From the NCBI GenBank assembly GCA_902776835.1, contig CACYRK010000001.1, positions 1 through 64,000 on the forward strand: a stretch of DNA of 64,000 nt, read 5' to 3'. A model generated the notes under the pieces. It was not told the origin of the DNA. It saw nothing but the letters and a program-made list of their open reading frames with translations, and did no database searches. The position numbers and the translations under genes were made by a program. The stretch is from an uncultured Bacteroidales bacterium. GTDB lineage: Bacteria > Bacteroidota > Bacteroidia > Bacteroidales > Muribaculaceae. Below, one piece after another: positions 1 to 64,000 of this stretch. Position 1 is the first letter of the stretch. Every line of letters begins with the position of its first letter.

Positions 1-33
1 CAATATCGCTCGCAGTAATTCCTCTGTTTTCAT
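1..33 (-). CDS. N-terminus of an unidentified host gene (partial)
   Basis: Reading leftward from an ATG at 33 gives eleven residues beginning MKTEELLRAI before the window edge. A TAGCTTTG element at 38-45 would place transcription start almost on this ATG, so the message would be leaderless or the true start lies beyond the window. Too little is visible for a function. Confidence 0.35.
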   Translation of the reverse strand, partial: MKTEELLRAIL

Positions 34-37
34 AATG

Positions 38-45
38 CAAAGCTA
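38..45 (-). promoter_or_regulatory. Bacteroidetes -7 element TAGCTTTG
   Basis: Matches TAnnTTTG on the minus strand, facing the partial gene at the left edge. No clear -33 element was identified. Confidence 0.35.
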
Positions 46-165
46 CACTATATTCGTGAACTTGACAAGACTCACCAACCGGAAATATCCGCTGACCCCG
101 TTTTTCCCAACCGAGGCAACCGCCTGAAAATCGGCAAGTTAAAAGCCAATTTTCGGGCACAAAAA

Positions 166-184
166 CGGGACAAAAACGGGACAG
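166..184. other. Candidate attL core (19-bp direct repeat)
   Basis: The 19 bases CGGGACAAAAACGGGACAG occur here, 55 bp before the integrase, and again at 42058-42076 at the end of the repressor gene. The interval between the copies holds exactly the phage-like genes. The identity is seen directly; its role as crossover core is inferred. The left copy is preceded by a further ACAAAAACGGG unit, so part of the similarity could reflect a short tandem repeat. Confidence 0.6.
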
Positions 185-239
185 CACTTCAAAATCGCTG
201 CCCCATCAGGTATAACATTATGACGTTTCCACCAAAGAA

Positions 240-1457
240 ATGTCAAAAAAAATGTGTGCATACAGCCCACGCAAAAACAAGGTTAGTACAGCGGTGCCGC
301 CGGTCACGACGGCGAGCAATGTGGCATTCGTCAAGCAATACACCCGTGCGGTGCTGCGCGAGGGCCAAGAGTGGTATATCGAGTTTTATGCCTACGACCC
401 GGCGCTGGCACGCCTGCGCCGCAAGAAAATAAAACTCAACCGTATCAAAAAGATCACCGAGCGCCGCGCATACGCCCGCGAGGTTATCGGGCGTATCAAC
501 ACGCAGTTGCAGCGCGGTTGGAATCCGTGGATTGCGAAGGATGTGGGCACGCTGCACATCTTCAGCGAGGTGTGCGATGCCTACGAGGCTTACATTGACA
601 AAATGTTCAACATCGGCTACTTTCGTAAAGAGACGTGGGCCGGCTACAAGTCTTATTTAAAGAATGTACGTGAGTACGCCAAGAGCACGCAGCAGATTTA
701 CTATCTTTACCAGTTTGACCACGCCTACATCGTCGAGTTCCTGGAATACATCTTCATCGCGCGCAACAATGGTGCACAGACACGTAACAACTACCTCGCA
801 TGGATTTCGGTGTTCTGCGGATGGTGCGTCGAGCGCAACTATTTCAAGTCTCGGCCAACCGATGGAATCTCAGCCATCGACAAACGGCATATCGTCAAGA
901 CCCGTGAGGTTATTCCTACCGATATGGTCAAGCGCATCGGTGAATGGCTGGCAGTGCATGACCGCCATTTCTTGCTGGCGTGTCATCTTCTCTATAACTG
1001 CTTCATCCGTCCGGTGGAGATGACGCGCCTCAAAATCGGCTGGATTAACATCCAGGAGGGCACCATCACCATCCCTGCCGAGGCGAGCAAGAACCGCGAG
1101 ACCATGGTTGTGACATTGCCGGTCAAGGTGCTGCACTATGCCATCGACCTCGGAATTTTCAACTCACCCGGCAGCGATTATATTTTCTCGGAGAAGTTAT
1201 TGCCAGGGCCAACACAGATTGACACGAAGATCTTCCGCGACCACTGGCAGAAGGTGCGCAAAGCGTTAAACCTGAAAAAGGAATGGCAGTTCTACTCGCT
1301 GAAGGACACGGGCATCACCGAGATGCTTGACAGCCATATCGCGAGCATCACCGTGCGCGACCAGGCCCGGCATTCGTCGCTGGCCATCACCGAACTTTAC
1401 ACGCGCCACATGCGCAAGGCCAACAAGGATGTGCTTGAATGGGAAGGCTCACTCTGA
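240..1457 (+). CDS. int: Prophage integrase (tyrosine recombinase)
   Basis: A 405-residue tyrosine recombinase expected to integrate and excise the prophage. An N-terminal arm-binding-like part (about 30-100) is followed by a SAM-like core-binding domain (about 105-205) and a catalytic domain (about 225-400). Visible catalytic positions are Arg257 (FIRPVEM), Lys284, His378 (ARHSS) and nucleophile Tyr387 (ELYTRH). The usual HxLR box reads YSLKD (352-356), with Lys where the second Arg is expected; the second recombinase of this phage has the same change. It lies next to attL, transcribed into the prophage, and its end overlaps the convergent tail gene by 9 bp. Met5 is an alternative start. Confidence 0.93.
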   Translation: MSKKMCAYSPRKNKVSTAVPPVTTASNVAFVKQYTRAVLREGQEWYIEFYAYDPALARLRRKKIKLNRIKKITERRAYAREVIGRINTQLQRGWNPWIAKDVGTLHIFSEVCDAYEAYIDKMFNIGYFRKETWAGYKSYLKNVREYAKSTQQIYYLYQFDHAYIVEFLEYIFIARNNGAQTRNNYLAWISVFCGWCVERNYFKSRPTDGISAIDKRHIVKTREVIPTDMVKRIGEWLAVHDRHFLLACHLLYNCFIRPVEMTRLKIGWINIQEGTITIPAEASKNRETMVVTLPVKVLHYAIDLGIFNSPGSDYIFSEKLLPGPTQIDTKIFRDHWQKVRKALNLKKEWQFYSLKDTGITEMLDSHIASITVRDQARHSSLAITELYTRHMRKANKDVLEWEGSL

Positions 1458-3410
1458 TATGCGGTAGAACGTGCCTTTCTTTAGTTGGCTCATGCCATTC
1501 TGGTTGATGTCAGTTTTAATTTGGGCGCATAGATATTTCTTTCCCCTGATGATAAACACGGCACGCACATCGGGCATGGTGTCACTCAGAAACGAGAACT
1601 CGTATTTGCGGTGCGAATCAATCTCAATGGCAGCGGCAAGCAGTTGGCCTTGCCCATAACTGTCATTATTCAATCTTAACGACACTTCATGCCCGCTGTC
1701 GATGCGAGACCAAGTGTGCACCACATGCTGATTGGTCACTTGCCACGTCACTTTCAAGTCAAACTTGTCGATAAACGGGTGAGGTAGGTAAGGAGCGAAC
1801 TGCTGATAGTTGCCGAACCAAAAACCAACCTGCAGGTAACTGATTCCGTTATCGCCATCATTGTCTCCGGCTTTTATATTCTCAATGAGTGACGACTGGA
1901 GCAGCGTGGAGAAAGGCACAGTTGTTGCATTCGGCCGACGCCCATAGGTGTAACTCTCGCCACTGGTCGAAGTGTTGTCTGTCGTGCCCATGTCCATAAA
2001 CACGGTCTCACCCTTGTAGGAATCATCTTCGGCTGTCAATGTGTCGTCAATCCACACCGGCACAATACCTATTTCCTCTTTGTTCTCCCAGTTTTCCTCA
2101 TCGTTAATGCGGTCACCGAATATGTTGAGCGGCAACAGTCGATAAACAGTTTCATACAGGTCGCCATAAATCGGATTGGTTCCACCGGTCTTTTCTCGCT
2201 TGATGCCGTATAGTACGAAGTAAGTGTCCACGTCGGTGGCATAGTACAGACTTTGCGCCGACATGGAGCCTCGCCCCCCTGTAGATGATGCAATGTTGCG
2301 CAGCGCAGTGATGAGTTCCTGCAGAGTGTCATAGGAATAGGCATATCTTGCACCCTTATGGAAGAACCAGTAACAGGAATAGAAATTCCACATCTCATGC
2401 CCAGCATCGGCATAGCCGATGTTTCGCACCCCTTTGTATTTGCTTTCGTCATCCCTTGTGACCGTGGCGGTGAACTCGTCCACTATTTGGTTCAGTTCAA
2501 CTGTGCCGGCAGCCTGCACATTTGCGTTGCTCCACGAGAAGGTGATGCACTGCGCTTCATGGTCGATGTCAAATTCACAAAGCAGCAGTTTCTCAAGGTT
2601 TTCAAAGAACTCGTTGAGCGACCAATGGGGGAGCGTGCTTTGCCATGTGCCCAAACCCCATGCGTAAGGAGCAGTGTTAAAAGAGTAGAGATTATAGTAA
2701 TCGCTATTCATCCAATCGTCGGCCACGAAATCATACCCCAGTGCGTCGCAAATCAATTCTACAAGTTTGTATAGACGAATTTGGCACGACAAACCACTGA
2801 CCAACTCGGTATCGTCATCATCGTCCTGGGCCACGTGCCACTTGTATTGGCCGTTCACATAGTCGGCCCGGTTCTGTATGTTGCCGCTGGTGTTGTTCAC
2901 CCAGGGCAAGGCGATAACATCGCCATCGCCCCAAGCCTGTGCCGGCGATTTATATTCCATCGTGGTCTCATCGCCGGTGGCATAGCCCGGACGGGGGCGG
3001 TTCGACATACCGCCGCTGGCCTCGGCGTAGTTGTCCGGCTTCCAATATGGCATGGTGCCCAGCGGCAGTTCGTCGATGTAGCGGCTATCGAAATCCGGGT
3101 AGAAGTTCTGGAAACTGCGCTTCTCGAGGAACTGCACTTTCACCACCTCATCAGTGATGGCGGTGATGACCACGGCACCGCGCTTTTGGAAATTGTCACA
3201 AATAATCTCGGCCGCAAAGTAGATGCTATTGACATCCACATCCTTACGGTTGATGTTGCCAAAGATCGCGTCATTCTCCGGGCAGCCCAGCGGCAGTTCG
3301 ATGGAGAGCGAGTAATCGTCACGGTCCATGAACAGTCGGTTGTCCGAGTGATATTCAAAACTCGATCCGTCCTTGATGACGGCAGGTTGGTTGTCAATAA
3401 GCAGTATCAT
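1449..3410 (-). CDS. Phage tail-tip or baseplate protein
   Basis: A 653-residue protein directly downstream of the tape-measure gene (4-bp overlap), where siphoviruses encode distal-tail and tail-tip proteins. The N-terminus (MILLIDNQPAVIKDG, then a stretch containing YSLSIELPLGCPEN) resembles tail proteins of Bacteroides phages. There is no signal peptide or membrane segment. It is the last gene of the leftward late transcript and converges on the integrase. The structural assignment rests mainly on gene order; a specific domain could not be named. Confidence 0.65.
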   Translation of the reverse strand: MILLIDNQPAVIKDGSSFEYHSDNRLFMDRDDYSLSIELPLGCPENDAIFGNINRKDVDVNSIYFAAEIICDNFQKRGAVVITAITDEVVKVQFLEKRSFQNFYPDFDSRYIDELPLGTMPYWKPDNYAEASGGMSNRPRPGYATGDETTMEYKSPAQAWGDGDVIALPWVNNTSGNIQNRADYVNGQYKWHVAQDDDDDTELVSGLSCQIRLYKLVELICDALGYDFVADDWMNSDYYNLYSFNTAPYAWGLGTWQSTLPHWSLNEFFENLEKLLLCEFDIDHEAQCITFSWSNANVQAAGTVELNQIVDEFTATVTRDDESKYKGVRNIGYADAGHEMWNFYSCYWFFHKGARYAYSYDTLQELITALRNIASSTGGRGSMSAQSLYYATDVDTYFVLYGIKREKTGGTNPIYGDLYETVYRLLPLNIFGDRINDEENWENKEEIGIVPVWIDDTLTAEDDSYKGETVFMDMGTTDNTSTSGESYTYGRRPNATTVPFSTLLQSSLIENIKAGDNDGDNGISYLQVGFWFGNYQQFAPYLPHPFIDKFDLKVTWQVTNQHVVHTWSRIDSGHEVSLRLNNDSYGQGQLLAAAIEIDSHRKYEFSFLSDTMPDVRAVFIIRGKKYLCAQIKTDINQNGMSQLKKGTFYRISE

Positions 3411-6400
3411 TTGCGTTTCGATTTAGGGAGCGTGTTGTTCATCAGCCTTTGGTACTCATCTTGCGCCTCCTTGATCCCCATGTCTCCGGTAACCGTGTTG
3501 ACGGTGACAAACGGCTCGTTGAGGCGGTCGGTCAGGCGCGCCATAGTGCCGTCGTAGTTGCCCAGTGCCGCGGCCACGGCCACCATCAGTTGCTCGGTCT
3601 GTCCGTCAGAGGCAGCACCGGCGATCACGGCTGGAGCGGTGACCGAGCGCGACACGTCGGCGGGGCGCAGCGAGCCGAGCGTGTTGTTGCGCTGCGCATA
3701 GTCAAGTGCATCGATCATCGGGCGAGCCACCGGGTTGGCGAGCAGCCGCTGCGACGCCACCCACTCGCCCGCATGGACTACACCAACAGCTTTATCTTTC
3801 GGTCCCTTCGGAGTGAATCCACCCTCAGCGAAGCCCTTGGCCTCGCTTGCCTCCTGCTGTTTTTTGATGGCAGCCACCTGCACCGCACCGGCAGCGAGCG
3901 CCATTCCGGCGGCCACAGGGCCAAGCCACCACGCGATCTTTGACGCACTGGCATAGGCATTGATGGCGGCGAGAGCCGTTGAGGAGATGGCGTTCATCAC
4001 TTGCTGGGCGAACTCCTTGCGCTGTGCCTCGGCCTTGATGCGAGCCGTTTCCTTTTCTTTCTTGCGCTCGAGGGCCTTCACCTTGCGGTTGTTGCCCTCG
4101 GCCATGGAGATTTCGCGGTCATACTGCCTCTCGAGTCGGGCCACCTTGATTTCCGCCTCGGCTTGCGCCAGTTGGTTGAAACTCTGCATCATCGAAGTCA
4201 TCGAGGCGAAAGCGTTCTTAATGGTCTCGCCATACTGGTCCCAAGTGCCTTGGCCGAAGATTTTGTCAAGAGCCTTTCCAATCCAGTCTTCCCATGACTT
4301 GCCTGTAGCCTTCGCCGCATCATCGATGCTCTTAATTGCTTTTTTATATTTATTCTCAAGTTCGCTGAGTTGTTTCGCCTTTTCGTCAGGCGAGAGGCTG
4401 TCGTCATTCATAATAAGAGCCTTTCGCATCTCATAGGCTAATGTTAGTGTTTTCTTGGTCTCCTCAACCATTTTTTCACGCTTAGACTCCTCATCCTCGG
4501 CATATTTCTCCCATACCGCATCGAGTTTCTCACGTTGCGCTTTCTCATTGGCGATATATTCAGCATGCCGCTTTTGCTGGTCAGCAACGAGCCGCTGGCG
4601 GTAGGTTTCCTCCGCGCGGCGCCGTTCCTCGGTTCCCTCCTTGGTGAGCTGCGTCAAAGCCCGCAGGTGGGCGAACTCGATATTCTCCATCTGCATATCG
4701 AATGTTTCCTTTGATATGCGGTTCTGGAGGTAATCTTCCTGCACCTGTCGGCGTAGGTCTTCGTAGGCGGCATTCTCCTCGGCGATGGTATGCGCCTGTG
4801 CGCGCTTGTCGAGCTTCTGTTTCGCCTCCCAGTATTTGGCTTGTGCATCGAGCCGTTCGTTTTCGGTGAGGTCGGTTCGCTCCAGCAACTTGTTTGCATA
4901 CTCCATGTCGATTTGCTCCAGCCGCTGTTGGTGCTGCTCGTAGTCGGTCTCACCCTTGAAGTTGGCAATCTTGGCGAGGGCAATCTGCTGTTCCCGCCAG
5001 TCCTTCTCGGCCTTGAACTTGTCAACCTCTGTTGTGTGGCCACCGCCGGAACCAGTCGTTGTCTCGGAACCAGTCGTTGTCACGGAACCACGGTCGCCAC
5101 TGCCGCCGTCATAACTGTAGGCATCTTCAATGGCGGCATCAATTTCATCTTCATAAGGTTGCCATTTGCGCTCCACCTGCTGTTGATACACACGCGTACT
5201 CACATATTGGCGAGTATAAGCTGTCATCGCTTCCTGCAAGTCAGCATCATCGAAGCCTTGCTCACCGGGAATTTTGCCAAACTGTTTCTGTGTCTGCTTG
5301 GCATAGGCTCTAAAAACATAACTCTGAACTTTGTCCCACGACCTTGCGCCCGAAGCCCATGCCTCGTCGGCCGCGGCCTTAAGCCAGGCTCCACCTCCGG
5401 CAAAGCCATGGTCCCCAGCCACCTTGTCAAAATCCGCAAGACGTTGGGCTTCCCATCCATAACGCACACCAACGGTTTGCTTGAAGTCATTTTCCTTGGC
5501 CTCGAGCAGCAGTTTCGCCCTCAAGTGCTTGACAACCTCCTTATAGGCAGCAGCAACTTGTTGCGCTGTAGATTTTTCTGAAAGCAGGTTGGATAGGTAA
5601 CCACCAAATTTGTCGTTGAACTGTTTGATGAGTGCATTTCTTTTTGAACTGCCGACATTTTCAGCATTGATGGCATCGGTCAATCTCTTTACAGCCGAGG
5701 TTTCTTCGCCTATACGGGCTTCTGCCTGGCGTATGGCTTCTGCCGACTGCAACGACGCTTTTCTTAACCGTTCCTGCTCGGCTCGAGCATCCTCGGTCTT
5801 CTTCCGCAAGTTGTAAATGGCAAGAGCTGCGGCTGTCACTGCCGTTATCAGCAAACCAAACGGATTGGTCTTGATAGTGGCATTCAGCGCAGCGAATGCG
5901 ATACGGGCTGCCGTGGTTCCACTGGTGAAAGCTATCTGAGCGACACGGGCGAGTCCAAGCACATAGGTATATCCCTTCTGTATAGACGTGCCCAGGCTCA
6001 CTATTGCATTCCAGCCTGCCGTCACAACGGCGGCAGCCTTAGTTGCGGCACTGTGTGCTGCCGTGGCGATGGCCGATGCTTTGACAGCAATCGTGTAACC
6101 GGCTAGAACAATCGATAGGTTGACCAAAGCCTGTGTGTGCTGGGAGATGAATGTAACAGCGGTCGACAGGGCCTTCATCATCGCCGCTGAACTGGTGATG
6201 GCATACTTCATGGCCGGTGCCAATTTCTCGCCAAGTTCTACAGCCATTTCATTGAAGCGTTTTTTAGCCTTTTCCAACCCAGCCTGTACTGTATTGTTCT
6301 GCACGTCAAACTCTTTGGTCACAGAAGTACCTTCTTGGAATGCTTGATTTGCCATCGCTTGTTGAGCACGCACCTCGTCAATCTTACCTGCAAGCATGGT

Positions 6401-7633
6401 CAAAGTCTGCACCGAGCGCGACCCTTTCTCTCCCATGTCGGCGAGCATCGGAGCCAACACGTCAAGGTTGCCTGCATCATGCAACGTTTGGAGGAACATT
6501 AACACCGCCTCATTGGCATCAGTCTTTAGAAGCTCTGTGAACTTCTTGACCTCCATTCCGGCAGCCTCGGCATATTTTGCCGGGTCGCGGTAAAGTTTGA
6601 TTATTATCTGTCCAAGTGCGGTTGCAGACGACTCCAGTTGGGCACCGTTGGAGTCAAGGACAGCGCCGAATGCCATCAGTTGTGCCGTGGTCATCTTTGC
6701 AGTCGTTCCAGCGCCGGTCAGTCGTTGGGCAAATTCAGCAAGGTATGGCGCTGAAGCACGGCAGTTCTGCGACAACTCATTGATTACCGAACCAGTCTTA
6801 AGCAAAGCCTGCTCGGTGCCGTACCTATCTTCGTCGCCAAATGCTCCTGCGATTTTTGACAACGTCAGTGTGGCGCCCTCACCAAGGTCATCGAGTGCGA
6901 CATTGATTTGGTCGGCAGCGCGGACGAAACCCATTACATCCTCTTTGGAGGATTTACCAAGGCGGCCGGCGTCTTGCGCGAGTTGATTCAGATGTTCTCG
7001 GCTCGTTCGGGTGTCCATCTTTTTGAATTCCTCATTCAATTCCGCCACTTGTTCAGTTGTCATGCCGGTGAACTTGCGCACATTAGCCATCTCCTGGTCC
7101 ATCTCGGCATAGGCGTTAACCGCCTCACGCATGGACGCACTCAGCCCTGTTATGCCTGACCAAACCGTTTGTAAAGCGACTCCCCAGGCAAACATCTTAT
7201 CGGCGAAACGATTCCAAAGCGACTGATGGCCTTTCATTTCGTTGTTTAACTTATTGATTTCAGTCTGGACGGCTCGGATCTTCTTCATGTGTTCATCCCA
7301 AGCCTTAGAACCGCGTTCAATGCCGGCAAGTTCTTGTTTAAGTTGGCGCAAGTATTTGCGCAACTCTCCAGGTGTTGCTTTGTCAAGGCGAGAGAGTGCT
7401 CTGGTAACGTTTGGAACATTATTAGCGACCCTATTTAATTCGGTTTCAGTTGCTTTGAGTTTTTTACGGGCTTCATCCCACTCCTTTGAGCCGAGCCCCT
7501 TGCTGGGGTCGGAAGCGATGTCGAGCAATTGCTTCTTGTATTTATCCAGATCTGCACGCAGACGAGCCAACTCATCTTGAGCCGGCCGACCGTTGACGTA
7601 CAGGGTGGTTGTTGCGCTACTTGTTGTACTCAT
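3407..7633 (-). CDS. Tail tape-measure protein
   Basis: A 1408-residue protein that sets tail length and probably takes part in DNA ejection. Residues about 1-120 are heptad-rich. About 150-420 resembles the TP901 tape-measure core (AVNAYAEMDQEMANVRKF, then TSREHLNQLAQDAGRLGKS). Several hydrophobic segments lie between about 490 and 620, and a long charged coiled coil runs from about 850 to 1190. The C-terminus has another hydrophobic stretch (WWLGPVAAGMALAAGAV). The size would give a tail of roughly 0.2 micrometre by the usual length rule, which is inference. It has its own TAACTTTG promoter. Confidence 0.92.
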   Translation of the reverse strand: MSTTSSATTTLYVNGRPAQDELARLRADLDKYKKQLLDIASDPSKGLGSKEWDEARKKLKATETELNRVANNVPNVTRALSRLDKATPGELRKYLRQLKQELAGIERGSKAWDEHMKKIRAVQTEINKLNNEMKGHQSLWNRFADKMFAWGVALQTVWSGITGLSASMREAVNAYAEMDQEMANVRKFTGMTTEQVAELNEEFKKMDTRTSREHLNQLAQDAGRLGKSSKEDVMGFVRAADQINVALDDLGEGATLTLSKIAGAFGDEDRYGTEQALLKTGSVINELSQNCRASAPYLAEFAQRLTGAGTTAKMTTAQLMAFGAVLDSNGAQLESSATALGQIIIKLYRDPAKYAEAAGMEVKKFTELLKTDANEAVLMFLQTLHDAGNLDVLAPMLADMGEKGSRSVQTLTMLAGKIDEVRAQQAMANQAFQEGTSVTKEFDVQNNTVQAGLEKAKKRFNEMAVELGEKLAPAMKYAITSSAAMMKALSTAVTFISQHTQALVNLSIVLAGYTIAVKASAIATAAHSAATKAAAVVTAGWNAIVSLGTSIQKGYTYVLGLARVAQIAFTSGTTAARIAFAALNATIKTNPFGLLITAVTAAALAIYNLRKKTEDARAEQERLRKASLQSAEAIRQAEARIGEETSAVKRLTDAINAENVGSSKRNALIKQFNDKFGGYLSNLLSEKSTAQQVAAAYKEVVKHLRAKLLLEAKENDFKQTVGVRYGWEAQRLADFDKVAGDHGFAGGGAWLKAAADEAWASGARSWDKVQSYVFRAYAKQTQKQFGKIPGEQGFDDADLQEAMTAYTRQYVSTRVYQQQVERKWQPYEDEIDAAIEDAYSYDGGSGDRGSVTTTGSETTTGSGGGHTTEVDKFKAEKDWREQQIALAKIANFKGETDYEQHQQRLEQIDMEYANKLLERTDLTENERLDAQAKYWEAKQKLDKRAQAHTIAEENAAYEDLRRQVQEDYLQNRISKETFDMQMENIEFAHLRALTQLTKEGTEERRRAEETYRQRLVADQQKRHAEYIANEKAQREKLDAVWEKYAEDEESKREKMVEETKKTLTLAYEMRKALIMNDDSLSPDEKAKQLSELENKYKKAIKSIDDAAKATGKSWEDWIGKALDKIFGQGTWDQYGETIKNAFASMTSMMQSFNQLAQAEAEIKVARLERQYDREISMAEGNNRKVKALERKKEKETARIKAEAQRKEFAQQVMNAISSTALAAINAYASASKIAWWLGPVAAGMALAAGAVQVAAIKKQQEASEAKGFAEGGFTPKGPKDKAVGVVHAGEWVASQRLLANPVARPMIDALDYAQRNNTLGSLRPADVSRSVTAPAVIAGAASDGQTEQLMVAVAAALGNYDGTMARLTDRLNEPFVTVNTVTGDMGIKEAQDEYQRLMNNTLPKSKRK

Positions 7634-7656
7634 TTAACCTTGTCATTATTTTGTGA

Positions 7657-7664
7657 CAAAGTTA
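7657..7664 (-). promoter_or_regulatory. -7 element TAACTTTG for the tape-measure gene
   Basis: Matches TAnnTTTG on the minus strand about 24 bp before the ATG at 7633, directly after a hairpin terminator. It therefore opens a new transcription unit within the late region. Confidence 0.6.
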
Positions 7665-7681
7665 GTGACAATGACGAATCT

Positions 7682-7717
7682 CAAAAAAGACAAGCGACAG
7701 CCTCACGGAGCCGTCGC
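7682..7717 (-). terminator. Rho-independent terminator after the small membrane gene
   Basis: Minus-strand stem GCGACGGCT / GGCTGTCGC (one G-U) followed by TTGTCTTTTTT. The same TTGTCTTTT tail follows hairpins at 18802-18845 and 35157-35198. Confidence 0.7.
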
Positions 7718-7721
7718 CTGA

Positions 7722-7964
7722 TTATTTGAACTTGCTGTAGTCATCATACCACTTCAACTTCTTTTTGCGCTTGTGGAATCTATGCGTCTTCCAGTCGAGG
7801 TAGTCAAAATACGCTTCTTGGCATGGCTCTTTGATAATCACCCAAATGAGTTTCGCCGTAATACAAGCGACGATAATGGCACCGAAAAGCAGGAGCCCTG
7901 CTACAATCAGCATCAAGATTGTCATAGTTAATGTGCCGGGTATTTCAGGGAAATAGAAAATCAT
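7722..7964 (-). CDS. Small phage membrane protein, function unknown
   Basis: Eighty residues from the ATG at 7964; an upstream TTG start would add 18. One long hydrophobic segment (about 14-45) is followed by a basic tail (HRFHKRKKKLKWYDDYS). It lies between the Fic cargo gene and the tape-measure terminator. It could be a cargo or superinfection-exclusion protein, but nothing in the sequence decides this. Confidence 0.5.
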   Translation of the reverse strand: MIFYFPEIPGTLTMTILMLIVAGLLLFGAIIVACITAKLIWVIIKEPCQEAYFDYLDWKTHRFHKRKKKLKWYDDYSKFK

Positions 7965-8038
7965 CGCCGTTGTATTTTTACTTTTTATACTGCAAATTCT
8001 GTGCCAAAGTTTAGACAATTGTACAAATAGTTGATAAT

Positions 8039-9175
8039 TTAATTTACGATATTGAGATATTTTTCAAAAACGAAAAGTCGATTCCTGTTCTTTCCGGTAA
8101 TCTCGACCAAGATATCGTCGCCACACATTTTTTTAACCAATTCATTAGCGGCTTTATAGGTTATTCCACATATAGAAGCAGCTTGCTCTACAGTAGTAAA
8201 TGGATTTTTAAGTAGTTCATGCAGTAATGTTATTGCTTGATGGTTTCTACGACCATACTCACTTTGCAACTTATGTTCAACATCCTCTTTGAACCGTAAT
8301 ATCTCATATAGCGTTTGTGAAGCCTGGGATGCTGTCTGCTCAATCCCAACAAGGAAGTATTTAATCCACTGCTTCAAATCGTTCTTGGTTCTGATTTCGT
8401 TCAAATTGTCATAATACAGATCTTTACGCTTCTCAAAATATGTTGACAGGTATAGCAGTGGTCTGTCTAGAATTCTTTCTTGCACAAGAAACAACGTAAT
8501 CAATAATCGCCCAATTCTACCATTGCCGTCCAAGAATGGATGTATAGTTTCAAACTGGTAATGAGCTATCGCTATCTTCATCAAGGTGGGCAAACTTAAA
8601 TCGGGATTGTTTAAAAAATTCTCTAAATCCCCCATAAGTATATTCAGGTAGTCGTGATGAGGAGGGATGAATTTTGCATCCATGAGACTATTGCCCCCTA
8701 TCCAGTTTTGGCTTGTTCTGAACTCTCCGGGAAGTTTATGCTCGCCTCGCACACTATCTAAAAGCAACTTATGCGTTGATTTAATCAAGCGTGAAGATAT
8801 CGGAAACTTCTCCAAACTTCCAATGGCATGATTTATGGCAACAATATAATTATTAACCTCTTTCCAATCATCTTTTCTTTCAGGCTTAATCTCACTTTCT
8901 GGCAAGAGGGCCTCATCCATTCGGGTTTGGGTACCTTCTATGCGACTTGACACAACTGCCTCTTTCGTTACATGGAGTTGTATGTATAAGTCCAGATTAG
9001 GAACAAAACGCGAAAACGAGTTCAGTTCACCGAGCCTTATCGCAGCCCTCTCTAATAATTGAGTAATAACTGGATCATGCCACTCCCATTCATCATTTAT
9101 CATATTAGGCACAAAGAACTTATACCCATATCCTGACTCATAATGGCCAGCTTCAAAATTTTCTAAGTTTATCAT
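8039..9175 (-). CDS. Fic-domain protein (putative AMP-transferase)
   Basis: A 378-residue Fic protein. The core motif HPFLDGNGRIGRLL (212-225) has the catalytic His212 and phosphate-binding Arg residues. An inhibitory-helix motif, SSRIEGT (76-82), lies in the N-terminal Fic_N region, as in class II Fic proteins that restrain their own activity. A winged-helix-like C-terminal part (about 290-370) follows. Family members transfer AMP or other NMPs to target-protein hydroxyls. It is AT-richer than adjacent tail genes, has its own promoter, and interrupts the tail operon, so it looks like cargo. The target is unknown. Confidence 0.92.
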   Translation of the reverse strand: MINLENFEAGHYESGYGYKFFVPNMINDEWEWHDPVITQLLERAAIRLGELNSFSRFVPNLDLYIQLHVTKEAVVSSRIEGTQTRMDEALLPESEIKPERKDDWKEVNNYIVAINHAIGSLEKFPISSRLIKSTHKLLLDSVRGEHKLPGEFRTSQNWIGGNSLMDAKFIPPHHDYLNILMGDLENFLNNPDLSLPTLMKIAIAHYQFETIHPFLDGNGRIGRLLITLFLVQERILDRPLLYLSTYFEKRKDLYYDNLNEIRTKNDLKQWIKYFLVGIEQTASQASQTLYEILRFKEDVEHKLQSEYGRRNHQAITLLHELLKNPFTTVEQAASICGITYKAANELVKKMCGDDILVEITGKNRNRLFVFEKYLNIVN

Positions 9176-9194
9176 AATTCAAAGTATTTTGCCG

Positions 9195-9202
9195 CAAAGG
9201 TA
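9195..9202 (-). promoter_or_regulatory. -7 element TACCTTTG for the Fic gene
   Basis: Exact TAnnTTTG match 20 bp upstream of the Fic ATG. The predicted 5' leader is only about 13 nt. Confidence 0.65.
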
Positions 9203-9284
9203 CAATAAAAAATCGAATTATTTTACTTTGGCGCTTAAAAATAAAATAACAAATTCTTTATTTTACTTTTATATCACCAATAAC

Positions 9285-9312
9285 GTCGGCGACTCATCAC
9301 GAGCCGCCGACT
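9285..9312. terminator. GC-rich hairpin after the small late genes
   Basis: Inverted repeat GTCGGC...GCCGAC between the small-gene string and the Fic promoter. It lacks a clear T-run, so termination is uncertain. Confidence 0.35.
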
Positions 9313-9350
9313 CAATGTACAATCTTATGTCAAAAAATGTATCCTGGGGG

Positions 9351-9605
9351 TTATCTCTGCCTGGGCTTCATGGCCCAGCCGTGGCGGCCACTGGGTCCGT
9401 CGTAGCGGATTTGGTAGCCGTGTGCCACCATCACAGCGGTGACCTCGTTGGGGGTCAGTTCCACCATGTCGTCAAGGTCACGCAGGATGGAGTCTGTTGT
9501 CTTCAGCATGGCGCTGTTCTCGTCCGGCTCCCAGTTCTGCAGGTAGGCTTCGAGTGCCACCAGTGCCACGTTTACGCTCTCTTGGCTCTTATCGTTCTCG
9601 TTCAT
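9351..9605 (-). CDS. Small phage protein, unknown
   Basis: Eighty-four residues, acidic N-terminus, no recognised domain. It is the last of five tightly overlapping genes (10690 to 9351). The upstream gene's end encodes KGG, whose codons form the Shine-Dalgarno sequence AAAGGAGG for this gene, with overlapping stop and start (CAATGA). It belongs to the unit upstream of the tape measure. Confidence 0.65.
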   Translation of the reverse strand: MNENDKSQESVNVALVALEAYLQNWEPDENSAMLKTTDSILRDLDDMVELTPNEVTAVMVAHGYQIRYDGPSGRHGWAMKPRQR

Positions 9606-9838
9606 TGGGCACCTCCTTTCTTATTCTGCATCTCCAGGAACGACACGATGGCCTCGCTCACGGTGTTGAGGTCGGCGATGTCGTCGAGCCACAGGCTGGT
9701 GGTGGTGATGGATGTCTTGCGGTGCTGCACCGTGATTTCAACGCCCGTGGGCGCGTCCACCTCCGGCTCGAAGTGGCGGGTGATGATGATGCGCACGTTG
9801 TCGCGTTCAAACGTCGTGGCCAGTTGCTTCTGTTTCAT
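9602..9838 (-). CDS. Small phage protein, unknown
   Basis: Seventy-eight residues, probably a compact beta-rich fold (VRIIITRHFEPEV, VEITVQHRK). The C-terminus KKGGAQ doubles as the ribosome-binding site of the next gene. The start overlaps the upstream stop as ATGA, indicating translational coupling. Function unknown. Confidence 0.65.
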   Translation of the reverse strand: MKQKQLATTFERDNVRIIITRHFEPEVDAPTGVEITVQHRKTSITTTSLWLDDIADLNTVSEAIVSFLEMQNKKGGAQ

Positions 9839-10251
9839 AACGCGTCACCTCCTTTCTCGGGCTGTGCATCGGCCTGCAGGCTATCCTCTTTAATCGGGTC
9901 ATGTGCCAGGCAGAAATCGTGCTTCACGTCGATGAGTGTCATGATGACCCAATAACTGTCGCTGAAGCTGCCGTCACGGCGTGCCGGCTTGACCGAGATT
10001 TTTGACATCATTCCGCCATACAGCTTGTGGCGCGAGTGCTCAACCAGCAAAGGCATGGTTCTTGGGAACTTTTTGTCAAGGGTTTCGCACAGTTTCTGAA
10101 CTTTCAAGAACAGAACCTTGCCGGGCAGGTTTCCTTTGTCCGACACGATGGAGTGCTCGTAACTCTTGACCAAGGCGATGAGGTCTTCGGCTTTTTTAGC
10201 GTGGTATGCGATAGAAAACACACCAACGTCGCTCACGAACTGGCGCTTCAT
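9835..10251 (-). CDS. Phage protein, unknown
   Basis: A 138-residue soluble protein without a recognised domain. It ends in PEKGGDAL, whose KGG codons carry AAAGGAGG for the following gene. Stops and starts overlap by 4 nt on both sides. Its place between the tail-completion genes and the tape measure would suit a tail protein or chaperone; that is inference only. Confidence 0.65.
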   Translation of the reverse strand: MKRQFVSDVGVFSIAYHAKKAEDLIALVKSYEHSIVSDKGNLPGKVLFLKVQKLCETLDKKFPRTMPLLVEHSRHKLYGGMMSKISVKPARRDGSFSDSYWVIMTLIDVKHDFCLAHDPIKEDSLQADAQPEKGGDAL

Positions 10252-10433
10252 AACTCACCTCCTTTCTCTGAGTCAAAAATTAACACCCATTCCCCATTTA
10301 AACCCTTAGAATAAAGTTTTACGGGTACTTTTTCGGCACGAGCTTCCGCTTCTTCAATCGCATAGTTGCGCGATTGAAACCCCATGGTTACATCCATACC
10401 AGGAGTTACCATTCTATATTTTTCCCATTTCAT
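10248..10433 (-). CDS. Small phage protein, unknown
   Basis: Sixty-one residues ending SEKGGEL; the KGG codons form the Shine-Dalgarno sequence of the next gene. The start overlaps the preceding gene by 4 nt. The short beta-strand content (VPVKLYSKGLNGEWVLIF) suggests a small domain of unknown role. Confidence 0.6.
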   Translation of the reverse strand: MKWEKYRMVTPGMDVTMGFQSRNYAIEEAEARAEKVPVKLYSKGLNGEWVLIFDSEKGGEL

Positions 10434-10690
10434 AGATCGGCACCTCCTTTCTGGATGTCGAGGGTGAGCATGGCGGCGAGTTGCGTGGCCCAGGCGAGTG
10501 TGAGGATGGCCATCAGCACGGGGTGTTTGCCGGTGAGTTGGAAGTCGAGGATGGCGGCCAGGGCCACCACGCCCAGCATGATGCTCAGACGCATCGAGGT
10601 TAAAAACTCTGCCGCTTTCGTGGCAAGCGGCTTGGCCAGGTCTGCGAGTCGCGGCATGGCGGCTCTCGGGGTCAATGAAACTGTTTTCAT
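10430..10690 (-). CDS. Small two-helix membrane protein, unknown
   Basis: Eighty-six residues with two hydrophobic stretches (about 36-52 and 59-78), ending IQKGGADL. It is the first gene of the coupled string 10690-9351, preceded by a large inverted repeat (10695-10751) but no clear TAnnTTTG element. It could be a holin-like or exclusion protein, but nothing proves that. Confidence 0.55.
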   Translation of the reverse strand: MKTVSLTPRAAMPRLADLAKPLATKAAEFLTSMRLSIMLGVVALAAILDFQLTGKHPVLMAILTLAWATQLAAMLTLDIQKGGADL

Positions 10691-10694
10691 TGTT

Positions 10695-10751
10695 ACGATG
10701 TTTAGCGTTATGGCAGAAAAACGGCTGCCGTTATCCCGTCGCTAAACATCG
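10695..10751. repeat. Large inverted repeat with nested hairpin
   Basis: Arms ACGATGTTTAGCG and CGCTAAACATCGT pair over 13 bp around an inner GGCAG/CTGCC hairpin. The right arm overlaps a dispersed phage motif (CCCGTCGCTAAAC), also at 36481-36501 and, diverged, at 35981-36003. It sits just before the 10690 gene and could be an RNA leader or operator. Confidence 0.6.
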
Positions 10752-10928
10752 TGAATCTACCCCGAAGAGCATATATCACTGGATAAGGCAGCCGTATGGA
10801 TTAGGCTGGTTTGGGCTATAAAAAAAAGCCCACCGCGATGTAGTGTGAGCAATATCCGCTGCTCGACGGGTGGAATCAATCCACGATGTTTAGCGACTGC
10901 AAAACTACAACAAAGTTTTGGAACCGCC

Positions 10929-10953
10929 AAAAAAAATCCGCATTTTTGCGGAT
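10929..10953 (-). terminator. Terminator 2 after the protease cassette
   Basis: Minus-strand stem ATCCGCA / TGCGGAT with a four-base loop, followed by eight T residues. Confidence 0.75.
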
Positions 10954-10970
10954 TTATGTTGTAGAACATA

Positions 10971-10993
10971 AAAATGCCGCTCGTGAGGCGGCC
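10971..10993 (-). terminator. Terminator 1 after the protease cassette
   Basis: Minus-strand stem GCCGC / GCGGC followed by a short T-run, about 45 bp past the stop of the 11036-11929 gene. Confidence 0.55.
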
Positions 10994-11035
10994 TGTGATG
11001 GGGAACACTGTTTTTTTTTAGATGGGAGTCAGGTG

Positions 11036-11929
11036 TTATGTTGGTTGTTTCGCTAATAACGCCCTTTGTAGATAGCACTTGCCTTCTTGATTCTCCACAA
11101 TCTTTGAAACGTCTAACATATCAATAAGTATCATATAACAATGATGTAGACTCAACACACTGTCTTGCAGATTCTGGTTCGCTTCCAAGTCCACGATATT
11201 GAGACCTGCTTGTCTGCAGTCTTCTTTAGATATATGACGAGCGTGCGAATAGCTATTCTTGTGATCGAGGAACGTACTTTTGATAACATTTATATCTATA
11301 TTTGGATTGACTTCTTGAATCCACTTTGTGGCTAAAGTCTCAGACCAAGTTAAAGTATCTTCACAAGCTGTCAAGAAAGTTGGGTTTAGTTTTCCATAAA
11401 TTTTTTGCCATAAACCCAAGGATGCTGGGTTACTTTTGACTTCGCTCACAGCTCTTCTAAACTCATCAATAACAGTTTGACACGCCACCCCATTCAGCTG
11501 CGGGTCAATCGGTCCCAAGGAGGATTGATGGCCCATAATGATTTCTTTACAAGACATAGCTATCATTGTCCCGGCAGACATCGAAATTTGAGGTACGATT
11601 GCACGAATATCATTATTGAACATCTTCTTAAGATATGCAACAATACTCTCAGTAGCTGCAATTTCACCGCCTGGTGTATGAAGAATCAAGTCTAGCCCTT
11701 TTGTGCGATCCAACTGGTGAATCGCATTCATGAAAGCATTCTTATCGTTGTCGTTTATATCTACATTAGGTGCTCCAGGATGTTTGAGCCAACCTGAATA
11801 ATATGTTATCACATTCCTGCCTGTAATTGTCGAAATGCATTCTAAATAATTATGACGCAATTCGGTCAATTTGGCAAGCGGCTGAGTGTGCGTGTTCACT
11901 TGCTCAAAAATATCACTCCATCCAGGCAT
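11036..11929 (-). CDS. ClpP/SppA-fold serine protease, SDH_sah-like
   Basis: A 297-residue protein resembling the serine dehydrogenase proteinase family of the ClpP/crotonase fold. The oxyanion-forming LILHTPGGEI (about 80-89), the likely nucleophile serine in QISMSAGTMIAMS (about 113-125) and SSLGPIDPQ are typical. No signal peptide is seen, so it probably acts in the cytoplasm. It is the last gene of a five-gene AT-rich cassette, starts inside the stop of the preceding gene (TAATG), and is followed by two terminators. Possible roles include processing of a partner protein or host defence; substrates are unknown. Confidence 0.8.
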   Translation of the reverse strand: MPGWSDIFEQVNTHTQPLAKLTELRHNYLECISTITGRNVITYYSGWLKHPGAPNVDINDNDKNAFMNAIHQLDRTKGLDLILHTPGGEIAATESIVAYLKKMFNNDIRAIVPQISMSAGTMIAMSCKEIIMGHQSSLGPIDPQLNGVACQTVIDEFRRAVSEVKSNPASLGLWQKIYGKLNPTFLTACEDTLTWSETLATKWIQEVNPNIDINVIKSTFLDHKNSYSHARHISKEDCRQAGLNIVDLEANQNLQDSVLSLHHCYMILIDMLDVSKIVENQEGKCYLQRALLAKQPT

Positions 11930-12144
11930 TATTGTACTATTGAAATTTGTTGAACATTAGAATATGCATGAGTCTCATACTTAGAATGGTCATACAGAGA
12001 GAAAATCTCAAAAGGTCGCATCAAATCGCTTCCCGATATTGCCTCCTTATCACTATCACCCATAAATTGCGCGAATTGCTCGCTCAACGGCAATTCATCA
12101 TCTTTCACAATAGGGTCAACAGCATTTTGATTGGAAATTTCCAT
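11929..12144 (-). CDS. Small cassette protein, unknown
   Basis: Seventy-one acidic residues without a recognised domain, overlapping the start of the protease gene by one base. The tight coupling suggests a partner, inhibitor or substrate of the protease, but that is inference. Confidence 0.55.
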   Translation of the reverse strand: MEISNQNAVDPIVKDDELPLSEQFAQFMGDSDKEAISGSDLMRPFEIFSLYDHSKYETHAYSNVQQISIVQ

Positions 12145-12157
12145 AGTTGTCCATTTT

Positions 12158-12562
12158 TTAGTTATTTGGCTTATGTAATCTTACAAACAGATTAGTCTCT
12201 TTTTTGAGTGAATCTATTTCCATAGTCACGATATACCGACCATCTTCTTTGATAGGAAGACCGTTAAACCTCATAACAAGATTCAAATCAGAGAAATCAG
12301 GAGTTTTATCCGTGTTGATTTTATGTTCAAAAGGTGGGAGCAAATACAAATCAGAATCAAATTTCTTGATATAAAACTTGACTGTATGCTCACTCTGAAC
12401 TTTCTTTTGTTCTTGGTCAAGTGTTATCTTTGCTGCTATCGCAAACTCCGGGTAAACGGTCGGCAGTGTTGTCACATTAATTGTGTTGAACGTGCCGACT
12501 ATTATCATTCGCCCTGCATATTCCTGTGCCGAGTCGCACAATGTGAAAATATCAAAATTCAT
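12158..12562 (-). CDS. DUF6941-like cassette protein
   Basis: A 134-residue beta-rich protein. The opening FDIFTLCDSAQEYAGRMII and the later strands resemble the DUF6941 family as I remember it; I could not check this. It overlaps the upstream gene by 4 nt. Function unknown. The cassette has its own promoter and terminators, so it is an independent transcription unit within the late region. Confidence 0.6.
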   Translation of the reverse strand: MNFDIFTLCDSAQEYAGRMIIVGTFNTINVTTLPTVYPEFAIAAKITLDQEQKKVQSEHTVKFYIKKFDSDLYLLPPFEHKINTDKTPDFSDLNLVMRFNGLPIKEDGRYIVTMEIDSLKKETNLFVRLHKPNN

Positions 12563-12999
12563 GTCTCTGCTGTTAAGTAGTTATTACTCGAGGTTTGCTC
12601 AATCGCTTTCCTCAAATTTTCAAGGACATATTTTATCTTACCAATTGTTCGTCGATTAGTGGATGCAAGATTTGCTCCGTGCCTGCCTGTTTGGCCTTCT
12701 TTCACCGTAAATGACAGAACACTGGGGCGTACACCCTCAACGAACACCAAAATAGATTTAGCCTCAAGCATATCTCCTACTTCGCCATGAACATTCAGAG
12801 ATTCTCTCAAGGCTTTCTCATTATCATCCAAAGATAATGATTCAAGGACTTCAACCTCACAATTACGGTCTAAATCACAGATGACCATAGTCTTGTTTGT
12901 GATTGGGTCTTTTGATAAGCGCTTGAACTCATATCTTCGGGTCATAATTCGGCATTTCTTGCCTTCAACCATCGCACCTTCTGCAATATACTTCGCCAT
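12559..12999 (-). CDS. Cassette protein, unknown
   Basis: A 146-residue protein, mostly beta in the first half with a C-terminal helix (IGKIKYVLENLRKAIEQ). The stretch EGQTGRHGANLASTNRRTI looks like a nucleic-acid or nucleotide-binding loop, but no family was recognised. It lies 3 bp after the preceding gene and overlaps the next by 4 nt. Confidence 0.6.
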   Translation of the reverse strand: MAKYIAEGAMVEGKKCRIMTRRYEFKRLSKDPITNKTMVICDLDRNCEVEVLESLSLDDNEKALRESLNVHGEVGDMLEAKSILVFVEGVRPSVLSFTVKEGQTGRHGANLASTNRRTIGKIKYVLENLRKAIEQTSSNNYLTAET

Positions 13000-13002
13000 A
13001 AG

Positions 13003-13443
13003 TCAACAATTCAAGCTTTTTCTTATAGAACCGTAACTAAACGAGAATAATGCAGCCATATCATCAACATCCTTGATGTCCTTAATCTCCTGAACTAAGA
13101 ATAGAGCCAATCTGATGTCGTTTAAATCTGCTTCGCAATCTTGAGACACAACATAGTCGTCCTCATTGTTCTCGATGGTCTTGTCAAATTCGTCATCCGA
13201 AATTTTGTTGTCCAAGAGCATGCTATACAACTGGAAGTAATTGCGCTCACGAGTCCTGTTGTTAACCGCACGAATCAATAAATCTTTAACTCTATCGATG
13301 GGCGAATCTTGAAGTGTAAAGAAACTATTTTTGGCCACACCTGAAAATGCCGTCACCTTACCATCTGACGCCATCACCATTTCCATGTCATCGCTATGAA
13401 ATTGAAATGACAGTACGATATTTCCGGGATTCATAGGTTCCAT
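13003..13443 (-). CDS. First gene of the five-gene cassette, unknown
   Basis: A 146-residue protein with an N-terminal beta part and a helical acidic middle (ISDDEFDKTIENNEDDYVV). No recognised domain. It follows a TACCTTTG promoter with a 5' leader of roughly 60 nt. Met4 is an alternative start. Confidence 0.6.
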   Translation of the reverse strand: MEPMNPGNIVLSFQFHSDDMEMVMASDGKVTAFSGVAKNSFFTLQDSPIDRVKDLLIRAVNNRTRERNYFQLYSMLLDNKISDDEFDKTIENNEDDYVVSQDCEADLNDIRLALFLVQEIKDIKDVDDMAALFSFSYGSIRKSLNC

Positions 13444-13512
13444 GTTCTGTATCGTTTTATTTTACAACAATTAATGTTGCGACTTTCCACCATTGGTGTA
13501 GATTTCGCCATG

Positions 13513-13520
13513 CAAAGGTA
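13513..13520 (-). promoter_or_regulatory. -7 element TACCTTTG for the cassette
   Basis: Exact TAnnTTTG match 70 bp before the first cassette gene, in the gap separating it from the tail-completion genes. Confidence 0.6.
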
Positions 13521-13601
13521 AATAAAAATATGATACGTTGTATCTTCAAATCTTGTATTTTTGCATTTGTTAGCGTAATTCTATCTTTTTGGGTGTAGGT
13601 T

Positions 13602-14054
13602 TCACTTCGGGTGGGTGCGGTAGTAGTTGCTGTTCTGGCGCATTTTCTTGTCGTCGAGGGCGTCAGCGACCAGCCCCACGAACTCCCTGCCGAGTGACTC
13701 GGCCATGAACTCCTTGATGTTCATGAACGAGGCGTAGAACTTGCGCGACATCCACGGGCGGCGCTCGCGCACCTTTGCCCTGCCGATGTCGCCGGGATTG
13801 CCGCGGGCCACCTCTCGCCCTGTGCCGTAGTTCTGCCACAAGCCGTACTCGAGGAACGACTGGGAGAGCGTAATGGTGGTGATGCGTTCATCCTTGTCGC
13901 ATAGGATGCCCACCGGCGAGTTGAGCAGCGCACCCGTGTCAATCACATCGAGCAGCAGGATCTGCTCTTTCCAGATCTTCACCATGGTGTCGTTGAACGC
14001 CATGACATACTTTTCACGCTCTCTCAGCGCTTGTTGCTCGGTCAACTCAGCCAT
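13602..14054 (-). CDS. Tail-completion protein candidate (HK97 gp10-like)
   Basis: About 150 residues from the ATG at 14054, overlapping the upstream gene by 13 nt. The pattern DTGALLNSP followed by FLEYGLWQNYGTGRE is reminiscent of HK97 gp10-type neck proteins, where an aspartate-glycine-leucine segment precedes a short YGTG strand. Gene order (portal, connector, then this) agrees. Remote similarity only. Confidence 0.55.
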   Translation of the reverse strand: MAELTEQQALREREKYVMAFNDTMVKIWKEQILLLDVIDTGALLNSPVGILCDKDERITTITLSQSFLEYGLWQNYGTGREVARGNPGDIGRAKVRERRPWMSRKFYASFMNIKEFMAESLGREFVGLVADALDDKKMRQNSNYYRTHPK

Positions 14055-14545
14055 TCCTCGGGTCGATAGACAAGGTTGGTATAAACGTCGAAACCAATCT
14101 GAAAGTAGGCGCACGCAGTCCCCATGGCAAAGTATTGCTCAATCTCGGTGAACTGCACCCGCGGGTCGAAGTAGAGCACACCCTGCTCCAGCCTTGTGCG
14201 CTCCTTGAACAGCACGCTCATCATCTGGCGGAACAGTTCGCGCATCTCATCCATGCACCGCTGCCGCGCCTTCATGTCGCCCAGGGGGTGCCGCTTCATC
14301 AGGAACACCGTCTTCACGCGTCGCGTGTGCGGTGTGTTGTTCAACTCGGTGTAGCCGGGGCTGAGGTCGCTCACGCACACCGCGGCCGTGACCGTCTGCG
14401 CCGTGGCGATATAGTCCTCCAGCCCCTGCAGGCCGCTCACACGGGCAAAGCGGTAGCCCTGCGCCTGCGCCAGCACGTTGCGCGACACCAGGTCCTCGAA
14501 ATACGTCGTCGCGTCCCAGTTATAGTTTTTGTCAAGATTTGCCAT
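14042..14545 (-). CDS. Phage neck or tail-terminator-like protein
   Basis: About 167 residues from the ATG at 14545, chosen because an earlier start lies well inside the upstream gene. Mixed alpha/beta with a helical centre (RCMDEMRELFRQMMSVLF). Its place in the connector cluster suggests a head-tail joining or tail-terminator role. No motif proves it. Confidence 0.5.
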   Translation of the reverse strand: MANLDKNYNWDATTYFEDLVSRNVLAQAQGYRFARVSGLQGLEDYIATAQTVTAAVCVSDLSPGYTELNNTPHTRRVKTVFLMKRHPLGDMKARQRCMDEMRELFRQMMSVLFKERTRLEQGVLYFDPRVQFTEIEQYFAMGTACAYFQIGFDVYTNLVYRPEEWLS

Positions 14546-15284
14546 ACTTGCGGTTGATTTCTTCATATTCACGGGCGAGCGCGTCCAGTTCGGTGAGCGC
14601 GCGCCATGTGTCCATGTTCAGGATGTCTCGCTCTTTGGTGATGTCTCCTTTGGTCAGGGCGCGGATCTGCGCGTTCATGCTGTCCTGCAACCGCCGGCTC
14701 AGCGACTGCGGCGAGCCGCCGCCCAGCAGGTCGCTGTCATCGTGGCTCGGTTGCAGGAAGTGGGGAAACTGCTTGGCGAAAAACGCCTTCAGCGACGTCC
14801 ACCAGTAGAACACGTTCATCTTCTCTGCCTGGTTGAGTTGCAGCCCATCGGTGTCATACAGGAACTCACCCATCTGCGTCAGCAGCGTGTGCTGCTGGCT
14901 GTGCAGATAGCCTTGATACAGGTTCTCGACGTACAGGTAACGCTCGAAGGCGACACCCTGCAAGGTGGCTTCCACGGCGGCATGGCCTTTGACTACGCCG
15001 ATGCGCACCGGCACGTCAGGCAACCGCTCGATGAAGTCCAGCGCGTGCAGCGCGTTGCACAGCACAGCGGCGGTGACGTATGCCTCCGTCTTGCCTCGAC
15101 GGATCAGATAGCCGTCGCCATAGCGGCATACCACTTTCAGTTTGCCCCACAGGAACATGCAGTAGGTTTTAATCTGCGCCGCACTCAGGTTGTCGGCGAG
15201 CAGGTTGTAGACATAGTAGAGTTGGTCATCGTCAAGCTCGCTCCACGATGTCGGCATTTTGATGTTGATAATTGTCGGTTTCAT
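14532..15284 (-). CDS. Phage structural-module protein, unknown
   Basis: About 250 residues starting MKPTIINIKMPTSW at 15284. Mostly helical. The gene overlaps the next by 14 nt. It may be a tail assembly or connector protein from position, but no family was recognised. Confidence 0.5.
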   Translation of the reverse strand: MKPTIINIKMPTSWSELDDDQLYYVYNLLADNLSAAQIKTYCMFLWGKLKVVCRYGDGYLIRRGKTEAYVTAAVLCNALHALDFIERLPDVPVRIGVVKGHAAVEATLQGVAFERYLYVENLYQGYLHSQQHTLLTQMGEFLYDTDGLQLNQAEKMNVFYWWTSLKAFFAKQFPHFLQPSHDDSDLLGGGSPQSLSRRLQDSMNAQIRALTKGDITKERDILNMDTWRALTELDALAREYEEINRKYGKS

Positions 15285-15297
15285 AGCGATATGTTGT

Positions 15298-16149
15298 TTA
15301 GAAAAAATAGCCTTTCGAGTTCTTCTCGTTGCGGAACACCGGCGGGTCAAACAGCCGCGCCGTGTCGCTCTCGGCCCATTCCGGGTATTCCTCCGGCTGC
15401 TGTCGCACGTAGTTCACGACGCTGTCCAGCATACGGCATCGGCGAGGCTCGCCCTTAAGTTCAGCAAACACGCAGTCGCGCAGCCGCAGGGCCAGAGCAG
15501 TGTCTTTACCTGGTGAACCAGGTGTAATAATCGCCTGCCGCAGCCGCTCCATCAGCGCCTCGCTCACCCACCGTTCGGCGATGGCGGTCTCGATGTTGCG
15601 GGCACGCTCGCGCAGTTCAATGAACGCCTCCCAGCGGTTGCCCGTCCATTCGGGGCCGTACACGCCCAGTTCCGCATCACGCGGCGACTGCAGCAGCGTT
15701 TGGCAGAACCAGTCGCGCTGCTTGGTTTGCTGCCAGTCCTCACGCTCGCTCAGGCTGTCGAGCAGATAGTCGATATTGAGGTCGCGTCCGGCTGTCATGC
15801 TCTCAATCAGCCGTTCCACACGTTCCTTACTCGCCGGAGCCACGTTCTGGTTGCTCACGATACCGAAGCCATTAGGCGTGAGCACCACGTCGAGGCTCGG
15901 GATGGCCTGCCGCATCGCCTCGCTCATGATGAGGATGGCGGTCTGTTGCCAAATGGTCGTGTCCGGATCTGCGGCTATAGCGTCCAGCACCGCGGCGCCG
16001 GTGAAGCGTTCACTCACCCATTGCTCGGCAATAACGAGCCACGGATGCACTTTGTCGTATAGCGGCGTCTCGCCCTCCACGCTGGTCACCACATTGGGCA
16101 GCAGGCGCAGCAGGGTGGCGTTGTCAGTTATTATTTTCATCGCTCTCAT
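15298..16149 (-). CDS. Head-tail connector protein, DUF6712-like
   Basis: About 283 residues directly after the portal gene (26-bp overlap; Met4 at 16140 is an equally good start). The opening LLRLLPNVVTSVEGETPLYD followed by PWLVIAEQWVSERF resembles the DUF6712 connector family of Bacteroides phages from memory. All-helical and consistent with an adaptor bound to the portal. Confidence 0.6.
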   Translation of the reverse strand: MRAMKIITDNATLLRLLPNVVTSVEGETPLYDKVHPWLVIAEQWVSERFTGAAVLDAIAADPDTTIWQQTAILIMSEAMRQAIPSLDVVLTPNGFGIVSNQNVAPASKERVERLIESMTAGRDLNIDYLLDSLSEREDWQQTKQRDWFCQTLLQSPRDAELGVYGPEWTGNRWEAFIELRERARNIETAIAERWVSEALMERLRQAIITPGSPGKDTALALRLRDCVFAELKGEPRRCRMLDSVVNYVRQQPEEYPEWAESDTARLFDPPVFRNEKNSKGYFF

Positions 16150-17455
16150 TTTTAGGGGTTACTTCTTTCGCGTCGCGGTTCTCGTCGAGGGTGGTCAACT
16201 GCATGAACGGCACGTCCACCGTCACGCCCTCCCAGCCGTTCTGCTTGATGATGATGCGGTGCACCATGAAAAGCAGGTCGTGATACGGCTTCTGCAGGGC
16301 TTGGGCTATGGTGTAGAGTTCGCGTTTGTCGCTGCCGCTGTTGTTGCTCTGGCTCTTTCCTGGCACGCTGCCCACGAGGTTGCTGTGCACCTGCATCGTG
16401 AAGCAGATCATGTTCACCGCCTCCTGAATGTCGCTTTCCCAGTCGCCGCCCTCTTTCGTTGAATCTATCTTGGTAATCAGCACCTCGTGGTTCTCTTTGC
16501 CGTCGGGCGTGACGCAAAAGTTGGCGAACCACGTCTTGCCTGAGTTCTCGGCACCCGTCAGGAAGTCCAGGATTTCTTGCTTTACCTCTACCACGCGCTG
16601 CTGCTTTTTCTTCGGGTCGGTGATGCCCTCCTGCTTGAATAGTCGGTCGAAGTATTTGTCCGAGATCTCCACCAGGTATTTCAGCGGGGCCGTGTTCTTG
16701 ATCTTCGCCTCCTTGGCGATGCCTATCAGTTGCTTGATGTTGTACCACTTTGAGCGCAGCACACTCGCCCAGTAAGGAATCGGGTAATAGGTGTGGTCCG
16801 CTGTCGGCATCCGCGTCACGATGGCGAATTTCGTTTCCTTGCCCGAGGCGATGCGCTCCTTCAGATCGCTCCATGGGCTGTGTTCGTTCAGCAGCGGAAT
16901 CACCTCTACGTCCTTGATGGTCGCCGGCTCATCGCGCCACAGGGCGTACAGCACATTCTCAATCACCCCGTGTTTGTTGGCAGGAGAGAAACGACAATAG
17001 CACGCCTCTTTGCGCAGCAGCCGGGCAATGTGCTTGCGGTCTTGGCTCAGGATAATCACGCTCACCGCGAAGCCCCAGTGTTTCAGGTCCTGCGATACGC
17101 CCAGGAAATAACTCGAGAGTGGATTGTCAAGCAGCCACTCGTCAACAGCAGCGGTCACCTTGCGGCTCGCGTTCTCGCAGTTGTAGCGCAGGCCGTTGCC
17201 GTAGCACATCTGCGCGTTCCACAACAGGCATGTGCTCATTGTTTCGTCGCGCTCTATTAACTCGAGGATGTTATAGGGCATCTTATTGTCAGCGCCCCAT
17301 GGCATAATCTTGTGCTTGCCTGCAATCGTCATCGGCAGGATGTTCTCGTGGTCGCGGAACACCGAGTTGCTGTCAACCATGAAGGCCGCACGCCCCGCCA
17401 CACCGGGAATATCCTCGATGCTGGGGGTCATTATTCGTTCAAAACTCTTGCTCAT
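16124..17455 (-). CDS. Portal protein
   Basis: A 443-residue portal protein, forming the dodecameric DNA channel at the head vertex. Supporting stretches are MPWGADNKMPYNILELIERD (about 52-71), the early QMCYGNGLRY, and the C-terminal QVHSNLVGSVPGKSQSNNSG followed by a helix, matching the crown/wing order of phage portals. It lies downstream of both terminase genes and overlaps the preceding small gene by 4 nt (ATGA). Confidence 0.85.
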   Translation of the reverse strand: MSKSFERIMTPSIEDIPGVAGRAAFMVDSNSVFRDHENILPMTIAGKHKIMPWGADNKMPYNILELIERDETMSTCLLWNAQMCYGNGLRYNCENASRKVTAAVDEWLLDNPLSSYFLGVSQDLKHWGFAVSVIILSQDRKHIARLLRKEACYCRFSPANKHGVIENVLYALWRDEPATIKDVEVIPLLNEHSPWSDLKERIASGKETKFAIVTRMPTADHTYYPIPYWASVLRSKWYNIKQLIGIAKEAKIKNTAPLKYLVEISDKYFDRLFKQEGITDPKKKQQRVVEVKQEILDFLTGAENSGKTWFANFCVTPDGKENHEVLITKIDSTKEGGDWESDIQEAVNMICFTMQVHSNLVGSVPGKSQSNNSGSDKRELYTIAQALQKPYHDLLFMVHRIIIKQNGWEGVTVDVPFMQLTTLDENRDAKEVTPKNESDENNN

Positions 17456-17685
17456 AAGTATATTGTCAAACCGTTAATCTCAAACATCAGCACGTCGCGT
17501 ATCGTGCGAATTTGGCGGCTCGTCAGCAGTTTCACCTGCCGCGTGCCGCTGCGGAAGTTGTATCGCAGCCCGACGCAGTTCTGCAGGTGCAGCACCCTTC
17601 CGTCCTTTGCCCACACTTTCAGGTCCACCGGGTCGCCGCTGTCAATCATCTTCCGCGCTGTGGTTATGTGTACCGCTTTTGCCAT
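17452..17685 (-). CDS. Small phage protein before the portal, unknown
   Basis: Seventy-seven residues, basic, with a beta-rich centre (VDLKVWAKDGRVLHL, then a C-terminal FEINGLTIYL). It is coupled to the portal by a 4-nt overlap. Possibly a portal-associated or head factor; unproven. Confidence 0.6.
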   Translation of the reverse strand: MAKAVHITTARKMIDSGDPVDLKVWAKDGRVLHLQNCVGLRYNFRSGTRQVKLLTSRQIRTIRDVLMFEINGLTIYL

Positions 17686-17686
17686 A

Positions 17687-18757
17687 TTATGTGAATTGGT
17701 AGGTGAATGCTTGTGTGAATATTCTCGAGGCGCGCGCCGACACCTGCAGCGAGCCGCGGCCGTCGCTGCGCAGCCATGTGAACTTCACGCTGTTCAGCGC
17801 GCCGTTGTCGTCGCTCACCGCGCACTCGCCCTCGGTGATGACCGCCGGCGTGCCGTCGGCCAGCCACACACCGGGCGACGTGACTAATTGGTCAATCCAT
17901 TCGGCCACAGCATGCGGCAGCGCAGCCGTCTGCACCTCATGCTCCACCTCGCGGCTCGGGTTGTAAAGCACGCGGCGGCGGGCCACATAGCCGACCTTGC
18001 GCTCGTCCTTGGTCTTGGTCACCGTCGAGCACGTCAGCCGCGCCCATTCCGGCACGTTGAAGCAGTTCAGGAACAGGAACGACGCGTTAGCCTCCGGTGC
18101 CTCACGGTAGTACTGCATCGCTCGGCCACCCACACGCACCGTCAGAGCAAGCACGGTGAACGGGCCTTCCACCACGGCAGCCACACGCGCCGTCACCGTG
18201 GCCATGTCAAACGTCACGCTCTGCACTGCGCCGTCTGCTGTCAGCGGCTCTGAGGCGGCGATGGTCAGGTGCTGCACCGCACCGTCCGCGCCACGATAGG
18301 CCACATTGATCGCCGGGGTCACATCCGTCCCCGCCGCGCGCTCGACGAAGTACAGCGTCTCGGCAGCGCCATCCGGCGGCAACGGCTTCCAGTCGAGCGT
18401 GCTCAGGAAACGATTGTCGAGCCACAACGCCGCGGCACCGGTCACGTCCTTATCGCAATAAACCACATTCACAGTCGCGCTCGTGGTCGTCTCGCTGTCA
18501 CCGGCCTCGGCAATCCATATTTCAAGTGTAATCAGTGATACATCCCTCGAGCGCATGTGCCGCTCGACGGCCTCACGCAACTCCCACAGCCGCACACGGC
18601 CGTCGTGAGGTGTCAGCGTCACGTGCAGGAACAGACTGTCCTCCGACGTGTCATATAATGCTACCAGCACGTGCTCACTGCTGCTCGACCATTCCGGGTC
18701 GGGCAACTGGCTGCTCAGGCACAGCGCCGGTATCGTTGTCAATAATGTTGCTGCCAT
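17687..18757 (-). CDS. Phage structural protein, unknown
   Basis: A 356-residue protein dominated by beta strands, Ala/Val/Thr rich, without a signal peptide. It is the first gene after a terminator-promoter pair and precedes the portal. It could be a virion surface or decoration protein. The mid-part (VRVGGRAMQYY, FLFLNCFNVPEW) suggests a repeated beta-sandwich. Function unknown. Confidence 0.6.
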   Translation of the reverse strand: MAATLLTTIPALCLSSQLPDPEWSSSSEHVLVALYDTSEDSLFLHVTLTPHDGRVRLWELREAVERHMRSRDVSLITLEIWIAEAGDSETTTSATVNVVYCDKDVTGAAALWLDNRFLSTLDWKPLPPDGAAETLYFVERAAGTDVTPAINVAYRGADGAVQHLTIAASEPLTADGAVQSVTFDMATVTARVAAVVEGPFTVLALTVRVGGRAMQYYREAPEANASFLFLNCFNVPEWARLTCSTVTKTKDERKVGYVARRRVLYNPSREVEHEVQTAALPHAVAEWIDQLVTSPGVWLADGTPAVITEGECAVSDDNGALNSVKFTWLRSDGRGSLQVSARASRIFTQAFTYQFT

Positions 18758-18775
18758 TGTCGTTTATTTTGTGTT

Positions 18776-18783
18776 CAAAGGTA
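18776..18783 (-). promoter_or_regulatory. -7 element TACCTTTG
   Basis: Exact TAnnTTTG match about 19 bp before the 18757 gene, immediately after the terminase terminator. Confidence 0.6.
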
Positions 18784-18801
18784 GAGTCTTTCTGTCCGGC
18801 G

Positions 18802-18845
18802 ACAAAAGACAAGCGGCTGCGCAGGATCACACCATGCACAGCCGC
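18802..18845 (-). terminator. Terminator after the large terminase gene
   Basis: Minus-strand 11-bp stem (GCGGCTGTGCA / TGCGCAGCCGC, one G-U) followed by TTGTCTTTTGT. Confidence 0.65.
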
Positions 18846-18875
18846 AAAAAATAACCGACAAATATTTATTAACGC

Positions 18876-20504
18876 TCAGCCGATGCCGATGATCGAGAAG
18901 CCGCTGCTGCACGACTGGGGCATCTTCTCGCAACCGATATAGAGTGTGTCGAACGCGTCCGTGCCGTCGGTGCGGTGCTCCAGCAGGTTCTCCTCGTCCT
19001 CCGCGAGTTTCTCCCCGCTCTTGTTTTTCCTGAAGCCGTTGCGCCCGCGCTCCACACCCGCCGTCTGGATGGCCAGTATCAGGTCATCATTGTTCTGGCG
19101 GTTGAACATCGGCATCAGCCGCTGCTTGCCCGCGAAACCCTGGTTGATAAGCAGGTATTTCTCATCGTGCCGCATCGGGTTGCCCAGATACACGTCCACC
19201 ACCGTCCAGCCGTGGCGCTCGAACTCGTGGCACACCACCCAGCGGAAGTCCTGCTCGTTCACCGCGTAGTTGCTGCCCTTCGCCGTCGCGTCCCAATAGT
19301 AAACCACCGTCTTGTTTCTATGAAACTGGTAGTAGCGGCAAAAGTCGTCAACCAACTCGGGGATCTTGCGGTCGAACTTCACAAAAAACGACTTCAGCAC
19401 AAGCAGGTGCTTCCCACGGGGCTGACCGCACACAATCCAGTTGATGTTAGCGTTGTAGTCCATCCCGATGCACAACGGCGAGTCCGGATCCACATCCTTG
19501 TCGGCACGGCTGTCGATGGCCGTCGGGTCGAAGTCATAGCCCAGAGAATCAAGATACTCGAAGTTGCTGTCGTTATACTTGTGCTTCTCACGCATGCTCG
19601 AGTAAAAACCGTCTTTCGCGATGCCTATCCGCTGGCACAGTATGCTCGTCTGGAAGGTCAGCGGCGTCAGGTCGCGCTTCATCTGCTTGATGTAGTTCTC
19701 ACCCAGCAACTGCAGGTTCTCGATGCTGCTGTATTCCTTGTAGTACACCGCCACCGAGCGCATCCGGTTCAGGTCGCGGTCCATCCGTCGCAGGTAGCCA
19801 CGCAGGTACTCCGGCACCGTCTTCCCCTCGGCGCGCAACTTGCGGATCCGCTCTTTCGTCGACCATATTTGCCAGACCGTCGCCTTGATGGTTTCTATAA
19901 GTTCCTCGTCCATCTGCTCGCGATAGTGCAGGAACCACGAGCCTTTAGTGGTCTGGGGCATATCGCTCAAGATCATCACAGAGTGGTTGAATGAGTGCAT
20001 GCCGAAGTGGCTTTTGATACCGCCATTCGCCGGGAATACCTCATCTTTCAGTTTCGCGTAGTCAATGAATTTCGCCTCGTCAACAAGCACCCAACTCAAC
20101 GTCAGCGAGTTCGCCGAGCCGGGGCGGTCCTGGCTCAATATGATTGCCACGCTGCCGTTATAGAAACTGATGACGTGCTCATAAAACTTCGGCTCGATGA
20201 TTGGGGCGGCGAAACTCTTGGGCGGACGTTTGCCCACCACATAGTGAACCCCCTCGATGAAGCCCCAGCGCTTCCACGCCGTTAACAAGCCCGGCAGCGT
20301 GTTCGTCAAGCCGTGGCGGAATGTCGGCACCACCACTGCGCCCGTGCTCCCCGGCATACGCTGCATGTTGCGCAGCACAAACGGGGCGGCTATCGAGTCG
20401 GTCTTGCCCGTGCGGCGACCGGCCACGATAACCGTTGTGTTCGCCCCTATCAGTTGAGTCAGACGCTGCGGTTTATTGAAGTATATCGGATTCGTCGGTT
20501 TCAT
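18876..20504 (-). CDS. terL: Terminase large subunit
   Basis: A 542-residue DNA-packaging motor from MKPTNPIYF at 20504 (earlier in-frame codons lie inside the small terminase gene). The ATPase has Walker A VAGRRTGKTD (28-37) and Walker B WVLVDEA with D142/E143. The C-terminal nuclease begins near CIGMDYNANINW (about 340). It overlaps the upstream gene by 32 bp, ends at a terminator, and precedes the portal module. Confidence 0.95.
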   Translation of the reverse strand: MKPTNPIYFNKPQRLTQLIGANTTVIVAGRRTGKTDSIAAPFVLRNMQRMPGSTGAVVVPTFRHGLTNTLPGLLTAWKRWGFIEGVHYVVGKRPPKSFAAPIIEPKFYEHVISFYNGSVAIILSQDRPGSANSLTLSWVLVDEAKFIDYAKLKDEVFPANGGIKSHFGMHSFNHSVMILSDMPQTTKGSWFLHYREQMDEELIETIKATVWQIWSTKERIRKLRAEGKTVPEYLRGYLRRMDRDLNRMRSVAVYYKEYSSIENLQLLGENYIKQMKRDLTPLTFQTSILCQRIGIAKDGFYSSMREKHKYNDSNFEYLDSLGYDFDPTAIDSRADKDVDPDSPLCIGMDYNANINWIVCGQPRGKHLLVLKSFFVKFDRKIPELVDDFCRYYQFHRNKTVVYYWDATAKGSNYAVNEQDFRWVVCHEFERHGWTVVDVYLGNPMRHDEKYLLINQGFAGKQRLMPMFNRQNNDDLILAIQTAGVERGRNGFRKNKSGEKLAEDEENLLEHRTDGTDAFDTLYIGCEKMPQSCSSGFSIIGIG

Positions 20505-21108
20505 TGCTCTCCGCGTTCCACAACTCGTTTTCCTCGAGGTCGGCTTCCTCAGCCTCCACATCCTCGATGTCGATGCTCTCCCTGCGATACTTGGCAATCA
20601 TGTCCTTAATGCGCTGGTCGATGTTCGGCAGCGGCTTGATACCCAGCACGCTCGGGTCGGCCGTAGCGGTGAACGGCTGCACCACAATCAATTCAAACGG
20701 CATCTGCTGCTCATCCTCCACGTCAACGCGATTGTACTTCGCATAACTGCTGGCCGCACGCTCCATCGTCTTCGTGTCCTTGCGTTTTTTCGCCATCTGG
20801 TATGTCTCGAGCAGCATTTGGTTCGCTTTCCACCGGTGGAAGTCACGACTGCTGCTCTGCAACGCCGGCAACAGTTGTTTGATCACCGCCAAATCTGCAT
20901 AAATCGCGCTGTCACTCAAACCAGTCCTCCCTGTGAACTCCTCCACAAACTGGCGGTCGGCCAAGTCGGGATTAGCGAGCACCCACTGATATTCGTCGCG
21001 CACACGCAACAAGCGGGCAATAGTCACAGCATCATATTTCTGTTGCAACTCACCCTCGCCCGTGAACAAGTCCACACGGCACACGTCTATAATCTTCGGC
21101 AGTCCCAT
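20473..21108 (-). CDS. Terminase small subunit candidate
   Basis: A 211-residue protein directly upstream of terL. The N-terminal part has helix-turn-helix character (EFTGRTGLSDSAIYADLAVI), and the acidic C-terminus (EEADLEENELWNAESNETDE) could contact the large subunit. DNA recognition for packaging is the expected role. The adjacent 91-residue HTH protein is the alternative candidate. Confidence 0.7.
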   Translation of the reverse strand: MGLPKIIDVCRVDLFTGEGELQQKYDAVTIARLLRVRDEYQWVLANPDLADRQFVEEFTGRTGLSDSAIYADLAVIKQLLPALQSSSRDFHRWKANQMLLETYQMAKKRKDTKTMERAASSYAKYNRVDVEDEQQMPFELIVVQPFTATADPSVLGIKPLPNIDQRIKDMIAKYRRESIDIEDVEAEEADLEENELWNAESNETDESDILQ

Positions 21109-21111
21109 CGC

Positions 21112-21387
21112 TCATTCATCGTCTTCCATGTCCATCAACGCACGGCGTACACTCTCGAGGGCAAGCGGCGAGCCTACTTTAGCAAGCATCATCTCCTGCT
21201 TGCGAAGGGCGACTTTCGACGAGACCTTGCCTTTTGTGTACGCTTTTTCGGCCGGGCTCCCCTTGACCTTGATGTCTCGCCTAAGATTTTCGGGATTGAT
21301 GCCCAGCACGATAGCGATGTCCGAGATGGGTAGATATAGCGACGCCATCTGCTCAATCTGCTGTAATTCTTTGTCGGAATAAGTCAT
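21112..21387 (-). CDS. Small HTH DNA-binding phage protein
   Basis: Ninety-one residues with a clear helix-turn-helix, SLYLPISDIAIVLGINPENL (16-35). It ends three bases before the small-terminase start. HTH-only proteins here can be small terminases or packaging regulators. The two neighbours together may supply DNA recognition. Confidence 0.65.
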   Translation of the reverse strand: MTYSDKELQQIEQMASLYLPISDIAIVLGINPENLRRDIKVKGSPAEKAYTKGKVSSKVALRKQEMMLAKVGSPLALESVRRALMDMEDDE

Positions 21388-21874
21388 TGAGAGGGACTGA
21401 ATGGTTAGTTATCAAATCGTCAACTTGCTTTTTCAGTATTGTAAAAATGGCCTTATCCGTCGATATAAAGGCACTTTCAGCACGATTTCCACGAGTGAGG
21501 TTTTGAGAAGTGACCACCGACACGCAATCACCTGAAAGTGATTGCACCAGCAGAATTTTGCTGTGATTGTCGGCAAGGTATGTTCGCTCAATCACTTGGT
21601 CGATAAACGCCCAAAGTTTCAGCGTCTTATTGGTCGCCTTGTGGTCGAGCACGAGGTTGAACTCTTTTACCCGCTGTGATTTTTCAATGAAATACAGACG
21701 GCGCAGAAACTCCTCGCTGATAGAGAATGAAGTTTGCCAGACGGTGGACACGCCCAACTGGTCAAGGATCCAGTCGAGCACGTCCGCCACCTGCAGGGCA
21801 TTTGTCAAATATGCCTGATTGGGGCACGAAGCCAGCGGCTTCAACCAGTTGTCAATATTGGTGTCGCGCCTCAT
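21353..21874 (-). CDS. PLD-like (HKD half-site) phage protein
   Basis: A 173-residue protein with one phospholipase-D-like half-site: DNHSKILLVQS (HxK) then VVTSQNLTRGNRAES (N...N in place of D). Such single-HKD proteins act as dimers; nuclease or phosphotransfer activity is possible. It lies among head and packaging genes and overlaps both neighbours. Target unknown. Confidence 0.6.
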   Translation of the reverse strand: MRRDTNIDNWLKPLASCPNQAYLTNALQVADVLDWILDQLGVSTVWQTSFSISEEFLRRLYFIEKSQRVKEFNLVLDHKATNKTLKLWAFIDQVIERTYLADNHSKILLVQSLSGDCVSVVTSQNLTRGNRAESAFISTDKAIFTILKKQVDDLITNHSVPLNDLFRQRITAD

Positions 21875-22605
21875 TCAATGATGCCCAGTTCTTTCAGTTC
21901 AGCGGTCATTTTCTCGGTAGGATTCACCACCAAGGCGTAGGCCTCAGCAAGTTTTTGCTTCAACTCATCGGTGGGATTGGCACGATAGCGGCCTTTCTGC
22001 AAGTTAATGAGCGACACGGCTTTCTTGCTCGCAGTTCGGGCATCGTCATGCGCGACCACTTCACCGGACGACACATCAAAGCCGTCATACTTTGCCCAAT
22101 TCTCATGCAGGCGATTGTCAAGCTCAATCAGTTCTTTCAAGAACGGATAACGGTCGCTGTCAGGACAGGTGCCGGGACGGTTCGTCAGCACGCGAAGTTC
22201 GGCATGCAAGGCACGCATACGCTGCACGATACCGAGGTTCTCGACATAGAGGGCTTGAATCTCGTCGGGCAGCGCATCATGGTCGTCACGCTTGCCCGCC
22301 TTGAACTCGCTCGCAGGATTCGTGTCCTGAAGGCTCAAGTGGTCGTTGTATATCTTCTCCACCTTGACGGCCATCGCCTCCACCTGCTCGTGAGTCACCT
22401 GCTGCAAGCGCACTTTCAGGCGTTTTTGCAGTTCATATTCTATGTGACGCGCCCAGCGAGCCGGGCTACTCATAATGTTGCGATACTGGATTTTGTTGCC
22501 TGTCAACTGAAGCAACAGCATCGCACCCTCCTCGAGGTTGCGACTCTCGGCAGGACTCTCCAGCCAGTCCTGGATGCGTCTCGTGAATTTCTCGTCAATT
22601 TTCAT
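21871..22605 (-). CDS. Phage protein of the packaging cluster, unknown
   Basis: A 244-residue, mostly helical protein with coiled-coil character (YELQKRLKVRLQQVTHEQ). It overlaps the PRTase-like gene upstream and the PLD-like gene downstream by 4 nt each, so all three are probably made together. No domain recognised. Confidence 0.6.
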   Translation of the reverse strand: MKIDEKFTRRIQDWLESPAESRNLEEGAMLLLQLTGNKIQYRNIMSSPARWARHIEYELQKRLKVRLQQVTHEQVEAMAVKVEKIYNDHLSLQDTNPASEFKAGKRDDHDALPDEIQALYVENLGIVQRMRALHAELRVLTNRPGTCPDSDRYPFLKELIELDNRLHENWAKYDGFDVSSGEVVAHDDARTASKKAVSLINLQKGRYRANPTDELKQKLAEAYALVVNPTEKMTAELKELGIIE

Positions 22606-23249
22606 AATTTGTTGTTTATTCCGGCGAAAAACACCAGATTTTTATTCAATGGAACAAACAGTTTCTTCATCGCCAGCAGCGTCTGCCCGGTGGTCACAAA
22701 GTCATCGAACACGATTAGATTGTGCTCCGGCGGCAGCACATTGAGCGTGAACACCGCGTTCACACGCTGGCGGCTGTGGCACAACGCTACATCCTCATAG
22801 AAAGGAATATTCAGCGACTTAGCCATTTGCTCACAAATCAGCGAGGCAAAGTTGTGCTGCTTGTGACGCCGCTTCGGCGTGGTGACCAATGCCCAGTCGG
22901 CACCGGCCAAGGCACCACCCAGCACATCGGTAATGAGCCGAGCCATATTGTCGGCAAAGTAGCCAATCATTGCGTCATCACCCTTGATGTCGGTGAGCGT
23001 GCGGCCATAAACCGACTTTTGCCACAGCGAGATAAAGAACACACCGCTGCGGCGCGTGATGCGCACCTTGCGGTCGAAGTCGCAGCGAGCCTCCACCGAT
23101 TTGTCCCACGCCTTGCGATGCTGCTCGGCGAACAAATCTTTCTGCGGCTCATAAAAAGGGACATCGGAGATGTCGAGTCCCGAGGCCGGCGACACGTCAC
23201 TCAAGAGGTCGCTCCAAAAACTCTCCATCTCCGATGTGGGGTCAAGCAT
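22602..23249 (-). CDS. Phosphoribosyltransferase-like phage protein
   Basis: About 215 residues from the ATG at 23249, which overlaps the tail-tube stop (TGATG). The C-terminal NLIVFDDFVTTGQTLLAMKK is the PRPP-binding loop of type I phosphoribosyltransferases, as in ComF-like proteins, and residues about 130-190 are consistent with the core fold. The N-terminal hundred residues are unlike the family. The substrate cannot be told, and a PRTase among virion genes is unusual. Confidence 0.7.
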   Translation of the reverse strand: MLDPTSEMESFWSDLLSDVSPASGLDISDVPFYEPQKDLFAEQHRKAWDKSVEARCDFDRKVRITRRSGVFFISLWQKSVYGRTLTDIKGDDAMIGYFADNMARLITDVLGGALAGADWALVTTPKRRHKQHNFASLICEQMAKSLNIPFYEDVALCHSRQRVNAVFTLNVLPPEHNLIVFDDFVTTGQTLLAMKKLFVPLNKNLVFFAGINNKL

Positions 23250-23833
23250 CACTCACCGGCTGCAGGGGTTCCGGCACAGTTGATCTCGCCGTCCTCGGTG
23301 TCGAGCGTGCCGACATAGAACGGGGCGGCAATCTCGTCGGTCACCTCCACATTGATGGTCGTGCTTGCGGGGTTGGTACCTTGGCCTTGGTCCTGATTGA
23401 CCGTGGTCTTGGTAGCCCAACGCTCGTTGCCCAGCACGCGGTAGTTGCCGGCCATGTCTTCGTACACATACACCGTGTCACTGTTGTTAAGGAACCCGGC
23501 GGCTGCCGTCGCTTCCTCGGTAACACCGTTGTGCACAAAGGTAGCTTTATTCAACTGGGTCTGGCTCGGGGCCTCGCCTTGAGGCTCACTGGTCACCGTG
23601 CTCTTGTCGATGTTGATGTCCAGATACTGCCAATGAGCGTCGGCCGCAAGCGTGAAGTTGCCTACCAGAGCAGCACTCGTCGGACGACCGAACGTGTCGC
23701 GGGGCAGCGTGGGATAATTCACAATCAAGCTCTTGCTGACGAAGTACACCCTGCGGCGAACGCCGGGGTACTGGGGCTGGCCCTCACACCAACCGAGCGA
23801 CTTCTGTAGATTGGGACAAGTCTTTGTTGCCAT
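23249..23833 (-). CDS. Major tail-tube-like virion protein
   Basis: A 194-residue beta-rich protein just downstream of the capsid gene. Its opening (CPNLQKSLGWCEGQ, then GVRRRVYFVSKSLIVNYP) resembles tail-tube proteins of Bacteroides phages as I remember them. It is abundantly beta with no membrane segment. An alternative is a head decoration protein, since it follows the capsid directly. Confidence 0.6.
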   Translation of the reverse strand: MATKTCPNLQKSLGWCEGQPQYPGVRRRVYFVSKSLIVNYPTLPRDTFGRPTSAALVGNFTLAADAHWQYLDINIDKSTVTSEPQGEAPSQTQLNKATFVHNGVTEEATAAAGFLNNSDTVYVYEDMAGNYRVLGNERWATKTTVNQDQGQGTNPASTTINVEVTDEIAAPFYVGTLDTEDGEINCAGTPAAGE

Positions 23834-23846
23834 AATTCTTCACTTT

Positions 23847-24896
23847 TTAGGGGTTAGGGGTCACAGGATCACTCACAGGATCACTCACAAGCGCAATGTC
23901 GCCGGCAGTGGCCACAATGGGGTTCTTGAACTTCACCACCTTGAGGAAGCGGTAGTCGAGCGTGCGGAACTGCACGCCGAAGAACATCTTCGCGGCGGCC
24001 GTCAGCGTGTCCACATTCAGGCGCAGCACCTCGAGACGCTCCAGGTCGCTCATCGAGTCGTAGCCGTACACCATGTTCATCTTCGGGGCGATGTACATCA
24101 GCGTGCTGCCGGCAAGGCCGTCCATGGGGGCGAAGGTCAGGCGACCGTTGCTGCCCTCCACAATGGGCTGGTTGTACTGCTTGTTGTAGGGCAGCGTGGT
24201 GTGCGTCAGTTGATAGCCCTCGTTGTAGAGATCCACCAGAGCCGGGTCGCAATAGATGAAACGCTGCTGACGGCGCAGACGCTGGTCAAGACCGAACTCG
24301 ATGGTCTTCAGTGCGTCAACCACATTGGCAGCGTCAATGTCCTCGTCAAACTCCACGAGGTTCTGGTTCGCGCGGCTCACCTTGCCCGAGGTGATGTTTG
24401 CCTCGGTGATGGTGTTGAAGCCGTTGAACAGTTCCATGGTGGAAGTGCCGTTGGCATTGCGCTCGGCATCAAACAGCGCCAGCGACAGGTTCTCTCCGGC
24501 GGCCGCCATAAGCTGACCGAGCAGCAACTTGGCGAACTCCGTCTGGGTCATGCCGTTGCCCAGTGTGCTGCCGTGCTCGCCGAGGAAGGTCTGCACATAG
24601 TCGTTGGGAACGAAGTCGATGTTCATCGCGCCGAAGAACATTTCAAGTTCCTGATAGGTGATAGCCAGCGAAGCGTCACCGCGCTTATTAGCGGCATAGG
24701 GGTAGAATTGGGCATCTACATTGTAGCCGCCCAGAAGCTGGTTCGTGCGGCAGCCGGGCAGGCCCGTGAGGAACTTCACACTCTCGCCCATAGCGAGGTG
24801 AGGCATCATGAGCAGCGTCTTGTGCCACTTCTTGGCGGCATCTTTCCACGCCTGCTCGGTAGGTGCAGGAAGGATTGTAGTGGTTACGTTTGCCAT
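23847..24896 (-). CDS. Major capsid protein
   Basis: About 349 residues from the ATG at 24896 (an upstream in-frame TTG is a poorer start). It follows a protease-scaffold gene, the usual order for HK97-fold capsids. Residues about 60-150 form the helical spine-like region and about 220-330 a beta-rich part (RQQRFIYCDPALVDLYNEGY, then YIAPKMNMVYGYD). Direct sequence similarity to named HK97 capsids was not verified. Confidence 0.8.
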   Translation of the reverse strand: MANVTTTILPAPTEQAWKDAAKKWHKTLLMMPHLAMGESVKFLTGLPGCRTNQLLGGYNVDAQFYPYAANKRGDASLAITYQELEMFFGAMNIDFVPNDYVQTFLGEHGSTLGNGMTQTEFAKLLLGQLMAAAGENLSLALFDAERNANGTSTMELFNGFNTITEANITSGKVSRANQNLVEFDEDIDAANVVDALKTIEFGLDQRLRRQQRFIYCDPALVDLYNEGYQLTHTTLPYNKQYNQPIVEGSNGRLTFAPMDGLAGSTLMYIAPKMNMVYGYDSMSDLERLEVLRLNVDTLTAAAKMFFGVQFRTLDYRFLKVVKFKNPIVATAGDIALVSDPVSDPVTPNP

Positions 24897-24901
24897 AATA
24901 G

Positions 24902-25957
24902 TCAATTCAATTTGTTCAACAACTCATTGGCGTCGGCGAGCGCGGCGAAGTAGTCATCGCCGGTAACATTGCTCTCCTTGCCGTCATCAATCACTTGGGC
25001 AGAATTATCTGCGGGTTTCTTTTTGAGATCCGCAATCTCCTGCTCTTTCGCGGTGAGTTGGGCACGCAGGTCGGTAATCTCCTTGTCGCGGTCGGCGACT
25101 GTAGAGTGCAAGGTGGCAATCTGCTCGCCATCGGTGGCCATGTGGTCCTCGATGACTTGCACCTGCTCCTCTGTCACGACGATGCGCCCGTCCTCGCTTT
25201 CGAGGTGCTCGCACTTGAGAGTGCGGCACACGTTCACATAAGTTTTCTTCATTGCGTCAAGAATTTTTGTTTCGGTTTTACTTTTGAACACGTTTGACAA
25301 CGCCGCCATCAAGCGACGCAGGAAGTTCTGCTCATCATCTGCTTCATGGCGCAGGCACTCAGGCATGGGAATACCTTCGGCTGCCATGAAGTTTTTCACG
25401 TCCTCGGTGATGCGAGGTTTCTCATCTTCGGGAAAGTCGGTCACCTCGTCCACAAAGCCCCAGTCAAGGGCTTCCTGAGCAGTGAGCCACGCACCCTGCT
25501 TCATCAACTCGAGCAGAGCTTCTTTATCTTTCTTGCATCGCGCAGCATAAGCACCGGCGATGTTCAAGTCAATCTTGTCGAGATCACGTTTGGTTTTCTC
25601 GCACTCTTCAATCAGCTGTTGCAGCTGATCAGCGTTCATCATGTCCCAGCGGAACACCATCTGCGAACATTTGTGGACCAGGTACATTGCATTCACGTCG
25701 ATACTCACACGCTTTGCACCTAGCGAAGCTATAGTGGCGGCACTGGCATTCATGCTCTCATAGTGAACATGCACGTTGCCATGCCGCTTGAAGGCGGCAC
25801 TCACACTGAAAGCCGTTGCCACATCACCGCCCAGCGAGTTGATGAGCACCTGCACCTCCTTGTCGGCGTTCTTTTCAAGGATATAGTCCACGTAGTCGGA
25901 ATCAAAGTTCCAGCCGCCCACGTAGCCTTTCAATTTGAGATGATATTTTGTTGCCAT
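24902..25957 (-). CDS. Head maturation protease with C-terminal scaffold
   Basis: About 351 residues from the ATG at 25957; an in-frame GTG at 25975 is a poorer start. The N-terminal ClpP-like domain (about 1-190) has VQVLINSLGGDV and the nucleophile serine in ESMNASAATIASLG (about 69), with a likely histidine in MYLVHKC. The C-terminal part is a charged coiled coil (DREITDLRAQL-like, about 240-320), expected to act as a scaffold removed during maturation. It is coupled to the capsid gene. Confidence 0.88.
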   Translation of the reverse strand: MATKYHLKLKGYVGGWNFDSDYVDYILEKNADKEVQVLINSLGGDVATAFSVSAAFKRHGNVHVHYESMNASAATIASLGAKRVSIDVNAMYLVHKCSQMVFRWDMMNADQLQQLIEECEKTKRDLDKIDLNIAGAYAARCKKDKEALLELMKQGAWLTAQEALDWGFVDEVTDFPEDEKPRITEDVKNFMAAEGIPMPECLRHEADDEQNFLRRLMAALSNVFKSKTETKILDAMKKTYVNVCRTLKCEHLESEDGRIVVTEEQVQVIEDHMATDGEQIATLHSTVADRDKEITDLRAQLTAKEQEIADLKKKPADNSAQVIDDGKESNVTGDDYFAALADANELLNKLN

Positions 25958-25975
25958 AATCCGATTATTTGCCAC

Positions 25976-25983
25976 GAAGTTAC
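25976..25983 (-). promoter_or_regulatory. Weak -7 element TAACTTCG
   Basis: One mismatch from TAnnTTTG on the minus strand, 19 bp before the head-protease ATG. Confidence 0.35.
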
Positions 25984-26020
25984 GGCGATTGGCGCAACCG
26001 CTAAAAGACCGCCGGCCGCC

Positions 26021-26446
26021 TTATAATGCTACAGGAATGAGCGATTTCACCGCTTGGTGTGTGATTTCTACCGTGTTCACCGCACGCTCTCCGCCAGGTT
26101 CTCCAGAGTGGAATGCAATTTTAACTGTCGGGTAGTGCGGCTCTCGGGCACCGATTAGCCACCACTGCCCCGAGGCTTGGCGACACAGCCAGGCCACCTC
26201 TCTGTGGCGAGGCAGGGGTGCGTTGGTCATGAACGTCAGCGTGGTTTTCTCCACACGGCCATTATTCTCATGTTCCTCAACGCTTTGGCACTGCGCCTCA
26301 CCATAAGTCTTCAACGGCATCGTGTCAGTCATCACCGCCACCGGCAAGCCGGCAACGTGTTTGGCCACCAAATTCGGACTCAGATTGCGGGCGTCAATCC
26401 ATCTCACTTCAACGATGCCCGGCAGGTTGATACACTGATTTTTCAT
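26021..26446 (-). CDS. Phage protein, unknown
   Basis: A 141-residue, beta-rich soluble protein with Trp-rich strands (REVAWLCRQASGQWWLIGAR). It lies between the late promoter region and the head protease. A structural role is plausible from place only. Confidence 0.6.
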   Translation of the reverse strand: MKNQCINLPGIVEVRWIDARNLSPNLVAKHVAGLPVAVMTDTMPLKTYGEAQCQSVEEHENNGRVEKTTLTFMTNAPLPRHREVAWLCRQASGQWWLIGAREPHYPTVKIAFHSGEPGGERAVNTVEITHQAVKSLIPVAL

Positions 26447-26461
26447 TTTGTTTGATTTTGT

Positions 26462-26505
26462 GTCACTTTGTTACACTTTGTGTCGGTTTGTTGAACCTTG
26501 TTAGT
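26462..26505. repeat. Short degenerate ACTTTGT repeats
   Basis: Several copies of a motif close to ACTTTGT, about 10-14 bp apart, lie just upstream of the 26446 gene. They could be operator half-sites or simple drift. Confidence 0.35.
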
Positions 26506-26529
26506 TTCACGTTCTCAACTCACAGCGAT

Positions 26530-26994
26530 TTAACACTCGTTAACTCTATTGTTCTTGCGGTACTTTTTGCGTAGCCGGAAGAAAATTTGGCGAATGGTTT
26601 CCCAGTTTCGCTCATCGTTGTCGATGCCGTGGCGAGCCATCCAATCGTAAATAACATCGGTGATGGGCAACTTCAACTGTTCAATGTTGTAGAGGTCGTT
26701 CCACAACTGCACACGGAAGCGCACATTGATGATGTGCACCAGCAGCCGTCGCCCATGGTCGTTCAGATAGCAATAATACGGCAGCGGTTTAGTTTTGAAT
26801 ACCGGCAACTCGATGGCTATCTCATCAGGTTGCCGCAACTGAGGCGAAGCTCCTTTCGGTAGCGTGGTAAGACTCAACTCGAGCACATCGTGCTCTGCAC
26901 CACCTTTCGGGAAGTGCACCACACCCTGCTCATCGCCGAAGTCGTGGAGACACCACTGAGCAAGATATGTTGGAAGTTTGACGTATATATTCAT
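26530..26994 (-). CDS. First gene of the head module, unknown
   Basis: A 154-residue protein with a basic C-terminus (IRQIFFRLRKKYRKNNRVN) that could bind DNA. It follows a TACCTTTG promoter and the palindrome-rich noncoding region. No domain recognised; it may be a late regulator or head protein. Confidence 0.6.
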   Translation of the reverse strand: MNIYVKLPTYLAQWCLHDFGDEQGVVHFPKGGAEHDVLELSLTTLPKGASPQLRQPDEIAIELPVFKTKPLPYYCYLNDHGRRLLVHIINVRFRVQLWNDLYNIEQLKLPITDVIYDWMARHGIDNDERNWETIRQIFFRLRKKYRKNNRVNEC

Positions 26995-27028
26995 GATTTT
27001 TTGAGTAAAAATAGCGGTTTCACTACTG

Positions 27029-27036
27029 CAAAGGTA
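27029..27036 (-). promoter_or_regulatory. -7 element TACCTTTG of the head operon
   Basis: Exact TAnnTTTG match 35 bp before the 26994 gene. It probably starts the long head-packaging transcript ending near 18802. Confidence 0.6.
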
Positions 27037-27132
27037 AGAAAAATATCAATCATACAGTTTGATTACTCAAACATAATGCGCAATTTTTCGTTGTCACGTT
27101 TCTCAACAAGTGCTATATATTTTTCAAAAAGA

Positions 27133-27334
27133 GTGTACTTTTAGTGCGCGCCCTCCCGAATATAGTCTAAATACGTTGTACGTCAGTACATTAGCAGCCG
27201 CACCGAAAGCGCACACTTTTCGGTCGCCGTACTAATGTACTGTGCGCACACTCGCGCACTTTTCAAATAGGGCAAAGTGTGCGCACTTAAATGACTGATT
27301 TACAAACGCAAATAGCAAGTTCGTACTAATGTAC
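27133..27334. repeat. Iteron-like cluster of palindromes
   Basis: GTACTAATGTAC occurs at 27229-27240 and 27323-27334, with an inverted partial copy (GTACATTAG) at 27186-27194. A second family around GTGCGCAC occurs at about 27144, 27210, 27242 and 27277. The two families alternate over 200 bp. Confidence 0.65.
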
Positions 27335-27737
27335 TTTTATTTTTCTATATTTTTGAGAAAAAAAATAAAAACACGGAGTGTGAAAATTTGTCGCGTCCAC
27401 CGAAGTTATAAATTATAAGTCTCGCTGGTAAAAACACCATGCCTCCAAACATGGTTTCAGTCGGCAGCGGTCACCCCGCTCCCCCCTTGTGATGTGGCAG
27501 GTTGCCGCACATTTGTACACCTGTACTCTGTAATTCAAAATTCAATGGGGCTTCGGGGTGGCGAACTGCAAACAAACGTAAAAAAATCAAAAGTCTTGAA
27601 CGAGCCACAAAAGATTACCCAAAAGCCGTCGTTATCGAGGTTGCTGCGAAGCCGCAACCGAGCGGATTTTGTTAAAATTTACTACTTTCCACTTCTCAAA
27701 AATTGAAAATTGTGGTTTTCAATTTCTTAAAGGGTTC

Positions 27738-27760
27738 TACAAGGGAAATTTTCCCTTGTA
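27738..27760. repeat. Perfect 11-bp palindrome (TACAAGGGAAA)
   Basis: TACAAGGGAAA and its reverse complement flank a single T. No gene ends nearby, so a protein-binding site or RNA hairpin is likelier than a terminator. Confidence 0.6.
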
Positions 27761-28290
27761 TCGCACGGAAGACCCCCCGTCCGCCCTGCATCGCTTGGGG
27801 GCTTGCCCCCCTGCCTGCCGAGCGGAATATGTAAACGATTGTTAAAATCCGCTGTGCGGTAAACGCGCCAATGTGCGACGATGAAGCGAAACGCCAGTTT
27901 TGGTTTCGGCGGCGCACTTTGGCTTCCGCTTTTCTTAAAATCGCTACGCGATTGTGGAGGGTGTAGTGTGGAGGGTGTAGAGATTGATGGCGCATGCCTC
28001 ACTGCACCATACACACTTCTCCCTACACAGACGGCACTTGTGCCGTGAATTAGGCGATGTGGGCGAGTGTTCAAAGGGCGGTGAAGCGCTTGGCGTGCGA
28101 TGAGCATAGTGGAGGACTTCGGGTAGGCTCACGCCACCGACAACCCTTGACGCGCCAGCGGCAAAGCATTGGGCTTGCAGGGAATGGGAATGAAGAACCA
28201 GCCGATTGACGGCGGAGAGTGTGCCACCGGCCCGGCACAGGCGTTGCGGAACAGGCTTGACTGAGCATTGGGCAGACGCAGTGAAAAGCC

Positions 28291-28330
28291 AATCGGGTGT
28301 CGGTGCGGCGCAGCAAGCCGATACCCGATT
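28291..28330. repeat. Hairpin repeat copy 1
   Basis: AATCGGGTGTCGG and CCGATACCCGATT form a 13-bp stem with one G-U around a 14-base loop. The same hairpin recurs in direct orientation at 28481-28516. Confidence 0.65.
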
Positions 28331-28480
28331 GCAACGGAGACTGCCGTATGCGCTTCCGCAATCGCCGTCCGTGTCGAGCCACAAGCCGCAGGCGCAAGCA
28401 CTTTCTCCGCCGGATTGAGGTGCAGGGCGCAATGGAAATGACCGAAAGAGCCGGATGCGCGGGTTTGGCGGTGGCAAATG

Positions 28481-28516
28481 TCGGGTGTCGGCGCGGCGAA
28501 GCAAGCCGATACCCGA
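28481..28516. repeat. Hairpin repeat copy 2
   Basis: TCGGGTGTCGG / CCGATACCCGA with a loop differing from copy 1 at only two or three positions; the following GCAA is also shared. Confidence 0.65.
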
Positions 28517-28690
28517 CTGCAAGTGAGCCGTGAGCCGATGTCCGTAACGGTCAGATCATCGCCGACAAGCCGAACCAGTCCTAAACGCCGTCCACATCGG
28601 GGGCTGTGGGTGGGCATAAACAACAGAAGGCCGCGCCGTCACGACGTGGCCTTCATACATTTGCCTAAATACAAATCTTTATGAATAAAT

Positions 28691-29257
28691 CTATCTACCT
28701 CTTTTTTTGAGCCAAATGACAATGCAGCAGCCAACGAGCAGCCCTGCGAGCATTAGCCACGGCCACCACGTCACATCAGGGGGCTTTACGATGCCCACGT
28801 TGTCACGGGCGTAATGGTCTGCCTTGTCGATTGAGCGGTGAGCCGACATTGTGTCAACCTGTTCAGCCCGACGCGCAGCGTCGCGCTGAACGATGTCGGC
28901 TCTGCCCAATCGGGCGTGTTTGCCACGCAAGACAACCGCATTCGCAGAACGTGGTTGTCTTGCGGCAAGGGCAAACTGTCCCGGCAGATCCATCGCCGTG
29001 TCAGCCGCCACATTCCTGTAATCAGGAACATGGTCGGCAGTGGGCATGATAATCTCGAAACTGTCGATGTCGAGGGATAAGCGGCTCAACCACTGAAACC
29101 GCTCTGCGGTTGAAGTGGAGAATGAGCCGGCCGCCTCGACCTCGACGATCTCTTTGGTGGTAGCCGTGGCTTCCTTATGGCTTCGGCATGAAGCGAAAGT
29201 GAGCAATACCACAGCAAGCATTGCCGTGGTTGCAGCGAGCATGAGTGACTTTTTCAT
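28691..29257 (-). CDS. Lipoprotein with C-terminal TM, u-spanin candidate
   Basis: About 188 residues from the ATG at 29257, overlapping the holin-amidase stop by 4 nt (ATGA). A signal peptide ends in a lipobox FASC (Cys24), predicting an outer-membrane lipid anchor. The C-terminus has one membrane helix (WWPWLMLAGLLVGCCIVIWL) before a basic tail. One polypeptide spanning from outer to inner membrane is the architecture of unimolecular spanins such as T1 gp11, which fuse the two membranes in the last step of lysis. The middle is charged and helical. Confidence 0.7.
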   Translation of the reverse strand: MKKSLMLAATTAMLAVVLLTFASCRSHKEATATTKEIVEVEAAGSFSTSTAERFQWLSRLSLDIDSFEIIMPTADHVPDYRNVAADTAMDLPGQFALAARQPRSANAVVLRGKHARLGRADIVQRDAARRAEQVDTMSAHRSIDKADHYARDNVGIVKPPDVTWWPWLMLAGLLVGCCIVIWLKKRGR

Positions 29258-30420
29258 TCGGCGAAAAATGATTTGATTGCGTCGAGGTGGAGTGTGGCGA
29301 CAGCCTCTTTCCCCGCTTGCGAGGAAAGGAACTCCACATCGGCGCGGTTGTCCTGGAATAAATTCTCTGTAAGTACGGCAGGGCAAGCCGTGTTGCGCAG
29401 CACATAGAAATTGGCTTGCCAGTAGTGCTCACTTGGCACGGCGCGATTGCCACGCAAGCCACGACTGATTGCGAGGTCGCAAATGGTCCTGGCGAGGCGT
29501 TTGCTCGCAGCGGAGCAAGAGCGTGCGACATAGACGGCGAAGCCGCGAGCATCGTGCCACTGGCCATCACTGCCGGCGGCGTTGACATGGATGCTGACAT
29601 AGATGCAGTTATCTTTGCCGAACTTTTTGCAGATGCCATTGACGTAACGGCAGCGCAGCGACAACTCCGTACCCTGCGGGCTCGGCACCTCATCGGCTGG
29701 CATGTCAACAAACACCAAATATCCCAGAGCTTCCAATTTCGGTTTGAGCAGAGTTATCACATCCCGGCTGAAACGGAACTCGCGAAACTTCTTGTCCGGA
29801 CTGCACTTGCCCGGCACATTGCTGCCATGTGCGGTGCCCAGTATTACCACCTGCTTCGGCTTTAGCGTGGTGGCCATGAAGGCTGATGGCCGTTGGCGTC
29901 CGTTATTCATCGGTTCGCCCGTTCCATCGCCCAGATGCTCAGGACGGCGGCCGGTCAAGCCCTCTAAAACCGCCGGATCGATGTCGAAATGGCGGGCTGT
30001 CTTGTCGACCATAATTTGCTGCAGCACCATCGCCCATTTAGCGCCGTTGCAGCTGCTCATATTCTCCAGACACGACCACAACTGCCAGCCGATAACCAAT
30101 CCTGCAGCCAGCTTCAGCGCATTGAACGGTAGGCTTTCTGTGACATAGACATGCAGGAAGTGGGCAAAAGTCAGCAGCAGATACACCTGCAGCAGCGTCA
30201 CCAGCACGCTGCCGAAGTGGCTACTCTTGAACTTGCCTGAGTTTCTTGAAGTTTTGTCCGGATAAGCCTTGCGCACACGTTTGTCAAGCTGCCAAGCCGT
30301 GAAGCAGTCAGCCAGCACAGCCGCAGTACACAACAGGATGTAGGGCAGAGTGGGCGATAATGCAGTGGCCACCGCACTGCCAAACGAGAAAATCAACTGA
30401 TAAATTCTTTCCGTGTTCAT
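29254..30420 (-). CDS. Holin-like membrane domain fused to amidase endolysin
   Basis: A 388-residue protein. Residues 1-120 have three or four hydrophobic segments (about 8-40, 68-92, 99-118) like phage holins. Residues about 188-388 are an Amidase_3 N-acetylmuramoyl-L-alanine amidase with zinc ligands His198 (GTAHGSN), Glu214 and His278 (YVSIHVNAAG) and catalytic Glu352 (LTENLFQDN). It cleaves the lactyl-peptide bond of peptidoglycan. No frameshift or internal stop separates the parts. It is first in the lysis operon, followed by the spanin candidate. Confidence 0.85.
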   Translation of the reverse strand: MNTERIYQLIFSFGSAVATALSPTLPYILLCTAAVLADCFTAWQLDKRVRKAYPDKTSRNSGKFKSSHFGSVLVTLLQVYLLLTFAHFLHVYVTESLPFNALKLAAGLVIGWQLWSCLENMSSCNGAKWAMVLQQIMVDKTARHFDIDPAVLEGLTGRRPEHLGDGTGEPMNNGRQRPSAFMATTLKPKQVVILGTAHGSNVPGKCSPDKKFREFRFSRDVITLLKPKLEALGYLVFVDMPADEVPSPQGTELSLRCRYVNGICKKFGKDNCIYVSIHVNAAGSDGQWHDARGFAVYVARSCSAASKRLARTICDLAISRGLRGNRAVPSEHYWQANFYVLRNTACPAVLTENLFQDNRADVEFLSSQAGKEAVATLHLDAIKSFFAE

Positions 30421-30439
30421 AGTTTTTGCTTATTTGCGG

Positions 30440-30447
30440 CAAAAATA
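30440..30447 (-). promoter_or_regulatory. -7 element TATTTTTG of the lysis operon
   Basis: Exact TAnnTTTG match 20 bp before the holin-amidase ATG, in the divergent gap shared with the second recombinase. No good -33 partner was found. Confidence 0.5.
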
Positions 30448-30479
30448 AAACTATATATCAACCCCTAAAAAGACAAAAA

Positions 30480-31349
30480 ATGGAAATTAAGAAAATCGCT
30501 GCGCATTATCGTCAGTATTTGGCACGAATGATTAAGCAAAGCACACGTGCAGACTACACCAAACGACTTGAGATGCTTGTGCACTACGCCTCCATGCACA
30601 GCATATCAGCCATTGAGGACATTGATTTCTCGCAGTTCCTCGACTGGGTGTATATCGAGCGCGGTGTCTCGCCTCGCACTCACAACAACTACCGCACATG
30701 GTGCCTATCGTTCTGCAAATGGCTGCGACAGCAGCACTATATCGCCGGCGACCCGCTGCTCGATGTGCCGCCGTTGAAAGAACCGCCGAAGGTGCGCCAG
30801 CCTCTGCCACCCAGCGAACTAAAACGTGTGCGAGACTTCCTCAACGAACGCAACAAGCACTTCCTCCTCGCCGTGATGATGGAATACTATTGCTTCATCC
30901 GTCCTGACGAGCTGTCCAACATTCGCATCGGCGACATCGACGCGAAGGCACACGCTATCTATGTCCGGGCAGAAATATCAAAGAACGGCAAAGCAGAGAT
31001 GGTGGGTCTCAACAATGCGGTGCTGTCGCTCATGAGAGATCTGCACGTCCTTCGCTCACCAAAAGACTGGTACCTATTCAGTGTGCGCTGCCGACCAGGG
31101 GCGACAAAACTGCACAGCCGCATGTTCCGCGACCGATGGGCGAGGCTGCGCAAGCGGCTGGATCTGCCAAAGGAATACCAGTTCTATTCGTTGAAAGACT
31201 CCGGCATCCGCGACCTCGCTAATGCCGAGGGCATCGTTATAGCTCGTGACCAAGCAAGGCACAGCAGCGTGGCCGTCACCAACAAATATCTTCAAGGACG
31301 TGACCGTCCTGTGCACAAGGAAACAATACGGTTCAAAGGCGCGTTGTGA
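30480..31349 (+). CDS. Tyrosine recombinase, putative tail-fibre DNA invertase
   Basis: A 289-residue recombinase from MEIKKIAAH at 30480. A SAM-like domain (about 5-95) precedes a catalytic domain with Arg141 (FIRPDEL), Lys168, His261 (ARHSS) and Tyr270 (NKYLQ). YSLKDSG (236-242) replaces the HxLR box just as in the prophage integrase; the two share FIRP, SLKD and DQARHSS blocks, so they are paralogues. Its stop codon lies inside the left 31-bp inverted repeat, so inversion leaves the protein intact. Position and repeats imply it inverts 31346-34700. The N-terminal arm domain of the integrase is absent, as in many dedicated invertases. Confidence 0.88.
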   Translation: MEIKKIAAHYRQYLARMIKQSTRADYTKRLEMLVHYASMHSISAIEDIDFSQFLDWVYIERGVSPRTHNNYRTWCLSFCKWLRQQHYIAGDPLLDVPPLKEPPKVRQPLPPSELKRVRDFLNERNKHFLLAVMMEYYCFIRPDELSNIRIGDIDAKAHAIYVRAEISKNGKAEMVGLNNAVLSLMRDLHVLRSPKDWYLFSVRCRPGATKLHSRMFRDRWARLRKRLDLPKEYQFYSLKDSGIRDLANAEGIVIARDQARHSSVAVTNKYLQGRDRPVHKETIRFKGAL

Positions 31350-31376
31350 GGAGGACGCCCTCTCGGCGGAGATGGG
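31346..31376 (+). repeat. Left 31-bp inverted repeat of the invertible segment
   Basis: Begins GTGAGGAGGACGCCC and ends CGGAGATGGG; identical to the reverse complement of 34670-34700. It encodes the recombinase stop codon in one frame and EEDALSAEMG in the frame of the silent module. Confidence 0.95.
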
Positions 31377-33216
31377 GAAAGAGCTTGGCAATATGCTAAT
31401 AGAGAGGACAGAAACACCATTAAGCGGTGCAACCACTAAAAGGGCAAAAATCTCCAATACAGGTATAATAGTGACAGGTAATGAAGGCTATGGCACTATT
31501 ACTACAATTGATGTGTCAAGTATCACAACGAGACTCCGCATATATGGCAACTGCACTGGATATGCGAAGTGCGCATTTGCTTTTTATGACACAAACGATG
31601 CTTTGGTACAAAAAGGGGACTCTTTTATTGGTGACGATAATATCAATGTAGATGTCACTGTAGCCAAACCGTCAACTGCTGCAAAACTAGTGTTAAGCCA
31701 AAATGTTGGGACAACATCCATGTTTGCGACAGCAATCATAGAGTCAGATAAAGTTGACAACTTGCAAAAAATTGTCAGTGAGATGTCACCTGCCATATTT
31801 AGTTCAACGAGTAGAGGCCTATATGGTAATGATTTAATACTTAACTCTAAAATAGATGCCAGTGGCAACATCATATACAATGAATCATTCGGTTTTATAA
31901 CGCAAATCCCCATACCAAGCGGCACATCGAAAGTACATATATATGGCAATTCGGGTGTTTACAATAAAACACTATTCGCTTTTTATCAAGGTTCTAACCT
32001 CGTAGAAAAAGGAGATTCCTATGCAGGTGATTTCAATGTTGATGTAGATAAGGTTGTAGAAGTGCCAGATACTGCAGACAACATAAAGCTCTCTCAGAAC
32101 GTTGGAAGTAGTGGCAGCTTGTTTGTCGAGTTTGTGATAGATACAACCGAAGCAGATAGTGTCAACTATAATGTCAATGACTTAACAAATTTCGGCAGCC
32201 TTAATTATGCAGAGCTAATGGCTTTGCATTCAGCAGCACAAGCAAGGGCAGAGGGCAGAATGATTTTTGAGGATGATTTTAACGGATACAAACTTAACGA
32301 TAATATATGGAATGTTGATCAGGGGCAGTTCCTAAACAGGATAACCTATGTCAATGCAAAAGAGAATGTATGGGTAGAAAACTCTATATTGCATATTAGT
32401 GCATCAAGGCGCAACCGATATGGCAAGGTCTCAATGGGACAAGTCACAACAAAAGGCAAGTATGACTTTGCAGGGAATGTTAGGATTGAAGGTAAATTCA
32501 AGATGCCGACTATTCCGTGCTTTTGGCCTGCCTTTTGGACATGGGGTACTGATACCTATGCTGTCAGTCAAGGTGGCGGAGCTTATGCGGAACTTGATAT
32601 ATTTGAATTGTTTGGCTCGGCACAAGACTCAACTAATGGTAGGGTCTCATCAAATCTTTGGACTGGCGATGCTGTCGGTGACGGTTCTACAAGTGGATTG
32701 ACACAAGGCGGTGGTAGATTGTTAACAAATGATGGTAAGTGGCACATCTATACAGCCGACATATTTCAAAACAAAGTCATCATATCACTTGATGGCACAC
32801 CTCTATGTAAGTGTGCTTTGACAGATGAAAAAAGACAATATGTATATACTATGCGCCAATATGTGATGATGAGTGTGCAGTTTTGGGATAGAAATAGTGC
32901 CACAGAAGAACTCGATGGTGCAACTCTTGAATGCGACTGGGTACATGTATATGCTCTTGATGACACTGCCATGATGCCATCAGCAATAACGGTAGACTCC
33001 ACATTAAGCATGTCGGTAGGTGACAAGGTTAGACTTATACCTTCTCTTGGCAACTGTCATGACCAGACAACAACCTATGATATAGTTAATGAAAACATTG
33101 TTGGTCATGGTGATATTGTACACAGTGAACTTGTGGCAAAAGCTGCTGGCACAACTGACGTATTTGTGAAAACAAAGAATAGAAAAACAGCTAAATGTAC
33201 TGTGACGGTCAGTTAA
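31350..33216 (+). CDS. Silent tail-fibre C-terminal module with GH16 domain
   Basis: An open frame with no start of its own; it runs backward into the recombinase gene. Joined to the fixed N-terminus it would give a 755-residue fibre. After the shared EEDALSAEMGK come two tandem beta-sandwich repeats of about 100 residues (each with an IYGN..., a KGDS... and a LSQNVG... block). Next comes a GH16 endoglycanase-like domain (about 32263-32960) with active-site motif ELDIFE at 32590-32607. Last is a Big2-like Ig domain at the C-terminus. GH16 enzymes cut beta-glucans or galactans, so this could degrade a capsule. Confidence 0.85.
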
Positions 33217-33237
33217 CCGCTTTACTTGGCAGATAAC

Positions 33238-33276
33238 AAGAGGGTGTGTCATAATTCAGTTATGGCTCACCCTCTT
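33238..33276. terminator. Bidirectional hairpin between the two convergent modules
   Basis: AAGAGGGTG / CACCCTCTT (9 bp) encloses an inner CATAA / TTATG stem. It sits centrally between the two stop codons, so it can serve whichever module is active. Confidence 0.65.
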
Positions 33277-33300
33277 TGCCTTATCAAACTCCAATCTAAA

Positions 33301-35097
33301 TCAACAAAATGGCTCTTTAATCCAGTTTGCAAGTCCGTTATATAGCCATTCGGCAATGAGCATGTGATAGTGCGGAGTTGGGTGTATGCCGTCATTCGCA
33401 AAATATGCTGCTTTCATTGGTGCGAGAAAGGCAGGGACATTGCAGTTAGAGAACTGGTCAATGACTGGAATGCCATACAATTTCGCCACATCCTTAATGG
33501 CATCAACATAGTCGTAGAGGAATTTCCCTTGCGTGTTGGCTGTCCATGCGCTTTCACGCTGTGGCGGTGTTACAATGGCTATTTTAGCCGTTGGACATTT
33601 TGCGTAGATTGCCGAGATTGCTTGATGGATGCCACCGCACATTGTTGTCGTGTCGGTAGTCGGTATTATAGTGCCGTTGCTTACATCGTGGATGTTCCCG
33701 ATTGGGCAATTATGCCCAAAGTCATTTGTCCCTGCCATAATAATGATGAGTTTTTCGTTGCCAGTCAAATTGGATGCCTGTGCTGCGATTTGCCCATCGG
33801 CATAAGTCTGCCCTGCAATGCCGAAATTCTCGCAGTTCGCACCAGTCCTCTGCTTAAACATTGTGACATAGTAGCCAAACGTGTTTGGAGAGGTGATGCT
33901 ATCGCCAAGAAATGCAACGTCCACACCTTTTAGAGGCATTGGCGAAATTTGCCTTAATTTAACGTTTGTTTCGTTTACGAGTTCATGCTCAGCCTCTAAA
34001 CTCCCATAAAACAAATTAACCGTTGCTTGCGTTATGGTCATGTTAGTGCCTAACCTTATGCGAGCATAGACAGCACCGCTTGGAACACTGGCACTCAAAA
34101 AATAGGTTCTCACATTTATAAGATTGAGGCTCTCGTCAAAAAAGGCTATCACTTGCTTCGTATATTGCCCATCTAAACAGCTTATAACTTTTGCGCCATA
34201 CACTGGGATTAAGCCGTAGATACTCTTCCACTCAGCACTATATGACTGCTCACCAGTGGTTGAGTCTACCACGCTACTACACGTTGGATATACTAACGAG
34301 CGAACAAAAAAATTGCCCTTATCAACCTCTGCTATAGGTTCACCGATAGAGTAATCTATCGTGACGTTATCCGTTTTTTCTCGCCCATACGAAAAACCTG
34401 CATAGACAGCACCACTCGGAAACGCAGAAGATTGCACAATAGGAGTGCTTGTCATGCCCAATTTGGTTGTCCCATCTGCGCCAAAATATACAACCCTATT
34501 ACTTAAAGAGCCAGTGACATCTAATCTGGTTACATTTGTAATGTCAATTAGCGCATGGTTGTATGCCCCATCCACAAGGTCGCCTTGTGCGTTGTAGTAA
34601 CCATGCGCACCACATATAACCATGCAGTGATATGTCTTGCTGATAGAGCCTCTTTTGTTTAGTTTCTTGCCCATCTCCGCCGAGAGGGCGTCCTCCTCAC
34701 CACCTGTCTCGAGGTCGTTGACGAGCACCACATCGCCCAGGTGCACACCACTGTCGCCCTTTGGGCCGGGTTCGCCTGGTGCACCGTCAGCACCTTTGAG
34801 TTGTGCGCTTTGGTATTTGCCGTCAAGCGTATCGCCGCCGGTGCCTACCCACACATAGAGCGTCGTGCCGAGCAGATAGCCCTTCATCTGCTGCTCCGTG
34901 GTGGGTGATGTGGGCAACTCGCTTGTGCTGCTGATAACCACATAACCTTTGATGGCGTTCAGTTGCATACTCGTCGAAGGGAGCTTGTCCACAATCTGCT
35001 GCAACACATAGCCCACGTGTTCCGGCGACACACTGTCGGCTTCCGTCTCGGCTCGCAGTGCCGAGATCAATTCGGTCAATTGAGATGTATCTACCAT
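33301..35097 (-). CDS. Tail fibre, active form with SGNH hydrolase domain
   Basis: About 598 residues from MVDTSQLTEL at 35097. Fixed part 1-132: an N-terminal attachment region, then a short collagen-like GADGAPGEPGPKGDSG stretch (about 102-117). The inverted repeat encodes residues 133-143. The variable part has two beta-sandwich-like domains (about 150-380) and an SGNH/GDSL hydrolase with blocks FLGDSIT (about 395), FGIAGQTYADG (about 424), AGTND (about 454) and DGIHPT (about 568). This enzyme class removes acyl groups, such as O-acetyl from surface glycans. It is the receptor-binding candidate of the phage. Confidence 0.88.
   Translation of the reverse strand: MVDTSQLTELISALRAETEADSVSPEHVGYVLQQIVDKLPSTSMQLNAIKGYVVISSTSELPTSPTTEQQMKGYLLGTTLYVWVGTGGDTLDGKYQSAQLKGADGAPGEPGPKGDSGVHLGDVVLVNDLETGGEEDALSAEMGKKLNKRGSISKTYHCMVICGAHGYYNAQGDLVDGAYNHALIDITNVTRLDVTGSLSNRVVYFGADGTTKLGMTSTPIVQSSAFPSGAVYAGFSYGREKTDNVTIDYSIGEPIAEVDKGNFFVRSLVYPTCSSVVDSTTGEQSYSAEWKSIYGLIPVYGAKVISCLDGQYTKQVIAFFDESLNLINVRTYFLSASVPSGAVYARIRLGTNMTITQATVNLFYGSLEAEHELVNETNVKLRQISPMPLKGVDVAFLGDSITSPNTFGYYVTMFKQRTGANCENFGIAGQTYADGQIAAQASNLTGNEKLIIIMAGTNDFGHNCPIGNIHDVSNGTIIPTTDTTTMCGGIHQAISAIYAKCPTAKIAIVTPPQRESAWTANTQGKFLYDYVDAIKDVAKLYGIPVIDQFSNCNVPAFLAPMKAAYFANDGIHPTPHYHMLIAEWLYNGLANWIKEPFC
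34670..34700 (-). repeat. Right 31-bp inverted repeat of the invertible segment
   Basis: Reverse complement of 31346-31376, all 31 bases. It lies inside the tail-fibre gene at residues 133-143 and marks the border between fixed and variable parts. Confidence 0.95.
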
Positions 35098-35128
35098 TTC
35101 GTGAAAAAATTTAATGAAACTTTTTTCA

Positions 35129-35136
35129 CAAAGGTA
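35129..35136 (-). promoter_or_regulatory. -7 element TACCTTTG of the tail fibre
   Basis: Exact TAnnTTTG match 32 bp before the tail-fibre ATG and outside the invertible segment, so both forms share one promoter. Confidence 0.65.
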
Positions 35137-35156
35137 GAGACAACGGCCAAAATCCC

Positions 35157-35198
35157 AAAAGACAAGAAAAGCCCCACAGCCGGGCATGACTGTGGGGC
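35157..35198 (-). terminator. Terminator after HicAB
   Basis: Minus-strand GCCCCACAG / CTGTGGGGC stem followed by TTTTCTTGTCTTTT; it isolates the tail-fibre promoter from hicAB transcripts. Confidence 0.8.
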
Positions 35199-35229
35199 GG
35201 TGACAAGTTCTGTCTGTGGTGTCAATCAA

Positions 35230-35637
35230 TCAGACAAAACGAACTTGCTGTAATTCGCTGCCAAAATTGTGGAGGGCATCCTCGATCTTCTTCGTGGTCT
35301 TAGCGCTCGGATTGCGATAACCGCTCACATATTGCGACAGCTGGCGCTCGTTGATGCCGGTGATACGGCCCAAGCCGGCCAAGGTCAGCAATCCTTTGTA
35401 GTAGTTCAAGAATGACGGTACATCGTAGCTGAAGTCAAATTCCACTTCCTCAAAGGTCTCGCCTTTTTCTTGATAATAAGCCTTCATTTCTTCGTAGGCC
35501 TCGCGGAAGTCGGCAATAGTGTCGGCAATAGTGGTGCCATCACCGATAACGCTCCAGTCAAGACCGTTTTCGTCGAGCATATAGGCCCCAAAAGTGCCAT
35601 CCTCGCCACGCTCAATAAAAACTCTTACCTTTTTCAT
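35230..35637 (-). CDS. hicB: HicB-family antitoxin
   Basis: A 135-residue antitoxin. The N-terminal HicB fold (MKKVRVFIERGEDGTFGAYM, about 1-65) binds and neutralises HicA. The C-terminal helix-turn-helix (ITGINERQLSQYVSGYRNPS, about 92-111) should bind its own promoter. It follows the toxin gene, the usual hicA-hicB order. Confidence 0.88.
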   Translation of the reverse strand: MKKVRVFIERGEDGTFGAYMLDENGLDWSVIGDGTTIADTIADFREAYEEMKAYYQEKGETFEEVEFDFSYDVPSFLNYYKGLLTLAGLGRITGINERQLSQYVSGYRNPSAKTTKKIEDALHNFGSELQQVRFV

Positions 35638-35679
35638 ATCTTATCGTTTTTATGGTTTATCGACATAAGCGACAAGGGC

Positions 35680-35865
35680 TTAAAGCCCCGAGTCGCGCTT
35701 GATTGATTTTAATGTCCCCGGCTTCACTTCTTGTGACAAGTGATTGCTTGTCGTGAATTTCTTGCCGGTAATCGGGCTATACCACAAAGGGTGGCCGTTA
35801 CGCTGTTGGTGCAACTCATAGCACCCGATTTTTCTCAGCAGTTTGTGTAGTTCGCTATACTTCAT
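35680..35865 (-). CDS. hicA: HicA-family mRNA interferase toxin
   Basis: Sixty-one residues from MKYSELHKLLRKIG at 35865. The double-stranded-RNA-binding-like fold has the catalytic histidine in RNGHPLWYS and a second SNH. HicA toxins cut translated mRNA. Together with HicB it could stabilise the prophage or act in abortive infection. Confidence 0.88.
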   Translation of the reverse strand: MKYSELHKLLRKIGCYELHQQRNGHPLWYSPITGKKFTTSNHLSQEVKPGTLKSIKRDSGL

Positions 35866-35891
35866 TTTCGTTCTCTGATTGATTGACGCTG

Positions 35892-35899
35892 CAAAGTTA
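35892..35899 (-). promoter_or_regulatory. -7 element TAACTTTG for hicAB
   Basis: Exact TAnnTTTG match 27 bp before the hicA ATG. Confidence 0.6.
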
Positions 35900-35941
35900 A
35901 TGCTTTTATTTTTAATAGCAAAATATTTTACCAACTTTTTC

Positions 35942-35975
35942 AAAAAAAAGCCCCGAGGCCTTTCGGTCCCGGGGC
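35942..35975 (-). terminator. Terminator after the XRE-zinc ribbon gene
   Basis: Minus-strand GCCCCG...CGGGGC hairpin with inner pairing GGCC/GGTC, followed by eight T residues. Confidence 0.75.
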
Positions 35976-35980
35976 AGGCA

Positions 35981-36003
35981 GCCGCCTTATCCTGTCGCTA
36001 AAC
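35981..36003. repeat. Diverged copy of the phage CGTCGCTAAAC motif
   Basis: GCCGCCTTATCCTGTCGCTA and two more bases match the motif at 10727-10747 and 36481-36501 apart from a two-base insertion and one substitution. Confidence 0.55.
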
Positions 36004-36026
36004 TGTCAAAATGCGGCCACAATATC

Positions 36027-36278
36027 TTATGCCTTCAGCTCAATCTTTATGGGTTTGCCGCAATGAGGGCAAGTCATGGTGGTGTTGTCGCCCATCTCAT
36101 CACGAAAGAAGTCGCTCACCTTGCACCCGATGATTTCCGCAATCGTCTGCAGAGTAGAAATAGTAGGGTTACCATTAATACTTTGAGAAATGGCACTTGT
36201 GCTAATTGGTTTCGGAAACAGACTTGCGACCTGTTCTAACGTGTAGCCTCGTTCCTTAATAATAGATTTTACGTCCAT
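36027..36278 (-). CDS. XRE-family regulator with zinc ribbon
   Basis: Eighty-three residues: an XRE helix-turn-helix (YTLEQVASLFPKPISTSAIS, about 12-31) and a C-terminal zinc ribbon half CPHCGKPI with no second pair of cysteines. It is probably a DNA-binding regulator. The large inverted repeat upstream of its promoter (36333-36451) is a natural operator candidate. Confidence 0.8.
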   Translation of the reverse strand: MDVKSIIKERGYTLEQVASLFPKPISTSAISQSINGNPTISTLQTIAEIIGCKVSDFFRDEMGDNTTMTCPHCGKPIKIELKA

Positions 36279-36299
36279 TTTTTAGTTTTAATTTCACTA

Positions 36300-36307
36300 C
36301 AAAGGTA
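36300..36307 (-). promoter_or_regulatory. -7 element TACCTTTG
   Basis: Exact TAnnTTTG match 22 bp before the XRE-zinc ribbon ATG. Confidence 0.6.
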
Positions 36308-36332
36308 TAACAAATATTTGCTTTCTCGAAAT

Positions 36333-36451
36333 AATTAAAGGGTAAACTTCAAAATAATTGCCAATATAAAGATTAAACTAAAATTAACAAGAATGTTAAA
36401 TTCAAGTTAAGCCTTAAAAATATTTTGTCAGTTTAAGTTTAACCTTTAATT
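36333..36451. promoter_or_regulatory. Widely spaced 17-bp inverted repeat, operator candidate
   Basis: AATTAAAGGGTAAACTT (36333-36349) and AAGTTTAACCTTTAATT (36435-36451) are inverted with one mismatch, 85 bp apart, in a very AT-rich gap. The spacing would suit repressor looping; unproven. Confidence 0.5.
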
Positions 36452-36480
36452 TTACATCGTCAAACACAAAGGCAGTCAAA

Positions 36481-36501
36481 GCCGTTATCCCGTCGCTAAA
36501 C
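36481..36501. repeat. Dispersed phage motif, second exact copy
   Basis: Identical over 21 bases to 10727-10747. Both copies are noncoding and next to hairpins; here a GCAGCCCGC / GCGGGCTGC hairpin follows. Confidence 0.65.
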
Positions 36502-36542
36502 TCGCAGCCCGCTGGTTCTTCAACTGGCGGGCTGCTCCGTTA

Positions 36543-37064
36543 TTACACCTCGTCAAACAAAGTGGGTTGAAACTCCAGTCGTTCGGTACGCATGCGTGCG
36601 AGTCGATCTTGTGCTGCTTTCAGATCGTTCTTGTTGGCGAGCAGCGTGTCTTTGAGCTCGCTGATCTGCGAGAGCAGCGCAATCTCCTGTTCATTGCACT
36701 GCTGCGTATGGCGGAATCGCTTCACGAAGTGAGCAAACAAAGCATGGTAGCACTCACGCTTGTAGCGGATGACCGCCTCGGCGGCCTCCGGCTTCACCTT
36801 GTCGGGGTTGATTGTAAACAACCAACCGAACACGTACTCGAAGGGCAAACAAACCATATCACGTTGCTTGCCGTCGGCTCCAACTGTGGACTTCTCGTCC
36901 ACAGTTGGACCTAAAATCGGGTCGCTCATGATTCGGCGGCGCTGCCCCGAAAAGTCCACACCCAGGGCATCACAAATCGGGCGGATCGGCACGAAAATGT
37001 CGCTGCCGTCCTGCACAATGGTGATGCCGGTCTCATTCACACGTTTGATTAAAATCTCGTTCAT
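36543..37064 (-). CDS. Phage antirepressor (P22_AR_N-like)
   Basis: About 173 residues from MNEILIKRV at 37064. The N-terminal P22 antirepressor-like domain contains VPIRPICDALGVDFSGQRRR and VCLPFEYVFGWLFTINPDK. The C-terminus is a coiled coil (ELKDTLLANKNDLKAAQDRL). Such proteins bind repressors and promote lytic growth. It is last in the leftward early operon. Confidence 0.85.
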   Translation of the reverse strand: MNEILIKRVNETGITIVQDGSDIFVPIRPICDALGVDFSGQRRRIMSDPILGPTVDEKSTVGADGKQRDMVCLPFEYVFGWLFTINPDKVKPEAAEAVIRYKRECYHALFAHFVKRFRHTQQCNEQEIALLSQISELKDTLLANKNDLKAAQDRLARMRTERLEFQPTLFDEV

Positions 37065-37107
37065 AGTTTTTTGATAATTGATAAGTTTATAAAGTGTATA
37101 TTGCTTT

Positions 37108-37461
37108 TTATTCAAATAGACTGAGCGTGCGCCACTTGCGCTGCTCTCTCAGCAAGGCCTCACGAGCCTCCGGCGTGAAGTATCTGCCCCAACTCAGGCA
37201 ATAACCCGTCATCCACAGCATAACAACGCGCTCGCTGCCGCCCCAGCCCCACGCCAAATTCGGCACGCGATGGGCGCTACGGCCGTCGGTGAACCATAGG
37301 TCGTAGCCCACCGCCCACTTCCCAGGCTCAACCTCTGCCGTCAGCAAACGTACAATCTCATGGCCATCGTCATGCACCACGTGCGTGCGCCACTGTTTCG
37401 CGGCCACGTCCCTCAACTCCTCACGGCACAGCAGGCTGTCAAACTCATTATCCATTCTCAT
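37108..37461 (-). CDS. Early phage protein, unknown
   Basis: A 117-residue Trp-rich protein (WGWGGSERVVMLWMTGYCLSW) without a recognised family. It overlaps the DnaA-like gene by 14 bp and sits among replication genes. Confidence 0.6.
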   Translation of the reverse strand: MRMDNEFDSLLCREELRDVAAKQWRTHVVHDDGHEIVRLLTAEVEPGKWAVGYDLWFTDGRSAHRVPNLAWGWGGSERVVMLWMTGYCLSWGRYFTPEAREALLREQRKWRTLSLFE

Positions 37462-37747
37462 ATCGCTCCCTCACTTTAGCCACCAGACCGCGGAAGCCCG
37501 CGTCGCTCTCGAGCAACGCCGCCGCCGTCTTCCGGTAATGAAAACTCACGTTCTTGCTCCGGTTCAGCCACCAGGCCGCCTCATATTGACGCAGACCGTG
37601 CTCCATCGCCAGCACAAAGAACGCGTACCGAGCCGCCATCAGCGGCCAACGGCGGCAACCGCCAAGCAACGCCTTGCGGCTGCAGCCCGAAGCACGGCAG
37701 CACACGTCCAACAATCTGAAAACTTCATCGTTTCGCATATCACTCAC
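37448..37747 (-). CDS. DnaA domain IV-like protein
   Basis: Ninety-nine residues resembling the DNA-binding domain IV of DnaA: a helix with RKALLGGCRRWPLMAARYAF, then GLRQYEAAWWLNRSKNVSFH in place of the DHSTV signature. No AAA+ domain is present. It lies 4 bp after the primase-helicase gene, so it may recruit it to the phage origin. Confidence 0.7.
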   Translation of the reverse strand: MSDMRNDEVFRLLDVCCRASGCSRKALLGGCRRWPLMAARYAFFVLAMEHGLRQYEAAWWLNRSKNVSFHYRKTAAALLESDAGFRGLVAKVRERYENG

Positions 37748-37751
37748 TCTT

Positions 37752-40700
37752 TTACAAAGGTTCTTTCATCGCTCCGGCGGTATCATAAATCGAGAAATAC
37801 TCCACACCACCACTCTTGTCCGCGCCGCCGATGAAGCTCTCACCGGGATGGTCGGCAATCCAGTAGCGGAAACTCTTGCCCTCCTTGTTGAGTTTATTCG
37901 GGTTCAGGTGGTAGCCCTTGAACTGGCAGTAGAATGTCAGCTTTGTCTTGAAATTAGCCTGGCTAATGCCGCTGCGCGCGTCCGGGAAATGTTCCTTGAA
38001 GTCGCGGAACATATCGCCACGCGGCACTTTGTTGTTGAGGTTGTGTCCAGTAGCATCGAAGTACACCTCCGCCCACTGGTAGATGCTCTCGCTCATCTGC
38101 TGGCGCAGCGTGCGCAGCATGATGTCGTGCATCGGGGGCAACACCGCGCCCTGTCCGGGACGGCTCCAGCCGCGCTGCATACTCTCGAAGTAGAGCAGCA
38201 CGCACTCCGCCATCAGGTTGTAGAACAGGTTCCACTGCTCAGCGTCCCAGTCCGCAAAGAACTGATGGCCGAACACGTCAATGGGGTGACGGGTGTCGTT
38301 GAAGTAGTTAGAGAAGCTCATGTAGATGATGCGCTCCTGCGAACTGCGGCTCTGGCTCCCGTTGATGGCGTGATTGGTGGTGATATAGAATTTCGGGCTG
38401 TGCTCGCTCGCGATGGTGAAGCGCCCGCCGCCCTTCACATTCACGTTCAAGTCGCCCGTGATGGCGAAATAAAACCGTTCAAAGTTGAAGTTGACGTTCA
38501 CATCGTCCATGAATACGTTGCGCGTGCGCAACGTCACCAGCGTGTAGATGAAGTCATCGTCATTCTTGGTATTGCGCCCGTCGATGCTCGTCTGCTCCAG
38601 CATATACGACAGCGCTTTGCCGATAAGCGACTTGCCCGTGCGTCCATTGCTCTGCCCCACATCGCTCAGTTCTCCATCCATAGCAATCACGGCCTTTAGT
38701 TCGGTCTGGTACTTGTAATCGCAAAGCAAGTAGCCTATGGCCGTTAATTTATTCATCAAGTGCTGTGAAAATTCTTGTTGTTCGAGCGCACTCAATTCGC
38801 CGGACTTCTCATGCCAAAAGTTGCTGGTCATCATCAGGAAGCGGAAGAAGTCGCAGCGGTTGCCGGCCTCCGTCGGGTAAATGCTGAAGCCGTTTGCCTC
38901 GTCCCAGTCCACATGGTCGATGATGGGCACACGCTCAAACTTGTGGCCTATCACCTTGTCGTTCCACACTTGCCCCATTATCACCTTATCCCATTTGATG
39001 CCCTGGGCGGTGATGGTCAGCATTCCGTTGCGGAAGTAAAGGTTCTGCAGATAGGGTTGGAAGTTGTCGAAGTTGTCTTCAATACGCTCCAAGCGTTCCA
39101 GCTTGTCGTTGCTCAGGTCGCTCGTCAACCGCGTGCTGAAGTGGTTGCGCACATTCGTGTCCTTCGTGCTCATCAGAATGTAGGCCCACACAAATTCGCG
39201 TATCTCCACAGCGCTGCTTGGGTACACCACGCCGTCCTCGATGCGCACGAAGTTGAACACGCCCGGTTCGAGGTCGGCCGTGTGGATGCGGTAGAAGCCG
39301 GCTGCCTCAATAAATTTCAGTGCTTCGTATGTTTCAAGGCTAACACTCACCTTCTGTGTGTTCTCGTTCACTGTCACACTCCAGAACTCCTTGTCGGCGG
39401 CCACTTTCGAGGCCAGCACAACCTTGCCGCTCTCGCCCACACGATACAGGAAGCGATTGAACTTGAACGACACCAGTGGTTTCAGCCTCGACTCGTACTT
39501 CTCAAAGAACGCCTCACAGTCGTTCAGCAGCCAGTAGTCCTGGATCTGCTGGTTACTCAACGTCGAGATGTTGTGGATCGAGCAGTAGGTACCCACTCCG
39601 TCATGAGCATGGAGGGCGAAGTCGATGTCCTTGGCCAATTCATCCTCACGGCCTTTCAGCGTGCCCACCAACAAGTCATCAACGCCTTTGTCGTCGCGGT
39701 CATTCACATTCACATGGCCAAAGTAGATGTCAACGTTCACGCCAATGTTATGCAGGCTGCCCACATATTTTTTGAACTTGATGGCCGCTGCGGCGAACAT
39801 GCGTGGTCGGTAGTCCACCGCCTCATCGGGCTGCAGATTCTTCGACAGGTGGTCCCAGTCAGCGTCCATCATCAGCACCACATTGCGCACACCGCAGCGT
39901 TGAATCAAGTATTGCAAGTCTTGAGGCAAGCCGGTTTCCTTGTTGCCAATATTGAAAATGCCCTGAATGGCGATACTCGGCACACCGTGTTTACAAGCCT
40001 TTTCGGCCTTCTTCTCACCCTCTTGGATTACCAGTGTCTCGATGTGTTCCTCTCGCTGATACAGGTCGCGAATGCGCTGCGGTATATAGAACTTTGTCGG
40101 TGCACCGGCAGGGGTCATATACTTATTCTCTCGCGTGCTGCCCTCCGGCGTGTGCAGCGACGGATTGCTCCATCGCACCCTGATATATGGCCGCAGCGCG
40201 CCGCGAATCCCCCTTGTGGGATACATTTCCATGGTGCCGTCAAGGCGATAGTAGTAGATGAGCATTTCATCATCGCCCGGGCGGAGGTTGCCCATGCGGT
40301 CGATGCCGCCTTTGCGCATTGCCGGTTCAAGGTGCTCCACTGTCTCGCCGTTCACCGTTTCCTGCACGCGCACCATCACATCGTCAACCGTCAGCCCCGA
40401 GGCCTCCAGTTGCGTCTCACAGAAACTCTTGGCCATCGCCTTGCGGTGTTGGCTCACAATCTGCTTGCGCTGCTCCTGCTCACTCATGATGTAAATGCCG
40501 TTAGCGTCGGCGGCGCTTTTGACGGCTTCGGCAAAACGGCTGCGGTCGTCGTTGCAAGCATAGTAAAGAGCGGCGGCGATAGCATCGGCCAGGGAGAAAC
40601 CGCATGAAAAACATTTAGCGATATTCTTGCCGCTTTTATGTGTCACGCAAAGCCCTTTATTCTTGCCCGAGGCACCGCACTTCGGGCACGGAACGTATGA

Positions 40701-40796
40701 CGTGGCTCGAGTGACCGACGCATTCGGCACGCAATACCTAATATCGGCATTTTCACGCACCTTGCGTATCGTCAAGTCAGAATAAAAGTCGCTCAT
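37752..40796 (-). CDS. Primase-helicase replication protein
   Basis: A 1014-residue replication protein. An N-terminal CHC2-type zinc ribbon (CPKC 37-40, CFSC 62-65) is followed by a Toprim-like region (VIQEGEKKAEK near 255, VVLMMDADWDH near 310). The C-terminal part is a D5/P4-type SF3 helicase with Walker A GQSNGRTGKS near 714 and Walker B NVFMDDVN near 759. It should prime and unwind phage DNA. It is translationally coupled to the LuxR-type gene by a 4-nt overlap. Confidence 0.9.
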   Translation of the reverse strand: MSDFYSDLTIRKVRENADIRYCVPNASVTRATSYVPCPKCGASGKNKGLCVTHKSGKNIAKCFSCGFSLADAIAAALYYACNDDRSRFAEAVKSAADANGIYIMSEQEQRKQIVSQHRKAMAKSFCETQLEASGLTVDDVMVRVQETVNGETVEHLEPAMRKGGIDRMGNLRPGDDEMLIYYYRLDGTMEMYPTRGIRGALRPYIRVRWSNPSLHTPEGSTRENKYMTPAGAPTKFYIPQRIRDLYQREEHIETLVIQEGEKKAEKACKHGVPSIAIQGIFNIGNKETGLPQDLQYLIQRCGVRNVVLMMDADWDHLSKNLQPDEAVDYRPRMFAAAAIKFKKYVGSLHNIGVNVDIYFGHVNVNDRDDKGVDDLLVGTLKGREDELAKDIDFALHAHDGVGTYCSIHNISTLSNQQIQDYWLLNDCEAFFEKYESRLKPLVSFKFNRFLYRVGESGKVVLASKVAADKEFWSVTVNENTQKVSVSLETYEALKFIEAAGFYRIHTADLEPGVFNFVRIEDGVVYPSSAVEIREFVWAYILMSTKDTNVRNHFSTRLTSDLSNDKLERLERIEDNFDNFQPYLQNLYFRNGMLTITAQGIKWDKVIMGQVWNDKVIGHKFERVPIIDHVDWDEANGFSIYPTEAGNRCDFFRFLMMTSNFWHEKSGELSALEQQEFSQHLMNKLTAIGYLLCDYKYQTELKAVIAMDGELSDVGQSNGRTGKSLIGKALSYMLEQTSIDGRNTKNDDDFIYTLVTLRTRNVFMDDVNVNFNFERFYFAITGDLNVNVKGGGRFTIASEHSPKFYITTNHAINGSQSRSSQERIIYMSFSNYFNDTRHPIDVFGHQFFADWDAEQWNLFYNLMAECVLLYFESMQRGWSRPGQGAVLPPMHDIMLRTLRQQMSESIYQWAEVYFDATGHNLNNKVPRGDMFRDFKEHFPDARSGISQANFKTKLTFYCQFKGYHLNPNKLNKEGKSFRYWIADHPGESFIGGADKSGGVEYFSIYDTAGAMKEPL

Positions 40797-41362
40797 TCAA
40801 ACAAATGGTTTGATTCCGCATACCTGAAAAACTCGGCTTTCTCATGGATGCCAAGCCGGGCGAAGGCATTGCGGATATGGTTGTTTACTGTATGGATTGA
40901 TAAATATAACTGCTCGGCAATCGCTTCCTTGCACATTCCATCATACCAGAGACGCAGCACACGATTCTCGGCTTCACTCAAGCGACTGTCAAACTCCGGG
41001 TGACAAATCACACCTTCCTGCCGACACTCGCCGCGAAGCGGACACGGTACACACTCCAGATGGAACCGGCCATAGTGGTCGATGTCGGCAATGTTGTCGA
41101 TGTTGCCGAAATTGCACTTGCAGAAGCGAAGCACCATGCGATAGCGGTAAAGCGACACGTTGGGCAAACAACGCTCATACTCTTTGCTCAGCGCAACGAA
41201 TGCTTTCGGGTAGAGCGTCTCAATCTTGTCGAGCACATCACTGATGATGTCGTGGTGACGCTCAGTCAGACGCTCGGTGTGACCATCGGACGTGCGGTAC
41301 CACAACTCATCCTCATAGGTGTAAAACTCAATTCTCAATGGCATGGCTGTGTCATTATTCAC
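40793..41362 (-). CDS. LuxR-type HTH regulator with Cys cluster
   Basis: A 189-residue protein. The C-terminus is a LuxR/GerE HTH (LSEAENRVLRLWYDGMCKEA, then LYLSIHTVNNHIRNAFARL). The middle has CKCNFGN and CVPCPLRGECRQEGVIC, a possible zinc or iron-sulfur site. The first gene after the Cro-like gene, it likely controls early or late transcription. Confidence 0.8.
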   Translation of the reverse strand: MNNDTAMPLRIEFYTYEDELWYRTSDGHTERLTERHHDIISDVLDKIETLYPKAFVALSKEYERCLPNVSLYRYRMVLRFCKCNFGNIDNIADIDHYGRFHLECVPCPLRGECRQEGVICHPEFDSRLSEAENRVLRLWYDGMCKEAIAEQLYLSIHTVNNHIRNAFARLGIHEKAEFFRYAESNHLFE

Positions 41363-41594
41363 AAATAGTTAGAGAATCAAAGATACGCTCTGAAAAAATT
41401 TCCTCAATTTTGCGCTTGTGGAGTTCAGGGATACGAGCCAAACCTCTGCACCAGTTGAAGACGGTGTAACGCGGCACATAACAGCCTTCGCATATCTTGT
41501 CAATGACATACGTTTTACTGTGGTTGGCATAGCGGGCCAGGAAGTCGCGCAGCGCAATCGAATCTTTGCGAATTTCGTTGTTTTTTGAGTCCAT
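41355..41594 (-). CDS. Small Cro-like early regulator
   Basis: Seventy-nine residues with HTH character (EGCYVPRYTVFNWCRGLARI). It is divergent from the XRE repressor across a 122-bp control region and opens the early leftward operon, the usual place of Cro. It overlaps the LuxR-type gene by 8 bp. Confidence 0.65.
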   Translation of the reverse strand: MDSKNNEIRKDSIALRDFLARYANHSKTYVIDKICEGCYVPRYTVFNWCRGLARIPELHKRKIEEIFSERIFDSLTICE

Positions 41595-41634
41595 AATGAT
41601 TGTATTTGCAATAATTGTTGTACTTTTACAGTCG

Positions 41635-41642
41635 CAAATATA
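41635..41642 (-). promoter_or_regulatory. Early promoter, -7 element TATATTTG
   Basis: Exact TAnnTTTG match 41 bp before the Cro-like ATG. A TTTG -33 element (minus strand, 41664-41661) lies 18 bp upstream, inside the palindrome at 41661-41675. Confidence 0.7.
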
Positions 41643-41660
41643 CGTCTATTTTTGAAAACT

Positions 41661-41693
41661 CAAACTATTTGTTTGACTTCAAACTAAAAGTTT
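41661..41693. promoter_or_regulatory. Lysogeny operator candidates
   Basis: CAAACTATTTGTTTG (41661-41675) is a palindrome with a 5-bp centre; AAACTAAAAGTTT (41681-41693) is a second, related one. The first overlaps -33 elements for both directions, as expected of a repressor-controlled switch. Confidence 0.6.
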
Positions 41694-41716
41694 TAGATAA
41701 TTTAACATTTTGTTTT

Positions 41717-42079
41717 ATGAAAAATATAGGAAACGAATTAAAGAGATTGATTGAGGAGAAGCGTCTCGTCAAGAAAGAACTCGCAGCAGAGTTGGGCATC
41801 ACGCCCACCTACCTGTCGGCGATTATGCGCAAGGAAAGCATCGACTGCTCACTCCTTGACCGCATCTGTGGTTTAATAGGTGTGTCGCCATCGTATTTCT
41901 TTGACGATGAGGCGCAGGTCAGCGTGTCGAATGTGCATGCGACCACAGTGATCGGCAACGCCAACGCGGCGGTGACAATTACTGCTAATGAAGTGGCAGC
42001 ACTGAAGGAACTTCTTAAGGAAAAGGAGCGTACAATCCAGATTTTACTGGCTCAAACCGGGACAAAAACGGGACAGTAA
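41717..42079 (+). CDS. XRE-family prophage repressor candidate
   Basis: About 120 residues from MKNIGNELKRL at 41717. An XRE helix-turn-helix (LVKKELAAELGITPTYLSAI, about 15-34) is followed by a linker and a C-terminal coiled coil (EVAALKELLKEKERTIQILL) for oligomerisation. It is the only rightward gene of the control region, divergent from the Cro-like gene, and its last codons coincide with the attR core. Confidence 0.8.
   Translation: MKNIGNELKRLIEEKRLVKKELAAELGITPTYLSAIMRKESIDCSLLDRICGLIGVSPSYFFDDEAQVSVSNVHATTVIGNANAAVTITANEVAALKELLKEKERTIQILLAQTGTKTGQ
42058..42076. other. Candidate attR core (19-bp direct repeat)
   Basis: Identical to 166-184. It encodes the last residues (GTKTGQ) of the repressor, with the stop codon supplied by the bases immediately outside the core. 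Everything to the right is host-like. Confidence 0.6.
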
Positions 42080-42169
42080 CAATAAGTTTTAAGACTAAAA
42101 CTATCTATGAATTATCGTCATGGAAACTCATAATGTTACTGAAGAAATCCTCTCACCCCGACCCGAAAC

Positions 42170-42213
42170 AGGGATAACAAGCAGTCAGCCTGCAAGTTAT
42201 CCCTAATTTTTTT
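42170..42213 (+). terminator. Rho-independent terminator after the repressor
   Basis: AGGGATAAC / GTTATCCCT (9 bp) around an inner GCAG/CTGC hairpin, followed by seven T residues. It lies outside attR, so it is host DNA terminating phage transcription. Confidence 0.8.
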
Positions 42214-42246
42214 ATAGCCACAGCCACCATAGGAACTTTAGCCCCG

Positions 42247-42287
42247 GCATAAAAAAATGAAAAACTGGGGTTAGCATTTTTTTATGC
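42247..42287. promoter_or_regulatory. 13-bp inverted repeat upstream of bcp
   Basis: GCATAAAAAAATG and CATTTTTTTATGC are perfect inverted copies 15 bp apart. The right arm overlaps the expected -33 region of the bcp promoter. It may be an operator or a terminator for upstream transcripts. Confidence 0.55.
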
Positions 42288-42300
42288 GATGGCTTTGCTG

Positions 42301-42308
42301 TAACTTTG
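42301..42308 (+). promoter_or_regulatory. -7 element TAACTTTG of bcp-mfd
   Basis: Exact TAnnTTTG match 32 bp before the bcp ATG. Confidence 0.65.
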
Positions 42309-42339
42309 CAGAAAGAAATTTGGTAAAACAAGTAATATC

Positions 42340-42795
42340 ATGAAAGTTGGAGATAAGATTCCCGATGTGCTGGGCGTGGACCAGCAGGGACGCACACACA
42401 CCGCAGCCGACTATGCCGGCAAGAAGTTAATCATCTATTTCTACCCCAAGGACAACACGAGCGGATGCACCGCCGAGGCTTGCTCGCTGAGCGACGGCTA
42501 CGGCGCGCTGCGCAAGGCTGGGTATGCCCTGCTGGGCGTGAGCAAGGACTCGGCGGCAAGCCACGAGAAGTTTGCCGCAAAGTACAACCTGCCCTTCCCG
42601 CTGATTGCCGACGTGGACCACACCTTGCAGGAGGCTATGGGCGTGTGGCGCGAGAAACGCATGGCAGGCCGCACCTACATGGGCACGGTGCGCACCACCT
42701 TCATCATCGATGAACAGGGTGTCATCACCCACGTCATCGAGAAGGTGAACACGCGCGACGCGGCGCAGCAAATCCTCGACCTCGTGCAACAATAG
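42340..42795 (+). CDS. bcp: Thiol peroxidase (Bcp/PrxQ peroxiredoxin)
   Basis: A 151-residue cytoplasmic peroxiredoxin that reduces hydrogen and organic peroxides. The peroxidatic cysteine is Cys43 in YPKDNTSGCTAEACSL and the resolving Cys48 is five residues on, the atypical 2-Cys PrxQ arrangement. Full length for the family. It is first in a probable operon with mfd, 17 bp downstream. Confidence 0.95.
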   Translation: MKVGDKIPDVLGVDQQGRTHTAADYAGKKLIIYFYPKDNTSGCTAEACSLSDGYGALRKAGYALLGVSKDSAASHEKFAAKYNLPFPLIADVDHTLQEAMGVWREKRMAGRTYMGTVRTTFIIDEQGVITHVIEKVNTRDAAQQILDLVQQ

Positions 42796-42812
42796 TCGCT
42801 CCCGCACGCCGC

Positions 42813-45800
42813 ATGGAAATCAAGCAACTTTGCGATGCCCTGATGGGCAAGGCGCGCACCGAGGCGCTGAAAAAACTGGTGACTGGCAAGCGCAACCGCG
42901 TGGTCACCGTCGACGGCCTGGCCGGCTCGGCGGTGGCGATGGTGATTGCGCGCTTGCCGCGATTGTCGCAGCCCTACCTGGTGGTGGCCAGCGACCTCGA
43001 CGAGGCCGGTTACATCTACAACGACCTGGTGCAACTCACCGACGACAAGCAGGTGCTGATTTTCCCCAGCGGCTACAAGCGCGACATAAAATATGGGCAA
43101 ATCGACGCGCCCAACGAGATTCTGCGCACCGAGGTGCTCAACCAGTGGCACGACAACCCCGAGTTGCGCTGGGTGGTGGCCTACCCCGAGGCGCTGGCCG
43201 AGCGCGTGGCCTCGCGACAGGAGGTGGCGCGCAACTCCATACGCCTGGCCACCGGCGAGGAGCACGACCTGACGTTGCTGCAGCAACACCTGCTCGACCT
43301 GGGCTTCAACCATGTGGACTACGTCTACGAGCCGGGCCAGTACAGCGTGCGCGGCTCGATTCTCGACGTTTACTCCTACTCAAACGAACTGCCTTACCGC
43401 ATCGACTTCTTCGGCGACGAGGTGGACAGCGTGCGCACCTTCAGCGTGGAGACGCAACTCAGCGAGGAACGCCAGCAGGCCGTGACCATCGTGGGGCGTG
43501 GCGGCGGCAAGGCCGGCCAGGTGTCGCTGCTCGACTATGTGGGCGACGACACAGTGGTGGTGTGCGGCGACGTGGAGTGGCTGAAAAGCCGCATCAGCAC
43601 CATCGCCGCCGAGAGTTTCTCGAGCCAGGCTATCATCGCCCAGGAGGGCGACGCGCAGGCCATGGACAAGGTGGTGGACCCCGACCGCTTCGTGGCACGC
43701 CTGGCGATGCTGCGACGCCTCGACTTCTCGCGTGGCGAGAGCGCACAACCCAGCCCGGCACGCCTGACGCTGCACTGCAAGCCGCAGGGCATCTACCACA
43801 AGAATTTCGACCTGATCAGCAGTTCGTTCAACGACTTCCTGGCGCGCGGCTACCGCATCATGATTCTCAGCGACAGCGCTAAGCAAATCGAGCGCCTGCG
43901 CGTAATCTTTGCCGACCGTGGCGACGACATCGAGTTCGAGCCCGTGCTCAAGACGCTGCACGAGGGCTTTGTCGACGACGACGTGCGCATGTGCGTCTTC
44001 ACCGACCACCAGATTTTCGACCGCTTCCACAAATATAACCTCAAGAGCGAGCGAGCACGCTCGGGCAAACTCGCCCTGTCGCTCAAGGAACTCAACCAAA
44101 TCGAGGTGGGCGACTACATCGTGCACGAGGACCATGGCGTGGGCAAGTTTGGCGGCCTGCTGCGCACCGCCGTCAACGGCAAGATGCAGGAGATGATCAA
44201 ACTCACCTACCTCAACGGCGACAAGATTTTCGTGTCGATACACGCCCTGCACAAACTCTCGAAATACCGTGGCAAGGAAGGCGTGGAGCCACGCCTCAAC
44301 AAACTTGGCTCGGGCGCGTGGAACCGCATGAAGGCCCGCACCAAGAGTCGCCTGAAGGACATCGCTCGCGACCTGATCACGCTCTACGCACGCCGCCGCG
44401 AGCAGCATGGCTTCGCCTTCTCGCCCGACGGATACTTGCAGCAAGAACTCGAGGCCTCGTTTATCTACGAGGACACGCCCGACCAACTCAAGGCCACACA
44501 GGCCGTCAAGACCGACATGGAGAGCGACAAGCCCATGGACCGCCTGATTTGCGGCGACGTGGGCTTCGGCAAGACCGAGGTGGCCATCCGCGCCGCCTTC
44601 AAAGCCGCCACCGACGGCAAGCAGACCGCCGTGCTCGTGCCCACCACAGTGCTGGCGTTTCAGCATTACAACACCTTCAGCGACCGCCTGAAGGACTTCC
44701 CCGTCAGGGTCGACTACCTGAGCCGCGCACGCAAGCCCAAGGAGGTGAAGCAGTTGCTCGCCGACCTGGAGGAGGGCAAAATCGACATCATCATCGGTAC
44801 TCACAAACTCATCGGCAAGAGTGTGAAATTCAAAGACTTGGGCCTGCTCGTGATTGACGAGGAACAGAAGTTTGGCGTATCGGTCAAGGAGAAACTCAAG
44901 CAACTCAAGGTCAACGTCGACACCATCACCATGAGCGCCACGCCCATCCCGCGCACCCTGCAGTTCTCGCTCATGGGGGCGCGCGACCTGAGCGCCATCA
45001 CCACCCCGCCGGCCAACCGCTACCCCATCCTCACCTCGCTGGGCACGCTCAACGACGAGGTGGTGCGCGAGGCCATCAACTTCGAGTTGTCGCGCAACGG
45101 ACAGGTGTTTATTGTGAACAACCGCATCGAGCAACTCTACAACCTGGAGAACATGGTGCACCGCGTGGTGCCCGACGCACGCACCGTGGTGGCGCACGGC
45201 CAGATGCCGCCCGAACGCCTCGAGCAGACCATCCTCGACTTCACCAACCGCGACTACGACGTGCTGCTGGCCACCACCATCATCGAGAGCGGCCTCGACA
45301 TGCCCAACGTTAACACCATCATCATCAACAACGCCCAGAACTTCGGCCTGAGCGAACTGCACCAGTTGCGTGGCCGCGTGGGCCGCTCAAACCGCAAGGC
45401 ATTCTGCTACCTGCTCGTGCCGTCGGGCAAGCCGCTCACCGCCGTGGCGCGCCGCCGCCTGCAGGCCATCGAGAGTTTCAGCGACCTGGGCAGCGGCATC
45501 CACATCGCCATGCAGGACCTCGACATTCGCGGCGCTGGAAACCTGCTCGGCGCCGAGCAGAGCGGCTTTATCGCCGACCTGGGCTACGAGACCTACCAAA
45601 AGGTGCTCCGCGAGGCCGTTCTGGAACTGAAAACCGAAGAGTTTGCCGGGACCTTCGAGGAGCAAAACACCGACCAGAGCGAGGAGACGGAGTTTGTGAC
45701 CGACTGCACCATCGACACCGACCTGGAACTGATGTTCCCCGCCACCTACGTGCCGCAGGAAAACGAGCGCATCACGCTCTACCGCGAACTCGACAACATG

Positions 45801-46160
45801 CAGACCGATGCCGAAGTCGACGCCTTCGAGACGCGCCTGGTCGACCGCTTCGGCCCCGTGCCCGACATGGCGCGCGAACTCATCCGCATCGTGCCGCTGC
45901 GGCGCACGGCGCGCACCTTAGGCATCGAGAAAGTCGCGCTCAAGCAGGGCAAGATGTACGTCTACTTCGTGGGCCAGAGCAATGTGGCCTACTACCAGTC
46001 GCGCGCCTTCGGACGCATCCTCACCTTTGCGCAGAGCAACCCGCGCCGCTGCCACATCCGCGAGGTGAACGGCCGCCGCTCATTCCTCATCGACGACGTC
46101 GCCACCGTGACCGACGCCCTCGACATCCTGCGCAACATCACCACCCTCCCCGCCGCCTAA
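42813..46160 (+). CDS. mfd: Transcription-repair coupling factor
   Basis: A 1115-residue ATPase that removes RNA polymerase stalled at DNA lesions and recruits UvrA. The N-terminal UvrB-like part is followed by the RNA-polymerase-interacting domain (VGDYIVHEDHGVGKFGG, about 431) and the RecG-like motor. Motor motifs are GDVGFGKTEV (about 580), VIDEEQKFGV (about 682), SATPIPRTLQFSLMG and RGRVGRSNRKAFCYLL. The C-terminal TRCF domain is present. Length is normal and no defects are seen. Confidence 0.97.
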   Translation: MEIKQLCDALMGKARTEALKKLVTGKRNRVVTVDGLAGSAVAMVIARLPRLSQPYLVVASDLDEAGYIYNDLVQLTDDKQVLIFPSGYKRDIKYGQIDAPNEILRTEVLNQWHDNPELRWVVAYPEALAERVASRQEVARNSIRLATGEEHDLTLLQQHLLDLGFNHVDYVYEPGQYSVRGSILDVYSYSNELPYRIDFFGDEVDSVRTFSVETQLSEERQQAVTIVGRGGGKAGQVSLLDYVGDDTVVVCGDVEWLKSRISTIAAESFSSQAIIAQEGDAQAMDKVVDPDRFVARLAMLRRLDFSRGESAQPSPARLTLHCKPQGIYHKNFDLISSSFNDFLARGYRIMILSDSAKQIERLRVIFADRGDDIEFEPVLKTLHEGFVDDDVRMCVFTDHQIFDRFHKYNLKSERARSGKLALSLKELNQIEVGDYIVHEDHGVGKFGGLLRTAVNGKMQEMIKLTYLNGDKIFVSIHALHKLSKYRGKEGVEPRLNKLGSGAWNRMKARTKSRLKDIARDLITLYARRREQHGFAFSPDGYLQQELEASFIYEDTPDQLKATQAVKTDMESDKPMDRLICGDVGFGKTEVAIRAAFKAATDGKQTAVLVPTTVLAFQHYNTFSDRLKDFPVRVDYLSRARKPKEVKQLLADLEEGKIDIIIGTHKLIGKSVKFKDLGLLVIDEEQKFGVSVKEKLKQLKVNVDTITMSATPIPRTLQFSLMGARDLSAITTPPANRYPILTSLGTLNDEVVREAINFELSRNGQVFIVNNRIEQLYNLENMVHRVVPDARTVVAHGQMPPERLEQTILDFTNRDYDVLLATTIIESGLDMPNVNTIIINNAQNFGLSELHQLRGRVGRSNRKAFCYLLVPSGKPLTAVARRRLQAIESFSDLGSGIHIAMQDLDIRGAGNLLGAEQSGFIADLGYETYQKVLREAVLELKTEEFAGTFEEQNTDQSEETEFVTDCTIDTDLELMFPATYVPQENERITLYRELDNMQTDAEVDAFETRLVDRFGPVPDMARELIRIVPLRRTARTLGIEKVALKQGKMYVYFVGQSNVAYYQSRAFGRILTFAQSNPRRCHIREVNGRRSFLIDDVATVTDALDILRNITTLPAA

Positions 46161-46179
46161 CCACCCACCCGTGATAGCA

Positions 46180-46245
46180 AAATTAACTCGAGCACTCGAA
46201 GATTCGAATAATCGAACATTCGAAGATTCTAATGTTCGCGCAATT
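46180..46245. repeat. ATTCGAA-type repeats and hairpin between convergent genes
   Basis: Degenerate ATTCGA units recur about every 10 bp. CGAACATT (46213-46220) pairs with AATGTTCG (46231-46238). A related GAGCATTCGA array lies at 56790-56880. This could act as a bidirectional terminator. Confidence 0.5.
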
Positions 46246-46276
46246 GATTTGGTTATTAGGACTCAACTTGAGATAC

Positions 46277-47695
46277 TTAGTCCCAGCATTGGATGTCGCC
46301 TTTTAGGTCGGGGAGCATGTCGCGCTTGAAGGTGGGGCTGGCAATGCCGTTGCGCTTCTGGTCCTGGTAGTTCTTGAGCAGTTTGAAGGCGTACTTGCTG
46401 AGCGGGATTATCGCCGCCAGGTTGCAGGCGGTGAGCATGGCCATGCAGATATCGCCCAGACTCCACACAAAGTTCAGGCTGGCCAGCGCGCCGAGCATCA
46501 CCATCACACCGCCCGAGAACAGGCGGAAGACTACCAGCGCCCACCGCTTGCGGGTGAGGAACTGGATGTTGGTCTCGCCATAATAGTAGTTGCCGATTAT
46601 GCTGCTGAAAGCGAAGAAGAAGATGGCTATTGCGATAAACACTTTGCCCCAGTGCCCAATTTGCGACTGCATGGCTTCCTGGGTGAGCGCAATGCCATTG
46701 GCGCCGCTTGAATAAACGCCGCTGATAAGAATGATGAATGCCGTGCACGAGCACACCAGGAAGGTGTCGGTAAACACGCCCAAGGCCTGCACGAGGCCTT
46801 GCTTCACGGGGTGTGACACGCTGGCCGTGGCGGCAACGTTGGGCGCCGAGCCCTCACCGGCTTCGTTGCTGAACAAGCCGCGCTTGATGCCGTACATCAC
46901 CGTCATGCCCAGCAGGCCGCCGGTAAACTGACCCAGGCCGAACGCCTCAGTAATGATAACCTTAAACACATGAGGCACAAGTTGATAGTTCATCAGCACA
47001 ATCACAAGCGCCAAAATGAAGTAGCCCACGGCCATCAGCGGCACAATCACGGCGCTCACGCGCGCTATGCGCTGTATGCCGCCGAAGGCAATCACCAGCG
47101 ACACCACCGAGATTATCGCGCCCACCACGATTTCGTTCCACCCGAAGGCCTGGTGCATGGCGCTACATATCGTGTTGCTCTGCACCGAGTTGTACGACAG
47201 GCCGAAGGTGAGCGTAATCAGCACCGCAAACAATGCCGCCATCCATTTCCGCCCCAAGCCATACTTGATATAGTAGGCCGGACCACCCTTGTAGGAGTCG
47301 TCGCCATGACGCTTGTAAAGTTGTGCCAGCGTCGACTCGATAAACGCCGTGGCACCGCCAATGAGGGCAATCATCCACATCCAGAACACCGCTCCCGGGC
47401 CACCCATGGCGATGGCCGTGGCCACGCCGGCCAGGTTGCCAGTGCCCACACGCGTGGCCACCGACACGGCAAAAGCCTGAAATGCCGAGATATGCTTCTT
47501 CGGTCCAGTCTTTACCGAGGGCTCGGCAATGAGCCGCACCATCTCGCCCACCATGCGCAGTTGCACAAAGCGCGTGCGCCAGGTGAAATACAGGCCGCAT
47601 CCCACAAGCAGAATTATCAGTATGTAGGTCCAGACGAAGTCGTTCACACTGGTGATGGCCATCGTGAGCCATCCGTCGCTTGCAAAAATGTCCAT
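46277..47695 (-). CDS. Alanine/glycine:cation symporter (AGCS family)
   Basis: About 472 residues from the ATG at 47695 (an upstream frame extension overlaps the WYL gene and is unlikely). Around eleven hydrophobic helices. The family signature region GPGAVFWMWMIALIGGATAF followed by ESTLAQLY is present. It imports alanine or glycine with sodium. It lies directly after the WYL regulator on the same strand. Confidence 0.93.
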   Translation of the reverse strand: MDIFASDGWLTMAITSVNDFVWTYILIILLVGCGLYFTWRTRFVQLRMVGEMVRLIAEPSVKTGPKKHISAFQAFAVSVATRVGTGNLAGVATAIAMGGPGAVFWMWMIALIGGATAFIESTLAQLYKRHGDDSYKGGPAYYIKYGLGRKWMAALFAVLITLTFGLSYNSVQSNTICSAMHQAFGWNEIVVGAIISVVSLVIAFGGIQRIARVSAVIVPLMAVGYFILALVIVLMNYQLVPHVFKVIITEAFGLGQFTGGLLGMTVMYGIKRGLFSNEAGEGSAPNVAATASVSHPVKQGLVQALGVFTDTFLVCSCTAFIILISGVYSSGANGIALTQEAMQSQIGHWGKVFIAIAIFFFAFSSIIGNYYYGETNIQFLTRKRWALVVFRLFSGGVMVMLGALASLNFVWSLGDICMAMLTACNLAAIIPLSKYAFKLLKNYQDQKRNGIASPTFKRDMLPDLKGDIQCWD

Positions 47696-47702
47696 AGCGT
47701 CG

Positions 47703-48626
47703 TCATTTGCCCGTTGTGGGCGTGCTGGTAGGTTGATAGTTTTGTAACGCCTGGCGGAGTTCTTCGACGATGAGCGCCTTGAGTTCGGGCGGCGCCACCA
47801 CCTCGACAGCACTGCCGTGCGACATGATTTCCTCCTTCAGGTCGTAGGTGATGCGCATGCGGTAGTTGAAGAGCGAATAACTATCGTGCACCTCCTCGGT
47901 CTGCGAGGGGTGCAGCGGCAGTGCGCGGAAATACTTGGCCTGCGTGGGCTCCACGCGCAAGGTGATGCGCTTGGGCTCGTTCTGGTTGGTGGTGATGCCG
48001 AAACAGTCGCTGAAAAACGCCGCCGGGCTGAAGCCCTCGGGCATCTTGAAATGCTCCTGCGCCAAGATGTTCAGGTCGCTGATGCGGTCCAGGGCGTAGG
48101 TCTTGATTTTGCCATCCTTCACGTTGTAGCCAATCACGTACCACAACTGCTTGAAAATCTTGACGAAATACGGCTCGATGACGATGCCGGCGGTGCGATT
48201 GACGCGCGTGTGAGCCTTGTAGGAGAAGCGCACGCGCACGTCTTGCCGCATGGCGTCGATGATGGTGGGCAGGTGCTCTCGCGCACTGGGCACATTCTCC
48301 AGCACCACGCGGTTGGCCATGTCGCGCGAGTCGCGCAGCGTCTCGTTAATCGACATCGAGTCGAGCAGCCAGTCGTTGAGGCTCAAGCGTCCCTCGCCCT
48401 GCTGCTCGATGAAGTACTCGTAGGTCGACAGGTCGCAGTCGATGTACACGCCCAGCAAGCGCTGCGCGGCATTGCGGTAGTTGAAAAAGGTGCGGCGCGA
48501 GAACGGCTTGCCGTTGCTCATCGACGCCAGCAGCCATTGGCTGTTGATTTCATCAAGCGTGATGCGACCGTGCCGACGAATCGTGTCGACAAGCCAAATG
48601 TAGCGGTGTAGGAGTTCGTACTGCAA
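47703..48626 (-). CDS. WYL-domain transcriptional regulator
   Basis: A 307-residue regulator. The N-terminal winged helix (about 5-60, with HGRITLDEINSQWLLASMSN) precedes a WYL domain (about 130-230) with the core read as WYVIG, then GKIKTYALDRISDL. A C-terminal WCX-like extension follows. WYL proteins sense nucleic acids or small ligands and often control defence or stress genes; the target here is unknown. Confidence 0.88.
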   Translation of the reverse strand: MQYELLHRYIWLVDTIRRHGRITLDEINSQWLLASMSNGKPFSRRTFFNYRNAAQRLLGVYIDCDLSTYEYFIEQQGEGRLSLNDWLLDSMSINETLRDSRDMANRVVLENVPSAREHLPTIIDAMRQDVRVRFSYKAHTRVNRTAGIVIEPYFVKIFKQLWYVIGYNVKDGKIKTYALDRISDLNILAQEHFKMPEGFSPAAFFSDCFGITTNQNEPKRITLRVEPTQAKYFRALPLHPSQTEEVHDSYSLFNYRMRITYDLKEEIMSHGSAVEVVAPPELKALIVEELRQALQNYQPTSTPTTGK

Positions 48627-48634
48627 CGACGTAG

Positions 48635-48689
48635 TAGATTATAGATTATAGATTATAGATTATAGATAACAGATGACAGATGACAGATT
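48635..48689. repeat. Heptanucleotide tandem repeats
   Basis: Four copies of TAGATTA, one of TAGATAA, then two of CAGATGA and a partial copy: two related 7-bp families in 55 bp, in the gap between the symporter and the WYL gene. Confidence 0.8.
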
Positions 48690-48692
48690 TCT

Positions 48693-50141
48693 TTATTTGC
48701 GCTTGATAAGGAGTGCCAGGCCGAGCATGGTGAGCGCGGCGTTGAGCAGCAAGAGTTCGAAACCAAGCGTGTAGTCATACTGCTGCTTGAGCCACCACTG
48801 CACGCCGTAACTGATGATGGGCGCGGCGATACACACGATGGGCACCAGGCGGTCGCGGACATCGGCCTTGCACATCATGCCGAAGGCAAACAGGCCAAGT
48901 ATCGGGCCGTAGGTGTAACTTGCCAGGGTGTACACGGCACTGATGGCGTCGCTGTTGCTGATGGCGTAGAACACCAGAATCACAAGCCCCATGCCGGCGG
49001 CCATGGCCACATGCACCAGTTTGCGCGTGCGCGACAGGGCGTCGGCGGGCTTTTTCTTGTCGGCCTCAAGGATATCGACGGTAAACGACGTGGTGAGCGA
49101 CGTCAGTGCCGATCCGGCAGCCGAATAGGCCGCTGCCACGAGGCCCAAGATGAACAAGATGCCCACAATCACGGGCATGCCCGGCGCAAAGGCCACCTTG
49201 CCGAAGAGTTCGTCGCTCTTCTCGGGCATCTCCATACCGTTGGCCTTGACATACAGCACCAGCAGCGTACCCAAGATAAGGAACAGCGCAATGACAAAGA
49301 ACTGAGTAATACCGCTCACAATGAGGCCCTTTTTCGACTCCTGCGCATTTTTGCTGGCCAGGGTGCGCTGCATCAGGTCCTGGTCAAGACCAGTGGTGGC
49401 AATCACCATAAACACGCCGGCGATGAACTGCTTCCAGAAGTAGAGGCCATCCTTCGGGTCGTCGAAGTAGAACATGCGCGAACTCTCGTCGCCGGCTATC
49501 GCCTTGCACATGCCGCCCAGGTCGTAACCCAAGCCGCGTGCCACAAAGTAGATGCAGAGCACCACACTCATTATCAGGCAGAACGACTTGAGCGTATCGG
49601 TCCATATGACAGTTTTCACACCGCCCTGCAGCGTGTACAGGAAAATCAGGGCTATGGTAGCAATCACGTTGATAATGAACGGGATGCCCATGGGGGCGAA
49701 CACCAGCAGTTGCAGCGTGACGCACACCACATAGAATCGCACGGCAGCGCCCAGCATCTTGCTGATGAAGAAGAACCACGCCCCGGTCTTGTGGGTGCCC
49801 GCGCCGAAGCGCTGCTCCAGATAACCGTAAATCGACACTAACTTGCGCTTATAGAATAGTGGCAACAGCACATAGGCGATGACAAAATAGCCCACGATGA
49901 AGCCCAGCGTCATCTGCAAGTAACTGTAGCCCTTGGCAACCACCATGCCCGGCACCGACACAAAGGTGACGCCCGAGATGGGCGCGCCCAGCATGGCGAT
50001 GGCAACGATAAACCATGGCGCCTCGCGGCCGCCTGTCAGCGCAGCCTCGCTGTCGGTCTTGCGAGTGGCAGCCCACGAAATAATGAATAACAAGATGAAA
50101 TAGCCAATTATAGTGGCCAAAACAATCCAGGGAGTGCTCAT
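48693..50141 (-). CDS. Sodium:solute symporter (SSS family)
   Basis: A 482-residue transporter with about thirteen hydrophobic helices. GYLEQRFGAGTHKTGAWFFF and the GLVAAAYSAAGSALTSLTTS stretch, which holds the sodium-site serines and threonines, are typical. It lies 42 bp downstream of the NamZ-like gene, suggesting it imports a cell-wall sugar such as MurNAc or GlcNAc, but the substrate is not shown. Confidence 0.9.
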   Translation of the reverse strand: MSTPWIVLATIIGYFILLFIISWAATRKTDSEAALTGGREAPWFIVAIAMLGAPISGVTFVSVPGMVVAKGYSYLQMTLGFIVGYFVIAYVLLPLFYKRKLVSIYGYLEQRFGAGTHKTGAWFFFISKMLGAAVRFYVVCVTLQLLVFAPMGIPFIINVIATIALIFLYTLQGGVKTVIWTDTLKSFCLIMSVVLCIYFVARGLGYDLGGMCKAIAGDESSRMFYFDDPKDGLYFWKQFIAGVFMVIATTGLDQDLMQRTLASKNAQESKKGLIVSGITQFFVIALFLILGTLLVLYVKANGMEMPEKSDELFGKVAFAPGMPVIVGILFILGLVAAAYSAAGSALTSLTTSFTVDILEADKKKPADALSRTRKLVHVAMAAGMGLVILVFYAISNSDAISAVYTLASYTYGPILGLFAFGMMCKADVRDRLVPIVCIAAPIISYGVQWWLKQQYDYTLGFELLLLNAALTMLGLALLIKRK

Positions 50142-50183
50142 TGTTGATAGTTATGTGTTGATTATTGGATGATTATTGGTGTA

Positions 50184-51407
50184 TTATTCTTTGTAAATGA
50201 GATATGGGCGCCGCTCCTGCTTGAAGCGGTACACATCGCCCTGCCAGGTGGCCTTAATCTCGCGAGCCGTCTTGCCCTGGGCAATCATCTCGCGAACGCG
50301 CGTGGTACCCATCAACTTGTCGAAGAAATTGGCCTTGTTAAGGTAAAACTCCTGGCCGTGACTGGTGAGGTCGTTGTAAGCGTCGATGACATACTCTAAG
50401 TTGATGCCTTGCGCGATGGCTTGCTCGGGGTCCATGTTATGGAGGTCAACACCGTGGCACAAGTTGTCGAGTTGCGGCGGATTCTTCGCGCCGTCGACGC
50501 TGCGTGGCGTGAACTCAAACTCGCGCTTGGTCATCGCCGGATGGCCGTAGACCTGGAACGGCCATGGCGTGCCGCGACCCAGGCTCACCGTCGTGCCCTC
50601 GAAGTAGCACGTCGAGGGATAGAGGTAGATGCTGAGCATGTTGGGCAGATTGGGCGACGGTGCCACCGGCAGCGTGTAGCGTGTGTGGCGCGTGTAGTTG
50701 TCGCAAGGCACCACAGTGAGCGGAATCTTCTTGCCGTCGACGAGCCAGCCCTCGCCCACAGCCATCTTCGCCAACTCGCCCATGGTCATGCCGTACACGG
50801 TGGGGATGGGCAAGCGCCCCACTCCACTCTTGAGTTTCATGTCGAGGATGGGACCATCGACGGTCATGATGTTGGGATTGGGGCGGTCGAGCACGACAAA
50901 CCCCTTGCCGTAGGTTGCCGCGGCATCCATGAGGTTGATCATGGTGATATAGTAGGTGTAGAAGCGCAGTCCCACATCTTGAATGTCGGTCACGATAACG
51001 TCGAATCCGCTCATCGTCTCGGCCTTGGGCATGTGGCTCTTGCCGTCGTAGAGCGATGCGATGGGTATGCCCGTCTTCTCGTCGACGCTGCTGGCCACGT
51101 GCTCGCCGGCGTCGGCCTTGCCACGGAATCCGTGCTCGGGCGAGAAGATGGTAACCACGTTAAGTCCGTTTTCCAGCATCACGTCGAGCACGTGGCGGCC
51201 GTCGGGCAGGATGCCGGTCTGGTTGCTCAGCAGGGCAATTCGCTTGCCTTTGAGCAGCGGCACATAAATCTGGGTGCGCTCGGCACCAACCACCACCGGT
51301 TGCTCGGCGCTGGGGGTTGCAGGGGCCGTACCGGGGGCGCCGGCCTTGGCTCCGCAAGCCGCCAGCAGGGCCATGGCCACAATGGACACGTATTTTATCA
51401 TTTTCAT
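50184..51407 (-). CDS. NamZ-like lipoprotein (DUF1343, GH171)
   Basis: About 407 residues from the ATG at 51407. A signal peptide ends in lipobox LAAC (Cys18), so it is an envelope lipoprotein. DUF1343 hallmarks include LLSNQTGILPDGRH, FSPEHGFRG, VTDIQDVGLRFYTY and VLDRPNPN. Characterised members are exo-beta-N-acetylmuramidases releasing terminal MurNAc from peptidoglycan fragments. The neighbouring symporter fits peptidoglycan recycling. Confidence 0.9.
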   Translation of the reverse strand: MKMIKYVSIVAMALLAACGAKAGAPGTAPATPSAEQPVVVGAERTQIYVPLLKGKRIALLSNQTGILPDGRHVLDVMLENGLNVVTIFSPEHGFRGKADAGEHVASSVDEKTGIPIASLYDGKSHMPKAETMSGFDVIVTDIQDVGLRFYTYYITMINLMDAAATYGKGFVVLDRPNPNIMTVDGPILDMKLKSGVGRLPIPTVYGMTMGELAKMAVGEGWLVDGKKIPLTVVPCDNYTRHTRYTLPVAPSPNLPNMLSIYLYPSTCYFEGTTVSLGRGTPWPFQVYGHPAMTKREFEFTPRSVDGAKNPPQLDNLCHGVDLHNMDPEQAIAQGINLEYVIDAYNDLTSHGQEFYLNKANFFDKLMGTTRVREMIAQGKTAREIKATWQGDVYRFKQERRPYLIYKE

Positions 51408-51419
51408 GCTTGGCACGTA

Positions 51420-52184
51420 TTAGTCGTTGGTGTAAAGCATGTCGAGCACCTTGTCGTAGTCCTGGGCGCTGTTGAAGCCGCGGCGCTCAAGTTGCAGGAT
51501 GGCGTTAATCACCTTGTCAAGGTAGGGGATGGTGGCATTCTTCTGATTCTTCATGCCCTTCTCGTAAACCTTATAGTAAGAGAGCGATTTCAGCCCCTTA
51601 TCAAACTTCTTGTAGGCATCGCTGTCGGCACCCTGGGTTGCCCAGCGCAGGTTGGCAAAGACCGAGCGCTGTTTCTCGAGGAACTTGCGCATGTCGATGG
51701 TGTAACGGCCATAATTCTCGAGCAACTCACGCTTCTTGAGCACCTCCTTGGTCTCCATACCCTCGAAACTGCGCAGCGCGTTCTCCACGTCGAGTTTGTT
51801 GTAGGGGTTGAGCAGCACGTCCTGAATTTCCTGGTCAAACACCAAGTAGTCGCGCGTCTCATGCACATTGCGGCGCGTCTTGTCGGCGACCTTGATGTCG
51901 TTCTCGAGCACCTTGCGCATCTTCTCCAGCGCGCTGATTTGGCCCTTCACGTCCTTTTCCAGCGCGTTGATGCTGTCGAGGCGCTGCTTGAGGGCCTGAA
52001 TCTGTGCGTTCAGTTCGTCGATGGAGTCTTGCTTTTCGGCCATGAGGTCCTCCTGATAGCGGATGTCGTCCTCGAGGTCGGTAACGTTGGTGGTGGGGCT
52101 GACGTAGGTGCGGTTGTCGTCGGCCATGGCCGTTGCGGCGCTCAGCGCCATCACAGCCAGAATAATCAAATATAGGTGTTTCAT
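51420..52184 (-). CDS. Periplasmic coiled-coil protein, unknown
   Basis: A 254-residue exported protein: signal peptide MKHLYLIILAVMALSAATAM, then a long coiled coil (about 35-115, with QDSIDELNAQIQALKQRLDS). The C-terminal half is helical. It lies between the TPR-TonB and NamZ genes and is probably co-transcribed. A role in envelope organisation is inferred. Confidence 0.75.
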   Translation of the reverse strand: MKHLYLIILAVMALSAATAMADDNRTYVSPTTNVTDLEDDIRYQEDLMAEKQDSIDELNAQIQALKQRLDSINALEKDVKGQISALEKMRKVLENDIKVADKTRRNVHETRDYLVFDQEIQDVLLNPYNKLDVENALRSFEGMETKEVLKKRELLENYGRYTIDMRKFLEKQRSVFANLRWATQGADSDAYKKFDKGLKSLSYYKVYEKGMKNQKNATIPYLDKVINAILQLERRGFNSAQDYDKVLDMLYTND

Positions 52185-52206
52185 CGCGAATTACTTGGTT
52201 TTATGA

Positions 52207-53403
52207 TTATTTGAGGGTACATTCCACACGCACGACAATCACGCTCTCCACGGGCTCACCATCGATTTGCGCCGGGGTGAACTCGTTGAGCAGGCGGCAC
52301 ACGCGCACGGCCTCGGCATCGAGTTCGGGCGACTTGCCGGCGCGCAGCACCTCGGCCTCGGTGACCACACCGTTGATGTCGACCTTGCAGCGCACGTTAA
52401 TCACGTCCTCGATTTTTTTCTTCTTGGCCTTGGCGGGATACTTGAAGTGGTCGTGGATAAACTTATACATTGCCTTGTGGCCGCCGTTGTACACGGGCAG
52501 CATCACGTCGTCGTAAGGCGTGATGTCGCGCTCCACGTATTCCACGTCGTCGAAGCCGGCGCTCTTCACCTCCTGCATTGCGTCGCGCCAGAAGTCGGCA
52601 TTCTCGGTGTCGCGCTCGATTTTGTCCTCAATGAGCACCATCGCATAGTCGGGGCAGGTGAAGGCTATGTGGCCCAGATTGTTCCAGGCAAAGTTGCTCT
52701 TGCTGGGATTGAGCGTGAGCGAATAGATGCAGTCCTCGAGTGCGTCGGGATAGAGTCGGCAGTTGGCGCGCGCCAAGGCACGAGTGTAATAGTACTCGGC
52801 GTTGCCGGGCTCTTTGTCCACCAGTTGGTTGGCAATCTGCAGGGCGCGCTCATGCTGCTTGAGCGGCTTGCATGCCTGGATGATGCCAATCAGCAGATCG
52901 TCGCTGGGCTGTAACTGGTAAGCCTTCTCAAAGGCTTCCATGGCTTGGTTGCAGAGGCTGGGGGTCTGACGCCCTTGCGCCATGCACACCGCGCCATACT
53001 GCTGCCAAAAGTCGGCATTGCTGGGATTCAGCGTCACCGCCTGGCGCAGCGCCTCCACGGCCTCGGCATTCTTCTTGGAGTTGACGTAGATTACCGACAG
53101 GTCGTAGTAGGCCCAGGCCTTCAACTCGTCGTTGTCGAGCAGCGGCAACGCCTTCTCGAGGTATTGCTGCGCATCATAGTTGTTGTTACGTTGCAGGGCG
53201 ATGCTGCCCAACTGAGCCATCGAGTAGCCGTCGTTGGGGTCGAGGTTGACAGCCTGTTGGAAGTACTCGACAGCCAGGTCGAGGTCACCGTTGGCGAGCG
53301 CCTGAAGTCCGCTGTTACGGTACTGAACGGCGGTTTGTGCTTGCACCGTTGCGGCAGCGAACAGTGCCACAACGAGAAGCGCGAGAATGTGTAATCGTTT
53401 CAT
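52207..53403 (-). CDS. TPR protein with TonB C-terminal domain
   Basis: A 398-residue exported protein. A signal peptide (ending AATVQAQ) is followed by tetratricopeptide repeats (about 25-240) and a TonB-type C-terminal domain (about 320-398, with INVRCKVDINGVVTEAEVLR). No N-terminal membrane anchor other than the signal peptide, so it may not be a classical energy transducer. First gene of the leftward operon. Confidence 0.88.
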   Translation of the reverse strand: MKRLHILALLVVALFAAATVQAQTAVQYRNSGLQALANGDLDLAVEYFQQAVNLDPNDGYSMAQLGSIALQRNNNYDAQQYLEKALPLLDNDELKAWAYYDLSVIYVNSKKNAEAVEALRQAVTLNPSNADFWQQYGAVCMAQGRQTPSLCNQAMEAFEKAYQLQPSDDLLIGIIQACKPLKQHERALQIANQLVDKEPGNAEYYYTRALARANCRLYPDALEDCIYSLTLNPSKSNFAWNNLGHIAFTCPDYAMVLIEDKIERDTENADFWRDAMQEVKSAGFDDVEYVERDITPYDDVMLPVYNGGHKAMYKFIHDHFKYPAKAKKKKIEDVINVRCKVDINGVVTEAEVLRAGKSPELDAEAVRVCRLLNEFTPAQIDGEPVESVIVVRVECTLK

Positions 53404-53463
53404 ATTGTTGCGTTTTTGTTATAATTTTTTTCTCGTCGAGCCGCATTGCGGCTAAGATAACCG

Positions 53464-53471
53464 CAAAAATA
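53464..53471 (-). promoter_or_regulatory. -7 element TATTTTTG
   Basis: Exact TAnnTTTG match about 60 bp before the TPR-TonB gene. Confidence 0.5.
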
Positions 53472-53731
53472 CTAAAGAAACGGCAATTAGGCAATCTTTT
53501 GCCGCAAAAATGCACTCCGCCCCACTTTTTCCGAAGATTCAATCAAAACAGCCCCCCCCAAAAAAAATGGTTTTAACCGTCTCGAGCAAGGCCCGAGTCG
53601 GGATAAATTTCACCCCACGCCGTTCACATCACCGATGTAATCGCCGTGGGGGTGAAAATGAGAATTATCTGGCTCTGGCATCAACTGCCGCTACCAGTAT
53701 TCACAATTAGTGTGAAGTGGCCATAAATTTG

Positions 53732-53813
53732 TAGGGACGCGCCATGGCGCGTAGTGGAGTCAAGGTCGTAAATTCCTGAGATTTCGCACTACGCGCCATG
53801 GCGCGTCCCTACA
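53732..53813. repeat. 82-bp element with 26-bp inverted repeats
   Basis: GTAGGGACGCGCCATGGCGC plus six more bases (53732-53757) is the perfect inverse of 53788-53813. Each arm itself contains the palindrome ACGCGCCATGGCGCGT. It lies between nrdG and the TPR-TonB promoter. REP/MITE-like repeat or strong bidirectional hairpin. The rest of 53404-53854 holds nothing else recognisable. Confidence 0.8.
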
Positions 53814-53854
53814 TTGTTGATGCCGCCCTTTGGTGTTTAACCACAATCCACCTC

Positions 53855-54337
53855 TTAGTAGTCGAGGAGGACGACGCGGTGCTGGGCCAGCGAGGCGGGC
53901 ACGTCGATGACGCGCTGGTTGCGGCTGCCACGGAAACGCAGCGTGTTGTCGCGCTCAGCGACCACAAAGGGCGAGTCGACAAGCGTGTCGACATAGTTCA
54001 TGATGGCCGACAACGACGGATCGCCCTGGATTTGCTCCCAGGTGTAGCCGGTGTAGCACCAAATGTTGTAGCCCAACTCACCCTTGATGCGTTTCGCCAA
54101 TTCGAGCGTCGACTGCGGCTGTGCCAGCGGGTCGCCGCCGCTCAGCGTCACCGGAGCCTCGTTGTAGGCGATGACCGACATCAGTTCGTCGATGCTCGCT
54201 TCATGGCCGCCAGCCATGCTCCACGACTGCGGGTTGTGGCACTCCGGGCAGTGGTGACGGCAGCCGGCCATGTAGACCGACGTGCGCAGTCCGGGTCCGT
54301 CGACACTCGTCCCCTCAACAATTCTGAGTACACGCAT
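53855..54337 (-). CDS. nrdG: Anaerobic NTP reductase activase
   Basis: A 160-residue radical-SAM enzyme that makes the glycyl radical on NrdD. The iron-sulfur motif is CRHHCPEC (Cys26, Cys30, Cys33), with the SAM-binding TLSGGDPLAQ near 104. It follows nrdD by 12 bp. Confidence 0.95.
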   Translation of the reverse strand: MRVLRIVEGTSVDGPGLRTSVYMAGCRHHCPECHNPQSWSMAGGHEASIDELMSVIAYNEAPVTLSGGDPLAQPQSTLELAKRIKGELGYNIWCYTGYTWEQIQGDPSLSAIMNYVDTLVDSPFVVAERDNTLRFRGSRNQRVIDVPASLAQHRVVLLDY

Positions 54338-54349
54338 ATAACAATGTCC

Positions 54350-56557
54350 TTATTTGTGGATTACACGGTCGTTAAGTTCGGCGAGTTTGCCGCTGTTCCA
54401 GCGCTCGGTGGTTCCCACCAAGTAGCCGGTGATGCGCTGCAGACGGTCGATGTTGTGGCCGTGGCACACGGGGCACTCCGTGAGGTTGTCGGTAGCATCC
54501 TCGTAGCCGCAGTCCATGCAGCGGTTGCGGTTGTGGTTCACCGAGCCATAGCCGATGTTGTACTTGTGCATCAAGTCAACGATATCGCTGATTGCCTGAG
54601 GATTGTGAGTGGCGTCGCCGTCAATCTCGACGTAGAAGATGTGGCCGCCGCGCGTAATCTCGTGATACGGTGCCTCGACCTCGGCTTTGTGCTTGGGGCT
54701 GCACTTGTAGTACACGGGCACGTGGTTGCTGTTGGTGTAATAAATCTTGTCGGTAACGCCCGGAATCTCGCCAAACTCCTTGCGGTCGCGGCGGGTAAAC
54801 TTGCCGCTGAGGCCCTCGGCCGGTGTGGCCAGCACGCTGTAGTTGTGCTTATACTGCTCGCAGTACTCGTTAACCTTGTCGCGCATGTGACCCACGATTT
54901 TCAGGCCCAAGCGCTGGCTCTCGTCGCTCTCGCCATGGTGCTTGCCGGTGAGGGCAATCAAGCACTCGGCCAGGCCGATGAAGCCGATGCCCAGCGTGCC
55001 CTGGTTGATGACGCTTTCGATGGTCTCGTTAGGCTTGAGGTTCTCGCTGCCGTTCCACAACTGCGACATCACCAGCGGGAACTGCTTGGCCTGTGCCGTC
55101 TTCTGGAAGTTAAAGCGGTCGTGAAGTTGGCGGGCCGTGATGTCGAGGATGCGGTCTAATTTCTTGAAGAACTCGGCCACGCGCTGCTCCTGGTCGTCAA
55201 TCGACATGCACTCGATGGCGAGTTTCACGATGTTGATTGTCGAGAACGAGATGTTGCCGCGGCCAATGCTCGTCTTGGGGCCGAAGCGGTTCTCAAACAC
55301 GCGCGTGCGGCAACCCATCGTGGCCACCTCATACTTGTAGCGCTCGGGGTCGTTGATGTCCCACTTCTCGTGGAAGTTGTAGGTGGCGTCGAGGTTGACA
55401 AAGTTGGGGAAGAAACGTCGCGCCGTCACCTTGCAGGCCAACTGGTACAGGTCGTAGTTGGGGTCGGTGGGCAGGTAACTGACGCCGCTTTTCTTCTTCC
55501 AAATCTGGATGGGGAAGATTGCCGTGGCGCCATTGCCCACGCCCTCGTAGGTGGAGTTGAGCAACTCGCGGATGATGCAACGTCCCTCGGCGCTGGTGTC
55601 GGTGCCGTAGTTGATTGAACTGAACACCACCTGGTTTCCGCCACGGCTGTGGATGGTGTTCATATTGTGGATAAACGCCTCCATGGCCTGATGCACGCGC
55701 TCGCAGGTGCGGTTGATGGCGTGCTGCAGGGCGCGGTCGGCCCCCTCCAGGCCGTCGAGCGGGCGGGCGATGAAGTCGTCGATCTTGGCGTCGTACAGGT
55801 GGCTCAGGTCCATGTTCATCATCCCCTCGGCATACTTCACCTCCTCAATAAAGGTGCGGCGCACAAAGGGTGCCAGATAGAAATCGAAGGCCGGGATGGC
55901 CTGGCCGCCATGCATCTCGTTTTGGGCCGTCTCCATCGATATGCAGGCTATCACGCTCGCCGTCTCGATGCGCTTGGCCGGGCGCGACTCGCCATGGCCG
56001 GCGCTGAAGCCGTTTTTCAGCACGCGGTCCAGCGGGTGCTGCACGCAGGTGAGGCTCTTGGTGGGATAATAGTCCTTGTCGTGAATGTGAAGGTAATTCT
56101 TGCGCACCGCCTCGCGGGCCTCCTCGCTGAGCAGATAGTCGTCGACGAAAGGCTTGGTGCTCTCGCTGGCAAACTTCATCATCATTCCCGCCGGCGTGTC
56201 GGCGTTCATGTTGGCGTTCTCGCGAGTGATATCGTTGTTCTTGGCATTGATGATTTCCAGAAATATGTCGCGAGTCTTCGCCTTGCGGGCCACGCTGCGC
56301 TTGTGGCGGTAGTTGATGTAGCATCGCGCCACTTCCTTGCGGGCACTCTTCATCAGTTCCACCTCCACCATGTCCTGGATTTGCTCCACGGTCATCTGCT
56401 CGGCGCCGCGTGTGCCTATGCGGTCGGCGATGCGCTGAATCAGCCCCTCGTCCTCTCCGGCCTCGGTGGCGAGCATGGCTTTGCGTATGGCAGCCTTGAT
56501 TTTTTCTTCGTTATAACCCACAATGCGCCCGTCGCGCTTAACAACTGTTTGAATCAT
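54350..56557 (-). CDS. nrdD: Anaerobic ribonucleoside-triphosphate reductase
   Basis: A 735-residue class III ribonucleotide reductase, making deoxynucleotides without oxygen. An N-terminal ATP cone (about 3-92, VVKRDGRIVGYNEEKI) controls activity. The C-terminus has the zinc site CMDCGYEDATDNLTECPVC and the glycyl-radical segment RITGYLVGTTERWN. It forms an operon with nrdG and suits an anaerobic gut bacterium. Confidence 0.97.
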   Translation of the reverse strand: MIQTVVKRDGRIVGYNEEKIKAAIRKAMLATEAGEDEGLIQRIADRIGTRGAEQMTVEQIQDMVEVELMKSARKEVARCYINYRHKRSVARKAKTRDIFLEIINAKNNDITRENANMNADTPAGMMMKFASESTKPFVDDYLLSEEAREAVRKNYLHIHDKDYYPTKSLTCVQHPLDRVLKNGFSAGHGESRPAKRIETASVIACISMETAQNEMHGGQAIPAFDFYLAPFVRRTFIEEVKYAEGMMNMDLSHLYDAKIDDFIARPLDGLEGADRALQHAINRTCERVHQAMEAFIHNMNTIHSRGGNQVVFSSINYGTDTSAEGRCIIRELLNSTYEGVGNGATAIFPIQIWKKKSGVSYLPTDPNYDLYQLACKVTARRFFPNFVNLDATYNFHEKWDINDPERYKYEVATMGCRTRVFENRFGPKTSIGRGNISFSTINIVKLAIECMSIDDQEQRVAEFFKKLDRILDITARQLHDRFNFQKTAQAKQFPLVMSQLWNGSENLKPNETIESVINQGTLGIGFIGLAECLIALTGKHHGESDESQRLGLKIVGHMRDKVNEYCEQYKHNYSVLATPAEGLSGKFTRRDRKEFGEIPGVTDKIYYTNSNHVPVYYKCSPKHKAEVEAPYHEITRGGHIFYVEIDGDATHNPQAISDIVDLMHKYNIGYGSVNHNRNRCMDCGYEDATDNLTECPVCHGHNIDRLQRITGYLVGTTERWNSGKLAELNDRVIHK

Positions 56558-56789
56558 AGCCTGGTATGTGTTATTCGATTAAAATGGTCAATAATTGCGA
56601 CTGCAAAATAAGCAAATCTTTGCGAAATGCACAAGAAAACGCCCACAGAATATTTCAACAAATTTATTTTTTGGAAAACTTTTCATATATAACAAAAACA
56701 CTATAGCACTAACATACAATGTTTTAACAATTAGTTTTGGACAACTTTACAAAATTCACAACCACCACGATTTAGAAAAAAGTCAATCC

Positions 56790-56880
56790 AGGCGAAACTC
56801 GAGCATTCGAGCATTCGACTGTTCGAGCATTCGAAAGTTCGAGCAATCGAGGGTTTCAGCAATCGAGCATTCGAGGGTTA
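56790..56880. repeat. Degenerate GAGCATTCGA tandem array
   Basis: About nine units close to GAGCATTCGA with 8-11 bp spacing. The units resemble the shorter array at 46180-46245, also intergenic. No spacers of CRISPR length. Confidence 0.7.
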
Positions 56881-56897
56881 TCCGATTGGGGCTTGAC

Positions 56898-56943
56898 AAA
56901 AAAGGCGATGCGCCACCCGACCGAGGTCGAGCGGCGCACCGCT
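56898..56943 (-). terminator. Terminator after the M16 protease gene
   Basis: Minus-strand GCGGTGCGCC / GGCGCATCGC stem with G-U pairs, then six T residues. Confidence 0.65.
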
Positions 56944-56982
56944 ATTTCATGGGCTTGCCACGAGGGCAAGCGTTGTGGCTGA

Positions 56983-59802
56983 TTATTGCTCGGGGAGCAT
57001 CACAACCTCCACGTTGTTGCCAGCGGCCAGGACGACGTTGCGCATGAAGGCGCTCACGTCCTCAGGCTTGATGCTGTTGACCATCTCCTCGTAGCCGGTG
57101 TGGTCGTCGTTGCCGCGACCCACCCACTCGGTGAGGACGTTCATCCAGTAACTGTTCTCCTTGATCGAGGTGTTGTAGTCCTTAATCATCACCTCCTTGA
57201 TGTCGGCCAGCGATGCTGCGTCGACAGTCTTGGCCAGGTTGGCAGCCTCTTCACGCATAATGTTCAGAGCCAGGTCGCTCTTCTCGGGAGTCATGGGCAC
57301 GACACCGATAACCATGGTCTGGTTAAGGTCGCCGGTGCGACGCTGCATACCGAATGCGCTTGCCGAATAAGCGGCACCGGCATCCTCACGAATCTTCTGC
57401 AGATACACCTTGTCGAGCAGTTGGCCTGCCATCGAAGCGAGGATTTGGCCACGCATGCTGTAGGGCTCGGTGAGGTTGTACCAGAACATGTAACTCATAG
57501 CCTTGGGAGTCTCCATCTTGCGGGTGAAGTGGTTCAGCACCTTGCCCAGGGCATACTCTTGCACGTTGTTGTAGTTCTCGCGGCTGGCATTGGCGGGCAG
57601 GCTGGCAATGTACTGGCACAGATACTCGCGAATGAGTTGCTCGTCGAAGTTACCAACAAAGTAGAAGGTGAAGTCGGCAGCATTTGCGGTGCGCTCCTTG
57701 GCGATGGCCATGATGCGGTCGAGGTTCACATTGGCGATGTCGCTCTCATCAAACGGCTTTTCGCGCCAGTTGTGGTTGCTCAGAGTCACGCTCACCGAGT
57801 CGCTGAAGGCGCTGTTCGGGTCGAGGTGCTTGTTTTTCAGCATGGTCGACAACTGGTTCATCAGGTTGTTGAAAGCCTTCTCATCCTTGTGGATGTCGGT
57901 CATGGTGAGGTAAGTGAGTTGGAACAAGGTCTCCAGGTCCTTAACGGTCGACTTACCGCTCAGGGTCTCATAACTGGTGCTCATGCCCAGGTCTACGTTG
58001 GCCTGCTTGCCAGCGAGTGCCTTGGTAAGTTCGGTGTTGTCGAATGCGCCAAGACCGCTCATGCCAACCACGGCGTCGAACATCTCAAGGTTTGCATAGT
58101 CCTCCTTGCCGTAGAGCGAACTACCGCCCTTCGACTCAGCCTCCATGCGAATCTCGTTCTCCTTGAGGTCGGTCTTCTTGAGGATGACCTTCACGCCATT
58201 GCTCAGGGTGAGTTCGGTGTAGTCAAACTTGTCGCCCTTCTTCTCGCTGACGATGGTGCCCGGGGTAGGCATCACGGTCATCAGCGGCTCATTCTTGGTG
58301 TTGTCGACGTAAGCCTCGATGTCGCTTGCGCGGGCAGCGTTGATAGCGCTGCGGAAGCCCTCGACGGTGGGATACACCTTACCTTCAGCCTCCTGGTTGA
58401 AGTTCACCACCACCATGTTGTGCTCGTTCTGCGGGATGAGTTCGGGCAGCACTTGGTTGATGAGGTCAACGGGAATGTTGGGAGCAAGCATATTCACGAT
58501 TTGGTACTCCTGCTCGATGCTGGGGATGGGCTCGCCCTCAAGGTAGTTAGCGATGAGGCTGCGGCCATAGACCTCGTTGGTGATTTTGTTGCGCTCGTTG
58601 TAGGTCTTCTCGAGGCGCGACAGATACTCGGCCTTGGCACGCTCATACTCACCGGCGGTGAAGCCGTGCATGCTGGCACGCAGAGCCTCGACCATCACAG
58701 CCTGCAGGGCCTCGTTGGCCATGTCGGGCTTGGGCAAGCAGTAGAACACGAAGGCTTCCTTGTTGGCGCTCATGCCAAGATAGTTACCGTTGTAGGTACC
58801 AGCCTGCAGGAAGGGGCAGTCGGCCTCCTGAGCCTTCTCTGTTAAGCGCTGGTCATACATCTCGCTGATCAGGTCCATAGCATAGTCCTCAACCATGTAC
58901 ATCACGTCCTTCTTCTCCTCGCGGGTGCTGGGGTCGTGCTTGAACATAAGTTGGATAATGCTGTACTGCTGCTCCTTATCCTTCTCGACCACGATGATTG
59001 CCTCCTCGTTGTCGGGCACGGGCTCATCGACCACCTGTGCAGCATTGGGTTGCAGCACGATGGGGCTGAAGTAAGTCTTAATCAGGTTCTCCATGTAGTC
59101 AACGTCGATGTCACCAACGACGACGATGGCCTGGTTGTCGGGACGATACCACTTGTGGTAGTAGTCGCGAAGTTCATTGTACTTGAAGCCGTCGACCACG
59201 CTCATCAAGCCGATGGGCATGCGCTTGCCGTACTTCGAGCCGGGGAACAGGGTCTCGAGGCAGTTCTCGAGCATGCGCTGCTGTGCCGAACGGCGCAGGC
59301 GCCACTCCTCGTGAATCACGCCACGCTCCTTGTCAATCTCCTCGTCTTCAAGCAGCAGACCGCACGACCAGTCGCGCAGAATCAGCAAGCACGAGTCGAG
59401 TGCGCTCTGGCGAGTGCTGGGCACATCGTTGATGTTGTACACCGTCTGGTCGGTGCTGGTGTAAGCGTTCAGGTCGCGGCCGAACTCCACACCCAGGTTG
59501 CGGGTGTAGTCGATCACGCCATTGCCGGGAAAGTTCTCTGTGCCGTTGAAGGCCATGTGCTCCAGGAAGTGAGCGAGGCCTCGCTGGCTCTCCTCTTCCT
59601 GAATCGAGCCCACGCGCTGTGCGATGTAGAAGTTCACACGGTGCTCGGGATAATCGTTGTGACGCACGTAGTAAGTGAGTCCGTTCTCTAATTTGCCCAT
59701 GCGTACTGCCTCATCAACGGGGATGGGCATCGCGCCTTGAGCCATGGCGATGCCAGCCATCATAAGCATGGCAGCAGCCATAAGATGTCGTAGTTTCAAC
59801 AT
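56983..59802 (-). CDS. M16-family zinc metalloprotease, exported
   Basis: About 939 residues from MLKLRHLMAAAMLMM at 59802, chosen because it begins a clean signal peptide ending MAQG; Met at 59841 is the alternative. The inverted zinc motif HFLEH (78-82) with a downstream glutamate marks an active N-terminal M16 domain. The second, inactive M16 half and paired domains follow, giving a pitrilysin-type layout. It degrades peptides in the periplasm or at the surface. Confidence 0.9.
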   Translation of the reverse strand: MLKLRHLMAAAMLMMAGIAMAQGAMPIPVDEAVRMGKLENGLTYYVRHNDYPEHRVNFYIAQRVGSIQEEESQRGLAHFLEHMAFNGTENFPGNGVIDYTRNLGVEFGRDLNAYTSTDQTVYNINDVPSTRQSALDSCLLILRDWSCGLLLEDEEIDKERGVIHEEWRLRRSAQQRMLENCLETLFPGSKYGKRMPIGLMSVVDGFKYNELRDYYHKWYRPDNQAIVVVGDIDVDYMENLIKTYFSPIVLQPNAAQVVDEPVPDNEEAIIVVEKDKEQQYSIIQLMFKHDPSTREEKKDVMYMVEDYAMDLISEMYDQRLTEKAQEADCPFLQAGTYNGNYLGMSANKEAFVFYCLPKPDMANEALQAVMVEALRASMHGFTAGEYERAKAEYLSRLEKTYNERNKITNEVYGRSLIANYLEGEPIPSIEQEYQIVNMLAPNIPVDLINQVLPELIPQNEHNMVVVNFNQEAEGKVYPTVEGFRSAINAARASDIEAYVDNTKNEPLMTVMPTPGTIVSEKKGDKFDYTELTLSNGVKVILKKTDLKENEIRMEAESKGGSSLYGKEDYANLEMFDAVVGMSGLGAFDNTELTKALAGKQANVDLGMSTSYETLSGKSTVKDLETLFQLTYLTMTDIHKDEKAFNNLMNQLSTMLKNKHLDPNSAFSDSVSVTLSNHNWREKPFDESDIANVNLDRIMAIAKERTANAADFTFYFVGNFDEQLIREYLCQYIASLPANASRENYNNVQEYALGKVLNHFTRKMETPKAMSYMFWYNLTEPYSMRGQILASMAGQLLDKVYLQKIREDAGAAYSASAFGMQRRTGDLNQTMVIGVVPMTPEKSDLALNIMREEAANLAKTVDAASLADIKEVMIKDYNTSIKENSYWMNVLTEWVGRGNDDHTGYEEMVNSIKPEDVSAFMRNVVLAAGNNVEVVMLPEQ

Positions 59803-59875
59803 ACTTAAAGAAGGTTTTAAAATTTGATTATTGTATTTCATTGTATGATATTGTCGATTACTCGAAAAGCGATGG

Positions 59876-59883
59876 CAAAGGTA
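59876..59883 (-). promoter_or_regulatory. -7 element TACCTTTG of the M16 gene
   Basis: Exact TAnnTTTG match. Predicted leaders are about 65 nt to the chosen start and about 28 nt to the alternative. Confidence 0.6.
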
Positions 59884-60028
59884 GGAAATATTTGTGTAAA
59901 AACCGACGCTTCGGTGCAAATAATTCGATTTACCACACTTTTCACTCATTTGACGCACTCGCAGCGCGAAAAGTTACAGTCATTTTAGTTAAAACTCCTA
60001 AAAAATCTATCGTCCTGTCAAACGAAAA

Positions 60029-60064
60029 GCCGTTGCCCCGAGTGCGCGATTGCGGGGCAACGGC
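60029..60064 (-). terminator. Terminator downstream of recA
   Basis: Perfect 12-bp stem GCCGTTGCCCCG / CGGGGCAACGGC, followed on the minus strand by TTTTCGTTT. It lies 115 bp past the recA stop; the remaining gap to the M16 promoter (60065-60177 and 59884-60028) has no gene. Confidence 0.75.
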
Positions 60065-60177
60065 GAATGATCATTCTGTCGTCATTTGGGTGTTTTACAT
60101 GGTAAAGTGTTTAGGCGGATATGTTGTGTTCTGCAGCCTGTGCGGCGTCGATTGCCGCTGTTGAGCCACAGGGCATT

Positions 60178-61227
60178 TTACTTTGCGGGGGCGTTCATGG
60201 CCTCCATGATGCGTGCCTCCAGTTCTTCGGCGAGTTCGGGGTTGTCGGCAACCATCTGCTTGGCGGCGTCGCGGCCCTGTCCCAACTTGGTGCCTTCGTA
60301 AGAGAACCACGAGCCACTCTTCTTCACGATGCCGTACTCCACGCCCAGGTCGATAATCTCGCCCACACGGCTGATGCCCTGGCCGAAGAGAATCTCAAAC
60401 TCGGTCTTGCGGAACGGGGGAGCCACCTTGTTTTTCACCACCTTCACGCGGGTGAGGTTGCCAAGCACCTGGTCGCCGTCCTTAATCTGGCCGATGCGGC
60501 GAATGTCCAGACGCACGCTGGAATAGAACTTCAGGGCGTTGCCACCGGTGGTGGTCTCGGGGTTGCCGAACATCACGCCGAGTTTCTCGCGCAACTGGTT
60601 GATGAAGATGCAGCAGGTGTTGGTCTTGCTGATGGTGGCGGTGAGTTTGCGCAGCGCCTGGCTCATCAGGCGGGCCTGCAGACCCATCTTGCTCTCGCCC
60701 ATGTCGCCCTCAATCTCGGCCTTGGGCGTCAGCGCTGCCACGCTGTCGATGACAATCACGTCGATGGCCGACGAGCGAATCAGTTGGTCGGCAATCTCGA
60801 GGGCCTGCTCGCCATTGTCGGGCTGCGAAATCCACAGGTTGTTCACATCCACGCCCAGACTCTCGGCGTAGAAGCGGTCGAAGGCATGCTCGGCGTCGAT
60901 GATGGCGGCGATACCGCCCTGCTTCTGTGCCTCGGCGATGGCATGGATGGCCAGCGTGGTCTTGCCGCTCGACTCGGGACCGTAAATCTCGATGATGCGG
61001 CCGCGCGGATAACCGCCCACACCCAGGGCGTGGTTCAGGCCGATAGAGCCGGTGGGGATGACGTCGATGTTCTCGATGCTCTCGTCGCCCATCTTCATGA
61101 TGGAGCCGCGACCGAAGGTCTTGTCGATTTTGTCCATCGCCACTTGCAGCGCTTTGAGTTTCTCGGGCGATACCTCGCGGCGTGCTGGTGCTTGCTGCTC
61201 ATTGAGCACATTGTTCTGTTCTTCCAT
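60178..61227 (-). CDS. recA: Recombinase A
   Basis: A 349-residue recombinase for homologous recombination and SOS control. Walker [10 protein letters not shown] (83-91), the MAW-like region, Walker [11 protein letters not shown] and loop L2 [20 protein letters not shown] are intact. The length is normal. Prophage induction through RecA is possible but this phage's repressor shows no visible LexA-type cleavage domain. Confidence 0.98.
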
Positions 61228-61296
61228 GATAGTTATGTGTTTTAATTGTTATTGATTGCAGTGGATGTCGCGCGGCGTTGCCTCCGGTTGACGATG

Positions 61297-61304
61297 CAAA
61301 ATTA
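61297..61304 (-). promoter_or_regulatory. -7 element TAATTTTG of recA
   Basis: Exact TAnnTTTG match about 70 bp before the recA ATG. No obvious SOS-type palindrome was noticed. Confidence 0.55.
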
Positions 61305-61356
61305 CGGCGCGGCAGTGCAAAAAGGGTGCACAACACCGTGAAATAGCGTTAAACGC

Positions 61357-61659
61357 CTAATTTTTTATATCCTCAAACTCAGCGTCGACAATCTGGTCCT
61401 CGTAGCGACCCTGGGGCGCATCGGCCTCGCTGAACGACGGCGACGGCGGGGCCGGCTCGCTGACCTCCTCAAAGTCGGCATACTCGCCCATCTCGCGCGT
61501 GTAGCGCTTGCGCTCGCCAGCGCTGGTATAGGTCTCGCTGGCGTCGCGGGCCTGCCGCATCACCTCGTCGAAGCGACGGCGGCTGCGCCGCAGCGCAAGC
61601 CATATCTTTATTATAGGATAAAGAATGAGGAAGAGTAATATGAGTAGTATAAATCTCAT
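61357..61659 (-). CDS. DUF4834 family membrane protein
   Basis: One hundred residues: a single N-terminal membrane helix (FILLILLFLILYPIIKIW) and an acidic proline-rich tail. Its place after pssA and psd is typical for DUF4834 in Bacteroidetes. Overlaps pssA by 4 nt. Function unknown. Confidence 0.8.
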   Translation of the reverse strand: MRFILLILLFLILYPIIKIWLALRRSRRRFDEVMRQARDASETYTSAGERKRYTREMGEYADFEEVSEPAPPSPSFSEADAPQGRYEDQIVDAEFEDIKN

Positions 61660-62375
61660 TGTTCAGTTTTTTTGCCAACAGTAAATAACGACATGATTAC
61701 ATACAGGCCTATGGTGGCTGCCAGCGAGCAAAGCCCGATGGTGAGCAGCGACACGAGGCCGAATGTCAGCAGCAAATACTGTGCCCAACTGTCGCGGGGG
61801 TGATAAGAGTGAACCTTGAGCGAGAACATGCGCAGGTTGCACACCATCAGCCACGAGAAGAGCACCACGCCGGCGAGCACCACGCCGATGTGCATACTCG
61901 GGTGGTCGGCAAGCCATTGCGAGGCGCCAATCCAGAAGATGGCGTTGGCGGGAATGGGCAGGCCGGTGAACGTGGTGGCCTGATTGGGGTCGACATTGAA
62001 GCGCGCCAGACGCAGCGCGCCGGCCAGGCCCAGCAGCAGGGCAAGCAGGCCCAGCACAGGATATTCGGGGTCGTGGCCCACCGCCAGCAGGTTGTATACG
62101 ATCATCGCCGGGGCGATGCCGAAGGTCACCAGGTCGCTGAGCGAGTCCAACTCCTTGCCGATGCCGCTCACCGAGTGCAGCAAGCGCGCCACCAGCCCGT
62201 CGAGGAAGTCGGCCACAGCGCCCAGGGCGATGCACAAGTAGGCCACCTGGTAGCCCGGAAGGCCCCACAACAGGATTTCGCGAGAGTGAAAAGCGGCCAC
62301 GATGGCCAGCATGCCACTCACCAGGTTCACGCTGGTGATGGCATTGGGGATATTGTTCTTGATGGTTCGAAGCAT
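61656..62375 (-). CDS. pssA: CDP-diacylglycerol-serine phosphatidyltransferase
   Basis: A 239-residue membrane enzyme making phosphatidylserine from CDP-diacylglycerol and serine. The CDP-alcohol phosphotransferase motif fits exactly: D, FL, DG, LV, AR, eight residues, G, three, D, three, D, within DFLDGLVARLL and GKELDSLSD. Around six membrane helices. Ten bp after psd. Confidence 0.95.
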   Translation of the reverse strand: MLRTIKNNIPNAITSVNLVSGMLAIVAAFHSREILLWGLPGYQVAYLCIALGAVADFLDGLVARLLHSVSGIGKELDSLSDLVTFGIAPAMIVYNLLAVGHDPEYPVLGLLALLLGLAGALRLARFNVDPNQATTFTGLPIPANAIFWIGASQWLADHPSMHIGVVLAGVVLFSWLMVCNLRMFSLKVHSYHPRDSWAQYLLLTFGLVSLLTIGLCSLAATIGLYVIMSLFTVGKKTEQ

Positions 62376-62385
62376 GAGTGTGGTG

Positions 62386-63063
62386 TCAGTGTTTGTTGGT
62401 CAGCCGTGCAATCTGGGTCTCGCCGCCCCACGTCTTGTCGCCCAGTTTCACCAGGATTTCGGTGTCGAGGGGCAGGAAGATGTCGACGCGCGAGCCAAAC
62501 TTGATAAACCCGATAAAGTCGCTGATATCGACCTTGTCGCCCGGCTCCACGTAGGTGACGATGCGTCGCGCTATGGCACCGGCGATTTGGCGTACCAGGA
62601 TGTCGTCGCCGCCGGGCGTGTGAATCACGATTGCCGACCGCTCGTTGTCGGTGCTCGACTTGGGCAGGTTGGCGGCCAGGAAGCGCCCGCTGTGGTGCTT
62701 CACATGAGTCACCTCGCCAGCCACGGGCACCCAGTTGGCGTGCACGTTAAACACGGTCATGAACACCGACAGTTGAATCACGTTGCGGTGCAGCACCTCG
62801 TTCTCGTAGACCTCCTCGAGGGCCACCACGGTGCCGTCGACGCTCGAGACCACCACAGTGTCGTCCTTCTCGCCCTTGAAATGGCGGCGAGGCAGGCGGA
62901 AGAAGTTGAGCACCAACGCCATGAGCACGGCACTGATGACAATAAAAGCGATGGGGATGGGCTTGTACTCAATAAACATGTAGGCAGCACAGTTGATTGC
63001 CACCAAAATGAAGAGCACAACGGCTATAATGTTCTTCCCCTCGTGATGTATCTTAACTTTCAT
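62386..63063 (-). CDS. psd: Phosphatidylserine decarboxylase
   Basis: A 225-residue short-type enzyme converting phosphatidylserine to phosphatidylethanolamine. Two N-terminal membrane segments are followed by the catalytic domain; the self-cleavage site that makes the pyruvoyl group is at the serine of IKFGSRVDIF near 188. It acts directly with PssA. Confidence 0.93.
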   Translation of the reverse strand: MKVKIHHEGKNIIAVVLFILVAINCAAYMFIEYKPIPIAFIVISAVLMALVLNFFRLPRRHFKGEKDDTVVVSSVDGTVVALEEVYENEVLHRNVIQLSVFMTVFNVHANWVPVAGEVTHVKHHSGRFLAANLPKSSTDNERSAIVIHTPGGDDILVRQIAGAIARRIVTYVEPGDKVDISDFIGFIKFGSRVDIFLPLDTEILVKLGDKTWGGETQIARLTNKH

Positions 63064-63097
63064 GCAAAAAAGATGCGTTGTTGGTCATTTTAACTTG

Positions 63098-63105
63098 CAA
63101 AGTTA
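63098..63105 (-). promoter_or_regulatory. -7 element TAACTTTG of psd-pssA
   Basis: Exact TAnnTTTG match 35 bp before the psd ATG. Confidence 0.6.
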
Positions 63106-63211
63106 CGGCTTTTAGTCGAGAAAAGAAAATTTCAGTCAAAAAACGCGCAAAAATTCACGCCAATGTCACAACAATAGAATGCCACAACTTCGCAGCCAGG
63201 CTCGGGCAAGG

Positions 63212-63364
63212 ACAAAAAAAATCCTCGACTCACGCCGGGGATTGCTTAACTAATTAACCTTCTAATACCATTAACATAAACCTAAAACAAACTTTTTTCG
63301 AAACGCGCAACCGTATCACTACGGCTGGGTTTCTATTAACCCTAAAAACTAATACTATGAAAAC
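63212..63364 (-). ncRNA. Candidate small RNA with own promoter and terminator
   Basis: On the minus strand a TACCTTTG element (63370-63377) predicts transcription from about 63364. About 120 nt later comes a terminator: AATCCCCGGCG...TCGAGGATT then eight T residues (63214-63243). Between them is a CCGTA / TACGG hairpin with loop GTGA and AT-rich flanks, and no reading frame. The sequence feels like a conserved Bacteroidales leader or 6S-like RNA, but I could not assign a family. Confidence 0.55.
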
Positions 63365-63523
63365 TGATGCAAAGGTAGTACGAAATATGTTTTACAACAT
63401 AATTTTTCGACATAAAACTTTAAGTATTTAACATTTCTCTATGTTTTAACCATGTGTTTAACCGTCGTTAACTGTTTGAGACGCTTTTTGAGCCAAAAAT
63501 TTGCCCCAACTCAGAAAATTGAC

Positions 63524-63531
63524 TATTTTTG
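63524..63531 (+). promoter_or_regulatory. Promoter of the LRR gene: TTTG, 20 bp, TATTTTTG
   Basis: The -33 element TTTG is at 63500-63503 and the -7 element at 63524-63531. The start codon at 63541 leaves only a few bases of leader. Confidence 0.65.
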
Positions 63532-63540
63532 CGTCGCATT

Positions 63541-64000
63541 ATGAAAATCAACTTGAAACATCTGCTTGCTGGCGTCGTGGCTCTCACAGCCTGTGCCGCT
63601 CCCGCATGGGAACTGACCAGCGGAGGAATATACTACAGCCGCATCGACGGTGCCGACCATGAGATGGCCGTGGTGCCCGCGCGAGAGTGGGGCGAGAGCC
63701 TCTACAGCGGCGACGTGGTGGTACCCGAAACAGTGTACTTCGAGGGCGAGAACTACCGCGTCACCATGGTGGCCGACAGCGCGTTTTGGCAGTCGGCAGT
63801 AACGGCCGTGCAACTGCCCAACAGCATCACCCGCATCGGGCGCGCAGCACTGGCACAGTGCGACCAACTCACCAGCGTCACCCTGCCGCTGGGCCTCACA
63901 CGCCTGAGCAACAACATGCTGGCCGGCAGTGCCATTACCGCGCTCGCCGTGCCCGAGGGTGTGCAGGTGGTGGGGCGCGATGCCCTGCGCGACTGCGCAC
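63541..64000 (+). CDS. BspA-type leucine-rich repeat surface protein (partial)
   Basis: The first 153 residues are visible; the gene runs past the window. A signal peptide (MKINLKHLLAGVVALTACAA) is followed by a short beta region and LRR_5 repeats of BspA type: VTAVQLPNSITRIGRAALAQ, LTSVTLPLGLTRLSNNM and ITALAVPEGVQVVGRDAL. Family members are secreted or surface adhesins, often with a C-terminal sorting signal not visible here. Confidence 0.85.
   Translation, partial: MKINLKHLLAGVVALTACAAPAWELTSGGIYYSRIDGADHEMAVVPAREWGESLYSGDVVVPETVYFEGENYRVTMVADSAFWQSAVTAVQLPNSITRIGRAALAQCDQLTSVTLPLGLTRLSNNMLAGSAITALAVPEGVQVVGRDALRDCA

Follow-up and report, generated by a model that had tools for sequence, protein, structure and literature searches.

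The window, that is, the whole stretch of 64,000 nucleotides analysed here, holds a 3,355-bp segment that is predicted to be inverted by an adjacent short recombinase, swapping the SGNH and GH16 ends of a phage tail fibre. The probability of this reading is put at roughly 0.9. Two fibre ends converge within this segment, and a perfect inverted repeat of 31 bp bounds it. The left arm, a predicted crossover region, is located at 31346..31376 (plus strand), and the stop codon of the short recombinase falls inside it. The right arm is located at 34670..34700 (minus strand) within the fibre gene, at about codons 133-143 (GGEEDALSAEMG), where the repeat bounds the alternative C-termini. The fixed N-terminus would carry either the SGNH end, as it does at present (598 aa), or the GH16 end (755 aa). 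When the inversion was computed, the longer form was obtained in frame, residues 1 to about 143 were common to both forms and the recombinase (288 aa after its Met) was not altered. The perfect repeat around two convergent C-terminal modules and their in-frame joining to a shared N-terminus, both proposed in the initial annotation, were thus confirmed. The match between the arms can be extended to 37 bp at 95% identity. No other perfect inverted repeat of at least 16 bp was present in the window at a spacing of 300-9000 bp, and across 20 mononucleotide-shuffled windows the longest one measured 13-16 bp. The crossover point is placed no more finely than somewhere in the arm; the comparison of arms resolved no crossover core or dyad, and the dyad signal was not convincing.

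The C-terminal module joined at present (33301..34695, minus strand) is an SGNH/GDSL hydrolase domain (PF13472, 5e-19). It possesses the GDS, GxND and DxxH blocks of the family, and its GDS, GTND and DG-HP blocks, which have the usual SGNH roles, are conserved in 10 aligned rows. The silent module (31351..33216, plus strand, 621 aa) contains a GH16 domain (PF00722, 3.1e-6; 27.2 bits with a cut-off of 22). Its nearest solved structures are laminarinases and beta-glucanases, such as ULam111 (5wut, 5e-9). The residues E414-L-D-I-F-E419 are invariant across 5 aligned rows and fit E-x-D-x-x-E, the GH16 motif. Structure prediction of the fibre ends, suggested at the outset as a check, was successful for one of them: the SGNH model (mean pLDDT 63) matched the SGNH hydrolases 7bxd and 3bzw, and the GH16 model was too weak. 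Because the latter model was poor (pLDDT 53.7), the GH16 assignment is based on sequence. The joined end is putatively esterase-like, and the silent end putatively resembles sugar-chain-cutting enzymes. In searches of viral_contigs, 9 of 103 candidates were confirmed by alignment with the SGNH end, all of them distant (25-30%), and none of 61 with the GH16 end. The silent module had been described as having no start, which overstates the case: an in-frame ATG that may serve as one is found at 31372 in the arm, and the database protein P0001 is a 614-aa call from there.

The short tyrosine recombinase (30480..31349, plus strand, 289 aa; PF00589, 2.4e-13) is likely the invertase. A SAM-like domain is also present at its N-terminus. 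R141, K168, K239, H261 and Y270, presumably the catalytic residues, are invariant in the alignment. The window encodes a separate long tyrosine integrase (240..1457, plus strand, 405 aa) that is 34% identical to the short enzyme. The tyrosine recombinase noted earlier beside the segment is distinct from this integrase. Long integrases are 379-458 aa in length, and about 100 of their N-terminal residues are missing from the short recombinase. From this length and alignment, the short recombinase probably has no arm-binding domain. The Pfam matches are to the tyrosine family only, with no serine resolvase/invertase domain.

The current fibre gene (35097-33301, minus strand, 598 aa) begins with the fixed N-terminus (34701..35097, minus strand), which carries collagen-like repeats and is outside the segment. 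A promoter-like motif, TTTG-N19-TACCTTTG (35129..35159, minus strand), is also outside the segment, 62-32 nt upstream of the fibre ATG. This pair, which resembles the Bacteroides consensus, may drive fibre expression. Relatives with the window-type N-terminus bear many differing C-termini among the 120 matches listed of 157 in the protein database. According to precomputed assignments for the matches listed, the domains behind this N-terminus are SGNH, LamG, LRR_5, M14, AstE-like, PF03009, PF00768 and PF03629, the last three being GDPD, S11 peptidase and SASA, respectively. Since so many C-termini follow one N-terminus, end diversity is common, and the short invertase is a device added to it. 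In this Bacteroidales genome, the genes around the segment are those of phages (tape measure, portal, terminase, head protease, amidase and antirepressor). Two head-protease-like genes are found (11036-11929 and 24902-25975), possibly reflecting two prophages or a mosaic. A HicA toxin-like gene (PF07927) and an HTH_3 (HicB-like) gene lie immediately upstream of the fibre (35230-35943). A 47-nt direct repeat (28293-28339 and 28481-28527, 89% identical, 188 nt apart) is located where there is no clear gene.

The arrangement is not confined to the window. Among 138 distinct recombinases compared in the loci examined, an identity of 60% or more to the window enzyme was taken to define the same type. 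Nine belong to this type, with identities of 66-100%: the window's, those of L004, L005, L006 (partial), L007, G098 and G060, and two in G055. The gene was found in 4 of 397 genomes of the family and in one of 30 genera (E up to 1e-90). In the tree, the eight window-type recombinases included formed one clade (SH-aLRT 99), and three others also labelled short (L014, L161 and L175) fell outside it. An origin of the invertase from within the long integrases was not supported by this quick tree (midpoint root, long branches), which gave it a clade of its own. Short and long recombinases are found on one contig in G098. Both arms were present on one contig in five of the nine cases (perfect repeats of 31 bp in the window, 35 bp in L007, 22 bp in L005 and 20 bp in G060, and 12 bp in L006, the last read by eye), and the remaining four contigs stop before any second arm. 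In L005, L007 and G060, an equivalent of the window's left arm coincides with the stop of the recombinase gene. In contrast, no inverted repeat of at least 16 bp was found at the stop of the 129 recombinases below 60% identity, 105 of which had at least 3 kb downstream. In all four loci with arms of at least 20 bp, the fibre frame was open in either state when inversion was computed. The joined and inverted lengths are 1025 and 413 aa for L005, 757 and 731 aa for L007, and 835 and 1103 aa for G060.

The Pfam content of the ends was compared in six loci. The ends of L007 are SGNH and peptidase M14, whereas L004 has SGNH on either side and L006 has LRR_5 on either side, all above the cut-offs. 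Neither end of L005 has a Pfam match, and a separate SGNH gene lies behind the silent one; the ends of G060 likewise have no match, and a metallophosphoesterase gene lies behind the joined one. Hits to BNR_2 in L005 (22.6, cut-off 31.4) and to PF03372 in G060 (19.8 bits, cut-off 24.5) were rejected. Therefore, switching between enzyme classes is clear in two of the six (window and L007) and absent in two; L005 and G060 fall to neither side. The proposal that the swapped parts are different enzyme classes holds for the window (SGNH and GH16) but not for L004 and L006. The window, L005, L007 and G060 have one silent end only. Positions 690-9200 of L006 may hold three ends: a silent one on the plus strand, one after the stop at 5389 and the joined LRR_5 end.

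Compared over 21 nt, the two arms of a locus share 76-100% identity in the five loci, and arms of different loci average 68% (52-81%). The true left-right pairing scored best of 120, although the L006 arms (76%) are less alike than the most similar pair from different loci (81%). The exact 29-base arm pattern had no match in viral_contigs. In G098, two contigs end at an identical arm base. These breaks fit two continuations, but a short assembly word would have the same effect. G055 (L047, L048, L092 and L093) has two short recombinases, with module pieces on both fibre-side and recombinase-side contigs. The C66 and C29 arms share 28 bp, and the ends of C65 and C66 share 90% identity across 294 nt. 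These crossed contig pairs were rejected as opposite orientations; they are suggestive at most because the modules are mosaic.

A search of related prophages for the opposite orientation, one of the checks proposed originally, showed that G004 and G072 (L050) differ by the inversion of a stretch whose flanks are co-oriented; these are loci other than the window's. G004 is a genome of the same genus as the window's. The first 149 residues of the two fibres are 94% identical, and their ends differ. When both loci are turned to read the fibre forward, the fibre flank is co-oriented over 525 nt (93.3%), and so is the far flank over 303 nt (94.1%) and then 2,057 nt at 87.2%. The 100 nt that end the fibre-joined cassette of G004, by eye part of an oxidoreductase-like gene, lie inverted in G072 with 98% identity. 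After them in G072 comes the remnant of a short recombinase, namely its initial 48 codons, with 69% identity to that of L005. No recombinase remnant was found in G004. In the simplest history suggested by these alignments, one invertible locus would have been caught in both orientations and then locked by deletions. Since the recombinase is lost in both genomes, the inversion is a historical one and we infer its enzyme. In G058, a truncated short recombinase (L049, 9061-9807; recognisable over its first ~80 codons, with about 60% identity to that of L005) overlaps the terminal part of an SGNH-like gene that lies downstream, behind a fibre, and represents another decayed switch.

Such decay raises the question of whether the window's segment once inverted and is now fixed, the GH16 end being a dead archive. 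The window locus has a single orientation in its own genome assembly (3.09 Mb, 53 contigs), and the losses in G072, G058 and G004 indicate that switches do decay. However, the 31-bp repeat is perfect, synonymous positions included, the recombinase frame is intact with its conserved residues kept, and the silent 621-aa frame and its motif are also intact. A fixed segment is therefore considered very unlikely, and the window's own segment would probably still be inverting.

Natural joins of the predicted kind were found in other genomes and proteins. The silent cassette of L005 is 94.7% identical over 1,597 bp to fibre-joined DNA of G072. The alignment starts at the first arm base (L005:8125), directly upstream of which no base matches, and in G072 a fibre N-terminus precedes the matching base. 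The computed inverted junction of L005 is exactly that of G072 over the 24 nt that precede the arm start and the 65 nt that follow it. In P0002, a fibre N-terminus that shares 55% identity with the window's in 189 columns is fused at the same codon to a GH16 end that is 85% identical (533/626) to the window's silent end. Counterparts of the silent ends of L004 (P0090 and P0094; 86% and 85%) and L005 (P0075; 91%) are also fused to fibre N-termini. In-frame fusion is indicated by natural proteins as well as by the four computed loci. Fibre-fused counterparts were obtained for three of eight silent ends among 124 database proteins, which had been gathered with window queries only. Taken alone, the L005/G072 match and fusions of the P0002 type could reflect horizontal exchange of cassettes. 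The fusions also bear on the possibility that both ends are made together, with GH16 translated alone as a separate enzyme from the arm ATG after recombinase read-through. The ATG at 31372 with its 614-aa database call and the direction of the recombinase gene, which reads towards the GH16 module, agree with this possibility, but homologous modules occur joined to fibre N-termini, with the same codon as the junction, and it is judged highly improbable. It is hardly credible that the repeats are mere coding homology (a common ALSAEMGK fibre motif) serving general homologous recombination between phages: similar motifs do recur inside single fibres and the N-terminus is common to many fibres with different ends, but the repeat accompanies the stop of a single recombinase type and of none of the 129 others, the arms match best within loci, the L005/G072 breakpoint is the first arm base, and the G004/G072 stretch is inverted rather than just exchanged.

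Inversion of the segment by the short recombinase can be compared with known systems. Gin of Mu and Cin of P1 are serine invertases that swap fibre ends. As in the window, their inversion swaps ends behind a fixed N-terminus and the recombinase adjoins the segment, whereas the window enzyme is of the tyrosine family (PF00589). Gin/Cin inversion is summarised in PMC8987985. The contrast with Mu and P1 drawn in the initial annotation holds for the enzyme family but overlooks Rin, a tyrosine invertase for receptor-binding proteins in Bifidobacterium prophages (PMC6109161). Switching of the Rin type is also reported in Eggerthella lenta prophages (PMC8778435). Judged by the architecture described in these papers, Rin is the closest known system. 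Both have a tyrosine recombinase without an arm-binding domain on one side, a constant fibre N-terminus on the other and variable C-termini between them, with the repeat inside the receptor-binding gene and the invertase separate from the prophage integrase. In contrast, Rin as described there has several short ends of 95-100 residues, arranged in tandem as a shufflon with short asymmetric sites of 11 bp (8 bp in E. lenta). The window type has, in four loci, a single silent end besides the joined one; its modules span about 230-850 aa and are often enzymes, its repeats measure 20-35 bp, and its hosts are Bacteroidota instead of Bifidobacterium and Eggerthella. Tyrosine-invertase and promoter switches of Bacteroides (Tsr15, invertons), which PMC6109161 and PMC8042965 mention, are likewise small site-specific inversions in Bacteroidales. 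Invertons move promoters, whereas the window's segment carries coding ends and its promoter-like site is outside. Searches of one open-access collection, preprints excluded, yielded tyrosine-invertase fibre switching from Bifidobacterium and Eggerthella only and not from Bacteroidota phages, and the sections consulted of PMC8042965, PMC8987985, PMC5903667 and PMC7511551 describe no such switching.

What is new here is the occurrence in Bacteroidota phages and the swapping of whole, often enzymatic, fibre ends. Tyrosine-recombinase fibre switching is thereby extended past Actinobacteria, where the descriptions found previously are placed. Further such loci could be found simply by looking for a repeat at the stop of the recombinase, and the decayed loci of G072 and G004 illustrate the way in which a switch may be fixed in one state. 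Switching of the capsule and the outer surface is a known trait of Bacteroidales hosts. Both ends may act on host surface glycans, and switching may alter adsorption. We tentatively propose, at somewhat less than even odds, that in a lineage of gut Bacteroidales phages the short tyrosine invertase alternates whole enzymes like exchangeable tools, so that the particles released by one lysogen attack different surface glycans in answer to phase variation of the host surface. The predicted alternation would be between esterase and glycosidase in the window and between esterase and carboxypeptidase in L007. If this is true, a phage switch between two catalytic ends would be a countermeasure to host surface switching.
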